Made by a program: the position numbers and the translations under genes. The notes under the pieces were generated by a model, which ran no database searches, was not told the DNA's origin, and was given only the letters and a program-made list of their open reading frames with translations. Shown here in pieces: positions 1-64,000 of a DNA stretch of 64,000 nt (the stretch's first letter is position 1; each line of letters starts with the position of its first letter). Source of the DNA: Alphaproteobacteria bacterium. GTDB taxonomy: Bacteria; Pseudomonadota; Alphaproteobacteria; Rhodobacterales; Rhodobacteraceae. The stretch is taken from positions 62,001-126,000 of the forward strand of contig QOQE01000001.1 of NCBI GenBank assembly GCA_003331935.1. Direction: 5' to 3'.

Positions 1-191
<191 letters not shown>

Positions 192-255
192 TCAATTAAA
201 AAAAAATGAAAAGTTTTTTATCATGTATAACTAAAAATCATCTTCTATTTTATTA

Positions 256-1863
256 TCAGAGTAGAAGCTTACGTAATTCTGCTTTTTGAATTTTTCCTGT
301 CGAAGTCTTGGGCAGCTCTCGAAAAATCACCGCTTTGGGAACCTTAAAATTTGCTAAATTTTCTTTGCAGAATTTTAAAACCTCTTCTTCTGTTATGGGG
401 ACTCCCTCTTTCGCTTCAATAAAAGCGCAAGGCGTTTCGCCCCACTTTTCGTCCGGTTTTGCTATTACTGCACAGGCTATTACACCCTCAATCTTAAAAA
501 TACAATTCTCTATCTCTATTGAGGAAATATTTTCCCCACCTGAAATTATTATATCCTTAGCTCTATCCTTTAATTGTATATACCCATCTTCATACATTAC
601 TCCCAAATCACCAGTTTTAAACCAACCATCTTGAAATGCGTTTCTAGTAGCGTCTTCGTCTTTCAGGTATCCCTTCATAGTAATATTACCTCTAAGAAGA
701 ACCTCTCCTAATTCGTTTCCATCGTGCTGCACTTCGTTTCCAGTTTCTGAGTTGATCACCTTTAGCTCTTCCTGAACCAAGTAGGAAACTCCTTGTCTTG
801 ACTTTAAATTAGCTTTCTCAGAACTACTCAAATTATTCCAATCATCCTTCCATTTGCATATTACCGCTGGCCCATATACTTCGGTTAATCCGTAAACATG
901 GGTTACATCAAAACCGACTTTTTCAATTTGCTCTAGTATTTTGGCTGGTGGAGGAGCAGCTGCAGTCATTAACTTTACTGTGCTACTTAGTTTCTTTACA
1001 TGATCTACCTCTGTATTGATTATAAAGCTTAAAACTGTGGGGGCGCCACATAAATATTCAACCCCATGACTTGAGATTTTTTCGTAGATACTCTCTCCTG
1101 TTACTTTTCTCAAACAGATATTTGTGCCAGCTCTCATGGCTATAGTCCAAGGGAAACACCAGCCATTACAGTGAAACATTGGTAAGGTCCATAAATAGGT
1201 AGGATGCATTTTCATGTCCCATTCTAGAGCGTTACCCATTGCATTTAGATAAGCCCCTCTATGATGATATACAACGCCTTTTGGATTTCCTGTAGTTCCA
1301 GAGGTATAATTTATGCTTAAATTTTCCCATTCGTCTAATGGTTTATAATAATCAGAGACCAGGTCATGACTAACTAAAAATTCCTCATAATCCATTTGGG
1401 TATAAGATTCTTCAAAGGTAAACGTTTGTTCATCTTTAATAATAATAATATTTGGCTTTTTTTTAGATAAATCTACTGCTTTTTCCGCTAAACTCAAAAA
1501 CTCTGTATCAACAAACAGCATTTTTATATCCGAATGATCAATGATGTAGGCTATTGTCTGAGCATCTAATCTGTAGTTTATCGCATTCAATACCATACCT
1601 GCCATTGGTACTCCAAAATGCGCTTCGTATAATTCTGGGGTATTCGATGCGATAAATCCTACAACATCCCCTACAGCAAGTTTTTGGGATAAGCAACTTG
1701 CAAGCTGTTTACACCTTTTAAAGGTCTGTTGCCAGGTAAAATATTTATCTTCATGAATAATACTTAAGCGATCTGGAAATACCTTAGCTGCCTTTTCCAT
1801 GAAAACGATAGGGGTTAAAGGTGCGTAGTTGGCATGATTTTTTTTTAATTCATTATATCGCAT
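256..1863 (-). CDS. Acyl-CoA synthetase (AMP-forming), medium/short-chain type
   Basis: This is an adenylate-forming (ANL) acid-CoA ligase of 535 residues, the usual family length. The ATP-binding P-loop YTSGTTGNPKGV lies at about 186-197, the YGLTE motif follows near 325, a TGDLG adenine-binding motif lies further on, and the C-terminal catalytic lysine is in PKTSTGKIQK near the end. The VYHHRGAY and MFHCNGW segments match the branch annotated simply as acyl-CoA synthetase, which also contains plant acyl-activating enzymes and relatives of methylmercaptopropionate-CoA ligase (DmdB). The substrate cannot be read from the sequence. It starts 5 bp after recR ends, so it is probably the last gene of the dnaX-ybaB-recR transcript. 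Confidence 0.88.
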   Translation of the reverse strand: MRYNELKKNHANYAPLTPIVFMEKAAKVFPDRLSIIHEDKYFTWQQTFKRCKQLASCLSQKLAVGDVVGFIASNTPELYEAHFGVPMAGMVLNAINYRLDAQTIAYIIDHSDIKMLFVDTEFLSLAEKAVDLSKKKPNIIIIKDEQTFTFEESYTQMDYEEFLVSHDLVSDYYKPLDEWENLSINYTSGTTGNPKGVVYHHRGAYLNAMGNALEWDMKMHPTYLWTLPMFHCNGWCFPWTIAMRAGTNICLRKVTGESIYEKISSHGVEYLCGAPTVLSFIINTEVDHVKKLSSTVKLMTAAAPPPAKILEQIEKVGFDVTHVYGLTEVYGPAVICKWKDDWNNLSSSEKANLKSRQGVSYLVQEELKVINSETGNEVQHDGNELGEVLLRGNITMKGYLKDEDATRNAFQDGWFKTGDLGVMYEDGYIQLKDRAKDIIISGGENISSIEIENCIFKIEGVIACAVIAKPDEKWGETPCAFIEAKEGVPITEEEVLKFCKENLANFKVPKAVIFRELPKTSTGKIQKAELRKLLL

Positions 1864-1868
1864 TTTTT

Positions 1869-2486
1869 CTAATCAAACTTTCTTCGCGCATTAAAAGCCG
1901 CTACAATTGTACTATCATCTAAATAGTCTAGCTCCCCTCCTACTGGAACACCTTGTGCTAGAGATGTTATTTTAATTGAATATTTATCTAATTCTTGGAA
2001 AATGTAATTAGCAGTAGTCTGACCAGTTATAGTTGCACCCAACGCAAGCACTATTTCCTTAATACTCCCTGAAGCCACCCTCTCTGTTAATGTCGCGATT
2101 TTCAGTTCTTCAGGCCCTATCCCCTCCATAGGAGATAAAAGCCCTCCCAAAACGTGAAACATCCCATTGAAAACACCTGATCTATTCATAGCCCATAGGT
2201 CAGAAATATCTTCCACAACGCACACTAAGCTCCCATCTCTAGATTTATCAGAACATAGATCACATACAGGATCTAAAGTCACGTTGCCACAGACTTGACA
2301 GTATTTTACATTATTGTTGATATTATCAAGGGAAAATATTAGCTGATCTAATATAATTTCCTTTTTTTTTATCAAATGAAATACAAGCCTCTGTGCTGAT
2401 CTCGGTCCAAGACCTGGCATCTTTGCAAAGATCTTAATTAGCGACTCTAAATCAGACTGACTTTCCTTTACATGACCACCTATCAT
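1869..2486 (-). CDS. recR: Recombination mediator RecR
   Basis: RecR of 205 residues, the normal size. The helix-hairpin-helix part (KMPGLGPRSAQRLVFHL) near the N-terminus is followed by a four-cysteine zinc finger (CQVCGNVTLDPVCDLC) and a Toprim domain beginning at VCVVEDISDL with the LGGLLSPMEGIGPEEL region. With RecO, encoded at 31869-32603, it loads RecA on SSB-coated single strands at gaps. Known family behaviour is ring formation around DNA. It lies directly downstream of ybaB and dnaX, the common order in bacteria. Confidence 0.96.
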   Translation of the reverse strand: MIGGHVKESQSDLESLIKIFAKMPGLGPRSAQRLVFHLIKKKEIILDQLIFSLDNINNNVKYCQVCGNVTLDPVCDLCSDKSRDGSLVCVVEDISDLWAMNRSGVFNGMFHVLGGLLSPMEGIGPEELKIATLTERVASGSIKEIVLALGATITGQTTANYIFQELDKYSIKITSLAQGVPVGGELDYLDDSTIVAAFNARRKFD

Positions 2487-2488
2487 TT

Positions 2489-2833
2489 TTAGAAGGGTAA
2501 CTTAAAGCCTTCAGGCAATCCAAATGCCTGACCCATTTTAGCCATTTCTTTTTTTGAGGCTTCTTCGCTTTTAACCTTACAATCCTTAATAGCCGCTAAA
2601 AGTAAGTCTTCTATCACTTGTTTTTCGGAAGGGATTAAGATTGATTCATCTATTTCGATATTTCTAAAATTTCCTTTTGCGGTACTAACGACCTTGACCA
2701 ATCCACCTCCTGCTTCACTCACGACTTCAATGTTATCTAGCTCTTTCTGAGAATCCAGCATCTTCTGCTGCATTTCCTGAGCCTGTTTCATCATTTTTGC
2801 CATATCACCTAGTTGACCCAGTCCTTTAAACAT
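2489..2833 (-). CDS. ybaB: Nucleoid-associated protein YbaB/EbfC
   Basis: This 114-residue protein has the YbaB/EbfC layout. A coiled-coil N-terminus rich in Met, Gln and Lys (GDMAKMMKQAQEMQQKM) is followed by a beta core (VVSEAGGGLVKVVSTAKG) and a final helix. The family forms dimers that bind DNA and is almost always placed between dnaX and recR, as here, with 2 bp to recR. Its exact cellular role is unsettled. The ATG at 2831-2833 is the only sensible start. Confidence 0.94.
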   Translation of the reverse strand: MFKGLGQLGDMAKMMKQAQEMQQKMLDSQKELDNIEVVSEAGGGLVKVVSTAKGNFRNIEIDESILIPSEKQVIEDLLLAAIKDCKVKSEEASKKEMAKMGQAFGLPEGFKLPF

Positions 2834-2874
2834 TATTTTCCTCTTTTTTTTGCATTGTTGTCTTTTTTACCCGA

Positions 2875-4221
2875 TCACTTCTTTACTATGGCTCCTGGAA
2901 AAATATCCAAAATCTCTTTCACAGCACTGTTATCTGCCGTTTCTTCCGGTTTATCCAAATCAGTTATTTTGCTATTACTTTCCGTTGGAGTAACTATTTC
3001 ATCTTTTTCTTTTGTTTTCAAGGATGACTTCCTTTCCAAATTGTAAACATGCATTTTGCTATCAGTTCCATTATCCAAAATGCCTTTGATTAGGACATCA
3101 GGTGAAGGCAATATTGACATATGGCATGCTCTGAACAATAGCATTTCTAAACTAGTTATAGGCTCAGAGGCCACCCTTAATTCATCAATTCCTTTAAATA
3201 GAACTTGCCACAAACTCGTAAAAGTAACTGGGTCAGCGCTTTTGGATAATTTGTCTGCAAATTCCTTTTCTTCATATGAATATTCATCACCCATCAACTC
3301 ATTATCCATCAAACTTGATACGCTTATAAAGTGTAGACATTCCAATAATTCCTGTAGCAATAATTTAGGGCTGGTATTTCCAGCAATAAAAGATCTAACT
3401 ATCTTTAATGCCTCATTTGTTTTACCTTGCATAATAAGTTCGAGTAGAGATAGCACTTCAAGCTTTGAAACTTTTCCTAATAACTCATTTACCATTTGCT
3501 TTTCAATAATTGTTTCACAATTTACTAACACTTGATCAAGAATAGATAACGCATCTCGTACAGACCCTGCAGCTTCTCTAGCAATGGTCTTTAAGGCTTC
3601 TTTTTCAGCCTTTAGTCCTTCTCGTTGTAAAATTTCAAGAAGGTGTTTCATAAGAATATCAATTTCTAATCGTTTTAAATCAAAACGATTAACTCTTGAC
3701 AAAATTGTTAGCGGAATTTTTTTAATTTCAGTTGTTGCAAAGATAAATTTTACATGCTCTGGAGGTTCCTCTAATGTCTTTAAGAGAGCATTGAAGGCGG
3801 AATTAGATAACATATGTACCTCATCGATAATGTAAACTTTAAATTTGGCTGAAGCTGCTCTGTAAACTACCGTCTCGATTATCTCTCGTATATCATTTAC
3901 TCCAGTTTTACTGGCTCCATCCATTTCAATTACATCAACGTGCCTGCCCAATTGAATTGATTTACAGTTAGAACAAGAATTGCACGGTTCCACATCGCCC
4001 TCTTTTTTTTCCAAACAGTTAAGAGCTTTTGCAATAAGCCTTGCTGTAGATGTTTTTCCAACTCCTCTATCGCCATGAAGCAAAAAAGCATGTCCCACTC
4101 TTTTTGAGAGAAAAGCGTTTCTCAATGTTTTCACTAAGGTATCTTGACCGACTAGTTCAGAAAATTGAGATGGTCTATATTTAAGTGCTAATACTTTATA
4201 TGGCTCTGCGGACAATTTCAT
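2875..4221 (-). CDS. dnaX: DNA polymerase III tau/gamma subunit, compact form
   Basis: Clamp-loader ATPase. It has the Walker A motif GDRGVGKTS at about 50-58, a zinc module with cysteines in PCNSCSNC, and the DEVHMLS Walker B. The SRC sensor motif is changed to SRV in ILSRVNRFDLKRL. I start it at the ATG of 4219-4221 (448 residues), behind AAGGGA, rather than at the TTG at 4245. The protein is short for a tau subunit, which is usually well over 500 residues. After the clamp-loader collar there are only about 85 residues, mostly charged, but they end in ILDIFPGAIV, the motif that closes alphaproteobacterial tau proteins. It therefore looks like a shortened tau rather than a truncated gene. 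The SRP RNA lies just upstream. Confidence 0.93.
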   Translation of the reverse strand: MKLSAEPYKVLALKYRPSQFSELVGQDTLVKTLRNAFLSKRVGHAFLLHGDRGVGKTSTARLIAKALNCLEKKEGDVEPCNSCSNCKSIQLGRHVDVIEMDGASKTGVNDIREIIETVVYRAASAKFKVYIIDEVHMLSNSAFNALLKTLEEPPEHVKFIFATTEIKKIPLTILSRVNRFDLKRLEIDILMKHLLEILQREGLKAEKEALKTIAREAAGSVRDALSILDQVLVNCETIIEKQMVNELLGKVSKLEVLSLLELIMQGKTNEALKIVRSFIAGNTSPKLLLQELLECLHFISVSSLMDNELMGDEYSYEEKEFADKLSKSADPVTFTSLWQVLFKGIDELRVASEPITSLEMLLFRACHMSILPSPDVLIKGILDNGTDSKMHVYNLERKSSLKTKEKDEIVTPTESNSKITDLDKPEETADNSAVKEILDIFPGAIVKK

Positions 4222-4270
4222 GCTTCCCTTTAACTTCCTAAACAAAAGTATTTACGAATTTCGATTTAAA

Positions 4271-4368
4271 CGAGAGACCGGCGAACGACCTAAACCAATA
4301 CGACTCGGCTGCTTCTTTTCAGACCTGACCGGGTGATCGATAAGGTTTACCCGAGCCAATCTCTCGCC
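4271..4368 (-). ncRNA. ffs: 4.5S-type signal recognition particle RNA
   Basis: Read on the minus strand, the core GGTCAGGTCTGAAAAGAAGC matches the conserved SRP RNA hairpin that binds Ffh, with a GAAA tetraloop instead of the GGAA of E. coli. The ends pair: GGCGAGAGATTGGC at the 5' side with GCCGGTCTCTCG at the 3' side, closing a single long hairpin of about 98 nt. This is the bacterial small SRP RNA without an Alu domain. Its position upstream of dnaX is typical for Alphaproteobacteria. The boundaries are estimated from the pairing and could be off by a few bases. Confidence 0.93.
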
Positions 4369-4372
4369 TATA

Positions 4373-4400
4373 ATTATATATCTTACAAAGTCTTAAACAA
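4373..4400 (-). promoter_or_regulatory. Probable promoter of the SRP RNA gene
   Basis: On the minus strand a perfect TATAAT (4373-4378) lies about 5 bases before the predicted RNA 5' end, with TTGTTT (4395-4400) 16 bp further upstream. The position just ahead of a stable RNA gene supports it. The -35 match is weak. Confidence 0.6.
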
Positions 4401-4429
4401 GAAAATTAAAACATACCAAGGATCGCGCA

Positions 4430-5383
4430 ATGGATTCAGATACACTGCCACTATTTTCTCAAATCAATTTAAAAAGGAAGGCACATCTTAGAGGCTCAAA
4501 GCAACTTATAAACATTAAAAATTGTTTCCATCTGCTTATTTGGAGAGGGAAACTTCTTTTTCGTTTTAATGATGGAAAACCTATCCCCTATCTAATAGAA
4601 AAAAAACCCAAGTTCATAAACAAGTTAAGCACTTACATTTTCCTAGGTGAGTTTGAAAATAAAAATATTATTTTGTGGGATATGTCCGATTCTCGTGAAG
4701 TTTTGGGAAATACAGACCAAATTGGATCCTTCAGTGATAGGGAAAAAAATTATCATCCAGATTTACCAGAGGGTACATATTTCTGTGACTTACGGAATTT
4801 ACTACCGTTATTGAAGGGTAAATACGCAAATCTATGCGCAACAGCTAAAGGTATATTCGAGTGGAACAGGCGAATTAATTTTTGCCAATCTTGTGGAGGC
4901 AAATTATCATCAGAAAAGTCTGGATGGGAAAAAGCTTGCAAGAAATGTAATTTCAAAGTTTTTCCTAGAATTGATCCTGTAGTCATAATGTTAATTACGA
5001 AGGGCAATGATATACTTTTAGGGAGATCACATGGTTGGCCAGAAAAAATGTATTCGTGTTTAGCAGGCTTTATTGAGCCTGGTGAAACCATTGAGGCGGC
5101 AGCCCAAAGAGAGGCAATGGAGGAGAGTGGTATAAAAATAAAGAATGTGAAATATATCACCAGCCAACCATGGCCATTTCCTGCATCGCTGATGATGGGG
5201 TGTACAGGTGAAGCACAAAGCAGAACGATAAAAATCGACAGAGATGAACTCGAAGATGCTATTTGGGTAAGCAAAGAAAATGTTTTTCAAGCGCTTAATG
5301 GTCTAGACAATTCGATTTTTATGGCAAGAAGAGGGGCTATAGCTAGACATCTAATTGAAAAGTGGGTTGCTGGATTAATTTGA
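4430..5383 (+). CDS. nudC: NAD+/NADH diphosphatase NudC (RNA deNADding Nudix hydrolase)
   Basis: This 317-residue Nudix protein has the three parts of NudC. A variable N-terminal domain comes first, then a zinc ribbon (CQSCGG and CKKC), then the Nudix box GFIEPGETIEAAAQREAMEE with the REAMEESG core. The NudC-specific SQPWPFPASLM signature follows shortly after the box, which separates it from other Nudix families. The enzyme cleaves NAD(H) to NMN and AMP, and in E. coli also removes the NAD cap of RNA. It is divergent from the ffs-dnaX unit. Confidence 0.95.
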   Translation: MDSDTLPLFSQINLKRKAHLRGSKQLINIKNCFHLLIWRGKLLFRFNDGKPIPYLIEKKPKFINKLSTYIFLGEFENKNIILWDMSDSREVLGNTDQIGSFSDREKNYHPDLPEGTYFCDLRNLLPLLKGKYANLCATAKGIFEWNRRINFCQSCGGKLSSEKSGWEKACKKCNFKVFPRIDPVVIMLITKGNDILLGRSHGWPEKMYSCLAGFIEPGETIEAAAQREAMEESGIKIKNVKYITSQPWPFPASLMMGCTGEAQSRTIKIDRDELEDAIWVSKENVFQALNGLDNSIFMARRGAIARHLIEKWVAGLI

Positions 5384-5499
5384 TGAACGTTTTTTTGCTC
5401 ACCTTCTTTTGGTCATTTTCGTTTCTTCGTGAGTTAAATCGATTAAGATCTTTAAGAGATGATGTAAGTCGAGTAGGTAAAAAATATGTTAGAAAATAA
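5383..5499 (+). CDS. Possible small peptide between nudC and 5-oxoprolinase
   Basis: A 38-codon frame starts at an ATG overlapping the nudC stop (TGATG) and ends 14 bases inside the next gene. It encodes a hydrophobic start (MNVFLLTFFWSFSFL) followed by a basic helix-like tail. The tight overlaps at both ends would suit translational coupling, and it fills the whole 102-bp gap. I recognise no family. It may be chance: the gap is AT-rich and short, and no ribosome-binding site of its own stands out. Confidence 0.2.
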   Translation: MNVFLLTFFWSFSFLRELNRLRSLRDDVSRVGKKYVRK

Positions 5500-8400
5500 T
5501 AACAAAAAATGGGATTTTTGGATCGATCGAGGTGGAACGTTTACCGATATCGTTGCTAGAGATCCTGGTGGCAAAATATTTACTGATAAACTGCTATCAG
5601 TAAATGCTAGACTTTATGAAGACGCGGGAATGGAAGGGATAAAGCGTTTCCTAAAAGTACCCCATGCTGCAAAGATACCTGTAGACAGTATAAACTCCAT
5701 AAAAATGGGAACAACAGTCGCAACCAATGCCCTTCTCGAAAGGAAAGGGGTTCCTGTGGTTTTATTAACTACAGAGGGATTGAAGGATCAACTACGTATA
5801 GCATACCAAAACAGGCCTAATCTTTTTGATCGTAAAATTATTTTAGGTGACCCTTTATATGATCATATAATCGAAGTTGAAGAACGAATTACATCTACTG
5901 GGGAAGTATTAAGGCCGTTAAATAAAGAAAAGCTCTTTAATGATCTAAGAAAAATAGAAAATATAAAAGAAAAATCATGTGCAATTGTTTTTATGCATAG
6001 TTGCAAATTCAGCAAACATGAAAGAGAAGCAGAAGAAGTAGCGGAGGATCTAGGGTTTTCGCATATTTCGGTAAGCTATAAAACATCTCAAATTATGAAG
6101 TACGTCATGAGAGGGGATACAACCGTAGCAGATGCATATCTAAGCCCCGTTTTAAATAAATATATTGAAAATCTCTATTCAGAGTTTGATAGAGATATAA
6201 GTAGTAAAATAAGCTTTATGCAATCCAATGGAGGACTTACAAATGCAGCTCTTTTTTCTGGAAAGGACTCAATTTTATCCGGACCAGCGGGTGGAGTAAT
6301 AGGGGGAATAAAAACTAGTGCTCTGGATAAACAACACAAAATAATTGGTTTTGATATGGGAGGAACTTCAACTGATGTTTGGCATTATTCGGGAGAACTA
6401 GAGCGCACTGTTAGCAATAGAATTGATGGCATTCGAATCTCAATTCCAATGTTAAGTATTAATACTATCGCAGCAGGCGGTGGCAGTATCCTAACAGAAA
6501 AGTCAGGGAGACTAATCGTGGGCCCTGAAAGTGCAGGCGCAACTCCAGGACCAGCCTGTTACGATAGAAAGGGGCCACTAACAATTACAGACTGCAACCT
6601 TGTAACCGGGAGAATCCAAGCGGATTTTTTTCCAAAAACTTTTGGAGATAATAGCAAACAAAGTTTATCTCTAAGCGCCTCCCAAAATCTATTTAAAAAA
6701 CTAAGCAGAAAGTTAAATGTTCCGATGGAAGAAATTGCAGAGGGATACATTAGTGTTGCAGACAACAGTATGGCCGAAGCGATAAAAAAAATATCAGTTC
6801 AAAAGGGTCACGACCTACAGGAATATTGCCTAACGGTATTTGGAGGAGCAGCAGGCCAGCACGCTTGTGCAATAGCAGAGATATTAGATATGAAGACCTG
6901 TCTTATTCATCCACATGCTTCGGTGCTCTCAGCTTACGGCATAGGTTTAGCGGAGATAAGGACTAACAAAAGTATGATTATAGAAAAAAATTTAAATAGG
7001 GAGGCCCTATTAGAGAGCGCGTTCATAGCTGATAGTCTTATTACATCAACAACTGAAATTCTTGAGAAACAAAATGTATCTGAAAAAAACATAACCTATG
7101 TCATAAAAATATTTATCAAACTAGATGGCACAGATACCAGCCTAGACCTTGCGTTTGATGATATTACTAGTTTGCAGTCAAAGTTTAGTGAAACCTATCT
7201 TCGTCTTTTTGGGTTCAAACCCGTTTCAAAAAAATTAGTCATAGAGTCCGTATTCGTTGAAGCCGTTGGCGGTACAGATGTAAATATGAAAAACAGTAAA
7301 ATCTCTAAGGAATTTACAAGACTAAAACCAGTAAATGCGAACAAAAAAGTTTTCATTGATGGAGAGTGGAACCATTGCCAATTTTTACCAATAGAAAATT
7401 TAAGTAAGAACTCAATAGTCAATGGTCCTGCTGTGCTTGTGGGATCCCAGACATCAATTTTACTTAAGAGAGGCTGGGAGGGCACTCTCCTAGAGAGTGG
7501 CACAATAAAACTTAAAAGAGTGAACTTCTTCTTACCACAGAAACATACTGAAAGTGCGCAAATTGAAGTGTTTAATAATTTATTCATGTCAATTGCTGAA
7601 CAAATGGGCTTTGTTTTGGAAAAGACAGCTCAGTCAATAACTATTAAAGAACGCCTTGATTTTTCTTGTGCTATTTTTGATAGAGATGGCGAGTTAGTCG
7701 CCAATGCCCCTCACATGCCGGTTCATTTAGGATCTATGGATTCAACAGTAAAATCTATAATAAAAAATAATTCTACTTTGTCTCCCGGTGACCTTTTTGC
7801 GATCAATGCACCCTACAACGGTGGAACACATCTCCCAGATATCACTATCGTTAATCCTATTTGGAACTCTAAAAAGTCTGAGATAATTTTCTATACGGCA
7901 GCTAGAGGGCATCATACTGATATAGGTGGGCTCACTCCAGGATCCATGCCCTGTAATAGTACAGATATTCATGAAGAAGGTATTTATATCGATAATTGGA
8001 AAATTGTAGATAATGGTGTTTTTAAAGAAGATGAAATTAAAGATAAACTTCTCTCGGGCTCATATCCAGCAAGATCTCCTTTAACCAATATTGCTGATTT
8101 GAAAGCTCAGATAGCAGCATGCAAAAAAGGCGAAGCAGAGTTACTAAAAATAGTCGATAAATATGGTCTTGAAACAGTTTTCCGATTTCAAGAACTTGTT
8201 TGTCAAAACGCTGAAAATGCTGTTAGGGAGTCAATTAAGTTTATAAAAACAACAGAGTTTACATACCAAATGGATGATGATTTATCAGGTGCACCCCGAA
8301 AAATTAACATCAAACTGACACCTAACAAAAAAGACAGTTCTATAGAAGTTGACTTTAATGGAACTACGATGCAGCTGGAGAGCAACTATAATGCCCCATT

Positions 8401-9109
8401 ACCTGTAACAAGAGCAGCTGTATTATATGCATTTAGAATATTAACCGGTGGCAATATTCCAATGAACTCTGGAATCATGAAACCCATTAAAATTAAAATT
8501 CCAAGAGCAAGCATGTTATCTCCAGAATATCCGGCTGCAGTAATCGCTGGAAATGTAGAAACTAGCCAGGCTGTAACATCTGCTTTGTTAATGAGTTTTG
8601 GTATTCAAGCGGCATCTCAGTCAACTATGAATAACATTACCTGGGGCAATGAAAAGTTTCAATACTATGAAACAATTTGTGGTGGAACAGGTGCCGGGAT
8701 TGACTTTTCTGGAAACTTTTATGAAGGCACCTCTGCTGTTCACAGTCATATGACAAACAGCCGGTTAACTGATCCGGAAACTCTTGAGTTTAGATTTCCT
8801 GTTATATTAGAAGAATTTTCGATACGTTCTGGTTCTGGAGGTATTGGGCAGTACCATGGGGGTGACGGTGTAATTCGTAAAATCTCTCTTTTAAAGCCGA
8901 TGATGATTTCAGTTTTGTCTGGTCATAGGACTGTCGCCCCCCCTGGGCTATTAGGTGGAGGCTCAGGTAGAGTAGGGTCAACCAGTCTTCTGAGAAATAA
9001 TGGTAGTCTTGAGATCTTGAAGTATGCTGATCAGGTAGAAGGACAAAAAGGTGATATTCTAGTTGTCAAAACCCCCGGGGGTGGGGCATTAGGGGCATTG
9101 CGTAAGTAA
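5486..9109 (+). CDS. 5-oxoprolinase / hydantoinase family, fused A+B subunits
   Basis: This 1207-residue protein joins a hydantoinase A-type half (about 1-690) to a hydantoinase B-type half (about 700-1207). The A half begins with WIDRGGTFTDIVA and contains GFDMGGTSTDVWHY (actin-like ATPase signatures), SGPAGGVIGG and AAGGGSI. The B half carries SITIKERLDFSCAIFD, NAPYNGGTHLPD and RGHHTDIGG. The length and fusion match eukaryotic-type 5-oxoprolinase (ATP-dependent opening of 5-oxoproline to glutamate), so that is the likeliest activity; hydantoin or N-methylhydantoin hydrolysis cannot be excluded. An AGG lies about 9 bases before the ATG. It stands alone, with nudC upstream and a convergent gene 8 bp downstream. 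Confidence 0.88.
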   Translation: MLENNNKKWDFWIDRGGTFTDIVARDPGGKIFTDKLLSVNARLYEDAGMEGIKRFLKVPHAAKIPVDSINSIKMGTTVATNALLERKGVPVVLLTTEGLKDQLRIAYQNRPNLFDRKIILGDPLYDHIIEVEERITSTGEVLRPLNKEKLFNDLRKIENIKEKSCAIVFMHSCKFSKHEREAEEVAEDLGFSHISVSYKTSQIMKYVMRGDTTVADAYLSPVLNKYIENLYSEFDRDISSKISFMQSNGGLTNAALFSGKDSILSGPAGGVIGGIKTSALDKQHKIIGFDMGGTSTDVWHYSGELERTVSNRIDGIRISIPMLSINTIAAGGGSILTEKSGRLIVGPESAGATPGPACYDRKGPLTITDCNLVTGRIQADFFPKTFGDNSKQSLSLSASQNLFKKLSRKLNVPMEEIAEGYISVADNSMAEAIKKISVQKGHDLQEYCLTVFGGAAGQHACAIAEILDMKTCLIHPHASVLSAYGIGLAEIRTNKSMIIEKNLNREALLESAFIADSLITSTTEILEKQNVSEKNITYVIKIFIKLDGTDTSLDLAFDDITSLQSKFSETYLRLFGFKPVSKKLVIESVFVEAVGGTDVNMKNSKISKEFTRLKPVNANKKVFIDGEWNHCQFLPIENLSKNSIVNGPAVLVGSQTSILLKRGWEGTLLESGTIKLKRVNFFLPQKHTESAQIEVFNNLFMSIAEQMGFVLEKTAQSITIKERLDFSCAIFDRDGELVANAPHMPVHLGSMDSTVKSIIKNNSTLSPGDLFAINAPYNGGTHLPDITIVNPIWNSKKSEIIFYTAARGHHTDIGGLTPGSMPCNSTDIHEEGIYIDNWKIVDNGVFKEDEIKDKLLSGSYPARSPLTNIADLKAQIAACKKGEAELLKIVDKYGLETVFRFQELVCQNAENAVRESIKFIKTTEFTYQMDDDLSGAPRKINIKLTPNKKDSSIEVDFNGTTMQLESNYNAPLPVTRAAVLYAFRILTGGNIPMNSGIMKPIKIKIPRASMLSPEYPAAVIAGNVETSQAVTSALLMSFGIQAASQSTMNNITWGNEKFQYYETICGGTGAGIDFSGNFYEGTSAVHSHMTNSRLTDPETLEFRFPVILEEFSIRSGSGGIGQYHGGDGVIRKISLLKPMMISVLSGHRTVAPPGLLGGGSGRVGSTSLLRNNGSLEILKYADQVEGQKGDILVVKTPGGGALGALRK

Positions 9110-9117
9110 GTAAACTA

Positions 9118-9747
9118 CTAGATAGTCTTATATACATTAATAGTTCTTCTATTATAACCTTGCTGTCTGGCCTTAATTATCCATGATGACACACTCAAAC
9201 TTGCTTTACTACATACCAGCTCCCATCGTTCCTCTAAAGAAAAACGCTTGTTTTTTGTAGGTGAAGCAATATCAACGTTGGGTTTCATATACCACCTGCT
9301 CTCAACACCTGTTATTTTATTTTGAAAAGAAGAAATTAATAATATTATTGGAAGAGTTGAATCCTTTTCTTCTGCCACATTTTTAAAAGACAATATTATT
9401 CTTCGGATGCTTGAGTATTGAATTGGTTTATGTAGCTCACATACTAAAAGCTCACTTACACCAGATTTTAAAAATTCTTCTATTACCCACATAGACTCTT
9501 GGCTTTTCATTGAATCTACCAAAATAAATTTATTTATATCCACCCACGATATAATTCCATCAGGATAAAGTGAAACAACGCCCTCTTTTCCTCTTATCCA
9601 CGTAATATAACTTTTAATATTTCTTGCAATCATAAGCGCAAAAATGAACCTTGATGGTCCTGCTATCTGATGAACACTTCCTCTCTTGAGGAACAATCCT
9701 GGCAAAAACTCTAGGTATTTAATCTCAGAGAACCTATGGTAATCCAT
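9118..9747 (-). CDS. ImuA/RecA-fold-like protein behind an SOS box
   Basis: 209 residues. I read it as a diverged member of the ImuA (COG4544, SulA-like) branch of the RecA fold. HQIAGPSRFIFALMIA at 26-41 aligns with the position of a nucleotide-binding loop but lacks the GKT/S signature. ITWI (48-51), SLYPDGI (59-65), KFILVDS (73-79), SMWVIEEFLKSG (85-96) and SIRRIILS (113-120) follow the strand and helix order of ImuA. The best independent support is a LexA-type box at 9765-9779 placed over its promoter. ImuA normally sits with imuB and dnaE2, and neither is in this window. A role in DNA damage tolerance is an inference, and the family call is moderate because it comes from motif spacing, not a search. 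Confidence 0.6.
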   Translation of the reverse strand: MDYHRFSEIKYLEFLPGLFLKRGSVHQIAGPSRFIFALMIARNIKSYITWIRGKEGVVSLYPDGIISWVDINKFILVDSMKSQESMWVIEEFLKSGVSELLVCELHKPIQYSSIRRIILSFKNVAEEKDSTLPIILLISSFQNKITGVESRWYMKPNVDIASPTKNKRFSLEERWELVCSKASLSVSSWIIKARQQGYNRRTINVYKTI

Positions 9748-9764
9748 GTAATATCTTAATTTTT

Positions 9765-9779
9765 GTTCTTCATTTGTTC
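9765..9779 (-). promoter_or_regulatory. LexA (SOS) box, GTTC-N7-GTTC
   Basis: The sequence GTTCTTCATTTGTTC is an exact match to the alphaproteobacterial LexA consensus, a direct repeat of GTTC with 7 bases between. Read with the gene it is GAAC-N7-GAAC. It lies immediately downstream of the predicted -10 element and 18 bp before the ATG of the ImuA-like gene, where a repressor would block the start point. Confidence 0.75.
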
Positions 9780-9781
9780 TT

Positions 9782-9810
9782 TATATAATCCGATTATGTC
9801 GCGAAGACAA
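9782..9810 (-). promoter_or_regulatory. Promoter of the ImuA-like gene
   Basis: On the minus strand TTGTCT (9805-9810) and TATATA (9782-9787) are separated by exactly 17 bp. The LexA box begins directly after the -10 element, so the predicted start point falls inside the operator. The gene thus appears to have its own promoter, separate from the cytochrome gene upstream. Confidence 0.65.
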
Positions 9811-9827
9811 ATATTAATCAATATTTT

Positions 9828-10349
9828 TTAATCAGATAAAGTGTTTAAGTATTCAATCAAATCTGCTCGATCTTTATCCTTCTTAAGACCAGCAAAACTC
9901 ATTGCAGTTCCAGGAGCATACTCGGAAGGCTTGGTGAGATATTTATTAAGCTCTTCTATACTCCAGACACCTTCTAAACCCATAAGTGCTTTAGAATACT
10001 TAAATCCTTCTATAGCCCCTATATCTCGATTTATAACCTTGTAAAGATGAGGGCCAACCCCGTTTGCTCCGTCGTCTAGCTTGTGACAGGACTTACATTT
10101 ACCGAAAACCTTCTTACCCTTTTCTATATCTGCACTAGCGAGCAACGTAGCGAAATCAACAACCGTCTCAATGCTTTCTTCCTCTGCATCGGCACTATCT
10201 TCAATTTCTAGATAATAGGCCAATTTTTGCTCTCCATAGTAATCATCATCACTATGGTAAATTATTTCAGTGCCCCAATTTAATAACAAAAAGAATAGAA
10301 AAGCTCCACAAAGGGCTCCACCAATCTTAGTCCACTCGAAGGTATCCAT
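9828..10349 (-). CDS. Membrane-anchored class I cytochrome c
   Basis: I place the start at the ATG of 10347-10349 (173 residues), preceded by AGGAAC, not at the TTG 24 bases upstream. An uncleaved N-terminal membrane helix (about 9-30) is followed by an acidic linker rich in Asp and Glu. A heme domain then carries CKSCH at 85-89 and the probable axial methionine in PGTAMSFAG near 150. This layout matches the CycM/c552-like anchored cytochromes of Alphaproteobacteria, which carry electrons from the bc1 complex to terminal oxidase in the periplasm. It is divergent from pheA, a common arrangement in the class. Confidence 0.92.
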   Translation of the reverse strand: MDTFEWTKIGGALCGAFLFFLLLNWGTEIIYHSDDDYYGEQKLAYYLEIEDSADAEEESIETVVDFATLLASADIEKGKKVFGKCKSCHKLDDGANGVGPHLYKVINRDIGAIEGFKYSKALMGLEGVWSIEELNKYLTKPSEYAPGTAMSFAGLKKDKDRADLIEYLNTLSD

Positions 10350-10441
10350 ATTTCTGTTCCTAAATCCAAACAATACCTATATGTTATATAAAAAATTGAA
10401 AAATATTCTACAACTGATTTAAAAAAAGAGCGCGACAAAAT

Positions 10442-11311
10442 GTGCATATTAATAAGAGTATGAAAAAAAAAGTCCTGAAAATATCATTCCAGGGAGCCCT
10501 GGGCTCGTACTCACATCAAGCTTCAACCAAATTTTTTAAAGACCCTTTAGTTGTCCCGTGCGATTCATTTGAGGAAGCCATCGAAACTGTGAGAAAAGGT
10601 AAAGCGGACAAAGCCATTCTGCCAGTGGACAACTCAACTTATGGTAGGGTCGCTGATATCCACTCTCTTCTGCCAGCTTCAAAGCTTTTTATAACCGCAG
10701 AATACTTTTTACCTGTAGATATTTGCATGCTAGGTACTAAATCATCAAGCTTAAAAACAGTAACTACAGCGACAAGCCACCCCGTGCTTTTGGGTCAGTG
10801 TAAACGATTCCTTAAAATAAATAATATTAAACCTACTTCTGGATATGATACTGCGGGTTCAGCTAGATTAATATCAGAAGAAAATAATCAGTTTAAGGGT
10901 GCATTAGCCTCAAAAATAGCTGCTCAAATTTATGGCTTAAAAATACTTCAAGCTAATGTTCAAGATAATAAAGACAACACTACTAGATTCTTGGTCATGG
11001 AGAAAAAGCCTAAAAAACTCATCAATCAACAGAAAAAAATAATCACATCTATAGTTTTCCAAGTAAGGAATATCCCAGCTGCTCTGTATAAAGCAATGGG
11101 AGGGTTTGCGACTAATAACGTTAATATGATAAAATTAGAGAGTTATATGTTGGGTGGCTCATTTGAAGCAACCCAATTCTTTGTTGACATCCAGGGACAC
11201 CCTTTAGATGGGTCTGTAAAGAGAGCCTTGGATGAACTTTTTTATTTTACTAATAAGTTGGATATTATAGGGGTCTATAAACAAAGCAGTTTTAGAGACA
11301 AGTATTCTTAA
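10442..11311 (+). CDS. pheA: Prephenate dehydratase
   Basis: This stand-alone prephenate dehydratase makes phenylpyruvate for phenylalanine synthesis. The substrate-binding part begins with ISFQGALGSYSHQAS and includes the DNTTRFLVM segment holding the catalytic Thr-Thr-Arg-Phe motif. The last 80 residues form an ACT domain (LYKAMGGFATNNVNMIKLES) expected to sense phenylalanine. No chorismate mutase domain is attached. The GTG at 10442 gives 289 residues; an ATG at 10460 is an equally good start, since neither has a strong ribosome-binding site. Its stop is one base from the end of rpoH on the other strand. Confidence 0.94.
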   Translation: MHINKSMKKKVLKISFQGALGSYSHQASTKFFKDPLVVPCDSFEEAIETVRKGKADKAILPVDNSTYGRVADIHSLLPASKLFITAEYFLPVDICMLGTKSSSLKTVTTATSHPVLLGQCKRFLKINNIKPTSGYDTAGSARLISEENNQFKGALASKIAAQIYGLKILQANVQDNKDNTTRFLVMEKKPKKLINQQKKIITSIVFQVRNIPAALYKAMGGFATNNVNMIKLESYMLGGSFEATQFFVDIQGHPLDGSVKRALDELFYFTNKLDIIGVYKQSSFRDKYS

Positions 11312-11312
11312 T

Positions 11313-12179
11313 CTAACAATACTCGACAACTTTGTCTTTAAGCCTATCAATTGCTTTATTCTCAATTTGACGAACTCTTTCTCGACTTATTCCATGCTTC
11401 TCGCTCAGCTGCTCAAGCGTGAGAGGAGGCTCTTTCAACCTCCTATCCAAGATAATACTTTTTTCTCTATCATTTAAAACACTCAGTGATTTCATAAGTA
11501 TGGCTCTTCTTCCTCTAGTCTCATCGCTGTGCACAAATTTCTCAACATGATCTTCACTTTGATCAGCTAATAACGACTGCCACTCTTCCTCAGTCTCACC
11601 ATCGCTTTTTATTGTTGCGTTCAATGACACATCACCACCAATCATTCTTCTATTCATGGCTACAACATCGTCTTCGGGAACATGCAACTGTCTGGCAATT
11701 TCTTCCACGTTTTCGGGCAACAAGTCACCATCTTCAAGCGCACCAATTTTATTCTTCAGTTTCCTTAAATTAAAGAATAGCTTTTTTTGCGCACTGGTTG
11801 TTCCCATCTTTACGAGGCTCCAACTTTTTAGAATATACTCCTGGATGTTAGCCTTTATCCACCAAATGGCATAAGTAGCCAACCTAAAACCTTTTTCTGG
11901 GTCAAACCTCTTAACCGCTTGCATTAATCCAACATTCGCCTCACTTACTACCTCAGAAATTGGTAGCCCGTAACCTCTGTAACCCATAGCAATCTTTGCC
12001 GCCAGCCGTAAGTGTGAAGTCACTAGTCTGTGGGCTGATGATCTACACCCTTCTTCTACCCACTTTTTAGCCAAACTGTACTCCTCCTCAAGGCTCAGCA
12101 TAGGAAACTTCTTGATATCCTCAAGATATCTTGATAGCCCTGACCCGCTGACTATTAGAGCTGTATTACTATTAATCAT
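11313..12179 (-). CDS. rpoH: RNA polymerase heat-shock sigma factor (sigma-32)
   Basis: A 288-residue RpoH. The opening SRYLEDIKKFPMLSLEEEY is region 1.2. Region 2 follows, with GLPISEVVSEANVGLMQAVKRFDPEKGFRLATYAIWW. The RpoH box region QKKLFFNLRKLKNK, characteristic of sigma-32, comes next. Region 4 has the helix-turn-helix LEQLSEKHGISRERVRQIENKA. It directs transcription of chaperone and protease genes. A promoter resembling the sigma-32 consensus lies just upstream, which suggests self-activation. Confidence 0.95.
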   Translation of the reverse strand: MINSNTALIVSGSGLSRYLEDIKKFPMLSLEEEYSLAKKWVEEGCRSSAHRLVTSHLRLAAKIAMGYRGYGLPISEVVSEANVGLMQAVKRFDPEKGFRLATYAIWWIKANIQEYILKSWSLVKMGTTSAQKKLFFNLRKLKNKIGALEDGDLLPENVEEIARQLHVPEDDVVAMNRRMIGGDVSLNATIKSDGETEEEWQSLLADQSEDHVEKFVHSDETRGRRAILMKSLSVLNDREKSIILDRRLKEPPLTLEQLSEKHGISRERVRQIENKAIDRLKDKVVEYC

Positions 12180-12205
12180 CGTTAAACTCTCTTTCTCGAA
12201 CTATG

Positions 12206-12234
12206 ATATATGGTAAATTTTCTAGCTTTTCAAG
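12206..12234 (-). promoter_or_regulatory. rpoH promoter with sigma-32-like elements
   Basis: On the minus strand CTTGAAA (12228-12234) and CCATATAT (12206-12213) are 14 bp apart, close to the heat-shock consensus CTTGAA-N13-17-CCCCATAT. The same bases also read as a housekeeping promoter, TTGAAA-17-TATATC. The rpoH ATG follows after about 25 bases, with AAAGAGAG as ribosome-binding site. Confidence 0.6.
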
Positions 12235-12271
12235 TATGTTAAGCATTTTTTATACCAATTTCGTAAAATTA

Positions 12272-13318
12272 TCAACTGGTCTTGTACTTGCTTAACTTTG
12301 ATAGGAAAGACGAAAAGTCTGAAGGTAAATTTGCTCGAAAAGACAAAATTTCTTGGCTCTCTGGGTGCCGAATTGACAATTCATGCGCATGAAGGATTTG
12401 ACGCAGCCTTCTATTATCATCACACAGAGATACAACGAACTTCTCGAGCTCAAAGTCTTCTCTCCTATTTAGTTTATATAGCTTGTCTCCAAAAATTGGG
12501 CTCTCGATATACTTAGAATGCACTCGAATTTGATGGGTTCTCCCTGTTTCAATCTCACAGCTAACCAAAGATAGCTTTTGATCTTTACCTAAATCATAGA
12601 TAGTTTGAATTCTGAAACGCGAGATAGCGAGCTTGCCTTGGTCGCTATTAACTTCCATAGTTTCTCGATTGGTTTTATTTCTTCGGACATAGGTTTTGAC
12701 TTCAATAGAATTATCTTCAAGTACATCGACACCTGGCTTGCATATAATCTTATTCAAATTGTCCACTGGATTTCCTATGCATAGCGCTAAATAAATTTTC
12801 TTCACATCCCGACTTTTAAATTGTGCAATCAAGGCATTGGCACAAAATGCTGTTTTTGCAATAACAATTAGACCTGACGTATCCTTATCCAACCTGTGAA
12901 TTATTCCGGGCCTAAATTGATCATAAGTAGTCGGTAGTGTGTCCTGATACCTGTGAATTAGAAAATTTACAAGGGTGCCGCGCTGAGACAATTTTACTGG
13001 ATGTACTACCATATTGGCGGGTTTATTAAAAACCACAAGAGATTTATCCTCAAAAACAATTGGGACATCTAAATCTTCAGGAATAAGATTTTTTTGCAGT
13101 CCCTTATCCAAGTAGAGAAAAACTTGCTCTAGATCGGTGGTCTTGGTTTTTGAAGTCAAAGCATCGTTTTTTTGTGGATCGAAAACCATCTGTCGCTTAA
13201 TTAAATCTTGAATTTTTGTTCTTGATAAACTTAAACTAGGTGGACAGTTTTCTAAGATTAGCTTGTCAAGCTTTGTCTCAGATTTTTTTGTCAAACTGAT
13301 AATAAATTTTTCTATCAC
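12272..13318 (-). CDS. rluD: 23S rRNA pseudouridine synthase RluD/RluC family
   Basis: This 348-residue protein starts at a GTG. An S4 RNA-binding domain (LSLSRTKIQDLIKRQMVF, about 29-46) precedes the catalytic RluA-type domain, which has the signature HRLDKDTSGLIVIAKT with the catalytic aspartate. The LVSCEIETGRTHQIRVH motif follows. RluD makes pseudouridines in helix 69 of 23S rRNA; family members differ in target, so the exact site is inferred from gene context. It is divergent from the DUF6476 gene, a pairing usual in Alphaproteobacteria. Confidence 0.9.
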   Translation of the reverse strand: MIEKFIISLTKKSETKLDKLILENCPPSLSLSRTKIQDLIKRQMVFDPQKNDALTSKTKTTDLEQVFLYLDKGLQKNLIPEDLDVPIVFEDKSLVVFNKPANMVVHPVKLSQRGTLVNFLIHRYQDTLPTTYDQFRPGIIHRLDKDTSGLIVIAKTAFCANALIAQFKSRDVKKIYLALCIGNPVDNLNKIICKPGVDVLEDNSIEVKTYVRRNKTNRETMEVNSDQGKLAISRFRIQTIYDLGKDQKLSLVSCEIETGRTHQIRVHSKYIESPIFGDKLYKLNRREDFELEKFVVSLCDDNRRLRQILHAHELSIRHPESQEILSFRANLPSDFSSFLSKLSKYKTS

Positions 13319-13323
13319 AATAA

Positions 13324-13674
13324 ATGCCAGAGATTAAAAAAAGTTCTAAGCCAGATGCACCCTTTATTTTCTTAAAGTGGCTAGTTATAGTACTTTCTGT
13401 TGTTATGATTTTAGGTTTTTTGTTTCTTGTCACTATTCTAGGCATAAAGATAGCTAACTTCAACAAAACACCGCAACCTCTTACCGAGCCATCCAATTCC
13501 GATATTCTTATCACTGAAGGTAAAGTCGAAAGCATTAACGTTAAGGATGGCCTGTTAACCATCGTTGTAAAAGTTAGCGAAGGCTACTTTGAAGTCTCCG
13601 TTGTAGACATAAAGGATAGAATATTATTAAATCAATTCTTTATTGAACAAAAAAAAAGCTTTTATAATGAATGA
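13324..13674 (+). CDS. DUF6476-like small membrane protein
   Basis: 116 residues. A short polar start is followed by one transmembrane helix (about 17-41, FLKWLVIVLSVVMILGFLFL). The C-terminal domain is mostly beta and includes a run of alternating hydrophobics (ILITEGKVESINVKDG). The size, topology and position divergent from rluD fit the alphaproteobacterial DUF6476 family, whose function is unknown. The start codons of this gene and rluD are 5 bp apart. The soluble part is probably periplasmic. Confidence 0.72.
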   Translation: MPEIKKSSKPDAPFIFLKWLVIVLSVVMILGFLFLVTILGIKIANFNKTPQPLTEPSNSDILITEGKVESINVKDGLLTIVVKVSEGYFEVSVVDIKDRILLNQFFIEQKKSFYNE

Positions 13675-13698
13675 TCTCACTTCTCGAATTTGAAAAAC

Positions 13699-15600
13699 AT
13701 GTCTTTCTCCTCAGCCTTTTTGGAAAAAATAAAAATCAGTGTTAAACTTTCAGATATAGTATCTCGACACGTAAATTGGGATCATAAAAAAAGTAATTTA
13801 TCTAAACTAGATTTTTGGGCTCCTTGTCCTTTCCATCAAGAGAAGACTGCTTCATTCCATGTAGATGATACTAAGGGATTTTACTATTGCTTTGGCTGTC
13901 AAGCAAAAGGTAACGTGTTTAGTTTTCTGAAAGATATGGAGGGGGTTTCTTTTTTCGATGCGGTAAAGGCGCTTAGCGAAAAAGCTGGCATTCCAATGGA
14001 AACCAATGATTTTGTGAGAAGCGAGGCCGCGTCTACCGAAGAACAAATACTCATCAAAATAAATGAGGCAGCAAACAAATTTTTTACAAAGCATCTTTTC
14101 AGCACCAAAGGTTCCTTCGCTTTGACTTACCTCAGGGATCGGGGTTTATCATTAGATATTATAAAAGAATTTAAAATTGGCCTCTCGACTCCAAAAAATG
14201 ATGATCTTGTATTATTTTTAAAAGAGGAAGGATATGCCGAGAAATATATCGAGAAATCTGGGTTGGCATTTAAACCTGAAAACAAGCCATTAGTTGACAG
14301 GTTTAAGAATAGGGTAATGTTTCCAATTTGCAATTTGGATGACAGGATTGTCGCCTTTGGTGGGAGATCGATAAATACATCATATGGTGCTAAATATATT
14401 AATTCTGCGGAGACCAAGGTTTTTAAAAAAGGCTCTCTTCTTTTTAATCTGAATAACGCAAAAAAAAGAAATAAAAACAATCCTATACTGATAGTTGAAG
14501 GTTATATGGACGTTATTTCTTTGGCTAATAACACAATAAATAACGCGGTTGCTCCGCTAGGAACTGCTTTAACAAAAGAGCAATTAGAATTAATTTGGGG
14601 GGTTACTGATGAACCTATTTTATTGCTTGATGGTGATAACGCTGGAAAACTCGCTACGTCAAGAACAATTGAGTTGGCGTTACCACTGATTTCCTACAAT
14701 CAAACTTTAAGGATAGGAAATTTGCCGTCCAACTATGATCCAGACGATCTTATAAAAGAATATGGTAAAGAAGCGCTCGAAGATGTAATAGAGAATTCAC
14801 AGACTCTTTCCGAATTTATTTTCATGAGTGAGGTGACACAAAGGGAACTAGACAGTCCAGAACGCTTGCGGAAACTCCATGTGGAACTCACAAGTAAGTT
14901 ACAAAAAATAAAAGATGTTAATCTAAGAAGAATGTTCATGGCAGAAATTGAAAGTAAAATCAAAAAACTTCAATTTCAGAGCCTAAATAAAATTAGGCCA
15001 AGCAGACAAATGATCATCTCTGAAAAAAGAATTGAAACTAAAAGACAGACATTATCACGCATTCAAGCTTCAGAAAAAGAAATAGAAAAATTAGAAGCCG
15101 AGATAATGTTCTGCTTGATTAAAAATCCAGTTTTAATTGAAGATTTCAGAGCTCAGTTGATAAATTTAGATTTCAGAGATGAGTTTTTTCAAAAATCGTT
15201 TTGGAAGATTCAGCATGAAAAGTCTTCTGGCTCAAGTGAGCTTTTTAACGCAGTTTCTGCGAAGGCTATACAAAAAAACCCTTCATTAAAAAGTCATTTA
15301 ATATATAACGGCAAAAATAAGGAGGAAATGTCTAGAAACCTCTTGCTCGATAAAATAACTACATTAAATTTAGCGAATATTCGTCTTCAAAGCTTGAAAG
15401 ATCTTAAAATTAAGATAAAAACTCAGAAGTCTGATTCGTCTGACCTTGGCGAATCATTTAATTTGATTCAGAGTGAGTACCGAAGAGCGATCAGTGGATC
15501 TCAATTTATTGAAGATTCAATTTTAAGAGAACGTAAGTTTGATAAAGAAAACCTTGATGTCTTTAAAAAAAGTAAGAGTAAAACTTTCCAAAAAAAATAA
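13699..15600 (+). CDS. dnaG: DNA primase
   Basis: I start it at the ATG of 13699 (633 residues), where family members begin, not at the in-frame TTG 9 bases upstream. The CHC2 zinc finger is visible as C43, H46, C64 and C67 (PCPFHQ and YYCFGC). The catalytic TOPRIM domain has [13 protein letters not shown] near 268 and [12 protein letters not shown] further on. A DnaB-interacting helical region closes the protein. It makes the RNA primers for replication. Its stop codon overlaps the rpoD start (TAATG), so the two are translationally coupled. Confidence 0.96.
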
Positions 15601-17591
15601 TGGATAGAAAACCAATGAATAAACAAGAAAAACAACATAATGAAGACCAGGAAGATGAGAAAGTTTTAGCCGATGGCCCCTCAAAGAAAAATTTAAAGAA
15701 GGTAGTCTCTGAGGCAAAACAAAGGGGATACATTACTCAAGATCAGCTTGAAGAGTTAGTGATCAGTGAGAAGCTCTCCTCAGAGCAGATTGAGGATCTA
15801 ATGACAGACCTCTCTGGTATGGGGATAAACATAACTGAAAACGAAGAAGCAGAATATTCTGAAGAGTCTGAAGAATCATCAAGTTCAAAAGAATTAGTCG
15901 CGACCAGTTCGGAAGCAGACACTTTAGACAAAACAGATGATCCAGTAAGGATGTATTTGAGAGAAATGGGTTCTGTTGAACTGCTGTCTAGAGAGGGCGA
16001 AATTGCTATCGCAAAGAGAATTGAAGCTGGTCGAAATCTTATGATTAACGGGCTTTGTGAGAGCCCTCTGACATTTCAGGCTATAACGATTTGGCGTAAT
16101 GAACTACTTAATGAAGTGATTATGTTAAGGGATGTTATTGATCTCGAAACAACCTTCACAGAAATTGGCGAATCTAACGAGATTAATTTAGAAATAAAAG
16201 AACTAAACATTAGTGAGCAGCCCAAAGACCTAGAGCATGTTAAAGACGAAAAAGAAAATGAAGACGCATTGGAAAGTGTTGGGGACAAGACTGATGAGGA
16301 AGAGGAAGAAGATGCAATAAACGTATCTCTAGCTGCTATGGAACATTCTCTAACACCACATGTTTTGAATATTTTGGAGGATACAGACAGAAAGTATACT
16401 AGGCTAAAAGAGCTTGAGAAGAGAAGGATGAAAGCAACCTTCGATAAAAGTAAAAGTTTCTCTGCTAAAGATGAGATTAAGTACCAAGACTTAAAAAATG
16501 CTATAGCTACACTTTTAAACTCCCTGAATTTTCATAATAATCGTATTGAAGCTCTCATAGACCAGCTGTACGGAATAAATAAGGCTATAACTAATATAGA
16601 CAGCGCATTTGTAAAAATATCAGATAAAGCAAGAATTAATCGGAAAGAATTCATTAAAGAGTATAAGGGCTTCGAACTAGATGAAACCTGGTTGAATAGA
16701 GTTGCCAAACATAAGTCAAGGGGCTGGGATGTATTGGCTAAAAATCATACTAACGAGATAGAAGACTTGAAGGCCGAGATGGCAAAGATTGGTAAGCTTA
16801 TTAACATCGATATATCCGAATTCAGGAAAATAGTTCAAAAGGTAAAAAAGGGAGAAAACGAAGCTAGAAGTGCAAAAAAAGAGATGGTGGAGGCAAATTT
16901 GCGATTAGTCATATCAATTGCAAAAAAATATACAAACAGAGGCCTACAATTTCTTGATCTAATTCAAGAGGGCAATATCGGCCTTATGAAAGCAGTTGAT
17001 AAGTTTGAATACCGACGTGGTTATAAATTCTCTACATATGCTACTTGGTGGATTAGACAAGCTATTACTAGATCTATAGCAGATCAAGCCAGGACCATTC
17101 GAATACCAGTTCATATGATTGAAACCATCAATAAACTAGTAAGAACAGGCAGGCAAATGCTCCATGAAATTGGAAGAGAGCCGACTCCAGAAGAACTAGC
17201 TTCAAAATTACAGATGCCTTTAGACAAAGTTAGAAAAGTTATGAAAATTGCAAAAGAGCCTATAAGTTTAGAGACACCAATAGGTGACGAGGAAGACAGC
17301 CAACTAGGTGACTTTATTGAGGACAAAAATGCTCTGTTACCACTAGATAATGCTATACAAGGAAATCTCAAAGAAACCACCACGCGTGTATTAGCGAGCT
17401 TGACACCTAGAGAGGAGCGCGTGCTGAGGATGCGTTTCGGCATAGGCGTAAACACAGATCATACTCTTGAAGAAGTTGGGCAACAATTCAGCGTTACTCG
17501 GGAAAGAATAAGACAGATTGAAGCAAAAGCATTGAGAAAACTTAAACATCCAAGTAGGAGTAGAAAACTAAGATCATTTCTAGACCAATAA
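15600..17591 (+). CDS. rpoD: Housekeeping sigma factor sigma-70
   Basis: 663 residues. Region 1.1 is at the N-terminus ([11 protein letters not shown]), then a long acidic spacer. [30 protein letters not shown] is region 1.2. The non-conserved region includes a strongly acidic stretch near 230-245. Region 2 is [20 protein letters not shown] and the following [14 protein letters not shown]. Region 4.2 is [20 protein letters not shown]. It directs RNA polymerase to most promoters. The start overlaps the dnaG stop; an ATG 15 bases downstream is an alternative. The dnaG-rpoD pair is the remnant of the macromolecular-synthesis operon, without rpsU. Confidence 0.96.
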
Positions 17592-17673
17592 TTGCCATTA
17601 AAATTCTTTGTTTAAAATGAGTCTTATAGGTCATATAGTAAAAAAATTAGCAGTAAATTTATAGGAGGCTGAG

Positions 17674-18150
17674 TTGCGTTGTCCCTTTTGTGGAGATCTA
17701 GATACACAAGTAAAGGATAGTAGGCCTTCTGAAGACCATATTTCTATAAGAAGAAGGCGTCACTGTTCCAGCTGTGCTGGCCGCTTTACAACTTATGAAA
17801 GAGTGCAGTTGAGAGACTTATACGTGCTCAAAAAGACAAATCAAAGAGAGATATTTGATAGGGATAAACTTGAACGATCGATAAGGATTGCCCTTCAGAA
17901 AAGACCGATCCAATCTGAACGTATCGAGCAAATGATCACTGGAATAGTTAGAAGGCTAGAAAGTATAGGTGACTCAGATATAAGATCTGAACTCATCGGT
18001 AAAATAGTTATGGAGACGCTCTCAAGGATTGATACAGTAGCTTACGTAAGATTTGCCAGTGTCTATAAAAATTTTCAAGAACTTGGAGATTTTGAAGATT
18101 TCATGTCAGAATTGCACCCGAGCAAGATTGAACCAAAGAAGACGATTTAA
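17674..18150 (+). CDS. nrdR: Transcriptional repressor NrdR
   Basis: 158 residues. It begins with a TTG placed behind the strong ribosome-binding site TAGGAGG. A zinc ribbon with C3, C6, C31 and C34 (CPFC and CSSC) is followed by an ATP-cone domain (about 46-136). NrdR senses the ATP/dATP balance and represses ribonucleotide reductase genes. It heads the riboflavin gene cluster here: its stop is directly followed by the ribD ATG, the common nrdR-rib order of Proteobacteria. Confidence 0.95.
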
Positions 18151-19311
18151 ATGATCGACTCGCGCATTTCGGAAAAAGATAAAAAATTCCTACGGATAGC
18201 TTTGAACTTAGCCAGGCGAAATGTGGGCCTTACCGGCAAAAATCCCTCGGTTGGCTGCATAATAACTTATGGAGACATAATACTAGGCAGAGGAAATACA
18301 CAGTTTAATGGCAGACCCCATGCAGAAGTTATGGCTATTAAACAGGCTTCAGAACACTTCCTATATAAAAAAAACAAAAGAAAGATTAAAAATATAAATG
18401 TCTATATAACACTAGAACCTTGCGCACATGAGACTACGTCTCCGTCTTGCGCGAAAGAAATTATAAAATTTGGGGCAAATCGCGTAATTTATTTGAAAAC
18501 TGACCCGGACAACAGAACTAACGGTAAAGGCAAGTATTTAATGGAAGAGGCAGGCATTGAATGTTTTGAGGCTAAAATTTATGAACCCGAAAATGCGGAT
18601 GTTTTAAAAGGTTATTTGAAACAAAAAAAAACTGGCTTGCCGTACGTAACACTAAAAATAGGATCTTCTTTAAACGGTAAAATTGCGACAAAAAGTGGCG
18701 AGAGTAAGTGGATAACAAATTCATTGTGCAGAAAGAGAGTGCAACTACTTAGGTCAGAGAATGATGGAATATTGATCGGCAAAAACAGTGTAATTATTGA
18801 TAATCCTCGCTTAAATTTGCGCGATGAATTTGAAGTTATCGGGAACAAGCCAGTCTTTATACTAGATACAAACTTCAAATTATCTAGTATCGAAGGCCTA
18901 ACACTATTTGATAAATTGGAAAGAGAAAGAATATATATCATAACCAGTAAGAAACCAAAAAATATGTCTATAAAATCGAGCTGCTTTTTAAAAGGAGTGA
19001 ATATTAAGAACGTAAAAAGTGACCTGGGTTTTCTAAATATAAAAGAAGTTTTAAAAATCGTTTCTAAGATGGGGGTAAATCGTTTGATGGTGGAAGGAGG
19101 GGCAAGTGTTTGGACTTCTTTCCTTAAAACAGGTTATTTTGATGAAATTGTAATGTTTACTGGGAGTAAAATCATTAATGACTCAGCCTTATCATGTTTT
19201 AATGATTTTTTGCCACCTGATACTCGATTAGGAGATTTCCCAAACTTAACTCTTACATCGTTACAAAATTGGAAAGATGATATCGAAGCAAGATGGGAAG
19301 TTCGTTCCTAG
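18151..19311 (+). CDS. ribD: Bifunctional riboflavin deaminase/reductase RibD
   Basis: 386 residues with two domains. The N-terminal deaminase has the zinc signature PHAEVMAI and PCAHETTSPSC (cysteine pair). The C-terminal reductase begins around LPYVTLKIGSSLNGKIATK and contains GVNRLMVEGGASVWTSF, the NADPH-binding part. It performs the second and third steps from GTP to riboflavin. It begins exactly at the nrdR stop (TAAATG), which suggests coupled translation. Confidence 0.95.
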   Translation: MIDSRISEKDKKFLRIALNLARRNVGLTGKNPSVGCIITYGDIILGRGNTQFNGRPHAEVMAIKQASEHFLYKKNKRKIKNINVYITLEPCAHETTSPSCAKEIIKFGANRVIYLKTDPDNRTNGKGKYLMEEAGIECFEAKIYEPENADVLKGYLKQKKTGLPYVTLKIGSSLNGKIATKSGESKWITNSLCRKRVQLLRSENDGILIGKNSVIIDNPRLNLRDEFEVIGNKPVFILDTNFKLSSIEGLTLFDKLERERIYIITSKKPKNMSIKSSCFLKGVNIKNVKSDLGFLNIKEVLKIVSKMGVNRLMVEGGASVWTSFLKTGYFDEIVMFTGSKIINDSALSCFNDFLPPDTRLGDFPNLTLTSLQNWKDDIEARWEVRS

Positions 19312-19323
19312 AAAGGATAAAAA

Positions 19324-19938
19324 ATGTTTACAGGAATTATCACAGATGTGGGCGAAATCGCTAGAATTGAGAAAATCAAAGATATACAAGCTAAAATTTT
19401 TTGTACCTACGATGTATCAGAAATGGAGCTTGGTGCCTCAATTTGCTGCGATGGAGTTTGTTTAACAGTAACGGATTTTGGCACAGAGGAAACTAGAAAT
19501 TGGTTTTCAGTAGACGTATCAAGCGAGACAGTTTCAAAAACAATAATCGGTGATATAAATTTCGGGTGGAAGCCTGGTAAAAAAGTAAATCTGGAAAAGT
19601 CTTTAAAACTTGGCGATGAATTAGGGGGGCACATTGTAACAGGACATATAGATGGAACTGGCTCAATAGAAAATATTTTAGATGTCGAAGGGAGCACTCA
19701 GGTTACCTTCAAAACTAGTACAACCTTAGCAAAATATATTGCTAAAAAAGGTTCGATCACGTTAAACGGAACGTCGTTAACGGTCAATCAAGTAACTGAC
19801 TCATCTTTTGATATTAACTTTATCCCCCACACTAAGGATAATACGACTTGGGAGAAAATTGAAGTTGGAGAGAAAGTTAATATTGAAATAGATATTCTAG
19901 CCAGATACGTAGATCGAATACTGGCTTCAGGGAAATAA
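19324..19938 (+). CDS. ribE: Riboflavin synthase, alpha chain
   Basis: 204 residues, the family's normal size, built from two similar beta barrels. MFTGIITDVGEI opens the first. The second starts about LGDELGGHIVTGHIDGTG. The repeated SICCDGVCLTVTDF and GSITLNGTSLTVNQV segments are the two matching halves. It converts two lumazine molecules to riboflavin and a pyrimidine. It lies 12 bp after ribD. Confidence 0.95.
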   Translation: MFTGIITDVGEIARIEKIKDIQAKIFCTYDVSEMELGASICCDGVCLTVTDFGTEETRNWFSVDVSSETVSKTIIGDINFGWKPGKKVNLEKSLKLGDELGGHIVTGHIDGTGSIENILDVEGSTQVTFKTSTTLAKYIAKKGSITLNGTSLTVNQVTDSSFDINFIPHTKDNTTWEKIEVGEKVNIEIDILARYVDRILASGK

Positions 19939-19943
19939 AAATC

Positions 19944-21014
19944 ATGAGAAAACCGGTCGAAATCTCTTCGATACAATCAATAATTGAGGATGCCAGGAAC
20001 GGTAAAATGTTCATTTTAGTTGATCATGAAGAAAGAGAAAATGAAGGAGATCTAGTAATACCAGGACAAATGGCAACGCCTAATGCTGTAAATTTTATGG
20101 CTACACATGGTAGAGGGTTGATTTGCCTAGCATTACCATCCGAACAAATAGACAAGTTGAAATTGCCTTTGATGGCTGCCACTAACTCCTCTCGGCACGA
20201 GACTGCTTTCACGGTATCTATCGAAGCCAGGGAAGGTGTTACAACAGGAATATCAGCTCATGATCGAGCAAAAACTATTTCAGTTGCGATCAATCCTCAA
20301 GTAAGAACGGAAGATATAGCAACACCAGGGCATGTTTTCCCTTTGCGAGCGAAAGACGGTGGTGTGCTTATAAGAGCAGGTCATACCGAAGCTGCGGTAG
20401 ATATATCTAGGCTTGCCGGATTAAATCCTTCCGGAGTTATCTGCGAAATTATGAATGATGATGGTAGCATGGCAAGACTCAAAGATTTAAAGAAATTTGC
20501 GCAATTACATGATCTTAAGATTGGAACAATCTCTGACTTAATTGCATATAGAAGAAGGCATGACAACCTGATAAGGGAAGTTGAAAACTCGGTTTTAAAT
20601 TCAAGCATAGGTGGCAAGTGGAAAGTAACTAAGTTTAAAGATGAAATAGAAAATTTAGAACATATAGTGCTTCAGCTTGGGAACATTAGTCCTTCAACAC
20701 CTGTAATGGTAAGGATGCATAAGCTAAATATCTATAAAGATTTGCTAGGTTTAGTTCCTACAAGATATAATGAGATTGGTAGAGCAATGCAAAGAATTAT
20801 TGCGCATAAAAACGGTCTACTAGTAATTCTGAGTGCAGGTAACAGCTCCAATCAAAAGGATCACTCAGACAAACTTAAGGAGTATGGCATTGGCGCTCAA
20901 ATTTTATCTCTTCTGGGTGTAAAGAGAATAAAGCTCCTATCGAATTCAAAGCTTCCAAAAGTGATTGGATTGGAAGGGTATGGTTTACAAATAGATACAA
21001 CGGAGGATTTTTAA
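19944..21014 (+). CDS. ribBX: DHBP synthase with degenerate GTP cyclohydrolase II domain (RibBX type)
   Basis: 356 residues. The first 200 or so form a complete 3,4-dihydroxy-2-butanone-4-phosphate synthase, with DHEERENEGDLVI (metal and substrate acids), ATHGRGLICLA and RAGHTEAAVD. The rest resembles the fold of GTP cyclohydrolase II but lacks the three zinc cysteines and the GxHxGxLTG active-site motifs. It can therefore hardly be a working cyclohydrolase. This matches the RibBX hybrid known from many Proteobacteria. A real GTP cyclohydrolase II must lie elsewhere in the genome. It ends one base before the ribH start. Confidence 0.9.
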   Translation: MRKPVEISSIQSIIEDARNGKMFILVDHEERENEGDLVIPGQMATPNAVNFMATHGRGLICLALPSEQIDKLKLPLMAATNSSRHETAFTVSIEAREGVTTGISAHDRAKTISVAINPQVRTEDIATPGHVFPLRAKDGGVLIRAGHTEAAVDISRLAGLNPSGVICEIMNDDGSMARLKDLKKFAQLHDLKIGTISDLIAYRRRHDNLIREVENSVLNSSIGGKWKVTKFKDEIENLEHIVLQLGNISPSTPVMVRMHKLNIYKDLLGLVPTRYNEIGRAMQRIIAHKNGLLVILSAGNSSNQKDHSDKLKEYGIGAQILSLLGVKRIKLLSNSKLPKVIGLEGYGLQIDTTEDF

Positions 21015-21476
21015 TTGAGGCGAGAGAATTCATTTGGAAATGATTTTGAAGAGTTCAATGAAAAACTAAAAATTTGTATAGTTTCAGCTCCTTATTATAG
21101 AGACATTACGGATAATCTAATTCGTGGTGCTGTTAATGTTCTGAATGAAATAAAATCAACCATGGAAATCGTTGAGGTATCTGGAGCACTAGAAATACCG
21201 ACTGCTATAAAATTGATGGAAAAAGAGTTTGATGGATTTATCGCGGTTGGATGCGTCATAAGGGGTGAGACTACACACTATGAAATTGTAAGCACCGAAA
21301 GCTCCAGAGGGCTTACAAATTTGGGTCTTGAGAAAATCTGTATCGGGAATGCGATTTTAACTGTAGAAAATAGATTACAAGCGGAAGAGAGAGCAGACCC
21401 AAAAATATTTGATAAAGGTGGAGAGGCTTGCAACGCATTGTTAGGTATTATCAAAATAAAAAAAAGAGGCGATTGA
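21015..21476 (+). CDS. ribH: 6,7-dimethyl-8-ribityllumazine synthase
   Basis: 153 residues from a TTG start behind GGAGGATTTTTAA. It has the lumazine synthase landmarks: ICIVSAPYYRDITDNLIRGA (substrate loop), VSGALEIPTAIK, and FIAVGCVIRGETTHYEIV with the catalytic histidine in THYE. It condenses the RibB and RibD products into lumazine, the substrate of RibE. The TTG directly follows the ribBX stop codon. Confidence 0.95.
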   Translation: MRRENSFGNDFEEFNEKLKICIVSAPYYRDITDNLIRGAVNVLNEIKSTMEIVEVSGALEIPTAIKLMEKEFDGFIAVGCVIRGETTHYEIVSTESSRGLTNLGLEKICIGNAILTVENRLQAEERADPKIFDKGGEACNALLGIIKIKKRGD

Positions 21477-21480
21477 AATC

Positions 21481-21942
21481 GTGAACTCCGCTAAATCTTA
21501 TGATTATAAAAAAAACACAATCTCAAGACTATTTGCTATTCAGGCCCTATTTCAAATGGAAGCAAACGGGAAGACTTACAGCATTATAAAAAAAGAACTT
21601 AAAGAAAAGTTCTATATGCATCAAATACAAGATGCAGAATTTTTAAAGCCTAATTATTTACTAGTGCAGAACATTGTAGAGCAAGCATCTAAAAATCAAA
21701 TGAAAATAGACGCAAAGATTAATATGGCCTTTAACAATTTATGGAACTTAAAAACAATTGACACTACTTTGAGAGCGATCCTACGAGCCGCAAGTGCAGA
21801 GTTTATAAATAAAAAGACCCCCAAGAAAGTAATTATGTCTGAATATGTTTCAATAACAGGAACATTTTACCCTAATGGACAGGAACAAAGGCTAGTAAAT
21901 GGATTACTTAATAAAATTATAGAAGATCTTCAAACTTTGTAA
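21481..21942 (+). CDS. nusB: Transcription antitermination factor NusB
   Basis: 153 residues from GTG, all helical. [17 protein letters not shown] at the start and the C-terminal pair [23 protein letters not shown] and [15 protein letters not shown] match NusB. It binds boxA RNA with S10 (NusE) for rRNA antitermination. The position after ribH is the usual one. Its last 26 bases overlap the end of parC on the other strand. Confidence 0.93.
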
Positions 21943-24145
21943 TTTTTTTCCTTAATATTTTCTTAGGCATTATCTTGCCGACCTGCCCTCTCTTGCCCAC
22001 CCAGTAACTAATCTCCTCATTTTTTGGAAACATTTTTTTAATAACTACGTCATTTCTCACATTTTCTGGAAAAATCATAGCATCCAAAAGAGATTCTTCC
22101 TTATAACGCTGCAATCGAACACCCTTGCCCTTTTTTAATAAAGGTAACTCCTTAACTGAAAAAATCAGCATTTTGAAAGTAGTACTCAAAACAATAATTT
22201 TATCACCAGTAATTTTTTTCAAGCCAACCACTTCATCACCTTCGCTCAGTTCAAATATTTGCTTTCCTGTTTTCGTAGCTGATTGTAGGGAAGCAAGGTC
22301 AACAGTGAATCCAAGACCATTTTTGGAAAATATCAGTGCCTTATGTTCACTATGAAAAGGGAGAATACTCACAATTGATGCTACATTCCCAGTGCCAATC
22401 ATTAAATTCAGGGGCTCACCGAAGCCTTTATCTTTCTTTAGTTGGTCGAGCGATAAGCTAAATGATCTTCCCTCTGAGGTAATAAACAACAATTGCTGGC
22501 TTTTTGATAATTGAGCCGTGAATCTTATCACATCACCATTTCTAAGTTTAAATGAATTGGGGTCAAGGTTATGCCCCTTATAAGACCTTATCCATCCATT
22601 TTCTGATAACGCCACTGTTACTGGATAATCATCGACTGCTTCATCCTTTAAAAATGTGCGACAAACCTCCTCCTCCGGCTCAATTAATGTCTGCCGTTCA
22701 CTATGTTCGTAATCAGAAAATTTCTTTTTCAACGACATTAATTCATTTTTTATTCTTTTCCATTGAAGCTTTTGGTCTTCTAGCAAATCCTCTAAAGCCT
22801 GTCGCTCTTTCATTAATTCTTGCTGTTCCTTTGAAAGCAGTTCTTCGTCTAGCCTTCTCAACGCTCTTAATCTTAGGTTCAGTATTGATTCAACCTGTAA
22901 TTCACTAAGACCAAATTCTTCAATTATTGATGTCTTGGGATCATCCTTTTCTCTTATTATACTTATTATGCGATCAAGATTGACAAAAGCCTGCAGCAAG
23001 CCCTCTATAATCTCTAAGCGCCTGTCAATATTTTCTAAACGATGCTTAGATCTTCTTATCAATATTTCTCTACGGTGATCTAAAAAAGTCTTGAGTAATT
23101 CTCTCAGGTCACTGACTTTCGGAGAAATTCCATCAATCAAGACATTAAGATTTACAGGGATCTTGGTCTCTAGCTCAGTGAATTGATAAAGGGAGAATAA
23201 TAAATTTTCTCTTTGCACGTTTCGAGATTTCGGCTCTATAACCAGCCTAATCTCTTCGGTGCTTTCATCTCTCACATTTTGCACGAAAGATAGTTTTTTT
23301 CCAGAAATCAGATCAGCAATTTTTTCTATAAGTTTCCCCTTTTGAACTTGATAGGGTATTTCATCTATAACTAATTGCCAATTACCGTGCTTAAGATCCT
23401 CAAAATGATGTTTTGCACGCAATCTAAAGCTTCCTCTTCCCTCTGTATATACTTTAATGATTTCCTCTTTTCCATCCAGAATAATTCCTCCTGTCGGAAA
23501 ATCAGGCCCAATTACAATCTCTGATAACTGTTGGATAGTAGAATTGGGTTTATCAACCAATAAGATACAAGCTTGTAGCAACTCAATTATATTGTGTGGT
23601 GGAATACTGGTTGCCATCCCTACTGCAATACCAGAGGCCCCATTCGCTAAAAGATGTGGGAAGCTTGCTGGTAGAACAGTCGGTTCATTACTCGAGCTAT
23701 CATAGGTTGCTTTATAATTTACCGTATCGTCTTCAAGACCCTCAAGAAGATCAATAGAATACTTAGATAGCCTTGCCTCAGTATATCTTTGAGCTGCTGG
23801 ATTATCTCCATCAATATTTCCAAAATTTCCCTGACCTTCAATAAGTGGATATCTAACACTGAAGTTTTGAGCGAATCTAGCCAGTGCATCATAGATCGCC
23901 TTATCCCCATGAGGATGATAATTGCCCATGACCTCTCCTACAATTTTAGAACATTTTCTAAAATTTGATTGAGGATATAATCTTAGCTGATTCATCGCAT
24001 AAAGTATTCTTCTGTGTACAGGTTTAAGACCATCTCTAGCATCAGGGAGCGCTCTGTCCATAATCGTAGACACAGCATACAGAAGATATCGTGTCTCCAA
24101 TGCCGTCGTAATATCTTGTTTTTGATCAATTTCTTGAGTATTCAT
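21917..24145 (-). CDS. parC: DNA topoisomerase IV subunit A
   Basis: I start it at the ATG of 24143-24145 (742 residues); 32 further codons are open upstream but not family-like. The winged-helix part has [13 protein letters not shown] and [19 protein letters not shown]. The catalytic tyrosine is in [34 protein letters not shown] follows. The C-terminal third, a beta-propeller, is short and lacks the GyrA box (QxxGGKG), which separates it from GyrA. With ParE it decatenates daughter chromosomes. No parE is nearby. Confidence 0.94.
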
Positions 24146-24273
24146 TAACGTAACCATAAAGTTCGTATTTGGGCTAAGGTACTTTGAATGATAATTAAAC
24201 TCAATATTAGAAATAAATAAAAAATAAACTATTTGTACCAATAGTACTCTAAATGTTCTCCGAAGGATTTTCT

Positions 24274-24477
24274 ATGATAACAGAAAACGCTCACATATTT
24301 GTAATGGTGGTCTGCTTACTAGTAGTTATAGTTCTTATGATCGGATTAGGAGGATTTGCTTTTGGTGGCGAATTTAATAAGAAATATGCTAATAAGCTAA
24401 TGCGCCTCAGAATACTTCTTCAAGCCATGGCAATACTATTGATCATTTTCTTCGTTTATTTTTCAAGAGGTGATTGA
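24274..24477 (+). CDS. HIG1-like twin transmembrane protein
   Basis: 67 residues from the ATG at 24274, which has GAAGGA 6 bases upstream; an ATG 21 bases earlier has none. Two membrane helices (about 6-29 and 46-64) flank a short polar loop with NKKYANKLMRLRILLQAMA, the pattern of the HIG1/twin transmembrane family. In mitochondria the HIG1 relatives associate with cytochrome oxidase. The bacterial role is not established. The order HIG1, adenosyltransferase, etfB, etfA is recurrent in Alphaproteobacteria. Confidence 0.82.
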   Translation: MITENAHIFVMVVCLLVVIVLMIGLGGFAFGGEFNKKYANKLMRLRILLQAMAILLIIFFVYFSRGD

Positions 24478-24479
24478 AG

Positions 24480-25040
24480 TTGGTAAAATTAAACAAAATA
24501 TATACAAAGACGGGTGATAATGGGGACACGGCCCTTGGCGACGGGCAAAGGGTACTCAAAGACAGTCTTAGGGTAAATGCCTACGGAAATGTCGATGAGC
24601 TCAACGCTAGTATAGGAGTTATCACTCTTTATGCTACAGAAGACCTTAAGAGAAAGCTTAAAAACATTCAAAACGATCTATTCGATCTAGGTGCTGATTT
24701 ATGCGTACCGATTGCTGAGAAAAATAACCAGAGGTTAAGGGTATCCAGTAAGCAAGTAGAAACCATTGAAGCCGAGATTGATGAAATGAATAATATACTT
24801 AAACCTTTAAATAGCTTTGTTTTACCTGGAGGGTGCAAGTCTGCCACTTTTTTACATCTTGCCAGAACCATTTGTCGACGTGCAGAAAGAAGTGTAGTTA
24901 GCTTAAGATCCAAAGAAGAGATAAATGACAATGCACTTGTATACTTAAATAGATTATCAGATTGGCTCTTCGTCGCTTCAAGAGTTGAAAATCAAGAGAA
25001 CTCGACTGAGGTGCTTTGGTCACCAGGAAAAAACAAATAA
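24480..25040 (+). CDS. Cob(I)alamin adenosyltransferase, PduO type
   Basis: 186 residues from the TTG at 24480 (AGAGG 9 bases upstream). It opens with the ATP-binding KIYTKTGDNGDTALGDGQRV. Conserved segments follow: VDELNASIG, FVLPGG, and HLARTICRRAERSV with the arginines that bind ATP and cobalamin. It makes adenosylcobalamin, the cofactor of methylmalonyl-CoA and ethylmalonyl-CoA mutase. That fits the ethylmalonyl-CoA enzymes elsewhere in the window. It lies right after the HIG1-like gene, whose stop codon is at 24475-24477. Confidence 0.94.
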   Translation: MVKLNKIYTKTGDNGDTALGDGQRVLKDSLRVNAYGNVDELNASIGVITLYATEDLKRKLKNIQNDLFDLGADLCVPIAEKNNQRLRVSSKQVETIEAEIDEMNNILKPLNSFVLPGGCKSATFLHLARTICRRAERSVVSLRSKEEINDNALVYLNRLSDWLFVASRVENQENSTEVLWSPGKNK

Positions 25041-25057
25041 AACGTCTTGTATGAAGG

Positions 25058-25094
25058 GTTTAACTAGTGCATATTTTGAATTCAAGTTTAACTA
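25058..25094 (+). repeat. Direct repeat GTTTAACTA upstream of etfB
   Basis: GTTTAACTA occurs at 25058-25066 and again at 25086-25094, 28 bp apart, within the 70-bp gap before etfB. A possible promoter (TTGTAT, 17 bp, CATATT) overlaps the first copy. It could be an operator for a regulator of the etf genes or simple chance in AT-rich DNA. Confidence 0.3.
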
Positions 25095-25110
25095 AAGAGA
25101 TAAAGAATAG

Positions 25111-25869
25111 ATGAAAATTTTAGTACCTGTAAAAAGAGTGCTTGACTACAATGTGAAGGCACGCGTGAAGGCAGATGGAACTGGTGTGGATTTGGCAAAC
25201 GTTAAAATGTCCATGAACCCATTTGATGAGATAGCACTAGAAGAGGCAATAAGAATAAAAGAAAACGGTAAAGCTGAGGAAATCATAGCTGTTTCAATAG
25301 GTGTTCAGCAGAATCAAGAGACACTGAGAACTGCGTTGGCCATGGGAGCAGACCGAGCTATTTTGGTGGTTGCTACAGACGACGTTCACAATGATATTGA
25401 ACCACTTACAGTTGCGAATATTCTCGCGGCGATTACTATCAAAGAAGGACCAGATTTAATTTTGTGTGGCAAACAAGCCATTGACAACGATTTTAATGCT
25501 ACAGCGCAAATGCTATCTGCAAAACTAAAATGGTCTCAGGCAACTTTCGCCTCAGAAATTGACGTTGAGAAAGATAAAATAAGGGTTACTAGGGAAGTTG
25601 ATGGTGGGCTTCAGACTATAGACGCAAAAATACCAGCGGTAGTATCAGTCGATCTTAGACTAAATGAACCCAGATATGCGAGCCTTCCAAATATTATGAA
25701 GGCAAAAAGAAAACCACTCGAGGAAATCAGCCCAGCTGATTTAGGGGTTGAAATCTCACAAAGGCTCAAAGTTATCAAAACAAAAGAACCAGATAGTAGA
25801 GAGGCTGGATTGATACTAGAGAATATCGATCAACTCGTTGAAAAAATTCAAGAGAATGTTGGAGGATAA
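25111..25869 (+). CDS. etfB: Electron transfer flavoprotein beta subunit
   Basis: 252 residues with the ETF beta layout: [35 protein letters not shown], the AMP-binding region [16 protein letters not shown], and [20 protein letters not shown] (the recognition loop that docks dehydrogenases). With EtfA it takes electrons from acyl-CoA dehydrogenases, such as the one at 30193, and passes them to ETF-QO (56943-58583). A 9-bp direct repeat lies in the 70 bp upstream. Confidence 0.96.
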
Positions 25870-25873
25870 ATTT

Positions 25874-26800
25874 ATGAAAATATTGGTTTTGGCAGAAATT
25901 AATGACGGTGAACTCGCTGAAGATCAAACTAGCAAAACTGTGTCAGCTGCAACTTCATTAGGTAAAGTTGATGTATTATGTGCCTCTAACAGTTGCACAG
26001 ATGCCTCGAAAAAAATAGCATCGATGGAGAATGTAGAAAAAGTCTTTGTGATAGAAGATGACATTTTTTCTCAGAGCCTAGCCGAGAGTTACAGCGAAAC
26101 TTTGATTGATACTGTGAGTTCTTATTCCCATGTATTTGCGCCTTCAAGCTCTTTCGGAAAAAATATTCTTCCAAGAATTGGTGGGGTGTTAGATGCGATG
26201 GTGATATCAGATGTCTCTAAAATTATTTCAAGTGACACTTTTGAACGACCAATTTATGCTGGCAACGCAATTCAGACAGTTCAGTCAATAGATAAAGTAA
26301 AATTGGTTTCAGTTAGAACGAGCAACTTTGATTCAGTACCTTTAACAGGTAGCGCGGATATAGAGAAAATCGAATGCGCTACCAACAATACTTATACCAC
26401 TTTTGTGGAGAATAAAATTCAAACAAGCGACAGGCCGGAGTTAACTTCAGCTAAAGTTGTTGTGTCTGGAGGCAGAGGTGTTGGAAGCAAAGAAAATTTT
26501 GAAATTATAGAAGGCCTTGCGGACAAATTAGGAGCAGCGGTAGGTGCCAGCAGAGCAGCGGTAGACTCTGGTTTTGCCCCTAACGATTGGCAAGTTGGAC
26601 AAACTGGCAAGGTTGTTGCACCTGATTTGTATGTCGCCGTGGGGATATCTGGTGCAATACAGCATTTAGCTGGCATGAAAGATAGTAAAGTAATTGTGGC
26701 AATCAATAAGGATGAGGAGGCTCCAATATTTCAGGTTGCTGATTTCGGACTAGTAGACGATCTGTTTAAAGCAGTTCCCGAGATAGAAAAGAAAATCTGA
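25874..26800 (+). CDS. etfA: Electron transfer flavoprotein alpha subunit
   Basis: 308 residues. I use the ATG at 25874 because TTGGAGGATAAATT just upstream is a strong ribosome-binding site and family members begin at MKILVLAE. The FAD domain in the second half has VVSGGRGVGS, AVGASRAAVDSGF, QVGQTGKVVAPDLYVAVGI and GAIQHLAGMKDSKVIVAINK. It forms the ETF dimer with EtfB, 4 bp upstream. The end is 44 bp from convergent rapZ. Confidence 0.96.
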   Translation: MKILVLAEINDGELAEDQTSKTVSAATSLGKVDVLCASNSCTDASKKIASMENVEKVFVIEDDIFSQSLAESYSETLIDTVSSYSHVFAPSSSFGKNILPRIGGVLDAMVISDVSKIISSDTFERPIYAGNAIQTVQSIDKVKLVSVRTSNFDSVPLTGSADIEKIECATNNTYTTFVENKIQTSDRPELTSAKVVVSGGRGVGSKENFEIIEGLADKLGAAVGASRAAVDSGFAPNDWQVGQTGKVVAPDLYVAVGISGAIQHLAGMKDSKVIVAINKDEEAPIFQVADFGLVDDLFKAVPEIEKKI

Positions 26801-26844
26801 TCAAAGAGTAAGCATATTTATAGACATTGAAAAAAAAGAAGACT

Positions 26845-27702
26845 TCACTTTTGCAAGCTTGTATGCAAAATCCTCACATTATCTTTAATATCTAGTAAAG
26901 GCTTGTAGAGTTGCTCAGCAACAAATACTGATCTATGTTGTCCACCAGTACAACCAAGACCAATGGATAGATATGATTTCCCCTCTCTTTCAAATGCAGG
27001 AATGGTTATAGCCAGCATCTGTAGTATATTTTTTTTAAATGGTGGCCAACTCTTGTCTTTACTGAGATACTCCTTGACCTCATCGTCAGTTCCATTCAAA
27101 CCTTTCAAATTGCTAACCCAGTTTGGGTTCTTTAGGAATCGACAGTCAAAAACCATATCTAAGCCTGCAAGAGACCCCTTTCTAAAGGAAAATGATTGCA
27201 GCATGATTTGAATACTTCTGTTATTTGATAATGGAAAAATAGATCCTAGTTTCAACCTTAGCTCATTGGGGCTAGTATGACTAGTATCTAAAACAAAGTC
27301 TGCTTTACCCCTTAACGAGGCAATCAGTTTAAGCTCCCTTTTTATTGACAGTTCAAGATTATCTTCGCCAGGAACGGGATGAGGTCTCCTAGTCAGAGTA
27401 AATCTTTTAATCAAAATATCCAAACTACACTCTAAATATAAAATTAAAACACGGGATTTTGATAAAGCTTTCCAGTTCCTTATTTCTTTCATTAAGTTTT
27501 CTAGAGAAAAACTCTTCGGCCTTATATCAAGGCCTATTGCTAACGGTTTGTCCACTAGGTTTTTTGGGACTACTCTAGGTATCAGGTGAACAGGCACGTT
27601 ATCAAGCGTGTCAAAACCTTGATCGTCGAGAATGTGTATAACAGTGGTCCTGCCTGCGCCTGACTGTCCTATCACTAGAATTAATTCGTGCTTATCTACC
27701 AA
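26845..27702 (-). CDS. rapZ: RapZ-family nucleotide-binding protein
   Basis: 285 residues from a TTG preceded by AGGGA. The N-terminal P-loop is GQSGAGRTT at about 12-20. The C-terminal domain has the signature GLGCTGGQHRSVF, which in E. coli RapZ binds RNA and metabolites. In E. coli it hands the sRNA GlmZ to RNase E. In Alphaproteobacteria its partner is less clear, but it usually lies in a block pckA / chvI-chvG-hprK-rapZ-PTS. Here pckA is divergent next door and the intervening genes are missing. Confidence 0.93.
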   Translation of the reverse strand: MVDKHELILVIGQSGAGRTTVIHILDDQGFDTLDNVPVHLIPRVVPKNLVDKPLAIGLDIRPKSFSLENLMKEIRNWKALSKSRVLILYLECSLDILIKRFTLTRRPHPVPGEDNLELSIKRELKLIASLRGKADFVLDTSHTSPNELRLKLGSIFPLSNNRSIQIMLQSFSFRKGSLAGLDMVFDCRFLKNPNWVSNLKGLNGTDDEVKEYLSKDKSWPPFKKNILQMLAITIPAFEREGKSYLSIGLGCTGGQHRSVFVAEQLYKPLLDIKDNVRILHTSLQK

Positions 27703-27817
27703 TGATTATCCCTTAATTCATTTTTTCAATGTTAGATAAACTGAAAATGATGGCCGTCACTTGATAACGACATATTTTTAATTGTTTTTTTTTTTCATTT
27801 ATGATTAATCAAAATAC

Positions 27818-27833
27818 TGTAACTTTTTGTAAC
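27818..27833 (+). promoter_or_regulatory. Tandem TGTAAC half-sites upstream of pckA
   Basis: TGTAAC is repeated at 27818-27823 and 27828-27833, a period of exactly 10 bp, as in operators of OmpR-family response regulators. A candidate -10 (TATATT at 27862-27867) lies 28 bp downstream, which would suit an activator. In Agrobacterium and Sinorhizobium pckA is controlled by the OmpR-type regulator ChvI, so this is a plausible but unproven site. Confidence 0.4.
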
Positions 27834-27890
27834 AGTCAAACTGGAAACGATTCTTAATGATTATATTTCGCAGAATAGGAGTATCGTAAA

Positions 27891-29438
27891 ATTACTACAA
27901 TACTTAAAAATTTGAATGAATTTGAGCTAATTGAAGAAGCCATAAAAAACGGTGAAGGGAAGCTCGGGAAAGGTGGTTCGCTGATAGTATTCACCGGGGA
28001 AAAGACTGGACGATCACCTAAAGACAAACATGTAGTTAAAGAAAAAAGTACAGAAGATAAGATATGGTGGGAGAATAACCGGCCAATGTTGGCTACCCAT
28101 TTTGACACACTGCATAGTGATATGTTAAAGCATCAGGCTGGTAAACGTTTTTACTCCCAGGCTCTACAAGCGTCTAAGAATACAAATCAGTTTTTAAATA
28201 TCGAAGTTACAACTGAATTAGCTTGGCACAGTTTGTTTATTAGACACTTACTTAAAGTTCCTACGGAAAAACTTTTGGATAATTTTGAGCCCGACTTTAA
28301 AATTTTAAATTGTCCATCTTTTTTTTCTGATCCTGATCGACACGGATGTGTCTCGAAGACAACCATCGCTATAAGTTTTGAAAAGAAACTTGTTCTGATT
28401 TGTGGAACAGGGTACGCGGGTGAGAACAAAAAATCAGTTTTTACACTTCTGAATTATTTACTTCCCGAGAGCTCTATAATGCCAATGCATTGTTCCGCAA
28501 ACCACGCTATGTCAAATGAAGACGACGTGGCACTGTTCTTCGGTTTGTCAGGAACAGGTAAGACAACCCTCTCTGCAGATCCAAATAGAGTTTTAGTCGG
28601 CGATGATGAGCATGGTTGGAGTGACACTGGAGTGTTTAATATTGAAGGCGGTTGCTACGCAAAAACGATAAATTTGAGTTACGAGGATGAACCACAAATT
28701 TTCTCTACCACCGAAAAATTTTCCACAGTAATCGAAAATATGAATTATAATCCAAACGACCGATCATTAAAATTTTCAGACCCTTCTATTACTGAAAACA
28801 TGAGATGTGCGTATCCTATTTCTTATATTAAAAACTCATCAAAATCGGGATTTGGGGGGGCCCCAAAAAATATAATTTTATTGACGTGTGATGCTTTCGG
28901 TGTGTTGCCACCTGTGGCTAAACTTACAGCAGCTGAAGCTGTTTTTTTCTTCCTTTCTGGCTTCACATCAAAAGTTGCTGGGACCGAAGAGGGAATAAAG
29001 GAACCTGTGCCCACTTTTTCAACTTGTTTTGGTGCACCCTTCATGCCTCAAAGACCGGAAGTGTACGGCCAGCTTTTGTGGAATAGGATCAATAGCACAA
29101 AACCCGTATGTTGGTTACTTAACACAGGATGGAGTGGAGGAAGCTATGGAGAAGGAGAAAGAATATCAATAGAGTTAACCAGAAAGATTTTAAAATTTAT
29201 TTTAAATATTAAAGGTGAGTTCCAAACACGAAAAGATCAGTTTTTCAATTTTTCTGTTCCGATTGAAATAAATGAGGTTCCCAAAAACTTACTAAAACCT
29301 AGGGAAAATTGGACAAATCAGGAAGGTTATGATAGAGTCGCGGCTAAGCTGAAGACAATGTTTGTAGATAATTTTCAGCAGTTTTCCTCAATTAATGAAA
29401 AGGTAGATGGAGTTTATAACAGCTTAAAAAATGACTAA
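27891..29438 (+). CDS. pckA: Phosphoenolpyruvate carboxykinase (ATP)
   Basis: Converts oxaloacetate and ATP to PEP, the gate of gluconeogenesis. The motifs are VFTGEKTGRSPKDKHVV, the P-loop GLSGTGKTTLSADP, GDDEHGWSD and NIEGGCYAK. The start is unusual. Ordinary codons allow only a TTG at 27912 (508 residues) with no ribosome-binding site. An in-frame ATT at 27891 has AGGAG 9 bases before it, and its extra residues (TTILKN) align with the LKNL seen at the start of homologues. I therefore propose AUU initiation (515 residues). A stop at 27876-27878 excludes a longer form. It is divergent from rapZ and overlaps the next gene by 8 bp. Confidence 0.92.
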   Translation: MTTILKNLNEFELIEEAIKNGEGKLGKGGSLIVFTGEKTGRSPKDKHVVKEKSTEDKIWWENNRPMLATHFDTLHSDMLKHQAGKRFYSQALQASKNTNQFLNIEVTTELAWHSLFIRHLLKVPTEKLLDNFEPDFKILNCPSFFSDPDRHGCVSKTTIAISFEKKLVLICGTGYAGENKKSVFTLLNYLLPESSIMPMHCSANHAMSNEDDVALFFGLSGTGKTTLSADPNRVLVGDDEHGWSDTGVFNIEGGCYAKTINLSYEDEPQIFSTTEKFSTVIENMNYNPNDRSLKFSDPSITENMRCAYPISYIKNSSKSGFGGAPKNIILLTCDAFGVLPPVAKLTAAEAVFFFLSGFTSKVAGTEEGIKEPVPTFSTCFGAPFMPQRPEVYGQLLWNRINSTKPVCWLLNTGWSGGSYGEGERISIELTRKILKFILNIKGEFQTRKDQFFNFSVPIEINEVPKNLLKPRENWTNQEGYDRVAAKLKTMFVDNFQQFSSINEKVDGVYNSLKND

Positions 29439-30129
29439 AGCTTTTGACCTTATTGGAGTTGACGGCACCTCATCTGGCTGGGTTGCATCAATAGGGAGTT
29501 CGAAAAGAAGGTGCTTATCTTCTATAAACTTTTTTGAAAACCTCGATGAGCTTCTCACAAACTATCCTGATAGTGTGGTGGTGATAGATATGCCAATTGA
29601 GTTGAATGAAAAAAACTACCTGCGAGAATGCGATATTTTAGCAAAAAGGTATCTGGGTAAAAATTTCCAATCATCAATATTTATTCCACCGTTGAAGAAA
29701 GTTCTTAAATGCAATGTCTATAAAGAAGCAAATAGTTTAAGCAAGAAAATAGCGGGCAAGGGCTTATCAAAGCAATCGTGGCACTTAAAAAATAAAATTA
29801 GCGAAGTGCAAGATCTTTGTAAATTTTCTTACAAAATTTATGAGGGGCATCCTGAGTGCAGCTTCAAAATGCTAAAAAATGGGCCTCTGGACGCAAAAAA
29901 AAAATCAGTAAAAGGTATTTTTGAGAGATTAAATCTCTTAAAAAAAGCAGGTTTAGACCCGTTATCAACTAGCTTGAACTTGCAAAATAGCTCTGCAATA
30001 AAGATTGATGATGTTTTGGACTCTATGGTTCTCTTTATAACAGCCTTAAGGATAGTTGAAGGAAATCATCTATGCCTGGAAAAAACGGATATCACAAATA
30101 AAGACGATAATGGCAAAATTTTTATATAG
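29431..30129 (+). CDS. DUF429 family protein, predicted RNase H-like nuclease
   Basis: 232 residues. GVDGTSSGWVAS at the start (first acidic residue of an RNase H fold), VVVIDMPIEL near 50 and RECDILAKRYLG near 66 match the DUF429 family. IFIPPLKKV, SKQSWHLKNKISEVQDL, YEGHPECSFKML and DDVLDSMVL (last acid) also match. The fold and acids predict a nuclease, but no substrate is known. Overlap with pckA by 8 bp indicates one transcript; a link with gluconeogenesis is not evident. Confidence 0.82.
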   Translation: MTKAFDLIGVDGTSSGWVASIGSSKRRCLSSINFFENLDELLTNYPDSVVVIDMPIELNEKNYLRECDILAKRYLGKNFQSSIFIPPLKKVLKCNVYKEANSLSKKIAGKGLSKQSWHLKNKISEVQDLCKFSYKIYEGHPECSFKMLKNGPLDAKKKSVKGIFERLNLLKKAGLDPLSTSLNLQNSSAIKIDDVLDSMVLFITALRIVEGNHLCLEKTDITNKDDNGKIFI

Positions 30130-30192
30130 AATTAATTTGAATTTGTGGTCGAGGCTAACATATAACATAAGGTAACCAAAGGAGAAGATGCA

Positions 30193-31872
30193 GTGAATAT
30201 ATCAACGCCAGTTCATAAGAAGAATGTAAATGATTTTTCAACAGACGATGCAAAGATCGTCAGTAGATCCCTATTAGTGTCACAGCATTTGGACGAGTAC
30301 CTGGATCATTTAACAAGTTTAGTTAAAAGTAGATTTAACGAATCAAAAGACTCCAATAAGCATCAAAGCAAACTGCATGGGTTGGCATGGACGGCAACAT
30401 ATGTGGAAGCTCTTAAACAAATGTCCATTTGGGCAGAACAACTATCTAAAAAAGGGACTTTCGGAAAAACAGAACGCATTATATTAACGTTGTCTTTTAA
30501 CGAGTACTTGAACCAGATTTTCGGGGGCATAATGATGTCTCAAAATGAACTTATTAGGCCTGCTGACCTTGACCATAAAAAAGAAGCACTAGAGAAATTA
30601 AACTGTGAAGAGGTCTATTTTTTCAAAGATGAGGTGGACGTGGATCAGCTCAGGGCAGAATTGATTACACTGATTGTGCAAAATGAAAGCACGTCCTTTA
30701 TTGGTAACGATGGCTTGGGTCAAGATCAAAATATAATCAGACAAGAATTTAATAAATTTGCTAAGGAAAAAATAGAGCCGTTTGCACATGAATGGCATCT
30801 CAAAGATGAACTTATTCCATTAAATGTGATTGACGAGCTAGCAAACCTCGGTGTGTTTGGTTTAACAATCCCTGAAGAGTTCGGTGGTACCGGGCTTGAC
30901 AAAATAACAATGTGTGTGGTCTCAGAAGAGCTATCACGAGGGTATATTGGTGTTGGAAGCCTTGCTACCAGAACAGATATCGCATCTGAATTAATCCTCT
31001 GTGGTGGTTCTAAAGAGCAAAAAGAATATTGGTTGCCAAAAATATCGTCTGGCGAGGTTATGCCTACGGCTGTTTTTACAGAGCCAAATACTGGGTCAGA
31101 TCTTGGTAATCTACAAACCCGTGCGATCTTAGACGGTGAGGAATATAGTATTACAGGAAACAAAACGTGGATAACACATGCATCAAGAGCCAATCTGATG
31201 ACTTTACTAGCACGTTCAGACAGAAACAAAGGAGGATACAAGGGGTTATCAATGTTTCTGGTTCCCAAGTCACCAGGGAAAGATAATGTCGATTTCCCTG
31301 ATAAGGGCATAAAGGGTGGAGAGATAGAAGTGCTAGGGTACAGAGGTATGAAGGAGTATGAAATCAGTTTTGATGATTTTAGAGTTAATAAAGCGAATTT
31401 ACTCGGAGAGGAAGAAGGAAAAGGGTTTACACAGCTTATGGAAACTTTTGAGAGCGCGCGAATCCAAACAGCAGCAAGAGCGATTGGTGTAGCTAAAAAT
31501 GCTTTTGATTTAGGCCTCAAGTATGCAGACGAAAGAACTCAATTTGGTGAAAAGATCATTAACTTCCCACGCGTTAGAGATAAGTTAGTAAACATGGCCG
31601 TTGAAATTATGGTTGCTAAGCAACTTACCTATTTCTCAGCTAGGGCTAAAGATGATGGGAAGAGATGCGATTTAGAAGCGGGAATGGCTAAACTTTTAGC
31701 TGCTCGGGTTGCTTGGACTGCAGCCGATAATTCCTTGCAAATACATGGTGGCAATGGATTTGCTCTCGAATATCCAATAAGCCGGGTACTTTGTGATGCA
31801 AGAATACTCAACATTTTTGAAGGTGCTGCAGAAATACAAGCTCAAGTTATCGCAAAACGCATCTTAAATTAA
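30193..31872 (+). CDS. mcd: Probable methylsuccinyl-CoA dehydrogenase
   Basis: 559 residues from a GTG preceded by AAGGAGAAG. The C-terminal 390 residues are a normal acyl-CoA dehydrogenase: AVFTEPNTGSDLG (FAD), YSITGNKTWITHASRA, DERTQFGEKI, and the catalytic glutamate in NIFEGAAEIQ. The first 170 residues are an extra domain (GLAWTATYVEALKQMSIWAE, MMSQNELIRPADL) of the kind that marks (2S)-methylsuccinyl-CoA dehydrogenase of the ethylmalonyl-CoA pathway. The assignment rests on that domain and on the pathway partners here (mcl1, acetoacetyl-CoA reductase, ETF). A dehydrogenase with another branched substrate is the alternative. Confidence 0.78.
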   Translation: MNISTPVHKKNVNDFSTDDAKIVSRSLLVSQHLDEYLDHLTSLVKSRFNESKDSNKHQSKLHGLAWTATYVEALKQMSIWAEQLSKKGTFGKTERIILTLSFNEYLNQIFGGIMMSQNELIRPADLDHKKEALEKLNCEEVYFFKDEVDVDQLRAELITLIVQNESTSFIGNDGLGQDQNIIRQEFNKFAKEKIEPFAHEWHLKDELIPLNVIDELANLGVFGLTIPEEFGGTGLDKITMCVVSEELSRGYIGVGSLATRTDIASELILCGGSKEQKEYWLPKISSGEVMPTAVFTEPNTGSDLGNLQTRAILDGEEYSITGNKTWITHASRANLMTLLARSDRNKGGYKGLSMFLVPKSPGKDNVDFPDKGIKGGEIEVLGYRGMKEYEISFDDFRVNKANLLGEEEGKGFTQLMETFESARIQTAARAIGVAKNAFDLGLKYADERTQFGEKIINFPRVRDKLVNMAVEIMVAKQLTYFSARAKDDGKRCDLEAGMAKLLAARVAWTAADNSLQIHGGNGFALEYPISRVLCDARILNIFEGAAEIQAQVIAKRILN

Positions 31873-32603
31873 AGTGACTTTAACGACAGTACCCTGTTTC
31901 TCAAATTGAAGAAGGCGTCCATTTGAAACCTCTTCACCGGTTGCAAATTTTTTTTAATAAAGTATTCAGTTAGTTTAAAACCATTGTTCAAATCGGCTTT
32001 TGAAAAACTATTGGTCGGCTTGGTGTTCCACAAAAAATCGGGGAGAACCAACAGTTTTTTTTCCCACCCAATACTAGATTTTCTTGAAACAGCACATCCA
32101 CTCTTTGGAGACACAAACTTAAGATCTTCTTTTGAACCACTGACTACACACTTGCCTAAATCAAGTCCAAAACCTAAACTTTTTAACAAATCTAGCTCCC
32201 ATTCAATGTACTTTCTAAATTTATCTCTTGTTGGGAATTCTCCTTCAATATACTGAATTGTTTTATTGTATAGTTCATCAAATTCAACCCTTTCAGGTAA
32301 AAAGGTAGAGCAAAGCACACAAATCAAGTTGAAAAGCTCCAATCCACTCCCATCTCCACTAATGCTATGGTACCTTGATTTTATTAATTCAATTTTAAAA
32401 ACACCTAGACTTTCTTCAATTCTTGAGTTCCAGGTTAAAAAGAGTTGGTTCCCTGGCTGAATTATGGATTTATTTTTCTTGTTGAATGCACTTCTTAGCA
32501 GGCCAATTCTTCGGCCTAAAGACGATGTAAATATGTCTATTAAAGCTGAGGATTCACCATACTTCCTTACGTCTAGCAGAAGCCCTTCACCTTGCCAACG
32601 CAA
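31869..32603 (-). CDS. recO: DNA repair protein RecO
   Basis: 244 residues from a TTG start. An OB-fold N-terminus (MRWQGEGLLLDVRKYGESSALI) is followed by a helical domain with KYIEWELDLLKSLGFGLDLGKCVVSG and FVSPKSGCAVSR, typical of alphaproteobacterial RecO. It anneals single strands and works with RecR (1869-2486) to load RecA. It is the last gene of the era-rnc-lepB cluster and overlaps the dehydrogenase end by 4 bp. Confidence 0.92.
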   Translation of the reverse strand: MRWQGEGLLLDVRKYGESSALIDIFTSSLGRRIGLLRSAFNKKNKSIIQPGNQLFLTWNSRIEESLGVFKIELIKSRYHSISGDGSGLELFNLICVLCSTFLPERVEFDELYNKTIQYIEGEFPTRDKFRKYIEWELDLLKSLGFGLDLGKCVVSGSKEDLKFVSPKSGCAVSRKSSIGWEKKLLVLPDFLWNTKPTNSFSKADLNNGFKLTEYFIKKNLQPVKRFQMDAFFNLRNRVLSLKSL

Positions 32604-32606
32604 CTC

Positions 32607-32933
32607 TCAGAGACCCTGTTTTAAAAAAAGGCTATGTAGATCATATCCCTTTGATACTACCTCAATAAGCCATAAGTCGCTGTCAATATCCATTTGTTTC
32701 TTAAAGAAATCAGTTAAATTTTCTTCTGTGAATGTGTTTAAAAATCTAATTTTTTTGCCTATATTTATATCATTAACTCTATGATACACCTCATAAAAAC
32801 CTTCCCCTTTGTCATGCTTTATAAAGATTGCACCTGCATCGCTATCACCTTTATGCTCTATGTAGACCTGAATTCCTTGTTGTTCAAGGCTCCAACGAAT
32901 TGTATCCACAACCATCTTAGCTTTTAAATTCAT
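32607..32933 (-). CDS. DUF1491 family protein
   Basis: 108 residues. LKAKMVVDTIRWSLEQQGIQ, the HKGDSDAGAIFIKH segment and the tryptophan-containing DSDLWLIEVVSKG near the end follow the DUF1491 family, known mainly from Alphaproteobacteria. No catalytic motif is visible and the function is unknown. It sits between era and recO with gaps of 7 and 3 bp, so it is part of that operon. Confidence 0.82.
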   Translation of the reverse strand: MNLKAKMVVDTIRWSLEQQGIQVYIEHKGDSDAGAIFIKHDKGEGFYEVYHRVNDINIGKKIRFLNTFTEENLTDFFKKQMDIDSDLWLIEVVSKGYDLHSLFLKQGL

Positions 32934-32940
32934 ATAATCA

Positions 32941-33798
32941 CTAACTTGACTTTTTTACCTTAAGCTTGATAAAAAGATGAACCTTACTGTTCAAAAATTT
33001 CTCCATACCTTGTCGTGCGTGTATAGATATCATTTTTATCGCCTTACCTTGTTTTCCCAATATTATAGGCTTATAGCTCTTTTTATTTAGCCAAACAGTT
33101 TGGTAAACCTTCATAGATTTTTTACCACTTGGTTCAATATAATCAGTCTTTATTTCCAAATTATAGGGTATTTCCTCATGAATATACTCAAAGATCTTCT
33201 CTCTAGTTAATTCTGAAAGAAACTTTTTTTTTCCAACATTACTTTTGTAGTTCTCATCAAACAACCATTCGTTTGAATATGCTTGTTTATCTATCCATTT
33301 TATAAAACTTTCCGTACCTGACTCTTTAGTCACGGAAATAAAAAATGTTTCATCGAAATGAATAATCTCATTTATTTTCTTCGTAATCTCAAAAAGTTTA
33401 ACCTTCTCTATACAATCAATCTTATTGACTAATAGAATTTTTTTTTTAATGCTGCTATCATTTTTCTTTAGCCAGGTAATAAGCTGATTATCTATAGACT
33501 GGCTTTTTTTCCTATTATCAACCATGTAAATAACTACATCTACATTTTCAGCAACTGCTAAGAAAGTTTCAGAAATTCTGACATTTTTCTCTACTCTATT
33601 TAATCCTGGCGTATCAAAAAATATTAATTGACTATCATTTTTCGTAACAACTCCCGTGGTGTTCTTTTGGGTGGTCTGCGCTTTCCTAGAGACGATAGAT
33701 ACTTTTTCCCCAACTAGAAAGTTTATTAAAGTACTTTTACCAACATTAGGCTTCCCAATAATTAATGCTTTAAGTAGCTTTTTTTTATAATCACTCAT
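32941..33798 (-). CDS. era: GTPase Era
   Basis: 285 residues. The GTPase domain has GKPNVGKST (about 16-24), the switch II DTPGLNR, and NKID (about 135). The C-terminal KH domain contains VILGKQGKAIKMISIHARQ in slightly altered form (I for V), the loop that binds the 3' end of 16S rRNA. Era is needed for small-subunit maturation. It overlaps rnc by 8 bp, the usual rnc-era pair. Confidence 0.95.
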   Translation of the reverse strand: MSDYKKKLLKALIIGKPNVGKSTLINFLVGEKVSIVSRKAQTTQKNTTGVVTKNDSQLIFFDTPGLNRVEKNVRISETFLAVAENVDVVIYMVDNRKKSQSIDNQLITWLKKNDSSIKKKILLVNKIDCIEKVKLFEITKKINEIIHFDETFFISVTKESGTESFIKWIDKQAYSNEWLFDENYKSNVGKKKFLSELTREKIFEYIHEEIPYNLEIKTDYIEPSGKKSMKVYQTVWLNKKSYKPIILGKQGKAIKMISIHARQGMEKFLNSKVHLFIKLKVKKSS

Positions 33799-34480
33799 GA
33801 ATATTTTTTATTTTCTCTAAAATCTGTTCAGCTGCTTCTGTTTCTGCCATTCTTTTGGTCGAGCCAGTACCTACGGCACTTAATCCTGACTTCAATAATA
33901 CTTCAACACAAAAACTTGGGTCATGGTCAGGTCCTGTTCTAGATACTTGTTTATATATTGGTGGCTCCTGTCCTCTAGCTTGTAGCAATTCTTGTAATGC
34001 CGTTTTCGCATGCGCCTCAATATCTCTCACAATTTCTATCTGCTTTTTCCAAACCTGCAGAACTAACTCTCTAGATACCTTAAACCCTCCATCTAAAAAG
34101 ATTGCCCCAATCAATGCCTCTATAGCATTCCCTAAAATCTTATCTTTTTGGCGGGCTGTGGTTCTTGTGACGGACTTACCCAAAGTCAATAAACTTTCTA
34201 GCCCGATTTCTTTTGCTAAAAGAGCACATGTCTCTTTTTTAACAAGAAAATTATAGTAAGTTGCGATTTGACCTTCTGTTGAGTGTGGATTTAATCTCAG
34301 CAGTTCCTCTGCAATAACCAAACCAAGAACCCTATCGCCCAGAAACTCTAGCCTTTCATTATTTGCTTTACTAGATTTGCTAGCAGAAGAGTGTGTTAAA
34401 GCTTCTTCCAAAAGCCTATTATTTTTAAACTGATAGTTTAATAATCTACTAATTTCTTTTTGATGATGCGTATTTTTCAC
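33791..34480 (-). CDS. rnc: Ribonuclease III
   Basis: 229 residues. The nuclease signature ERLEFLGDRVLGLVIAEEL holds the catalytic acids, with the second set in KDKILGNAIEALIGAIFLDGG. A double-stranded RNA-binding domain follows (ALQELLQARGQ to AAEQILEKI). It processes rRNA precursors and other duplex RNA. The GTG start overlaps the lepB stop (GTGA), so lepB, rnc and era are coupled. Confidence 0.96.
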   Translation of the reverse strand: MKNTHHQKEISRLLNYQFKNNRLLEEALTHSSASKSSKANNERLEFLGDRVLGLVIAEELLRLNPHSTEGQIATYYNFLVKKETCALLAKEIGLESLLTLGKSVTRTTARQKDKILGNAIEALIGAIFLDGGFKVSRELVLQVWKKQIEIVRDIEAHAKTALQELLQARGQEPPIYKQVSRTGPDHDPSFCVEVLLKSGLSAVGTGSTKRMAETEAAEQILEKIKNIHE

Positions 34481-35271
34481 CTAATGACCTTAAAGAAGCG
34501 ATCTTTTCTCCATGTCCAAAAATAAAATATAGAGCTGCCCGAAGAGGAGAATAATATCAGTGATGCTTTGCCAATAAGATATTCTTTGGGGACCAGTCCA
34601 ACTCCACCGAATTGCCTATCGAACCTACTATCTAAAGAATTATCCCTATTATCACCAAGAAAAAAATATTCGCCCTCCCCAATTATAAAATCCGGAGTAT
34701 TATCTCCAATATTTTGTCCCAAGTCTAAAATTTTGTAACTCTTTCCATTATCAAGTTGCTCAAGACTTTGATACTTATAGCAATTTTCGTCTCCAAAGGG
34801 GACAGGTTCATTAGCACATTGTGGAATGGTCTTCATTGCTCCCTGTTCTAGCTTTATTTCAATGAAATCGGGCAACTCCTGCCTAACTAGCATAGATTCA
34901 TTGATATACAATTTTCCTTCTAACAACCTGACCTTGTCTCCTGGCAGTCCTATAACTCTTTTAATATAATCCTTGCCACTTTTAGGATGCCTAAATACTA
35001 CAATGTCGCCTCTTTTAGGTTCAGAAAAGAAAATTCTATCTCTGATTGGACAGATTGAAAATGGACATGAGTAACGCGAGAATCCATATGAAAACTTATT
35101 AACAAATAAAAAGTCACCAACAAGTAGATTAGGTTTCATTGAGCCAGTAGGAATCCAAAATGGTTGAAATAATATTGTTCTAATGGCTCCGGCTAGAACT
35201 AGTGCTATTACTAACGTGCTTATAAGTTCATATACCGGACTTTTGCTATTTTTTACTTTTTTTAGTTTCAT
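34477..35271 (-). CDS. lepB: Signal peptidase I
   Basis: 264 residues. One N-terminal membrane helix (about 14-33) precedes the catalytic region, with serine 44 in IPTGSMKPNLL and lysine 104 in DYIKRVIGLPGD. Boxes D and E are GDIVVFRHPK and GDNRDNSLDSR. It removes signal peptides from exported proteins on the periplasmic side of the inner membrane, for example those of the TlpA and TPR proteins encoded here. Confidence 0.96.
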   Translation of the reverse strand: MKLKKVKNSKSPVYELISTLVIALVLAGAIRTILFQPFWIPTGSMKPNLLVGDFLFVNKFSYGFSRYSCPFSICPIRDRIFFSEPKRGDIVVFRHPKSGKDYIKRVIGLPGDKVRLLEGKLYINESMLVRQELPDFIEIKLEQGAMKTIPQCANEPVPFGDENCYKYQSLEQLDNGKSYKILDLGQNIGDNTPDFIIGEGEYFFLGDNRDNSLDSRFDRQFGGVGLVPKEYLIGKASLILFSSSGSSIFYFWTWRKDRFFKVIR

Positions 35272-35316
35272 AACCTTTTATATCTAATTTACTTACTGGG
35301 TGCAATTCTCTACATG

Positions 35317-35718
35317 TCAGGACTGACTAATTGCCTCGATGATCACAGTAGCCTGTGCCCATGGAAAGTCGTCAGTCAAACTAACATTTATTTTTGGGAT
35401 ATATCCAATGGGGGTCATGGCTATCAGCCAATCCTTTGCTTTTCCTTCTATTACAAGCTCTGGTTTTCCAGATTTAAGATTTACAATTTGCATCTCCTTC
35501 CATGATATGCCCATCCTTAAGCCTATTCCTAATGCCTTTGAGCAGGCCTCTTTAGCAGCCCATCGTTTTGCGTAGGACGATGGTGAATCATATTTTCTTC
35601 TCGACCTCTGGATTTCTAGATCAGAAAAAACCCGTTTTTCAAATCGTTCTCCAAAACGGTCAAGTACTTTTCTAATGCGTTCAATGTTTACGAAGTCAGT
35701 ACCGATACCTAAAATCAC
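35317..35718 (-). CDS. acpS: Holo-acyl-carrier-protein synthase
   Basis: 133 residues from a GTG that overlaps the pdxJ stop (GTGA). GIGTDFVNIERI supplies the metal aspartate and YAKRWAAKEACSKALG the metal glutamate, the two diagnostic motifs. It transfers 4'-phosphopantetheine from CoA to apo-ACP, which activates fatty-acid synthesis. Confidence 0.95.
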   Translation of the reverse strand: MILGIGTDFVNIERIRKVLDRFGERFEKRVFSDLEIQRSRRKYDSPSSYAKRWAAKEACSKALGIGLRMGISWKEMQIVNLKSGKPELVIEGKAKDWLIAMTPIGYIPKINVSLTDDFPWAQATVIIEAISQS

Positions 35719-36473
35719 TCTTGGATCCTCAAAAATCTAGCATCATTTATTTTTTGTTTCATTAACTGTACTGCTCCTCTCAGCCCCATAAAAATGCTAT
35801 CACTTATAATTGCATGACCGATATTAAGCTCCTTCATTTCGGGAATTTTACTTACGAGTCCAACCGATTCCGTTGTCAATCCATGGCCTGCATGAACTTC
35901 CAAGCCTAAGTTGTGGGCGTAGCTCGCTGCTTTTTCTAAAACTTTCAAGACTTCCACATAGTCTTTATCATTTCTTTCATAAAGGTTACAAAAGTACCCA
36001 GTGTGGAGCTCTATGATATCAGCTCCAATAGTGTTTGCAGCATCAATTTGTTTTTCAACTGGTTCGATAAATAGAGACACTCTTATGCTTTTGTCTTTAA
36101 TGGGTTCTAAGAAGGATCTCAATCTCGTAATATTATTACAAACGTCTAAGCCACCTTCGGTTGTTCTTTCTTCTCTTTTCTCAGGAACCAAACAGATAGC
36201 GTTCGGAATTACATCCAAAGCAATCTTTTGCATTTCATCAGTGACTGCCATTTCTAGGTTCAAGGGAAGACTATTATATTTTTTTAAATTTATAATGTCT
36301 TTATCCAATATGTGCCTCCGATCTTCCCTTAAATGAGCAGTTATACCATTTCCCCCGGCTTCTTTAACGATTTTGGCTGCTTTCAGAGGATCAGGGTAGT
36401 TTGTCCCTCTAGCATTTCTGACAGTAGCGACATGATCGATGTTAACACCTAATCGAATTTCATCTAATTTCAT
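35715..36473 (-). CDS. pdxJ: Pyridoxine 5'-phosphate synthase
   Basis: 252 residues, a TIM barrel. RLGVNIDHVATVRNARGT, ITAHLREDRRHI (catalytic His), NLEMAVTDEM, VSLFIEPVEKQ and HAGHGLT are the conserved PdxJ segments. It condenses 1-deoxyxylulose-5-phosphate with aminoacetone-3-phosphate, the last ring-forming step of vitamin B6 synthesis. It overlaps both neighbours slightly (14 bp with DUF2062, 4 bp with acpS). Confidence 0.96.
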   Translation of the reverse strand: MKLDEIRLGVNIDHVATVRNARGTNYPDPLKAAKIVKEAGGNGITAHLREDRRHILDKDIINLKKYNSLPLNLEMAVTDEMQKIALDVIPNAICLVPEKREERTTEGGLDVCNNITRLRSFLEPIKDKSIRVSLFIEPVEKQIDAANTIGADIIELHTGYFCNLYERNDKDYVEVLKVLEKAASYAHNLGLEVHAGHGLTTESVGLVSKIPEMKELNIGHAIISDSIFMGLRGAVQLMKQKINDARFLRIQE

Positions 36474-37098
36474 CTTTTCTCCTCATTAGTTTTTTCTTTA
36501 ACCTTTTTGCTTTAAGGCTATCTCTCTTTTTTTGATAAGTTGACACGAGAGGTCTTAACAGGAAATAAGAAATAATCGCAATAATGATTCCGAAAATAAA
36601 CCCGCCTAATGAGTATGGTATAAAGACCCCATTGAAAAACTCATTCATCCTTGGCACGCTATTTTCACCAATTGAACCGTCAGTGAAAAAACTTTTGTAA
36701 ATCAAAAAAATAAAATCCAAAAAGCCTTCAAATATTTTGCCACCATCGTCGCTAGAATATTCACTACTACCTAAAATCCATTCTCCGAGCTTTAAATTAA
36801 ATACTGTAATTATTGGGAAAGTAATTGGATTTCCAACAAAAGTTCCAATCAACGATGCCAATACATTCGCTCTGAACACATAGCTTAGCAAGCCGGCAAT
36901 AAGGAAATGCAGTCCAAATAAAGGTGTGAATGACGCAAATATCCCACAGCTCATACCTAAAGAGATCTTATGCGGTGTGTCAGGTATTCTCTTTAATCTT
37001 ATCCCAACATACCCTATTGCTCTAGATATCCCTTTTAAGGAAAATATCACTTCATAAAAAAACCTAAAAAGGGACCTTCTTTCTCTTCTTTTGAACAA
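36460..37098 (-). CDS. DUF2062 membrane protein
   Basis: 212 residues from a TTG with AGGAA just upstream. The segment SLGMSCGIFASFTPLFGLHF followed by GTFVGNPITFPII is diagnostic for DUF2062. Three to four hydrophobic helices are visible and the C-terminus is strongly basic (Lys/Arg-rich). Its function is unknown. It lies between rsh and pdxJ, as in many Alphaproteobacteria. Confidence 0.85.
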   Translation of the reverse strand: MFKRRERRSLFRFFYEVIFSLKGISRAIGYVGIRLKRIPDTPHKISLGMSCGIFASFTPLFGLHFLIAGLLSYVFRANVLASLIGTFVGNPITFPIITVFNLKLGEWILGSSEYSSDDGGKIFEGFLDFIFLIYKSFFTDGSIGENSVPRMNEFFNGVFIPYSLGGFIFGIIIAIISYFLLRPLVSTYQKKRDSLKAKRLKKKLMRRKDEIR

Positions 37099-37127
37099 TT
37101 CCTATCTCATTATCTAATCTATTTTAC

Positions 37128-39260
37128 TTAAATGTCGTTCTTCCTATGCCTAATTGCTTCAGAGACATCCATATCTACCTGAATAGATGTAATAATGTTA
37201 TGTAAGTGCTTCAAGTCTCTGACAGTCAATTCAAACACTGTTTTATAAAAGTCAGGTTTCCTCGTAACAAATTTCAAGTCAGAAATATTTGCTCCCTGCT
37301 CACCGATCAAAGTACATATTCTTCCTAAAACACCTACACTATTAACCATAGTTACCTCTATACTAGTTGAGTGTACGGGCTTATTTGTACTTGATGGCCA
37401 TCTTACTTCTAGCCAAAGATTAGGTTTTGCTTCAAAAGAAGCTAATAATGCACAATCAATAGCGTGGACAACTACTCCTTTCTTTTTTTGAGCAATTCCA
37501 ACTATTGGATCTCCAGGGATTGGGAGACAACAAGGGGCTGGACTCCCATTACTATCGGGTGACAACCCGATAAAACTAATTGAATCTTGTTCAGATGAAA
37601 GAGGTGCGCTTTTTGTGTTTATTAGCTCTGGGTAAAGATTATTAACTAAATCAAAACCCGTAAATTGCACGGAACCCAAAGCTGCCAAAACGCTATCCTC
37701 ATCCTTCAGTCCTAATTTTTTAGCTGCAATTTTAATCGCATTATCCGTAAGTTTTTTTCCGATTCTTTCTAATGAAACTCTTGCGATCTCTTTTCCCAGC
37801 TTGATATTTTCACTTCTTCTTTCTTCCCTTATACTTTTTCGTATTGCAGCCTTAGCTCGGCCGGTTACAACCATCTCTTCCCAACTTGAGCTAGGCTTTT
37901 GACCACTCGCAGTAACTATTTTAACTGACTGTCCATTTCTCAGCCTAGTCCATAAAGGAACCTTTACCCCATCAACCTCGGAGCCCACGCAATTATCTCC
38001 TATTGAAGTATGGATCGTATATGCAAAATCTAAGGGGGTTGCACCTCTTGGCAGTTTGACCACTTCACCTTTTGGGGTGAAACAAAAAACTTTATCTTGA
38101 AACATCTCTAATTTCATTTGCTCTATGAAATCATCAGAATTCTCTACCCAAATAAATTCTTCAGATATCCTTCTAAACCAGCCTGAGGGATCAACCGCAA
38201 ATGGATTTTCGAATCTCTCACCATTTCTGTAAGACCAGTGAGCTGCAACACCAGTTTCAGCAACATCATGCATTTCTTTAGTTCTTATTTGTACTTCCAC
38301 CCTTTTTCCATCTCGACCTGAAACTGTGGTATGGATAGATCTGTAACCATTTGACTTGGGTTGACTAATATAATCTTTAAAGCGACCGGGCACAGCAGAC
38401 CAACGACTATGTACTGCCCCCAAAGCGGTATAAACATCTTTTTCATTATTTGCAATTATTCTAAATCCAAAAATATCCGATAACTTATAGAAAGCCTGTT
38501 GCTTATCTTGAATTTTTCGCCAAATTGAATAGGGTTTTTTTTCTCGACCAGAAACTATGGCTTTTACGCCAACTGAATAGAGTTGATTTTCAATATCATT
38601 GATAATTTTAGGTATGAGATCATCACTCTCTTTTTTAAGTTTAAGAAATCTTCTAATTATTGAGTTTCTTCCTTCGGGGTTCAATATTCGAAAACTCAGA
38701 TCCTCTAACTCATCTCTAATTGATTGAATACCCATTCTACCGGCTAGGGGTGCATATATGTCCATAGTCTCATTGGCCTTCACCAATTGCCTGTCATTAC
38801 TGACTGCTCTGATAGTCCTCATATTATGTAATCTGTCGGCCAGTTTTACCAACAAAACTCTAAGATCTTTGCTGATAGCAACTATTAGCTTTCTGAAGTT
38901 TTCAGCTTGCTTCCTCTCCAATGAAGCAACCTCTAGATTTGAGAGTTTGGTTACGCCATCTACTAGATTGGCTATCTCTGCTCCAAACAAACCAGCCACA
39001 TCTTTAAAAGACCTAGCTGTGTCTTCGATAGTATCATGCAATAAAGCTGTGATTATTGAAGCATCGTCTAGTTTCAGCTCAGCGAGAATATTTGCTACTT
39101 GAACAGGATGGGAAAAGAATGGCTCCCCTGATTTTCTAATTTGACCTGCATGAGCAGCCAGTCCAAAATCGTACGCTTTTTTTATTAAATCAGCTTTTGT
39201 ACCAGGATTATATTGCTTGACTACATTAATAAGATCGTCAACAGATAACAACTTGTTCAC
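37128..39260 (-). CDS. rsh: Bifunctional (p)ppGpp synthetase/hydrolase, RelA/SpoT homologue
   Basis: 710 residues from GTG. The HD hydrolase domain has SHPVQVANILAEL and ALLHDTIEDT. The synthetase domain has KDYISQPKSNGYRSIHTTV. A TGS domain (VFCFTPKGEVVKLPRGATPL) and a C-terminal ACT domain follow. The intact HD motif suggests it both makes and degrades the alarmone, as expected for the single Rsh of Alphaproteobacteria. It is 22 bp downstream of rpoZ. Confidence 0.95.
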   Translation of the reverse strand: MNKLLSVDDLINVVKQYNPGTKADLIKKAYDFGLAAHAGQIRKSGEPFFSHPVQVANILAELKLDDASIITALLHDTIEDTARSFKDVAGLFGAEIANLVDGVTKLSNLEVASLERKQAENFRKLIVAISKDLRVLLVKLADRLHNMRTIRAVSNDRQLVKANETMDIYAPLAGRMGIQSIRDELEDLSFRILNPEGRNSIIRRFLKLKKESDDLIPKIINDIENQLYSVGVKAIVSGREKKPYSIWRKIQDKQQAFYKLSDIFGFRIIANNEKDVYTALGAVHSRWSAVPGRFKDYISQPKSNGYRSIHTTVSGRDGKRVEVQIRTKEMHDVAETGVAAHWSYRNGERFENPFAVDPSGWFRRISEEFIWVENSDDFIEQMKLEMFQDKVFCFTPKGEVVKLPRGATPLDFAYTIHTSIGDNCVGSEVDGVKVPLWTRLRNGQSVKIVTASGQKPSSSWEEMVVTGRAKAAIRKSIREERRSENIKLGKEIARVSLERIGKKLTDNAIKIAAKKLGLKDEDSVLAALGSVQFTGFDLVNNLYPELINTKSAPLSSEQDSISFIGLSPDSNGSPAPCCLPIPGDPIVGIAQKKKGVVVHAIDCALLASFEAKPNLWLEVRWPSSTNKPVHSTSIEVTMVNSVGVLGRICTLIGEQGANISDLKFVTRKPDFYKTVFELTVRDLKHLHNIITSIQVDMDVSEAIRHRKNDI

Positions 39261-39282
39261 CTATCGTTAAGATAAATAAAAT

Positions 39283-39648
39283 TTATTTGTCTTCTGAAGT
39301 TTGAGCCTCCATCAGAGCTCGTAGCAAATCTTCATTTGCAGCCTCACTAGCGTTATCTTCTCTACTTTTTTGACCATCTCCAGTGAGCAAAGACAAATCT
39401 TCGTCGTCTGGCTCATCAACTTCTATCTGCTGCTGATGGCTCTCAATGGTAGATTCCATTAACTCATCAAATGTAACTGTTTCTACCGCTATTTCTCTAA
39501 GTGCAAGAACTGGGTTTTTATCATTGTCTCGATCTAAGCTAGGTTCAATACCACCAGAAATCATTCTCGCTCTATGCGCGGCAAGCAAAACTAGTTCAAA
39601 CCTGTTTGAAACTTTATCTATACAATCTTCAACTGTAACTCGTGCCAT
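39283..39648 (-). CDS. rpoZ: RNA polymerase omega subunit
   Basis: 121 residues. [30 protein letters not shown] is the conserved omega core, then [10 protein letters not shown]. An acidic tail rich in Glu, Asp and Ser follows. It helps assemble beta' into RNA polymerase and forms part of a ppGpp site in other Proteobacteria, which suits its place next to rsh. Confidence 0.95.
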
Positions 39649-39671
39649 TAAGCTATCCTTTTTATATCTTC

Positions 39672-40238
39672 TTAGAGTTTCATTTCCTCTATATTCTGTA
39701 GTTCATTGGATGGAAGACTGTCAAGCATTTCCTTTGCTTTCATCTCTAAAAAGGGATGGGTCCAATCAGGTTGGAGGTCGTTTAAGGGTTTTAAAAAAAA
39801 TGTTCTTTCTTGCAATCTAGGGTGAGGTAATATCAGTTCATCGGGTGATAACTCTTTCTGTTCAAAGAAATCTAATTTCAACCATTTCTCAAAATACAAT
39901 TTGCTAGGCAGAATTAATTGATCGCATAGTAAAATATCGATATCACAGGTCCTAGGTTCCCAACGTCTTTGCCGTTTTCTTCCATATTTTATCTCCAGAT
40001 CGGAAGTAAAATTTAGTAACTCTTTAGGTTTAAGGTTTGTGCAAAACCTTATCCCAACATTTACGTATTTAGGCTCGCTTTTATCAACAAAGCTTGAAGA
40101 AATGTACCATTTGCTCTCTAATAGAGATTGGATGGCCTGGAAAGATTTTAATTCACCAACACATTTTTTTAGTATTTCAGTGCTACTCCCAAATTCACTA
40201 GATAAATTTGATCCAAGCACAATAATATAATTATTCAT
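39672..40238 (-). CDS. folK: HPPK, folate pyrophosphokinase
   Basis: 188 residues. [14 protein letters not shown] opens the protein. The HPPK signature is [12 protein letters not shown], with the metal-binding aspartates, and the [17 protein letters not shown] end is also typical. It activates 6-hydroxymethyl-dihydropterin for folate synthesis. It is the first gene of the rpoZ-rsh-DUF2062-pdxJ run and is divergent from ispH. Confidence 0.93.
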
Positions 40239-40295
40239 TTTTTCTCACATCTTAAAAAGATAGTTTTTTTATCAAAAAAAGTATACGCTGTTAGC

Positions 40296-41252
40296 ATGTC
40301 GAAAGCCCCTAAAAACTTATCCGTGAAGGAAATACATCTGGCTAACCCTAGAGGATTTTGTGCCGGCGTTGACAGAGCGATAGAAATGGTAGAACTGGCA
40401 CTAAAAAAGTGGGGCTCACCCATTTATGTCAGACATGAAATAGTTCATAACAAGCATGTTGTTCATGACCTAAAAAAAAAGGGAGCTGTGTTCGTCGAAG
40501 AATTGGACGAATGCCCGGTAGATCGACCTGTAATATTTTCTGCCCATGGCGTACCTAAGTCCGTGCCTGAGGAGGCAGAGAAAAGGCAAATGATATATGT
40601 AGATGCTACTTGCCCGTTGGTCACGAAAGTTCACAATGAAATTAAAAGATATTACAATAAAGGGTATAAAATAATTATGATTGGGCATCATGGACATCCA
40701 GAAACAATTGGTACTATGGGTCAATTGCCAAAAGGAGAGGTTTTATTGATTGAAAATAAAGAAGATGTAGAAAAGATGATACCTTCAGACTACAAAAAAT
40801 TAGCCTATGTTACTCAAACCACCCTATCAGTAGACGACACTAAAGATATTGTTCTTGCGTTAAACAAAAAATTTCCATCTATAGAAAACCCTAAGAAGGA
40901 AGATATCTGCTATGCCACGACTAATAGACAAGAGGAAGTCAAGCGACTTGTAGAACATGTAGATTTAATATTAGTTGTAGGGTCAGAGAACTCATCTAAT
41001 TCTCGGAGACTGGTTGATGTAGCAAAAGACAGCGGGTGCACCGAAGCTCACTTAATTGAAGATCATAAAAAAATTGACTGGGGAAAAGTAGCAGGCGCCA
41101 GTTCAATAGGAATTACCTCAGGAGCCTCAGCACCGGATTATCTAGTTAAAGATGTTATAAGTAGCATCCAAGAAAAATTTGATACTAGTTTGGTTTACGA
41201 TACTACCAGAAAAGAGACTATCGAGTTTAAAGTCCCACCTGTCCTGAGGTAA
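40296..41252 (+). CDS. ispH: 4-hydroxy-3-methylbut-2-enyl diphosphate reductase
   Basis: 318 residues. Three cysteines for the iron-sulfur cluster are in [26 protein letters not shown] and [11 protein letters not shown]. The active-site [13 protein letters not shown] and HHGHPETIG are present. It makes IPP and DMAPP, the last step of the MEP pathway, which feeds IspE (54406-55254) upstream in the pathway and the polyprenyl synthase downstream. No clear ribosome-binding site precedes the ATG. Confidence 0.96.
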
Positions 41253-41253
41253 A

Positions 41254-41685
41254 ATGTTCCACAAGGTACCAAAAAGCGTAATGCTAGCAAGCTTTCTAGG
41301 GCTTATTCCGATATTGGTAGGTCTTGCTTCGACCTTTAATATCGGACTCCGCGAAAGTTTGAAGGAAGAGTTAATTAGAATTTCGCTTATCTATAGTGGA
41401 TTTATTCTTACTTTTATGAGTGGATGCGTATTCTACGTCTCATCACTTGACAGAGAAAAAGTATTATTGCTTTGGTTCAGTATTATACCAGTCTTACTAG
41501 CGCTTTTATCAATAGCAATACCTTTCATGCAAAGCTTTGTCCTTGCTTTGGGGTTCCTTGTGATTTTAGAAATTGAAAGGAAGTTAGATAAATTCAAAAC
41601 CTTACCGGAATGGTGGCTTAACTTAAGGTTTCCAATGACATCTGCAGTAGTATTTTTATTAATTTTCTTGGGCTTCCGCATTTAA
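41254..41685 (+). CDS. DUF3429-like membrane protein
   Basis: 143 residues. Four to five hydrophobic helices are visible: LGLIPILVGLAST; the segment with SGFILTFMSGCVFYVSS; the segment with SIIPVLLALLSIAIPF; FVLALGFLVILE; and the last helix. The LIYSGFILTFMSGCVF and WWLNLRFPMTSAVV segments fit the DUF3429 family, found in Alphaproteobacteria and mitochondria. Function is unknown. It starts one base after the ispH stop and ends one base before rnhA. Confidence 0.72.
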   Translation: MFHKVPKSVMLASFLGLIPILVGLASTFNIGLRESLKEELIRISLIYSGFILTFMSGCVFYVSSLDREKVLLLWFSIIPVLLALLSIAIPFMQSFVLALGFLVILEIERKLDKFKTLPEWWLNLRFPMTSAVVFLLIFLGFRI

Positions 41686-41686
41686 A

Positions 41687-42154
41687 ATGAAAGTAAAGGC
41701 GTACACTGACGGAGCATGCAGCGGGAATCCAGGTCCCGGGGGCTGGGGTGTTTATTTAGTTGCTGAAAATAATGCTGGCGAAGTCGTAAAAGAAGAAAAT
41801 CTCTATGGAAAAAATAAAGAAACAACTAATCAAATAATGGAGCTAACAGCCGCCATACAAGCTTTAGAGAGCTTAAAAAGAAAAAACGTCGACATTACAG
41901 TTTTTACCGACAGTAAATATGTTATAGATGGGATCACAAAATGGATTTTTGGGTGGCTCAAAAATAATTGGAGTACCGCATCTAAAAAACCAGTCGCTAA
42001 TCGTGTATTGTGGGAAGAGCTTTTTACTTTGACAAAAAATCAAAATGTAGAGTGGGTTTGGGTAAAAGGACATGCAGCAGTGCCAGGAAATGAGAAAGCC
42101 GACTCACTTGCTGTAAAAGGACGTAAAGAAGCGTCTAGCGAGTTGATTGGTTAA
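41687..42154 (+). CDS. rnhA: Ribonuclease HI
   Basis: 155 residues, the usual size. The catalytic carboxylates are in AYTDGACSGNPGPGGWG, MELTAAIQAL, VFTDSKYVIDG and GNEKADSLA. The VEWVWVKGHAAVPGNEKAD segment contains the histidine loop. It removes RNA from RNA:DNA hybrids. The last 20 bases overlap fmt on the opposite strand. Confidence 0.96.
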   Translation: MKVKAYTDGACSGNPGPGGWGVYLVAENNAGEVVKEENLYGKNKETTNQIMELTAAIQALESLKRKNVDITVFTDSKYVIDGITKWIFGWLKNNWSTASKKPVANRVLWEELFTLTKNQNVEWVWVKGHAAVPGNEKADSLAVKGRKEASSELIG

Positions 42155-43055
42155 CTTTATCACCTTTTATAAACTTGAATCCTCTTATCAAGTCACTCAG
42201 GCTCATTATATCCCTTCCTTGTCTTTGAATTTCCAGAATATTCAATGCTTTTTCACCGCATGCAATGGTCAAGTCTTCACTTATAATTAGACCAGCGTTT
42301 CCTCTACCTTCCACTACTTCAGCTCTTAATACTTTAAAACGCTCCCCTTGATACTCAAACCATGCGCCTGGTATAGGCGCTAAGCCCCTTACTCTGGCTT
42401 CTAAAGCTGAGGCTTGCTGGTTGAAGTCTAATTTTGTATCCAATTTTTTAATTTTGGGAGCGTAGCTTACAAGCCTGTCATCTTGTAAAATTTCCTTATT
42501 TAAATTACCATTGTCTAGAACTTTCAATAGATTCTTTGCTCCAAGTTCACTCAATAGTTGATGCAAAGACCCAAAGGTTTCCGTATGATCAAGCATTACT
42601 TTCTCTTGATTTAATATAGGCCCAGCGTCGAGGTCTTCAGTCATTTTAATTATCGATACCCCGGTGAAGGAATCTCTGTTAAAAATAACTTGATTTATGG
42701 GTGCTGCTCCCCTCCAATAAGGCAAAAATGAACCATGGACATTTATGGAAAATTTTCTTGGAATTTCTAAAACTACTCTCGGTAAAATAAGTCCATATGC
42801 TACCACTATGAGAAAATCGGGATCGTAACGCTTTAAATTTTTAATAACGTTTGGATCATTAAATGTTGTCGGTTGCTCTACTTTTAAGCCTTCAGAGAAT
42901 GCGAATTCTGCTAGCGGAACCTCCTTATAACTCTTACCTCTACCTGCTTTTCGTGGAGGTTGGCTATAGACCGCTTTTACATCGTAATGCGCCTCTTTTA
43001 AAATTCGAAGCGACGGAATTGCAAACGTTGACGATCCCATAAAAACAATCTTCAT
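42135..43055 (-). CDS. fmt: Methionyl-tRNA formyltransferase
   Basis: 306 residues. FMGSSTFAIPSLRIL opens the protein. The active site is NVHGSFLPYWRGAAPINQVI (family HxSLLP with F for L), followed by DLDAGPIL. It formylates the initiator methionyl-tRNA. It lies 6 bp downstream of def, whose product removes the formyl group later, the standard def-fmt pair. Confidence 0.95.
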   Translation of the reverse strand: MKIVFMGSSTFAIPSLRILKEAHYDVKAVYSQPPRKAGRGKSYKEVPLAEFAFSEGLKVEQPTTFNDPNVIKNLKRYDPDFLIVVAYGLILPRVVLEIPRKFSINVHGSFLPYWRGAAPINQVIFNRDSFTGVSIIKMTEDLDAGPILNQEKVMLDHTETFGSLHQLLSELGAKNLLKVLDNGNLNKEILQDDRLVSYAPKIKKLDTKLDFNQQASALEARVRGLAPIPGAWFEYQGERFKVLRAEVVEGRGNAGLIISEDLTIACGEKALNILEIQRQGRDIMSLSDLIRGFKFIKGDKVNQSTR

Positions 43056-43061
43056 TTTCTA

Positions 43062-43577
43062 TCACTCTCTTCCCTTCTTAGAAGATTTTTTCATTTTATT
43101 CTTCACTAGTATTTTTTTCATAGGACGAAGATGATCTATAAAGAGCTTGCCATTTAAGTGATCTAATTCGTGTTGAAAGCATGTTGACCATAGACCGTCA
43201 TACGAAGCCCGCTGAAAACCCCCATTTAGATCTTGATATACCACTTGAATAATTTTTGGCCTTGATATTTCCTCTGTAATTCCAGGGATTGATAAGCATC
43301 CCTCCTTATATGAGCCTAATTCTTTAGATTGGTGCTCTATTTTTGGATTAATTACAATTCTACAATCATTTTCTTCATCTTCTCGGGAGCAGTCCATTAC
43401 AAATATTCTCTTGTTTATGCCGAGTTGCGGAGCCGCTAATCCTACGCCGTCCGCGTCATACATGGTATCTACCAGATCTCTAGAAAGGATTGCTAAATTT
43501 TCATCAAATTTTTCAATCTCTAAACTTGTTTTGAGCAATGAGGGATTCGGGTAATGTAATATTTTTTTAACTGCCAT
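43062..43577 (-). CDS. def: Peptide deformylase
   Basis: 171 residues. All three motifs are present: GVGLAAPQLG, EGCLSIP (metal cysteine), and QHELDHLNG (metal histidines and catalytic glutamate). It removes the formyl group from new proteins. The C-terminus is very lysine-rich. Paired with fmt. Confidence 0.96.
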   Translation of the reverse strand: MAVKKILHYPNPSLLKTSLEIEKFDENLAILSRDLVDTMYDADGVGLAAPQLGINKRIFVMDCSREDEENDCRIVINPKIEHQSKELGSYKEGCLSIPGITEEISRPKIIQVVYQDLNGGFQRASYDGLWSTCFQHELDHLNGKLFIDHLRPMKKILVKNKMKKSSKKGRE

Positions 43578-43647
43578 TATGAATCTTTAAAAACTATTAA
43601 TGCTAGACTAAAATGAAATAAATTCTTATACATGACCCATTAGCCAA

Positions 43648-44814
43648 ATGATAGTTAATTTTAACAAATACATCGACAATAGAGACGCAAACCTGTCAAA
43701 GTTTGACGGGATAAAAAGTTTATATGGCGCTAGTCAAGATACATGCATATCCATGTGGGTTGCAGACATGGATTTTAATCCGCCTCAAGCTGTAATTACA
43801 GCGCTTGAGAAAGAAGTTAAACATGGCGTTTTTGGTTACTACGGAAGCAATAAATCGTTTATTAACTCGATAAAATTGTGGATGAAAAGCAGACATGATT
43901 GGGATATTTCTGAAGAATGGTGCTCAGTAGTGCATGGGGTAAATTCTGGAATTGGTATGGGATTGAGAGCGTTCTCAGAACCAGGCGATGAAATAATACT
44001 TTTTTCTCCTATCTATTACTCATTTTTTAATACCATTAAAAACAATGGGCGGATAGCAAAAGAAATTCCCTTAAAAATAAAGAATGGTCATTATGAAGTA
44101 GACTTTTATGAATTGGACAGATGCCTGTCTGGTAAAGAAAAAATTATTATTTTTTGTAGCCCACATAATCCAGGTGGTAAAGTCTGGAGTAAAGAAACAC
44201 TTGTTTCTCTCGCCGAGTTTAGCAGAAAACATAATATAATCATTTTTATGGATGAAATTCATCATGATTTAACCTATCCAGATAAGCCCCACACCACCTT
44301 TCTAAAAGCAGCTCCTGAAGCAGAAGAAATGAGCCTGATATTTACGGCAGCTACCAAAACATTTAATATCGCAGGTTGCCATACTGGAACGACTATAATT
44401 CCAAATCCAAAGCTTCGCTCCATTTATGATAGAGAACACACTGCCTTCGGTAAAACACCAAATAGATTCGGAATGATAATGACTGAAGCAGCTTATAGAG
44501 AGGGATCGGAGTGGCTCGATCAGCTCATGCTTTACTTAGAAAACAACAAAAAAATTTTTACCACTGCTTTGAAAGCACTAAACGGGGTGAAAGTTTTTGA
44601 CTTAGAGTCAACCTATCTTGCTTGGGTAGATTTCAGCAAACTAAATATCACAGAAACTGAATTGAAAAAAATGTTGGTAAAAGATGCTGGCATCGCTCCC
44701 AGTTTTGGTAGCGGCTTTGGTAAAACGTCGGAAAAATTTGCAAGGTTTAATATAGCTTGCAGGAAAGAAATATTGGACTTAGCTATCGATAGATTAACTA
44801 AAACTTTTCTATGA
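43648..44814 (+). CDS. PLP-dependent C-S lyase, MalY/PatB type
   Basis: 388 residues, fold-type I aminotransferase family. SMWVADMDFNPPQAV near the start, the CSPHNPGGKVWS segment, MDEIHHDLTYP (PLP ring aspartate) and ATKTFNIAGCHTG (PLP lysine) mark the MalY/PatB cystathionine beta-lyase branch. It may cleave cystathionine or another cysteine conjugate. The true substrate is not readable. It is a single gene between divergent def and the mcl1-accA pair. Confidence 0.87.
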   Translation: MIVNFNKYIDNRDANLSKFDGIKSLYGASQDTCISMWVADMDFNPPQAVITALEKEVKHGVFGYYGSNKSFINSIKLWMKSRHDWDISEEWCSVVHGVNSGIGMGLRAFSEPGDEIILFSPIYYSFFNTIKNNGRIAKEIPLKIKNGHYEVDFYELDRCLSGKEKIIIFCSPHNPGGKVWSKETLVSLAEFSRKHNIIIFMDEIHHDLTYPDKPHTTFLKAAPEAEEMSLIFTAATKTFNIAGCHTGTTIIPNPKLRSIYDREHTAFGKTPNRFGMIMTEAAYREGSEWLDQLMLYLENNKKIFTTALKALNGVKVFDLESTYLAWVDFSKLNITETELKKMLVKDAGIAPSFGSGFGKTSEKFARFNIACRKEILDLAIDRLTKTFL

Positions 44815-44891
44815 GTTTTTAGTTTACTTGTTAAGCTATATTTTATAGAAGAAACGATACACAAGTTGCATTAGAAGAAAAAGGGATGAAA

Positions 44892-45860
44892 ATGAGTTTT
44901 TTAATACAGCCACCTATTCCTGAAAGATTAAATAGATGTCAGCTATTTGGCCCAGGTTCTAGACCAGAGCTTTTTGAAAAAATGGCCTCCTCTCAGGCTG
45001 ATGTTATTAACCTTGATTTGGAAGATAGTGTAGCGCCTCCAAGTAAGGTTGAAGCAAGACAAAATATTTCTAAGGCTATAAATGATGTAGACTGGGCTGA
45101 CAAAACTCTATCAGTTCGTATAAATGGATTGGATACGGAGTATTGGGTTGACGATATTTTATCCTTAGTCGACAATTCAAATGAGAGATTAGATTGCATC
45201 ATGATACCAAAGGTAGGTAATTCCAGTGATATCTATGCTGTAGATGCGCTTGTTACTGCTTTGGAAAAAAAGAACAAGCGAAAAAAAAGTTTAGATTTTG
45301 AGATAATTATTGAAACAGCTGCGGGACTGGAAAATATAAATGAAATTGCATTAGCAAGCGATCGTCTAGTCGCAATGAGTTTTGGCGTTGCAGACTATGC
45401 GGCCTCAATGGGAATGCAAACTACAAATATTGGTGGAACTCAAGAGGGATACTACACAAACACCGAAAATGGTCAAAGGCTCTTAATGGATCCTTGGCAC
45501 CATCCTATCGTTGCAATGATTGCCGCTTGTAGGGCCAATGGGATCCTTCCAGTAGACGGCCCCTTTGGGGATATCTCAGATCATGAAAACTATGTAGCTC
45601 AAGCTAAAAGATCTGCCACTCTCGGAATGGCCGGGAAGTGGGCAATCCACCCCTCACAAGTTAAGCTCGCGAACGAAGTATTCACCCCGTCTGAACAGGC
45701 AATAGAGAATGCAAAAGGAATTATCAGCGCAATGGAGGCTGCGGAAGCCGAAGGAGCTGGAGCTGCAGTTTTTAAAGGAAAATTAATTGATATAGCTTCG
45801 ATTAAACAAGCAAAGGTACTCATTGATCAACATAACAAAATAAAAAATATAAGTGAATGA
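44892..45860 (+). CDS. mcl1: L-malyl-CoA / beta-methylmalyl-CoA lyase
   Basis: 322 residues. I start it at the second ATG (44892), which has AGGGA 5 bases upstream and gives the family start [51 protein letters not shown] and [17 protein letters not shown] are nearly the sequence known from Rhodobacter Mcl1. The enzyme splits beta-methylmalyl-CoA to glyoxylate and propionyl-CoA, and malyl-CoA to acetyl-CoA and glyoxylate, in the ethylmalonyl-CoA pathway. Its stop overlaps the accA start (ATGA). Confidence 0.9.
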
Positions 45861-46816
45861 CTGTTTATTTAGATTTTGAGAAAGATCTTGCGGAAGTTCA
45901 AAGCAAGATTGCAGATCTTGAGAGTTTACCTGATAGCTCAAACAGTGAGAATATAAAGAATGAGATAGAGCTTTTAAAGAGCAGAAATAATGACATTCTT
46001 AGAGATCTTTATGCTGAGATGAGCCCTTGGCGTAAATGCCAAGTGGCACGGCATCCTGATAGACCACATACCACAGACTATATCAATCATATAATAGGTG
46101 AATATACGCCCTTGAGTGGGGACCGAAATTTTGCAGAGGACTTAGCTATAGTTGGCGGTCTAGGTCGATTAGGGGATACTCCCGTAGTGGTATTAGGGCA
46201 CGAGAAAGGTAACTCTACTGAAAGTAGGTTGCAGCGAAATTTTGGGATGGCTCGACCGGAAGGATACCGAAAAGCTGCTCGTCTTATGAAGTTAGCTGAT
46301 AAGTTTGATCTTCCAATAATAACATTTATTGATACCCCAGGAGCATATCCCGGAAAGGGTGCTGAAGAGAGAGGTCAAGCAGAAGCTATAGCTAGGTCAA
46401 CTCAAACCTGCTTAGAAGTGTCTGTGCCCATCATATCAATTATTATTGGCGAAGGAGGCTCTGGTGGAGCAATTGCAATGGCTTCCGCAAATACCCTGAT
46501 AATGCTAGAACATTCCATTTATTCGGTGATTTCTCCAGAGGGGTGTGCTTCTATTCTATGGAAAAATTCTGATAAAATGAGAGAAGCAGCCGATGCATTA
46601 AAGTTAACTGCTCAGCATCTTAAAGAAATAGGTGTTGTTGACAGAGTAGTTAAGGAACCCCTAGGAGGAGCTCACAGGGACAAAAAGAAATCTATAGAAG
46701 AAGTAAAGAAAGTGTTAATTGAAGAGATCAAAGCTTTCAAGAAAATAGATAGACAGAAAATAAAAAAGCTTCGATCAGAGAAGTACATAAACATGGGTTC
46801 TTTGTCTAACCTTTAA
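45857..46816 (+). CDS. accA: Acetyl-CoA carboxylase carboxyltransferase alpha subunit
   Basis: 319 residues. The N-terminal coiled coil with [18 protein letters not shown] and the carboxyltransferase core [23 protein letters not shown] (shown in part), [19 protein letters not shown] and [13 protein letters not shown] are diagnostic. It catalyses the second half of malonyl-CoA formation with AccD, which is not in the window. Being translationally coupled to mcl1 is unusual and puts acetyl-CoA production and use in one transcript. It overlaps plsC by 11 bp. Confidence 0.96.
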
Positions 46817-47531
46817 CAAACTCTTCTTTATATAGTTTTTGAGAATCCTTCTCTATCTTATTTCTTATATAATTTAGGTTCTTAGCCGATTTTTTTGAAT
46901 AGTGGATTTTCTCTAAAAAGTGTATCGTTGCAATAGAATTTTCTTTGAATTTTCCAGTTTTTGACCACGCTACTCCTGCGTTTGTTGACACTAAATAAAG
47001 AGGACGATTTAGACTGGAAAATAATATCAAAACACCCCTCTTATATTCTACTTCTTGCCCGGGTATCGTTCTTGTTCCCTCTGGGTAAATTACTAATTGA
47101 CCAGACTGATTTTTAGACTCCTTGCCAATTGCGTCTTTTAAAGCATACCGACTTTTTGTCTTATCATTTCTTTTAACATTTACGCATCCAATTTTTCTTG
47201 CGTATGTAGAGAGAACTGGGACCCAAGATAGTTCAGATTTCATTATAAATTTTGGTTCTGGTAAAACCTTTAACAAAATCAAAACATCTAAAAAAGATTG
47301 GTGTTTAGAGCACACTATTGATGCACTATTATCTGGTAGAACACCTTTTACTAAAATTTTAATATTGAAAACTTTTTTTAGGATCCAAAATACTAAGTTG
47401 CAGTATAATTTTATCACCTTTAAGCAGTTTTTTTTAGAAGTACCAGCGTAAGGCCATAGGAGTATTCCAATAATTACTAAAAGGGCATAAATTATAAAGC
47501 CGGCGCCAATATTCTTTAATTTACCCCACAT
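46806..47531 (-). CDS. plsC: 1-acyl-sn-glycerol-3-phosphate acyltransferase
   Basis: 241 residues. An N-terminal membrane helix (about 9-27) is followed by the acyltransferase motif HQSFLD (Hx4D) at about 77-82 and the substrate motif IYPEGTRT. It makes phosphatidic acid from lysophosphatidic acid at the inner membrane. It is convergent with accA. Confidence 0.92.
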
Positions 47532-47629
47532 TAATCGAACTTTCTTACTAATAAGTCAAAATTTTATTTCAAAATTTATACTTTCACTTTATTATCACAG
47601 ACTGTTGATAAGAAAAATATATTATATTT

Positions 47630-48382
47630 ATGCACGTTTTCTGCCCTGATTGTAATGCTGAATACAAAGTAAATGAGAGATCGTCTCTAACCAAGACTGT
47701 CAAGTTTGTGTGTGTTGAATGCGGAAAAACTTGGGTAGACAGGTTTGAAAAGCTTGAAAAAGCAAAAGTAATACGGGCATCATTAGAACCCATTGGCGAT
47801 GATGTGATTGAGAGCAAAAACGGAGAATTGGTAGCAGTAGAGCTCAACTCTTTGGCTTTAGAAGAAGTTCAAAATAGTTTTGGCGATCAAAAAAATTCGA
47901 GTGAATCAAAAGATAATAAGACTGAAGGCGATTATAATTTTCAGTTTGAGACAAGCGATGTCATGAATGAGCTTGAGAACGAAGGTCCTTCAAAATCCTT
48001 TCCAAAAATTAAAGATAAAATTGAGAGCCATGGTGACAACCAAATCGAGGAGCGCGATGCAAAGGAAATAGCGATTGAGAAAAGGCTAAAGGAGTCATCT
48101 GAACTATTAAAAAAAGCTAAGCAACCTCATATCGAAAATAAAGAGCCACCTCAAAAGAAGAATAGATCTAAAAGCCGGACGATTTTAGTGACTTTATCAA
48201 TCTTGTTGGTAGCTAGTTTTTTTACCTACAATCTCTTTATTTTGTTTCTTGATGAAATACTTAAAGACTTTCCATTTGTACAAGAGATCTTGTCTCAAAT
48301 AAGTTTTTACGGTACCCTTATCAATGATACCTTCGTAGCAATTTTAGAAAGGATAATGAATTTTATTCCCAAGTTGGTATAG
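47630..48382 (+). CDS. MJ0042-type zinc-ribbon membrane protein
   Basis: 250 residues. The first 40 form a zinc ribbon, CPDC and CVEC (FCPDCNAEYKVNE and VKFVCVECGKTW), of the MJ0042/zf-ribbon kind common in Proteobacteria. A long, charged, probably disordered middle (about 60-180) leads to one membrane helix (about 183-206, ILVTLSILLVASFFTYNLF) and a short tail. The function is unknown. The zinc domain would be cytoplasmic. Its last 20 bases overlap the end of lysA. Confidence 0.78.
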   Translation: MHVFCPDCNAEYKVNERSSLTKTVKFVCVECGKTWVDRFEKLEKAKVIRASLEPIGDDVIESKNGELVAVELNSLALEEVQNSFGDQKNSSESKDNKTEGDYNFQFETSDVMNELENEGPSKSFPKIKDKIESHGDNQIEERDAKEIAIEKRLKESSELLKKAKQPHIENKEPPQKKNRSKSRTILVTLSILLVASFFTYNLFILFLDEILKDFPFVQEILSQISFYGTLINDTFVAILERIMNFIPKLV

Positions 48383-49622
48383 CTTCTTTGTCAAATATTT
48401 CATCATAAGTGGGTCTAGTTCTGACAATTTCAAAACGTTTTTTATAAATCATAACTTCTGGAACCAAAGGCCTTGTATTATACTCAGAAGATAAAACTGC
48501 TCCATATGCTCCAACATCCAAAAAGGCAAAAAAGTCTCCTTCTTCCGCTTTTTCTACAAGATAATTTTTAAGGAAAGTATCGGTTGTTTCACAAACTGGT
48601 CCCACAACGTCATATACCTCTTCGCCTCTCTTTTTTTTAGATAACGGTATCAACCTGTGCGTTGCACCGTATAATGCCGTGCGAGAAAAGTCATTCATAC
48701 CAGCGTCAGTAACAAGAAAACTTTTATTTTGAGACATCTTACTATGTAGAACCTTAGTGACCAAAATACCTGAATTGCCGACAATATACCTACCTGGTTC
48801 AAAAATAATTCTACAAGACAAGTTTCCTAATATCCGCTTTACCAAACCGCCATATTCTTGCAAGTCAGGTTCAAGATCATCATCTGTATATTTGATGCCT
48901 AAGCCCCCACCGATATCAATATTTTCTAATTCAATATTGATATTCTTAAGCTCATAAATAAGCTTTTCTAAGTGTTCAAACGTCTGCCGGAAAGCATTTA
49001 AGTCGCTTATCTGGCTACCTATATGTACATCAATACCTACAATTTTTATTTTTTCTAGTTTGCTGGCATACTGGTAAATTTCTACGGCATCAGAAATTGG
49101 AATGCCAAATTTATTATCCGCTTTACCAGTCGAAATATTTTCATGCGTTCCCGCATCGATATCAGGATTTACTCTAAAAGCAATTGGTGCCTCCTTGTTG
49201 AGACTACTTGCTATTTTATTAATCATTTCTAATTCAGACACACTTTCAATATTAAATTGTAATAAGGACGATTTAAGTATTTCTGCAATTTCAAAATCCT
49301 GTTTCCCTACACCAGAGAATACAATTTTTCTAGGGTCGATACCTGCTATTAATGCCCTTTTGTATTCTCCGAGTGAGACAACATCAGCTCCGCCTCCAAG
49401 TTTTGCAATTGTTTCCAGAACGGAAAGGTTTGAATTAGCTTTTACTGAATAACATATCATACTATCCAATCCTTCTAATGACCTTTTAAACCGACCAAAA
49501 TTTTCTTCGATAACAGTTCGGGAGTAGACATAGAATGGCGTTCTTAAACTATTTGTTATCTCGCTCACCGCTACGTCTTCTACAAAAAGCTGATCTTGTT
49601 TATAAGAAATATTTTTATTCAT
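48363..49622 (-). CDS. lysA: Diaminopimelate decarboxylase
   Basis: 419 residues. The PLP lysine is in ICYSVKANSNLSVLE near 59. VDVHIGSQISDL, IDIGGGLGIKY and FEPGRYIVGNSGILVTKV follow. The active-site cysteine motif GPVCETTDTF is contributed to the partner subunit. It makes lysine from meso-diaminopimelate. The ATG overlaps the end of the lptM-like gene by 8 bases. Confidence 0.96.
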   Translation of the reverse strand: MNKNISYKQDQLFVEDVAVSEITNSLRTPFYVYSRTVIEENFGRFKRSLEGLDSMICYSVKANSNLSVLETIAKLGGGADVVSLGEYKRALIAGIDPRKIVFSGVGKQDFEIAEILKSSLLQFNIESVSELEMINKIASSLNKEAPIAFRVNPDIDAGTHENISTGKADNKFGIPISDAVEIYQYASKLEKIKIVGIDVHIGSQISDLNAFRQTFEHLEKLIYELKNINIELENIDIGGGLGIKYTDDDLEPDLQEYGGLVKRILGNLSCRIIFEPGRYIVGNSGILVTKVLHSKMSQNKSFLVTDAGMNDFSRTALYGATHRLIPLSKKKRGEEVYDVVGPVCETTDTFLKNYLVEKAEEGDFFAFLDVGAYGAVLSSEYNTRPLVPEVMIYKKRFEIVRTRPTYDEIFDKEAIPTWE

Positions 49623-49731
49623 CTTTAAATTGGTTGGTTTTTTCAGTTAAAAATGGTGATGATTTTACACCACAGCCAGTCGTGCAAAGGCAAGTTATTA
49701 TTATTACAAGATAAAATATAAAATTAGGCAT
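49615..49731 (-). CDS. lptM: Tiny LptM-like lipoprotein
   Basis: 38 codons, easily missed. A hydrophobic signal (FIFYLVIIITCLC) ends in a lipobox TTGC at residues 17-20, then GVKSSPFLTE, in the place of the LxGCGLKGPLY of LptM/YifL lipoproteins. The gene overlaps argH by 8 bases and lysA by 8 bases, exactly where LptM sits in other Proteobacteria (argH-lptM-lysA). In E. coli LptM helps the LPS-export protein LptD mature in the outer membrane. The assignment rests on context and lipobox. Confidence 0.78.
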   Translation of the reverse strand: MPNFIFYLVIIITCLCTTGCGVKSSPFLTEKTNQFKDE

Positions 49732-51121
49732 TTAATTTTCTCTTCCAAAACCTTATTTGTCTCTTTATTTCTCTCAATGCTGTTCCTCCAAAACTATTTT
49801 TAGATTCAATAGATTTTTCAGGAGATAAAATTTTAAACACATTTTTATTTATCTTTGGCTCAACTTTTGTAAGATCACTTAAGTTTAATTCGTTCAGTTT
49901 GATATTTTTTTTAGCCGCTATTTCCACAATCTTGCCAGTCAAAGAGTGGGCATCTCTAAATGGTATTCCTAAATCTCTGACAAACCAATCTGCCAAGTCA
50001 GTTGCCGTAGAAAATCCATTTGATGCTGCATTATACATGTTTTCCTTTTTGATTTTCATATTCTCTATAAGTTCCTGAGATATTTTTATTACAAGTATTA
50101 AAGTGTCAAAAACATCAAAAACAGCCTCCTTATCCTCTTGCATATCTTTAGCGTAAGCCAAAGGAAGACCCTTCATTACGGTGAGAAGCGATAGTAGCGC
50201 ACCATTGACCCTACCCGTCTTAGCTCTAATAAGCTCTGCGGCATCGGGGTTTTTCTTCTGTGGCATAATAGAAGAACCAGTTACTAAAGAGTCAGGTAAC
50301 GATATAAAGTCAAATTCTACAGATCCCCATAGTATGAATTCTTCGGCTAATCTACTAAAGTGAACCATAGAAATAGCAGAATCAGACATAAATTCTAAAA
50401 CAAAATCTCTATCGGATACAGCATCCATGCTGTTCCTCATAGGATACCTAAATCCAAGGCTTTTTGCTGTGTGAAACCTATCAATTGGGAAAGAAGTTCC
50501 CGCCAAAGCAGCGGCACCCAGAGGGCATTCATTCAATCTTTCCTTAGTTTGCTTAAATCGCTCTAAATCTCTGCCAAACATTTCTATATATGCTAGTAGG
50601 TGATGACTAAATCTTACAGGCTGGGCAACTTGCAAGTGAGTGTAGCCTGGAGAAACTATTTCAATATTTTTTTCTGCCTTTTTAAGAAAGCTTACCTGAA
50701 GTTTAGATAGCTCAGCCTCTATCTCTTCAATCGCTTTTCTTATCCAAAGTCTAAAATCAGTAACTACTTGATCATTCCTAGACCGAGCAGTATGTATACG
50801 ACCTGCCTCCGGTCCAATGATTTCGCCTAACCTCGCCTCGATATTCATATGAATGTCCTCTAAGCCGCTATTAAAAATAAAATCACCTGAGATTAGCTCT
50901 TTCTCTATTTTTTTTAACCCGTACAATATTTCGTTTTTTGTCTTTTTGGTAATGATACCTGTTTTAGCAAGCATCTCAACATGAGCCTTTGACCCTAAAA
51001 TATCCTCAAAAGCTAGTCTTTTATCAATATCTATTGAAGAGTTTATTTTTGTGAGTAGATCAGTCGATTTTTCAGAGAACCTCCCACCCCACATTTTATT
51101 TGATTTTTTCTTATTAGACAT
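49724..51121 (-). CDS. argH: Argininosuccinate lyase
   Basis: 465 residues from the ATG at 51119-51121 (GGAG 7 bases upstream; a GTG 12 bases earlier has no such site). WGGRFSEKSTDLL, LEDIHMNIEARL, HTARSRNDQV, GYTHLQVAQPV and the signature GSSIMPQKKNPD are complete. It releases arginine and fumarate in the last step of arginine synthesis. It is divergent from tlpA with 27 bp between the starts. Confidence 0.96.
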   Translation of the reverse strand: MSNKKKSNKMWGGRFSEKSTDLLTKINSSIDIDKRLAFEDILGSKAHVEMLAKTGIITKKTKNEILYGLKKIEKELISGDFIFNSGLEDIHMNIEARLGEIIGPEAGRIHTARSRNDQVVTDFRLWIRKAIEEIEAELSKLQVSFLKKAEKNIEIVSPGYTHLQVAQPVRFSHHLLAYIEMFGRDLERFKQTKERLNECPLGAAALAGTSFPIDRFHTAKSLGFRYPMRNSMDAVSDRDFVLEFMSDSAISMVHFSRLAEEFILWGSVEFDFISLPDSLVTGSSIMPQKKNPDAAELIRAKTGRVNGALLSLLTVMKGLPLAYAKDMQEDKEAVFDVFDTLILVIKISQELIENMKIKKENMYNAASNGFSTATDLADWFVRDLGIPFRDAHSLTGKIVEIAAKKNIKLNELNLSDLTKVEPKINKNVFKILSPEKSIESKNSFGGTALREIKRQIRFWKRKLNA

Positions 51122-51148
51122 TTTAAGCTCCACTACTACATCTCAAAT

Positions 51149-51724
51149 ATGGATACGATGATATTGCTAAAACTAGGGCCTTTACTACTGATCGTAAATC
51201 TTTTTTTTTCGTCTTTAGCAGTTGCTGAGAGTAACTACGAAGATAAGACTAAAGATATTATAGAGGGAGAACTAAGAAAATTTATTTTTTCAGATGGCAC
51301 TAAAACACTACCGAACCCTGTGGTTCTAGACATGGATGAAAATGTCGTTGAGATTGGTTCTAACGACGATATTTTGGTAATAAACTTTTGGGCTACTTGG
51401 TGCGCTCCTTGTAAAAAGGAGATGCCTTCACTTAATAATCTCGCAGAAAATATGAAATATGACGACGTGAGAATAATTACAGTAGCATCAGGGAGGAATT
51501 CAAAAGAAGCAATCGAATCTTTTTTTAGTGATAATGATTTAGTGAACCTTAACAAGTTTCGAGATCCAAGAGGAAAAATAGCCATGAGCTATGGAGTGAC
51601 AGCCCTGCCAACAACAGTGGTGATTGATCCTTCTGGAAAAGAGATCGGGCGCATCATAGGAGATATTGATTGGAATACTGAAAATATTCGCGCATTTTTT
51701 AGAAACTTACTAAAAACCAGTTAA
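51149..51724 (+). CDS. tlpA: TlpA-type periplasmic thioredoxin-like protein
   Basis: 191 residues. A signal peptide or anchor (about 5-27, ILLKLGPLLLIVNLFFSSLAVA) precedes a thioredoxin domain with WCAPC at 84-88 and the cis-proline in TALPTTVV. The TlpA/ResA group reduces disulfides in the periplasm, typically for cytochrome c or oxidase maturation. The divergent tlpA/argH arrangement is common in Alphaproteobacteria. Confidence 0.88.
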   Translation: MDTMILLKLGPLLLIVNLFFSSLAVAESNYEDKTKDIIEGELRKFIFSDGTKTLPNPVVLDMDENVVEIGSNDDILVINFWATWCAPCKKEMPSLNNLAENMKYDDVRIITVASGRNSKEAIESFFSDNDLVNLNKFRDPRGKIAMSYGVTALPTTVVIDPSGKEIGRIIGDIDWNTENIRAFFRNLLKTS

Positions 51725-51865
51725 GATCGTTCAAATGAAAAAATAAAAACGTTCTTTATTAATGAGGCTCTCTGAATTTATTAAAAGCAGGGTGTTTGTC
51801 TTGACTATTAAAACATTTAAATCTAAACGGACTATACTTAACAAAAATTTAACAGGAGTATAAAC

Positions 51866-52585
51866 ATGAGAGTAGCGCTCATAACCGGTGGAACCAGAGG
51901 AATAGGTGCTGCCATTTCAATTAAACTAAAAAAAGCGGGCTACAAAGTTGCGGCTGTTTACGCAGGTAACGAAGAGGCGGCCGCCAAATTTTCTACAGAG
52001 AATAAGATAGATGTATTCAAATGGTCTATTGGCAATTATGAGGAGTGTGTTGCTGGTATAAAAACTGTCGAAGACAAACTCGGGCCCATAGATGTTTTAG
52101 TCAATAATGCTGGAATTACAAGAGATGGCATGTTTCACAAAATGACCCAAGATCATTGGCGTGATGTAATCAACGTCAATCTTAATGGTCTCTTTAACAT
52201 GACACACCCCGTTTGGGACGGAATGAGAGCTAGAGAGTTTGGTAGAGTTGTAAATATTTCTTCAATAAATGGACAGAAGGGGCAATTAGGACAAGCAAAT
52301 TACTCTGCTGCAAAAGCTGGAGAGCTAGGTTTTACGAAATCCTTGGCCCTTGAGGGAGCAAGAAAAGGCATCACGGTAAACGCTATTTGTCCTGGATATA
52401 TAAATACAGATATGGTTAAGGCAATGAGTGAAAAAGCCATTGAAGCCACTGAAAACCAAATCCCTGTAGGACATTTGGGAGAGCCTGAAGACATTGCTCG
52501 ATGTGTAAAATTTCTGGTTGCTGATGAATCTACTTTCATCACGGGCTCGACGATAACCGCCAATGGCGGACACTATTTAATTTAA
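51866..52585 (+). CDS. phaB: Acetoacetyl-CoA reductase (NADPH)
   Basis: 239 residues of the short-chain dehydrogenase family. The nucleotide loop is GGTRGIG (8-14), NNAGITRDGMFHKM (about 80-93), and the catalytic Ser, Tyr146 and Lys150 lie in SSINGQKGQLGQANYSAAK. The QKGQ(F/L)GQ segment marks PhaB (PhbB) rather than FabG. It makes (R)-3-hydroxybutyryl-CoA, for polyhydroxybutyrate or for the ethylmalonyl-CoA pathway. No phaA or phaC is nearby. AGGAG precedes the ATG. Confidence 0.9.
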   Translation: MRVALITGGTRGIGAAISIKLKKAGYKVAAVYAGNEEAAAKFSTENKIDVFKWSIGNYEECVAGIKTVEDKLGPIDVLVNNAGITRDGMFHKMTQDHWRDVINVNLNGLFNMTHPVWDGMRAREFGRVVNISSINGQKGQLGQANYSAAKAGELGFTKSLALEGARKGITVNAICPGYINTDMVKAMSEKAIEATENQIPVGHLGEPEDIARCVKFLVADESTFITGSTITANGGHYLI

Positions 52586-53335
52586 CAGAAGAGGATAACC
52601 TGAACGAAGAATTTTATTTAACTCTTCTTCATAAACCACTTTTCCTGACACTGAATCCCTTTTGTGTACTGTTTTGGGAGCTAACAGTGTAAAGGCAGCG
52701 CTGCTGGTTTTAGTTGCCTGAACAATGATCGTTTTTGGGCTTGTGTCTTTAAAAGAACTTATGGGCTGAACAGTTATTTGGCCAAAGTGACTGCCAAGGC
52801 ACTCGATTATCTCTGGCAGCCTCTCTACTCTTTGAATAATCGTAATTTTACCTTTAGGTTTACACCTTTTCCTTGCTACTGAAAACCACTCCGATAATGG
52901 TACAGTTTCAACTTTAGCTTGATTTGAACTTGGTATGGGAGCCTTCTTGACGACATTCTTTTTAAAATATGGAGGATTCATGAAAATGTGATCAAATGAC
53001 AAAGATCTTAGCTCGCTTATACTGGACGCTATATCACTATTGAATATCTTAGCTGTAAAATTATTAAGACTTATATTCCTTCGACAGAGTTCAGCCACTC
53101 TTTTATCAAATTCAATTCCGTATACTTCCAACCCACTAACTCGATACAACAGACAGCACAATGCTACCCCATTTCCACAACCTAATTCTAACACCTTCTG
53201 GCCACTTTCTGCGGCAACAGACGCAGCCACTAACACGGAGTCCATATTTCCTCTATAGCCGTCAGAAAACTGAAGTATTTCTATTTTGTTGCCCAAAAAC
53301 TTATTTTTTGTTAGATCTTTTCTATCATCAGACAT
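52577..53335 (-). CDS. TrmN6-like SAM-dependent methyltransferase
   Basis: 252 residues from the ATG at 53333-53335; a TTG 54 bases further upstream would add an unlike extension. The SAM motif is VLELGCGNGVALC. FMNPPYF is the (N/D)PPY motif of N6-adenine methyltransferases. LGNKIEILQFSDGYRGNMDSVL at the start is typical of the tRNA1(Val) A37 N6-methyltransferase family (YfiC/TrmN6). The exact RNA target is inferred from family membership. Convergent with phaB (9 bp overlap). Confidence 0.84.
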   Translation of the reverse strand: MSDDRKDLTKNKFLGNKIEILQFSDGYRGNMDSVLVAASVAAESGQKVLELGCGNGVALCCLLYRVSGLEVYGIEFDKRVAELCRRNISLNNFTAKIFNSDIASSISELRSLSFDHIFMNPPYFKKNVVKKAPIPSSNQAKVETVPLSEWFSVARKRCKPKGKITIIQRVERLPEIIECLGSHFGQITVQPISSFKDTSPKTIIVQATKTSSAAFTLLAPKTVHKRDSVSGKVVYEEELNKILRSGYPLLLN

Positions 53336-53425
53336 ATAGAAATTCTTATAATTTATCTTTTCAATTGCCAATAGTTTTTGTAAACACAAGTTCTTTTAAA
53401 AACAACAAACAGTGGAATATATAAT

Positions 53426-54409
53426 TTGCCTACCAGCATATCAAAACTATCGGCTTTATTATCCGAAAAAATTAAAAATACAAACACAGTAATTGAAAAA
53501 AATCTCGTATCAAAAGAGACTACAATTATAGGGGATATTGCTTCTCATTTAATTAATTCCGGAGGAAAAAGAATTCGACCACTTTTGACGTTAGCGGTCT
53601 CCGAACTTTTTGGTTATCAGGGAGACAAGGATACCTTTTTAGCAGCTGCTATTGAATACATACATTCAGCTACCCTTCTCCACGATGACGTTGTTGATCG
53701 CAGTGAAAAAAGAAGAGGCCTTAAGACAGCTAATATGATATGGACAAATAAGTACTCCGTATTGGTAGGAGATTTCTTGTTCTCTAGGGCATTTCAGCTC
53801 ATGGTAAGAACTGGCTCTTTAAGAATAATGAAAACCTTATCAGACGCCTCCGCAATTATTTCACAAGGCGAAATTTTACAAGTAGGTATTGAGAAAAAGC
53901 TCGATGCATCTAGAGAAGACTATTTAAAAGTGATAAAGGGCAAAACATCAGCTCTCTTTTCAGCGGCGTGTCAAGCAGGAGCAGAAATTACTGACGCAAG
54001 TGACGCTCACATAGAAGCTTTGCGAGACTATGGCATGTCCATTGGAACCAGTTTTCAACTCATAGATGATCGCTTAGATTACTTGGGTAATGAAAAACAA
54101 ATGGGGAAAAATAAAGGCAACGATTTCTTTGAAAAAAAAGTAACGCTCCCGCTGATCCATGCATATGAAAAGTCCTCTAAAGCCGAGAAAGAAATTATAA
54201 AAGAAATTTTTCAGAAGCCCACACCAAATTATACTGATCTCAACATCTTTCTAGAAATCATGGAAAAGAAAAAATCTTTAATTTTTACGAAAACCCAAGC
54301 CACAATTTGGACCGAAAGATCTATAAAGGCTTTAGAAATAATTGAAGACTCAGAAATAAAGACTTTACTAATAGAGCTCGCTCAAGAAATTTTGGACAGA
54401 TCCTCTTAA
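53426..54409 (+). CDS. ispB: Polyprenyl diphosphate synthase (ubiquinone side chain)
   Basis: 327 residues from a TTG. GGKRIRPLLTL (IPP binding), the first aspartate-rich motif LLHDDVVDRS and the second IDDRLDYLG are present. The small residue pattern before the first motif allows a long chain, so octaprenyl or decaprenyl diphosphate for ubiquinone is likely. The exact chain length is not predictable here. It overlaps ispE by 4 bp on the opposite strand. Confidence 0.92.
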   Translation: MPTSISKLSALLSEKIKNTNTVIEKNLVSKETTIIGDIASHLINSGGKRIRPLLTLAVSELFGYQGDKDTFLAAAIEYIHSATLLHDDVVDRSEKRRGLKTANMIWTNKYSVLVGDFLFSRAFQLMVRTGSLRIMKTLSDASAIISQGEILQVGIEKKLDASREDYLKVIKGKTSALFSAACQAGAEITDASDAHIEALRDYGMSIGTSFQLIDDRLDYLGNEKQMGKNKGNDFFEKKVTLPLIHAYEKSSKAEKEIIKEIFQKPTPNYTDLNIFLEIMEKKKSLIFTKTQATIWTERSIKALEIIEDSEIKTLLIELAQEILDRSS

Positions 54410-55254
54410 CTCACTTTAGAATATTTGACCCACCATTTACTACTTTTTTGATTTAAATAGCTTACTGCTCTTTTTGCAATATCCTGAGTTCTATATAGAC
54501 CAAAACAAGTAGATCCTGACCCAGACATTCTGGTAAGTAAGACATCCTGCGTTTTATCTATAGTATCAAGCACCTCTTTTATTTCTGGCCATTTATTTAC
54601 TGCTACCGACTGGAGATCATTTCTCTGCCTTCTAAGGTAATCTATAAACTGGTCAGTTTTTCTAAAGTTAGTAAAGGGCTCTAATGGTTCATTATTTTTT
54701 TTACTAACATCTTCAAATACACTGCCAGTCGCTACAAATATTCGGGGATTTACTAAAACAATCCATAGATCAATCCCTGAAATATCTATGGGTCTAGTAA
54801 TCTCCCCTATTCCTCCTACTCTTGATGCTAAACTTAATACGCAAACTGGAACATCAGCTCCAATTTTTGATATAGCCTCAAACGAGGGCATTGGTTGATT
54901 GCAGTAATTTGTTATAAATCTTATTACGGCAGCTGCGTCGGCTGAGCCACCACCTAACCCTGCACCCAATGGCAAATTTTTTTCAACATTGATTGCAAAG
55001 TGATCTGCAAGAAGGTTTTCAAATAGCTTTAATGCTTCTATAACTGAATTGTTTTTAACATTTAGCGCCTTAGAAAACTCTCCTGTGAAAGTCAGTAAAT
55101 TTTTCTTGCCTTTTTTAAACGTCAAAATGTCGAATATATCTGTAAAAATAACTATGCTGTCAAGAATGTGGTACCCATCCTCTTTCACTCCCGTAACGTG
55201 AAGAGCAAGATTAATTTTAGCACATCCCTTTTCCTCAATGGTAATCTCTTCCAA
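54406..55254 (-). CDS. ispE: 4-diphosphocytidyl-2-C-methyl-D-erythritol kinase
   Basis: 282 residues from a TTG. GHMP-kinase motifs are visible: CAKINLALHVTG at the start, the ATP loop PLGAGLGGGSADAAAVI, and MSGSGSTCFGL near the end. It phosphorylates the CDP-ME intermediate of the MEP isoprenoid pathway, whose last enzyme, IspH, is at 40296. It lies 16 bp downstream of the TPR gene. Confidence 0.94.
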   Translation of the reverse strand: MEEITIEEKGCAKINLALHVTGVKEDGYHILDSIVIFTDIFDILTFKKGKKNLLTFTGEFSKALNVKNNSVIEALKLFENLLADHFAINVEKNLPLGAGLGGGSADAAAVIRFITNYCNQPMPSFEAISKIGADVPVCVLSLASRVGGIGEITRPIDISGIDLWIVLVNPRIFVATGSVFEDVSKKNNEPLEPFTNFRKTDQFIDYLRRQRNDLQSVAVNKWPEIKEVLDTIDKTQDVLLTRMSGSGSTCFGLYRTQDIAKRAVSYLNQKSSKWWVKYSKVS

Positions 55255-55270
55255 TATTCACAATCTTTTT

Positions 55271-56932
55271 TTATCTTAGCTTCAGTCCGTATAGCAATTT
55301 ATCTTCTGTATTTTTTTGGTCAACAGGTTCAGGTTTAAATGAAAGTGATTTTTTCCATTGAAACTGAGCCTCCCTTTTTCGCCCTAACATCCACAGAACG
55401 TCGCCTAAATGATCATTTACAATCGGATCAGTTGATTCGAGTTCCATGGCCTTTTCTAAGTATAGCAGCGCTTTTTCAAACTCTCCCGATTTAAAATGTG
55501 CCCACCCGAGTGAATCAATAATATGATAGCTATTTGGCTCTTTCTCAGCTGCGAGAGTGATCATTCGCATTGCTTGATCCAGCTTTTCTTTCCTTTCTAG
55601 CAAGCTATACCCCATGTAATTCAATATTTGAGGCTGATTAGGACTTAGTTCAAGAGCACTTGTAAAGTCTGCTTCCGCCAAATTCCAATCCTTTGATCGC
55701 TCAAATGAAATTCCGCGCAAGAATAAGATTGGCCATAAGGACTCAGTGTGCAACTCTCTTTTTGCAGCCTCAATCGCACCAGTATAGGACTTGATAGCTT
55801 CCTTATATAAACGTTGAGACCGTTGCAGACTCCCGTAAGTCTTCAATACTCTGGCATTCTTATAACCATCAGTGATAAATTTTTCAATGTAATCTAACGC
55901 TGCCTTATCACTATCTATTTGCTCAATAGCGTATGTTTTTTCCACAATACTATCCATATAGAACAAATCATTTTTTGAGAACCTGTCTAAAATCTCTTTG
56001 GATAGTCCATAGTTCTCGGTGTCAAAAAGGACATTAGCGGCTTTGAGCTTTAAGAATGAACTGGTTGGATAGGCATAATTAGCTAATGATAAATAAAACG
56101 GCTTATTTATACTATTTTTTCCTTCAAGCGGTACAGATTGTGACCACCTAAAAAACACCTCAGCGATCTGCTTATAAGGATTAATTGTAATTGATTTAAC
56201 TTCCTCGCCATCAGATAATCTATCCATGAGTGCTAATATATAATAAGAGTTATCACTAGCTAAGCGGACTTTTTTAACTATGCTTTCATATACTTTGCTT
56301 TCTTTATCTTTTTGGAAATATTCGAGTAAAGCCAGAGCAGATTCTGAGTCAAAAATGAAATCACTGAAACTTATATTTTCATAAAGTGTTTTGGCTTGCT
56401 CATATTCATCAAAATATACATAGGCCAATAATTGATTATAATTTATTATCTGCATTTGAGCCTCATTGCTGATGCTCATCGAGTTGATTAATTTGAAAGC
56501 TTTGTCTTTTTCATCGTTACTAATTAAAATCCAAAATTCAGCAACATTTTGAAAAATTGCTGGGAAACTTTTTTTATGCCGTTCAAACAATTCTAATATT
56601 TTACGATTTTCTTTTTTTTTTACAGACTCAGCAAAGATAATTAAATTGGCTACAGGATAGTTTAGTTCTAAATCATTAATTTTTCGCGATATTGCTGTTG
56701 CAACCTCAAAGTTACCTGACAAAGCCGAATAGATTATGCTTCTCTGTATAATTTCTCTCTCTGTTTCCCCTCTAGAAATTAGATCAATATAGTAATAGGA
56801 GGCATTTCTAAAATCTCCCTCTTTTTCGGCAAACTGACCTGCGATGTATGAGCCAGAGTTTGCAAAAAGAGCCTTCAATGAGAGATGCCACACTACTAAA
56901 AAAGCCAAAATCAAACTTTTAAGAAGTGACAC
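55271..56932 (-). CDS. Exported tetratricopeptide-repeat protein
   Basis: I place the start at the GTG of 56930-56932, which gives a clean signal peptide (SLLKSLILAFLVVWHLSLKALFA) and begins just after the ETF-QO stop; in-frame codons further up lie inside ETF-QO. The 553-residue protein is a chain of TPR helices; the clearest repeats are near the C-terminus (LNYMGYSLLERKEKLDQAMR; SLGWAHFKSGEFEKALLYLE). No enzyme motif. Such proteins act as binding scaffolds in the periplasm. The ETF-QO/TPR/ispE order recurs in Alphaproteobacteria. Confidence 0.85.
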   Translation of the reverse strand: MSLLKSLILAFLVVWHLSLKALFANSGSYIAGQFAEKEGDFRNASYYYIDLISRGETEREIIQRSIIYSALSGNFEVATAISRKINDLELNYPVANLIIFAESVKKKENRKILELFERHKKSFPAIFQNVAEFWILISNDEKDKAFKLINSMSISNEAQMQIINYNQLLAYVYFDEYEQAKTLYENISFSDFIFDSESALALLEYFQKDKESKVYESIVKKVRLASDNSYYILALMDRLSDGEEVKSITINPYKQIAEVFFRWSQSVPLEGKNSINKPFYLSLANYAYPTSSFLKLKAANVLFDTENYGLSKEILDRFSKNDLFYMDSIVEKTYAIEQIDSDKAALDYIEKFITDGYKNARVLKTYGSLQRSQRLYKEAIKSYTGAIEAAKRELHTESLWPILFLRGISFERSKDWNLAEADFTSALELSPNQPQILNYMGYSLLERKEKLDQAMRMITLAAEKEPNSYHIIDSLGWAHFKSGEFEKALLYLEKAMELESTDPIVNDHLGDVLWMLGRKREAQFQWKKSLSFKPEPVDQKNTEDKLLYGLKLR

Positions 56933-56942
56933 CCTTGTTGAC

Positions 56943-58583
56943 CTACATATTTGGGTAATTTGGACCATCTCCCCCTTGAGGTGTTTTCCAGGTAATATTT
57001 TCACTAGGGTCTTTAATATCGCATGTTTTACAATGTACACAGTTTTGTGAATTTATTTGGAACGTGAAAGAATTTTTGCGTTTCTCGAGCACTTCATAGA
57101 CTCCTGCTGGGCAGTACCTTTGCGCTGGCTCAGCATATAAAGGTAGATTTTTTTTGATCGGAATACTTTTATTTTTCAGGAACAAGTGGCAGGGTTGGTT
57201 TTCCTCATGGTTTGTTCCCGAGAAACTTACGTTAGTTAGTCTATCAAAACTAATCTTTCCGTCAGGCTTTGGATAGTTAATCTCTATGAATTCTTTGGAT
57301 GGCTTGGTGCTCTTTGCGTCACTTTTACCGTGTTTCAAAGTGCCTAAAAGATTTATGCCAGTCATGTTGGCTATCCACATATCTATTCCGCCAATTACTA
57401 ATGATGCTAATAAGCCGAAACGAGACCAAATGGGCTTAACATTTTTTACAGGTTTTAAATCTGAACCAACCTTTCCATCCTTTATCTCAGAATCATATTC
57501 CTTTAATTCAGTATTTTGGAAACCTTCTTTTATTGCTTTACAGGCTATCTGTGCTGCTGAGATACCAGAGATCATCGCATTATGGTTTCCCTTTATTCTT
57601 GGAACGTTTACAAGACCTGCAGAGCAACCAAGTATTAATCCACCTGGGAAAGAAAGCTTTGGAATAGACTGGTACCCTCCTTCGGTAATAGCCCTTGCCC
57701 CGTAGGATACCCTTTTACCACCCTCAAGCATTTTCTTAATCATTGGATGATGCTTGAATTTTTGGAACTCCATATACGGAAAAACATGAGGATTCTCATA
57801 ATTTAGGTGGACAACAAATCCCAAGTAAATTTGATTATTTTCTGCGTGATAGCAGAATGATCCACCCCCCGCGTTACTTCCCAATGGCCATCCCATAGAG
57901 TGAAAAACTTTTCCCTCTTTATGAAATTTTGGATCTATTTCCCAGATCTCCTTCATTCCAAGCCCATATTTTTGCGGTTGGCTTTTTGCATCTAATTTGT
58001 ATTTTTGAATGAGCATTTTTGTTAAGGAGCCTCTCACACCTTCCCCAAGCAAAACATACTTACCTAAAACTTCCATACCAGGCTCATATCCCTCCGTTTT
58101 ATTTCCTTCTTTATCCAAACCAAATTCACCAGCAACAACACCGATAACCTCACCGTTTTCACCAAAAACCAAATCGCTACATGCCATACCCGGAAATATA
58201 TCGACTCCTAGCATCTCTGCTTGTCCGGCTAGCCATCGGCATACATTGCCCATAGATACGATATAGTTTCCGTGATTATTCATCAGTGGGGGAAGTAGGA
58301 AATTAGGGATTTTGATCTGTCCTGCTGGACCAAGTAGGTAAAAATGATCCTCTTTGACTTTCGTACGAACAGGAATATCTGTCTGCCGCCAGTTAGGTAT
58401 TAGCAAATCGATACCTGCAGTGTCCAAGACGGCACCAGATAAAATATGGGAGCCTATTTCTGATCCTTTTTCTAGAACAACAACACTTAGTTCCGGATCA
58501 ATTTGCTTAGCTTTAATCGCGGCCGCCAAACCAGCTGGTCCACCTCCAACAATAACCAAATCATAGTCAATTTTCTCTCTCAT
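56943..58583 (-). CDS. Electron transfer flavoprotein-ubiquinone oxidoreductase
   Basis: 546 residues. The FAD loop is VIVGGGPAGLAAAIKA near the start. The membrane and ubiquinone region lies in the middle (AGGGSFCYHAENNQI, GLILGCSAGLVNVP). The 4Fe-4S cluster cysteines are in YCPAGVYE and NCVHCKTCDIKDP, with the GGDGPNYPNM end typical of ETF-QO. It takes electrons from EtfAB (25111-26800) and reduces ubiquinone at the inner membrane. Confidence 0.96.
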   Translation of the reverse strand: MREKIDYDLVIVGGGPAGLAAAIKAKQIDPELSVVVLEKGSEIGSHILSGAVLDTAGIDLLIPNWRQTDIPVRTKVKEDHFYLLGPAGQIKIPNFLLPPLMNNHGNYIVSMGNVCRWLAGQAEMLGVDIFPGMACSDLVFGENGEVIGVVAGEFGLDKEGNKTEGYEPGMEVLGKYVLLGEGVRGSLTKMLIQKYKLDAKSQPQKYGLGMKEIWEIDPKFHKEGKVFHSMGWPLGSNAGGGSFCYHAENNQIYLGFVVHLNYENPHVFPYMEFQKFKHHPMIKKMLEGGKRVSYGARAITEGGYQSIPKLSFPGGLILGCSAGLVNVPRIKGNHNAMISGISAAQIACKAIKEGFQNTELKEYDSEIKDGKVGSDLKPVKNVKPIWSRFGLLASLVIGGIDMWIANMTGINLLGTLKHGKSDAKSTKPSKEFIEINYPKPDGKISFDRLTNVSFSGTNHEENQPCHLFLKNKSIPIKKNLPLYAEPAQRYCPAGVYEVLEKRKNSFTFQINSQNCVHCKTCDIKDPSENITWKTPQGGDGPNYPNM

Positions 58584-58708
58584 ATTTTACCTTTAAGCCT
58601 TAGTAATTACCGTTAATATTATCATCACAATAACATATAGTTTTTTCTGAATAAAGGTGTAAAAAAAAGCAAAAAATGTTACAATCATAATTTTAAGTGA
58701 TTAAAGAT

Positions 58709-59179
58709 ATGGAAAAAATTCCTTTAACAAAAAACGGCTACAGTAGGCTCGAAGAAGAACTACGTAAACTCAAAGCGGATGATAGGCCTAATATTATAAA
58801 GGCTATATCAGAAGCCAGGGAACTAGGTGACTTATCAGAAAATGCTGAGTACCATTCTGCAAGAGAAAAACAATCATTTATTGAGGGTAGAATAAAGGAA
58901 TTGGAAGCTATTATATCCTTAGCAGAAGTAATTGATGTTTCAAGGCTTAGTGGCCCTATAAAATTTGGAGCAAAAATAACTCTATTTTTAGAAGAAACGG
59001 AAAAAGAGATTACATACCAAATCGTAGGAGAGGCGGAAGCAGATCTAGAAAAAGCTCTGCTTAACATAAATTCGCCTCTTGCTAGGGCACTAATAGGCAA
59101 AGAAGAAGGAGATGAAGTGGAGGTTAATACGCCAGGAGGAATCAAACACTACGAAATCATAAAGATTGAATATAACTAA
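58709..59179 (+). CDS. greA: Transcript cleavage factor GreA
   Basis: 156 residues from the ATG at 58709; a GTG 12 bases upstream is possible but family members start at MEKIP. The N-terminal coiled coil carries the acidic tip residues ([20 protein letters not shown]). The C-terminal FKBP-like domain ends in [16 protein letters not shown]. It rescues backtracked RNA polymerase. It is convergent with pheT, 9 bp apart. Confidence 0.96.
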
Positions 59180-59188
59180 CTACATCTT

Positions 59189-61591
59189 TTATGACTTTAA
59201 AATTCCGTTAACTTTTTCGCTGACTTCACTAATTATATCGGCACACATGTTTTCTATCTGGGTGTCATTCAGGGTTTTATCTAAAGGCTGAAACTTAACT
59301 CTTATTGAGAGAGACTTTTTACTCTCTTTTTTTTCAATTTCTCCCTGGAAGACATCGACCATATTTATCTTGTCAATCAGAGGATTTTTCAAGGAATTTA
59401 TAGCTTTTTTGACTGCTCCGTATTCAGTCTTTTCATCTATCAGAAAAGAAAAATCTCTTTCGATTATTTGCAAATTACTCAATATAAGAGAGTCTCTGGT
59501 GATCTTTTTTTTCTTTGGGAATGGTACGTTATCAAGATATATAGTAAAGCAATTTATCCTTTCTCTAATAGCGTAATTTTTAGCAACTAGCGGGCTAACT
59601 TCACCAAAGATTGCTATTATCTTATTTCCAAGCATGACCCTCGCTGATCTTTTTGGGTGAAGAAATTCTGGAGCGCTTCTTTCAAGTTTAAGGTTGTCCA
59701 CTTTGAGGTTAAAATAGCTCAGTAATTTAAAGAGATCCTTTTTTGTATCAAAAATATCATAAGGTCTTGTTTCATTGTAAAGATTGAAGTTGCTTTTATT
59801 ACCCGTTAACAAAGCAGCAATTTGGTAGGTTTCGTCACCAACTTGATTACTCTCAAAACAATACCCTTGTTCAAATATTGCGAGACTTTTAATACCCTTA
59901 GCCTGATTTTTCTCAACTATTTTTAATAGTGCTGGTAAAAGTGATTGTCGCATGTGGGTCATTTCACTGCTAATAGGATTTATTAACGTAATCTCTGTTG
60001 AGGAGTTGCTACTGAACCGTTCGACTGACTTCTTATCTATAAAACTATATGACAAGCATTCCATATATCCTAAGGAAGCACAAACTCTTCTAGCTAAGTT
60101 TTGCCTACTTTGACTTTCGGTTAAAAGAGGCTTCAATACTCCCTCTTTCCTAGCTATAGGTATGCTAGGTAGGTTTGCTAATGAGTTTATCCTCGCAACC
60201 TCCTCCACAATATCTACCTCACCATGTACATCTGGTCTCCAGGCAGGAACTATTATTTCAAATTTTCTAGCGACTTCCTTTACTAAAAAACCAAGCGAGC
60301 TCAGTATTTCAAGTTGTCTTTTGCTGTTGACCTCTATTCCTATTAATTGTTTTACTTTTTTTGGATCAAAAATTATTTTTTTCTTAAGCGATGGCACTGA
60401 CCCAGCAATAATAACATCCGATGCTTCACCTCCACATAAATCTATAATCATTTTTGTTGCAATATTTGACCCGGACAAGGTAAAGTTTGGATCAATACCC
60501 CTTTCAAAGCGATATCTTGCATCTGAATTTATTTGAAGTTTTCGACCTGTTGATGCTATTGAAATTGGATCAAAGTAAGCAGCCTCCAAAAAAACGTTTT
60601 TTGTTTTGTCTGACACAGCACTTTTCATACCGCCTATAATGCCTCCAAGAGATACGATTTCCTTTTCATCTGCTATTACAATCATTCCTTCAGTTAACTC
60701 ATAGATTTTATCATCAAGGGCATGAAATCTCTCCCCCTTGATAGATTTTCTAACCGTTAAACCACCAGAAAGTTTATCAGCATCAAAGACATGTAAAGGT
60801 CTTCCTCTATCAAATGTTAAATAATTTGTAATATCAACTAATGCTGAGATCGGACTCAACCCGATGCTTATTAAACGATTCTGCAGCCATTGGGGAGACT
60901 CTCTATTTTCCACCGCACGAAAATATCTACCTACAAAAAGGGGGCACTCTTTTGAAGCCACCTCTGCATCTAACTTAACATTTAAAAGGGGCTTAAAAAG
61001 CCCTTCCACATTGGGTATCTCGCTAATACGTAATTTTCCTGCACCACTAGCGGATAGATCTCTGGCAATACCATAAATACCTAATGCATCGGGTCTATTT
61101 GGGGTAATTGCAATTTCAAAAACTGTTTTCTCATATCCTACCAATTCAGAAAAAAGAGTCCCCACTTCTGTTTCAGTGGGTAGTTCTATAATTCCATCGT
61201 GTTCATTAGAAATTTCTAGTTCCCTTTCTGAACACATCATTCCTTCACTCTTTACATCTCTGATTTTTGAGGATTTGAGGTAAATATCTAATCCAGGTAT
61301 AAAGTCTCCTGGCCTCGCAACCACCACTTTCATACCACTCTTAACATTCGGTGCACCACAAACTATGTTGATTATTCCCGTGCTTGACTTTACCTCACAT
61401 ACTTTTAATTTGTCAGCATTTGGGTGTTTTTCGACTGTCAGTATTTCTCCAACAGACAATTGTCCTAATCGCTTTTTTGGATCTTCTATGGACTCGACCT
61501 CTAGTCCAGTATCGGTGAGTATGTCGCCTATTTCATCAGCAGATAAATCTGTCTCCAGATAATCCTTTAGCCATGAAAAAGAAAATTTCAT
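59189..61591 (-). CDS. pheT: Phenylalanine-tRNA ligase beta subunit
   Basis: 800 residues, full length. MKFSFSWLKDYLETDLS opens it. The tRNA-binding (EMAP-like) domain has HPNADKLKVCEV. The editing B3/B4 domain has SPISALVDITNYLTFDRGRPLH. The core resembles the alpha catalytic fold. The C-terminal anticodon-binding (FDX-ACB) domain contains IERDFSFLIDEKTEYGAVK. It forms the alpha2-beta2 synthetase with PheS, 22 bp upstream. Confidence 0.96.
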   Translation of the reverse strand: MKFSFSWLKDYLETDLSADEIGDILTDTGLEVESIEDPKKRLGQLSVGEILTVEKHPNADKLKVCEVKSSTGIINIVCGAPNVKSGMKVVVARPGDFIPGLDIYLKSSKIRDVKSEGMMCSERELEISNEHDGIIELPTETEVGTLFSELVGYEKTVFEIAITPNRPDALGIYGIARDLSASGAGKLRISEIPNVEGLFKPLLNVKLDAEVASKECPLFVGRYFRAVENRESPQWLQNRLISIGLSPISALVDITNYLTFDRGRPLHVFDADKLSGGLTVRKSIKGERFHALDDKIYELTEGMIVIADEKEIVSLGGIIGGMKSAVSDKTKNVFLEAAYFDPISIASTGRKLQINSDARYRFERGIDPNFTLSGSNIATKMIIDLCGGEASDVIIAGSVPSLKKKIIFDPKKVKQLIGIEVNSKRQLEILSSLGFLVKEVARKFEIIVPAWRPDVHGEVDIVEEVARINSLANLPSIPIARKEGVLKPLLTESQSRQNLARRVCASLGYMECLSYSFIDKKSVERFSSNSSTEITLINPISSEMTHMRQSLLPALLKIVEKNQAKGIKSLAIFEQGYCFESNQVGDETYQIAALLTGNKSNFNLYNETRPYDIFDTKKDLFKLLSYFNLKVDNLKLERSAPEFLHPKRSARVMLGNKIIAIFGEVSPLVAKNYAIRERINCFTIYLDNVPFPKKKKITRDSLILSNLQIIERDFSFLIDEKTEYGAVKKAINSLKNPLIDKINMVDVFQGEIEKKESKKSLSIRVKFQPLDKTLNDTQIENMCADIISEVSEKVNGILKS

Positions 61592-61613
61592 ATTTAAACG
61601 TCCACTCTAAAAT

Positions 61614-62702
61614 TTATCCGCTAAGTTTATCATAGAGATTTGAACTTCTTTCTGCTGCAAAGCCATAATGTTTTAACCATCTCATGTCATTATCAAAAAA
61701 TGATCTAAGGTCTGGCATACCATACTTTAGCATCGCAAGCCTATCGATACCCATCCCAAACGCAAACCCCTGAAACTTTTTACTATCTACTTTGGCAGCC
61801 TCTAAGACATTAGGGTGCACCATTCCACTACCCAATATTTCCATCCAATCATTTCCTTTGCCAACAACTAAAGAATTTCCAACCCAGGAACACCTAATAT
61901 CAACTTCTGCCGAGGGCTCAGTGAAGGGGAAATGACTAGCACGAAATCTTAAATCTATGCTATCTAGTTCAAAGTACGCCTTGCAAAACTCAATTAGAAC
62001 CCATTTCAAGTTTGACATAGATATATCTTCACCTATGGCTAAACCTTCAATCTGATGGAACATCGGGGTATGGGTCAGATCGTAGTCCGATCGATATACT
62101 CTTCCTGGAGCAATAATTCTACAAGGCGCTCCATGTTTTTCCATAAATCTTACTTGTACTGGGCTGGTATGCGTCCTTAATACGTTGGGTGAAATATTTC
62201 CTTTCAAACCCTTATCATCAGGTTTGATATAAAAAGTATCAAACTCCTGACGCGCTGGGTGGTCAGGAGGAATATTTAATGAATCAAAATTGTACCAGTC
62301 GCTTTCAATTTGGGGCCCTTCAGCTACCGAAAATCCAAGATCTGAGAAAATAGATACTATTTCCTCTGTAACTCGGCTTACAGGGTGTATTAGGCCTGAA
62401 CTAATCTCTCTAGGATCTTGAGATATATCAAGCCATTCTGAGTCCATTCTGGCTTCAATCTCTTTGTTCAGTAACATCTCCCTGCTTTCTTTGAAAGCCT
62501 CCTCTAAAATTTGCTTGAGTTTGTTATATTGTGGAGATTTTATTTGTCTCTCTTCAGCTTCCATCTGACCCAGTGATCTCAAAAGGTTAGTGATCTCACC
62601 CTTTTTACCAAGCAGGCTTACCCTTATCTCCTCGAGATCGCTTACAGACTTAGCTTCTTTAATTAGATCCAAAAATTTGATATTTTCTACTTCAATTTCC
62701 AT
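61614..62702 (-). CDS. pheS: Phenylalanine-tRNA ligase alpha subunit
   Basis: 362 residues. An N-terminal coiled coil ([17 protein letters not shown]) binds tRNA. The class II motifs include DNTHPARQ-like [27 protein letters not shown] (motif 2 area), FHQIEGLAI and the motif 3 end [18 protein letters not shown]. It adds phenylalanine to tRNA-Phe. The 58 bp between rplT and pheS hold no convincing attenuator. Confidence 0.96.
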
Positions 62703-62760
62703 AGATAGATCGTAGACTTATCAAACGCACTTTTTGTACCGAATGAGCTCGGCCATATTA

Positions 62761-63123
62761 CTAGTTTAGCGCGCCTTGCGCGCGAGATACAATCTGTCCG
62801 AAAGCTTTTGGGTCATGCACCGCGATATCAGCTAGAACCTTCCTATCAAGATTTATGCCCGCCTTATCCAATCCATGTATAAACCTCGAGTAATTGAGTT
62901 TGCTGTCTATTTGCCTTACAGCAGCATTCAACCTCTGTATCCAGAGTGCTCTAAATACGCGTTTTCTTACTTTACGATCTCTAGTTGCATATTGCATCGC
63001 TCTATCTACAGCTTGTTTAGCCGTTCTGAAGTTTCGGCTCCTTGCGCCATAGTAACCCTTCGCCGCCTTGACTACCTTCCGATGTCTTGCATGCGTAACT
63101 ACCCCTGATTTAACTCTAGTCAA
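62761..63123 (-). CDS. rplT: 50S ribosomal protein L20
   Basis: 120 residues. [37 protein letters not shown] and [13 protein letters not shown] are the conserved L20 segments. It starts with a TTG, with AGGAGG 8 bases upstream. It binds 23S rRNA early in large-subunit assembly. It directly follows rpmI. Confidence 0.97.
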
Positions 63124-63135
63124 CTATCAACCCTC

Positions 63136-63336
63136 CTACCTAGAATAAGGCATATAAGATTTAACTATATTTTCATCTGCCTTACATAAAGTTGTTGTGC
63201 CTCTAGCATTCCGTATGAACTTGCTGGATCTTTTTATCATACCGTGTCTTTTTCCAGCCTGCGCCGACTTTACACGCCCAGATGCTGTAACTTTGAACCG
63301 CTTTTTTGCGCCTGATTTTGTTTTCATCTTGGGCAT
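63136..63336 (-). CDS. rpmI: 50S ribosomal protein L35
   Basis: 66 residues, the normal size. [20 protein letters not shown] at the start and the basic [20 protein letters not shown] segment are typical. It heads rpmI-rplT-pheS-pheT. infC is not upstream, so the classical IF3-L35-L20 cluster is split, as in many Alphaproteobacteria. A good promoter precedes it. Confidence 0.97.
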
Positions 63337-63366
63337 AGTTTTCTCAACATATTGTTTATCAACGTG

Positions 63367-63395
63367 TTTATAGGGATATTCTAATGACTATACAA
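63367..63395 (-). promoter_or_regulatory. Promoter of rpmI-rplT-pheST
   Basis: On the minus strand TTGTAT (63390-63395) and TATAAA (63367-63372) are separated by 17 bp, in the 78-bp gap between the end of pyruvate kinase and rpmI. The leader would be about 25 bases, too short for an L20-type leader regulation. Confidence 0.6.
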
Positions 63396-63414
63396 GCATT
63401 TCTTTATATTTTTC

Positions 63415-64000
63415 TCAAAAATCGTCAAAGTTTTCTTCAAGGGACACTACTCTTAGTATATTCGTCGACCCAGGTGTATTAAATGGTACTCCCGCGATAA
63501 CAATAATCAAATCTTTCCCGGAAGCAAAGTCAAACAATTTAGCGGCTTTTACAGCATTCATGACTGCTCTCTTAAATCGATCGACAGGTGTGGTAACGAC
63601 ACAATGCAAGCCCCAAAATAATGTAAGTTTCCTTGCCGTTTCTACATATGGAGTTAGCGCAATTATTGGAGCTCTAGGTCTTTCTCTAGACGCAAGTTCA
63701 GCTGTTGTTCCACCGTGCGTAAAGCAACAAATAACCTTCACATTAATGTTGTCGGCCACCTCTCTTGCTGCAACTGTTATGGCGTTAGAAACCCCTTCTT
63801 TGGAAGAAGTTCTGGAAGTTTCCAGATTTTGGAAATATAGGGGATCTTTTTCGGTTTCAATGGCAATTTTATCCACTGCTCGTATCACTTTCTCTGGATG
63901 AGCTCCTATTGCAGTTTCAGCAGACAGCATTACCGCATCTACACCATCATATATTGCTTGTGCAACATCCGACACTTCAGCTCGAGTTGGCGTAGTCGAA
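63415..64000 (-). CDS. pyk: Pyruvate kinase, C-terminal part
   Basis: Only the last 195 codons are present; the gene runs off the right edge, and the in-frame GTG at 63975 is internal. [21 protein letters not shown] and [19 protein letters not shown] are the conserved end of the barrel domain, followed by the regulatory C domain with [18 protein letters not shown]. It converts PEP to pyruvate, opposite in direction to PckA encoded at 27891. Confidence 0.94.

Follow-up and report, generated by a model that had tools for sequence, protein, structure and literature searches.

A divergent ImuA encoded apart from imuB and dnaE2, with a conserved candidate SOS box, in an uncultured lineage of Rhodobacteraceae

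The stretch of DNA analysed here (64,000 nucleotides of contig QOQE01000001.1, hereafter the window) comes from an assembly of 1.56 Mb in 28 contigs that is about 90% complete. On its minus strand, at positions 9118–9747, lies an open reading frame of 209 amino acids, which the frame itself, the predicted fold and an alignment with cassette-encoded counterparts identify as imuA, coding for a P-loop-less protein of the RecA fold. A cytochrome c gene (9828–10373, minus strand; PF00034, 1.7e-10) is found upstream, and the neighbour on the other side is an oxoprolinase/hydantoinase-like gene, a name given by eye, as were those of pheA, recG, moeA and the recA of this genome. Homologous loci were compared as the best 80 of 216 by likeness to the query protein, a choice that favours the unlinked type, and 15 of these 80 belong to the same genomes as the genus rows of the imuA search. 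Within the genus the location is fixed, with the cytochrome c and pheA genes as neighbours of imuA at 15 of 15 loci; outside it both neighbours occur at 1 of 65 loci (L125), and synteny is mostly absent. As had been proposed in the original prediction, the gene stands apart from its classical partners: neither imuB nor dnaE2 was found near it at any of the 80 loci, for which up to 6 kb were fetched on each side.

A candidate LexA/SOS box occupies positions 9765–9779, 17 bp from the ATG of imuA, and reads GAACAAATGAAGAAC in the direction of the gene (minus strand) and GTTCTTCATTTGTTC on the plus strand, which confirms the exact box claimed before, of the form GAAC-N7-GAAC. Two putative promoter elements, read from the sequence and each matching the consensus weakly, are seen on the same strand at 9782–9787 (-10, TATATA) and 9805–9810 (-35, TTGTCT). 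The 17-bp spacing announced for this promoter agrees with these positions. By our own count the pair agrees with the textbook consensus at 8 of 12 positions, and an automatic promoter scan chose TTGATT-17-CATAAT instead, for which reasons TTGTCT-17-TATATA is regarded as a plausible, putative promoter of imuA. With the elements at these positions, transcription would begin inside the box.

The presence of the box is in itself weak evidence, since its counts lie near or below those of chance and control. The pattern occurs twice in the window against 1.26 expected, with 36 of 100 shuffles reaching two, and 28 sites were found genome-wide in comparison with 44 for the backward control; counting was consequently rejected as a measure of significance. 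The box is taken as real because it is conserved among the orthologues of the genus and at related loci, as the idea of a damage-inducible gene had anticipated. In this regard, a search of the 22 genus genomes recovered imuA in 20 and missed it in two that are 71% and 65% complete. All 20 orthologues have the box no more than about 65 bp from the matched start, and its half-sites are invariant in the genus while much of the sequence around them varies. Ten further homologues from the family gave the box within 300 bp in seven cases, the three without it being all cassette-type. Moreover, GAAC-N7-GAAC was present within 140 bp at every one of the 80 best loci out of 216, mostly from Rhodobacteraceae, one of which (L141) carries an additional box in the GTTC orientation. 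The backward motif appeared at none of these 80, and other tiles of 280 bp were positive in 11 of 2485 cases, a background drawn from the 65 non-genus loci only. The closest matches among these best 80 of 216 are uncultured Alphaproteobacteria with AG- isolate names, which we take to be marine single-cell genomes, followed mostly by Rhodobacteraceae such as Ruegeria, Roseovarius and Planktomarina. A LexA repressor is encoded in the same genome (TIGR00498, 190 bits against a cut-off of 111), and control of imuA by LexA through the predicted box is likely.

The predicted structure of the protein (pLDDT 85.5, pTM 0.84) has RecA as its best PDB match, with a Z score of 18.8 over 180 aligned residues and an rmsd of 2.9 (1xp8), and Foldseek gave 1e-9; all 50 rows among the matches listed by Foldseek and VIA-align are RecA. 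A PDB profile search also retrieved RecA at 1e-22 (A1) and 1e-12 (A2) from entries with fused RecA copies, together with single RecA chains at 1e-4 to 0.8 (A1) and 0.003–0.005 (A2) and, in A1, a few non-RecA chains at 0.4 to 0.8. The fold is thus assigned on the predicted model, since the low E-values of the profile search come from the fused entries. The order of motifs equals that of the ImuA proteins encoded directly before imuB-dnaE2 in three genomes (G030, G023 and G033), and the 65 ImuA rows used for the structure alignment, out of 81 available, share the invariant positions H26, G30, W50, E90, E91, L93, G96, R115, R116, L119, E149, R151, W152 and W175. The suspected kinship with ImuA and RecA, originally advanced from motif spacing, is therefore upheld by both fold and motif order.

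In comparison with RecA, the fold is shared and the protein is shorter (209 residues against 353), its alignment beginning near RecA residue 30. Its P-loop, shorter than in RecA, is devoid of GK[ST], and at Walker B a Glu aligns with the position of the RecA Asp, an Asp that stays in many homologues. The absence of a working P-loop, correctly foreseen, extends to the relatives: none of the 80 best loci out of 216 has [AG]xxxxGK[ST] where the P-loop would lie, with one stray match elsewhere in L123, and the pattern occurs nowhere in the protein of 30 out of 30 genomes. Two publications (PMC6511836, PMC12926913) present the loss of the P-loop as characteristic of ImuA1 and ImuA2 proteins, and together with the 80 homologues this makes it a trait of the family and no oddity of this gene.

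Automatic models were less informative. NF033429, the strict ImuA model of NCBIfam, gave 15.9 bits for this protein, under its cut-off of 150, and also 25–35 bits for three cassette-encoded ImuAs and 27–43 for seven unlinked ones, all far below that value. Since ImuAs from cassettes of the same family reach only 25–35 bits, the cut-off is set too high for this clade. Pfam returned no match, and a scan of viral contigs no relative. SulA is another SOS-induced, P-loop-less relative of RecA, and a SulA-like inhibitor of cell division had to be weighed for this reason of fold. Weak matches to SulA models (the E. coli-type model or its kin) were indeed obtained for 6 of 10 homologues, at E-values from 6.8e-5 to 0.18, and the Pseudomonas putida imuA gene was first annotated as sulA, according to a 2012 review (PMC3901139). 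Nevertheless, the present protein matches no SulA model at an E limit of 10, under HMMER filters that drop most matches above about 0.1, and the ImuA model outscores every SulA model in 10 of 10 homologues. The co-occurrence of ImuA with ImuB and the existence in the genus of a small SOS-boxed membrane peptide better suited to inhibit division, both considered below, also speak against a SulA-like role, which we hold to be very nearly negligible. Altogether, the gene is a divergent, relocated ImuA of the known mutasome.

Its divergence is high, with identities down to 43% within the genus and of 25–35% outside it, as might be expected from the decaying relic of a lost cassette. Against such decay, no internal stop was found in any of the 20 genus matches, and the median dN/dS within the genus is 0.22 (142 usable pairs), a sign of purifying selection. 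The invariant half-sites of the box and the intact reading frames of imuB and dnaE2 elsewhere in the genome point the same way, and a relic, already largely refuted, retains hardly any credibility.

The supposed orphan has its partners in the same genome. A scan of the remaining contigs recovered imuB, dnaE2 and lexA, the first two in an operon on another contig in the order imuB (C25:11695), methyltransferase gene and dnaE2 (C25:14313), the last of these encoding a DnaE2 with 1122 bits against a cut-off of 939. An SOS box overlaps the start of imuB, and all 17 genus loci in which that start is complete retain it (L063, where imuB is cut by the contig end, was left out). RecA is encoded by a separate gene with its own SOS box and an intact P-loop, GPESSGKT, and a single match to ImuA was found in the whole genome. 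With imuB, dnaE2 and lexA all on other contigs, the apparent orphan becomes part of a dispersed and strictly co-occurring set: the imuA described here, the only one found in the genome, is placed away from imuB and dnaE2 and, with high probability, kept in the same LexA-type regulon.

A possible site of contact with the partner was recognized in ImuB itself. Residues 410–439 of the ImuB of this genome align with residues 11–40 of its own RecA, and 1 of 2000 shuffles aligned as well. A strict pattern for this RecA N-terminal (RecA-NT) motif is found in 16 of 27 ImuBs, and by eye a related segment is present in all 27 aligned sequences, which also carry a C-terminal stretch GPER[IV]AxEWW. In mycobacteria, according to a 2024 paper (PMC11791113), neither ImuA' binding nor a functional mutasome is possible without the RecA-NT motif. 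At ImuB residues 244–248 of the genus (L046–L062), the clamp-like QLNLF is found in 2 of 17 proteins and LLNLF in the other 15, a change that may weaken clamp binding or shift it to a different site.

The co-occurrence of the three proteins was followed in 120 genomes of the family, each at least 90% complete, with DnaE2 counted as present at E below about 1e-99 and ImuB at E up to 1e-3. ImuA was detected in 99 of them (100 before G134 was dropped, because its match is RecA itself), accompanied by ImuB in 99 of 99 and by DnaE2 in 96 of 99; the association of ImuA with ImuB has a Fisher p of 3e-10. All three genes are missing in 11 of the 120 genomes, 10 others have ImuB and DnaE2 with ImuA undetected, and in three of the 99 ImuA and ImuB are present but DnaE2 is not clearly recognizable. 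In G092, rated 100% complete, ImuA and ImuB are encoded 2.1 Mb apart, and no DnaE2-like match exceeded the strength typical of a replicative polymerase (E 1e-69). The evolutionary distances of ImuA and ImuB are correlated (r 0.98 for 24 genomes, 0.87 for the 9 outside the genus), a pattern to which common ancestry contributes besides any physical contact, and which it could also produce alone.

These data bear directly on the suggestion that the protein is a damage-induced factor acting alone. Such a factor would act on RecA without ImuB, for example by capping its filaments or damping recombination, and the RecA fold, the isolated locus and work on Myxococcus, cited in the same 2024 paper (PMC11791113) as indicating that ImuA meets RecA and seemingly suppresses recombination, would all suit it. 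Action of this kind is nonetheless quite improbable as the main role: ImuA was never found without ImuB, it is absent together with ImuB and DnaE2 from 11 genomes, and ImuB bears a RecA-NT-like motif. The stand-alone proposal is not supported, because the partners are present in the same genome, imuB with an SOS box of its own, and ImuA was detected only where ImuB was. A remote polymerase, the other option offered with that proposal, is likely instead, with dnaE2 on another contig. A second role of ImuA on RecA may exist besides the mutasome, and ImuA most likely works with ImuB and DnaE2 rather than alone.

We therefore favour, with considerable confidence, an ImuA that would serve as a RecA-like structural subunit, binding ImuB and supporting DnaE2 in damage-induced synthesis, by analogy with known mutasomes. 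DNA damage would activate RecA and lead to the cleavage of LexA, upon which imuA, recA and the imuB-methyltransferase-dnaE2 operon would be induced together from their separate loci. The P-loop-less ImuA would then bind the RecA-N-terminus-like motif of ImuB, an inactive Y-family protein, and the pair would assist DnaE2, an error-prone polymerase, where the template is damaged. While the fold, the box, the partners and their co-occurrence were observed directly in this analysis, we infer LexA binding, ImuA–ImuB binding and bypass with mutagenesis from mycobacteria and other bacteria. Counting against this mutasome role are the model score (15.9 of 150 bits), the frequencies of the strict RecA-NT pattern (16/27) and of QLNLF (2/17), and the genomes with ImuB and DnaE2 in which ImuA is not detected (10/120) or with ImuA in which DnaE2 is not clear (3/99).

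The separation of imuA is an ordinary arrangement among the relatives of the host. Among the genomes that have the complete set of three, the distance could be placed in 95: imuA and imuB are neighbours (<3 kb) in 43 of these and non-adjacent in 52, multi-copy ImuB or DnaE2 genomes being judged by one copy and G124 not being placed, as its ImuB row is missing from the listing. In nine of the 52 a single contig carries both genes, separated by 10.6 kb to 1.9 Mb, and in 43 they are on different contigs, some of these cases being possible contig-end effects. Three cassette-type genomes group together in both the ImuA and ImuB trees, with long-branch warnings on both, and their type differs in the placement of boxes: no exact box precedes cassette imuA within 300 bp in 3 of 3 scanned. 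In all four cassette-type loci L070–L073, the start position of imuB is preceded at about 26 bp by an exact SOS box that, judged by eye, falls within the 3' end of imuA, a position which could have eased the split.

The dispersal of the cassette is reportedly treated in work by Erill from 2006. Dispersal of imuA, imuB and dnaE2 gene by gene, with their own boxes, is already known: according to the 2012 review (PMC3901139), each gene may occupy a separate locus behind an SOS box of its own. A cassette of the imuA-imuB-dnaE2 type is described on a Dinoroseobacter plasmid in another publication (PMC9426580), and the main text of a study of LexA sites in the same Dinoroseobacter species leaves imuA unmentioned (PMC6473078). 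A mainly open-access literature search, partly on incomplete texts, retrieved no account of the imuA split in Rhodobacterales.

With respect to the imuA-imuB-dnaE2 cassette of Caulobacter and other proteobacteria, as portrayed in the two publications on ImuA groups (PMC6511836, PMC12926913), the host has the same three proteins and LexA-type boxes, and shares the P-loop-less ImuA and an ImuB with a RecA-NT-like motif and C-terminal domain. Unlike the cassette, the host has imuA on another contig with its own box and a methyltransferase gene between imuB and dnaE2. The split is also different from that of Mycobacterium tuberculosis, where imuA'-imuB lies apart from imuC (PMC3901139), whereas here imuA is separate and imuB and dnaE2 form one operon; in many relatives of the host all three genes were found apart.

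Other candidate members of the regulon were seen alongside. The gene between imuB and dnaE2 (L043 4406–5287, on C25 in the host) encodes a class I methyltransferase of 293 aa, present in the host and in 13 of 13 fetched genus genomes, with a dN/dS of 0.11 and an identity of 90–93%, in comparison with 76–87% for imuB. A remodelled SOS mutasome, in which ImuA is encoded apart and this methyltransferase is a fourth damage-induced component modifying the complex, the clamp or the DNA, would be an unlikely, speculative extension. An ORF of 102 aa without a Pfam match (L087 1181–1489; C25:7367–7672 in the host) occurs in 14 of the 22 genomes of the genus, and all 14 carry a box immediately ahead of it, here in the reverse (GTTC) orientation. 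Finally, a 38-aa peptide with one hydrophobic span (L091 1501–1668; C27:9033 in the host, downstream of a recG-like gene) is preceded by three GTTC half-sites with an 11-bp period and a GGAG-type ribosome-binding site; it was found in 13 of 22 genus genomes (L201–L208, L210, L212–L215) with a pN/pS of 0.32, and G008 (L216) has a diverged peptide behind similar half-sites. The peptide could be a small toxin, or a membrane peptide of the SOS response comparable to SidA, the Caulobacter division inhibitor described as a 29-aa membrane protein (PMC4211646), which it resembles in size and regulation only. The three genes may be new as parts of the SOS regulon, and they are more curious than imuA itself, which is otherwise expected biology.

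In this line, NCBI's ImuA model misses the ImuA of the host clade, and the locus offers a useful case of an operon broken up with its co-regulation kept. A streamlined, uncultured lineage thereby joins the bacteria that are likely to have SOS-induced mutagenesis.
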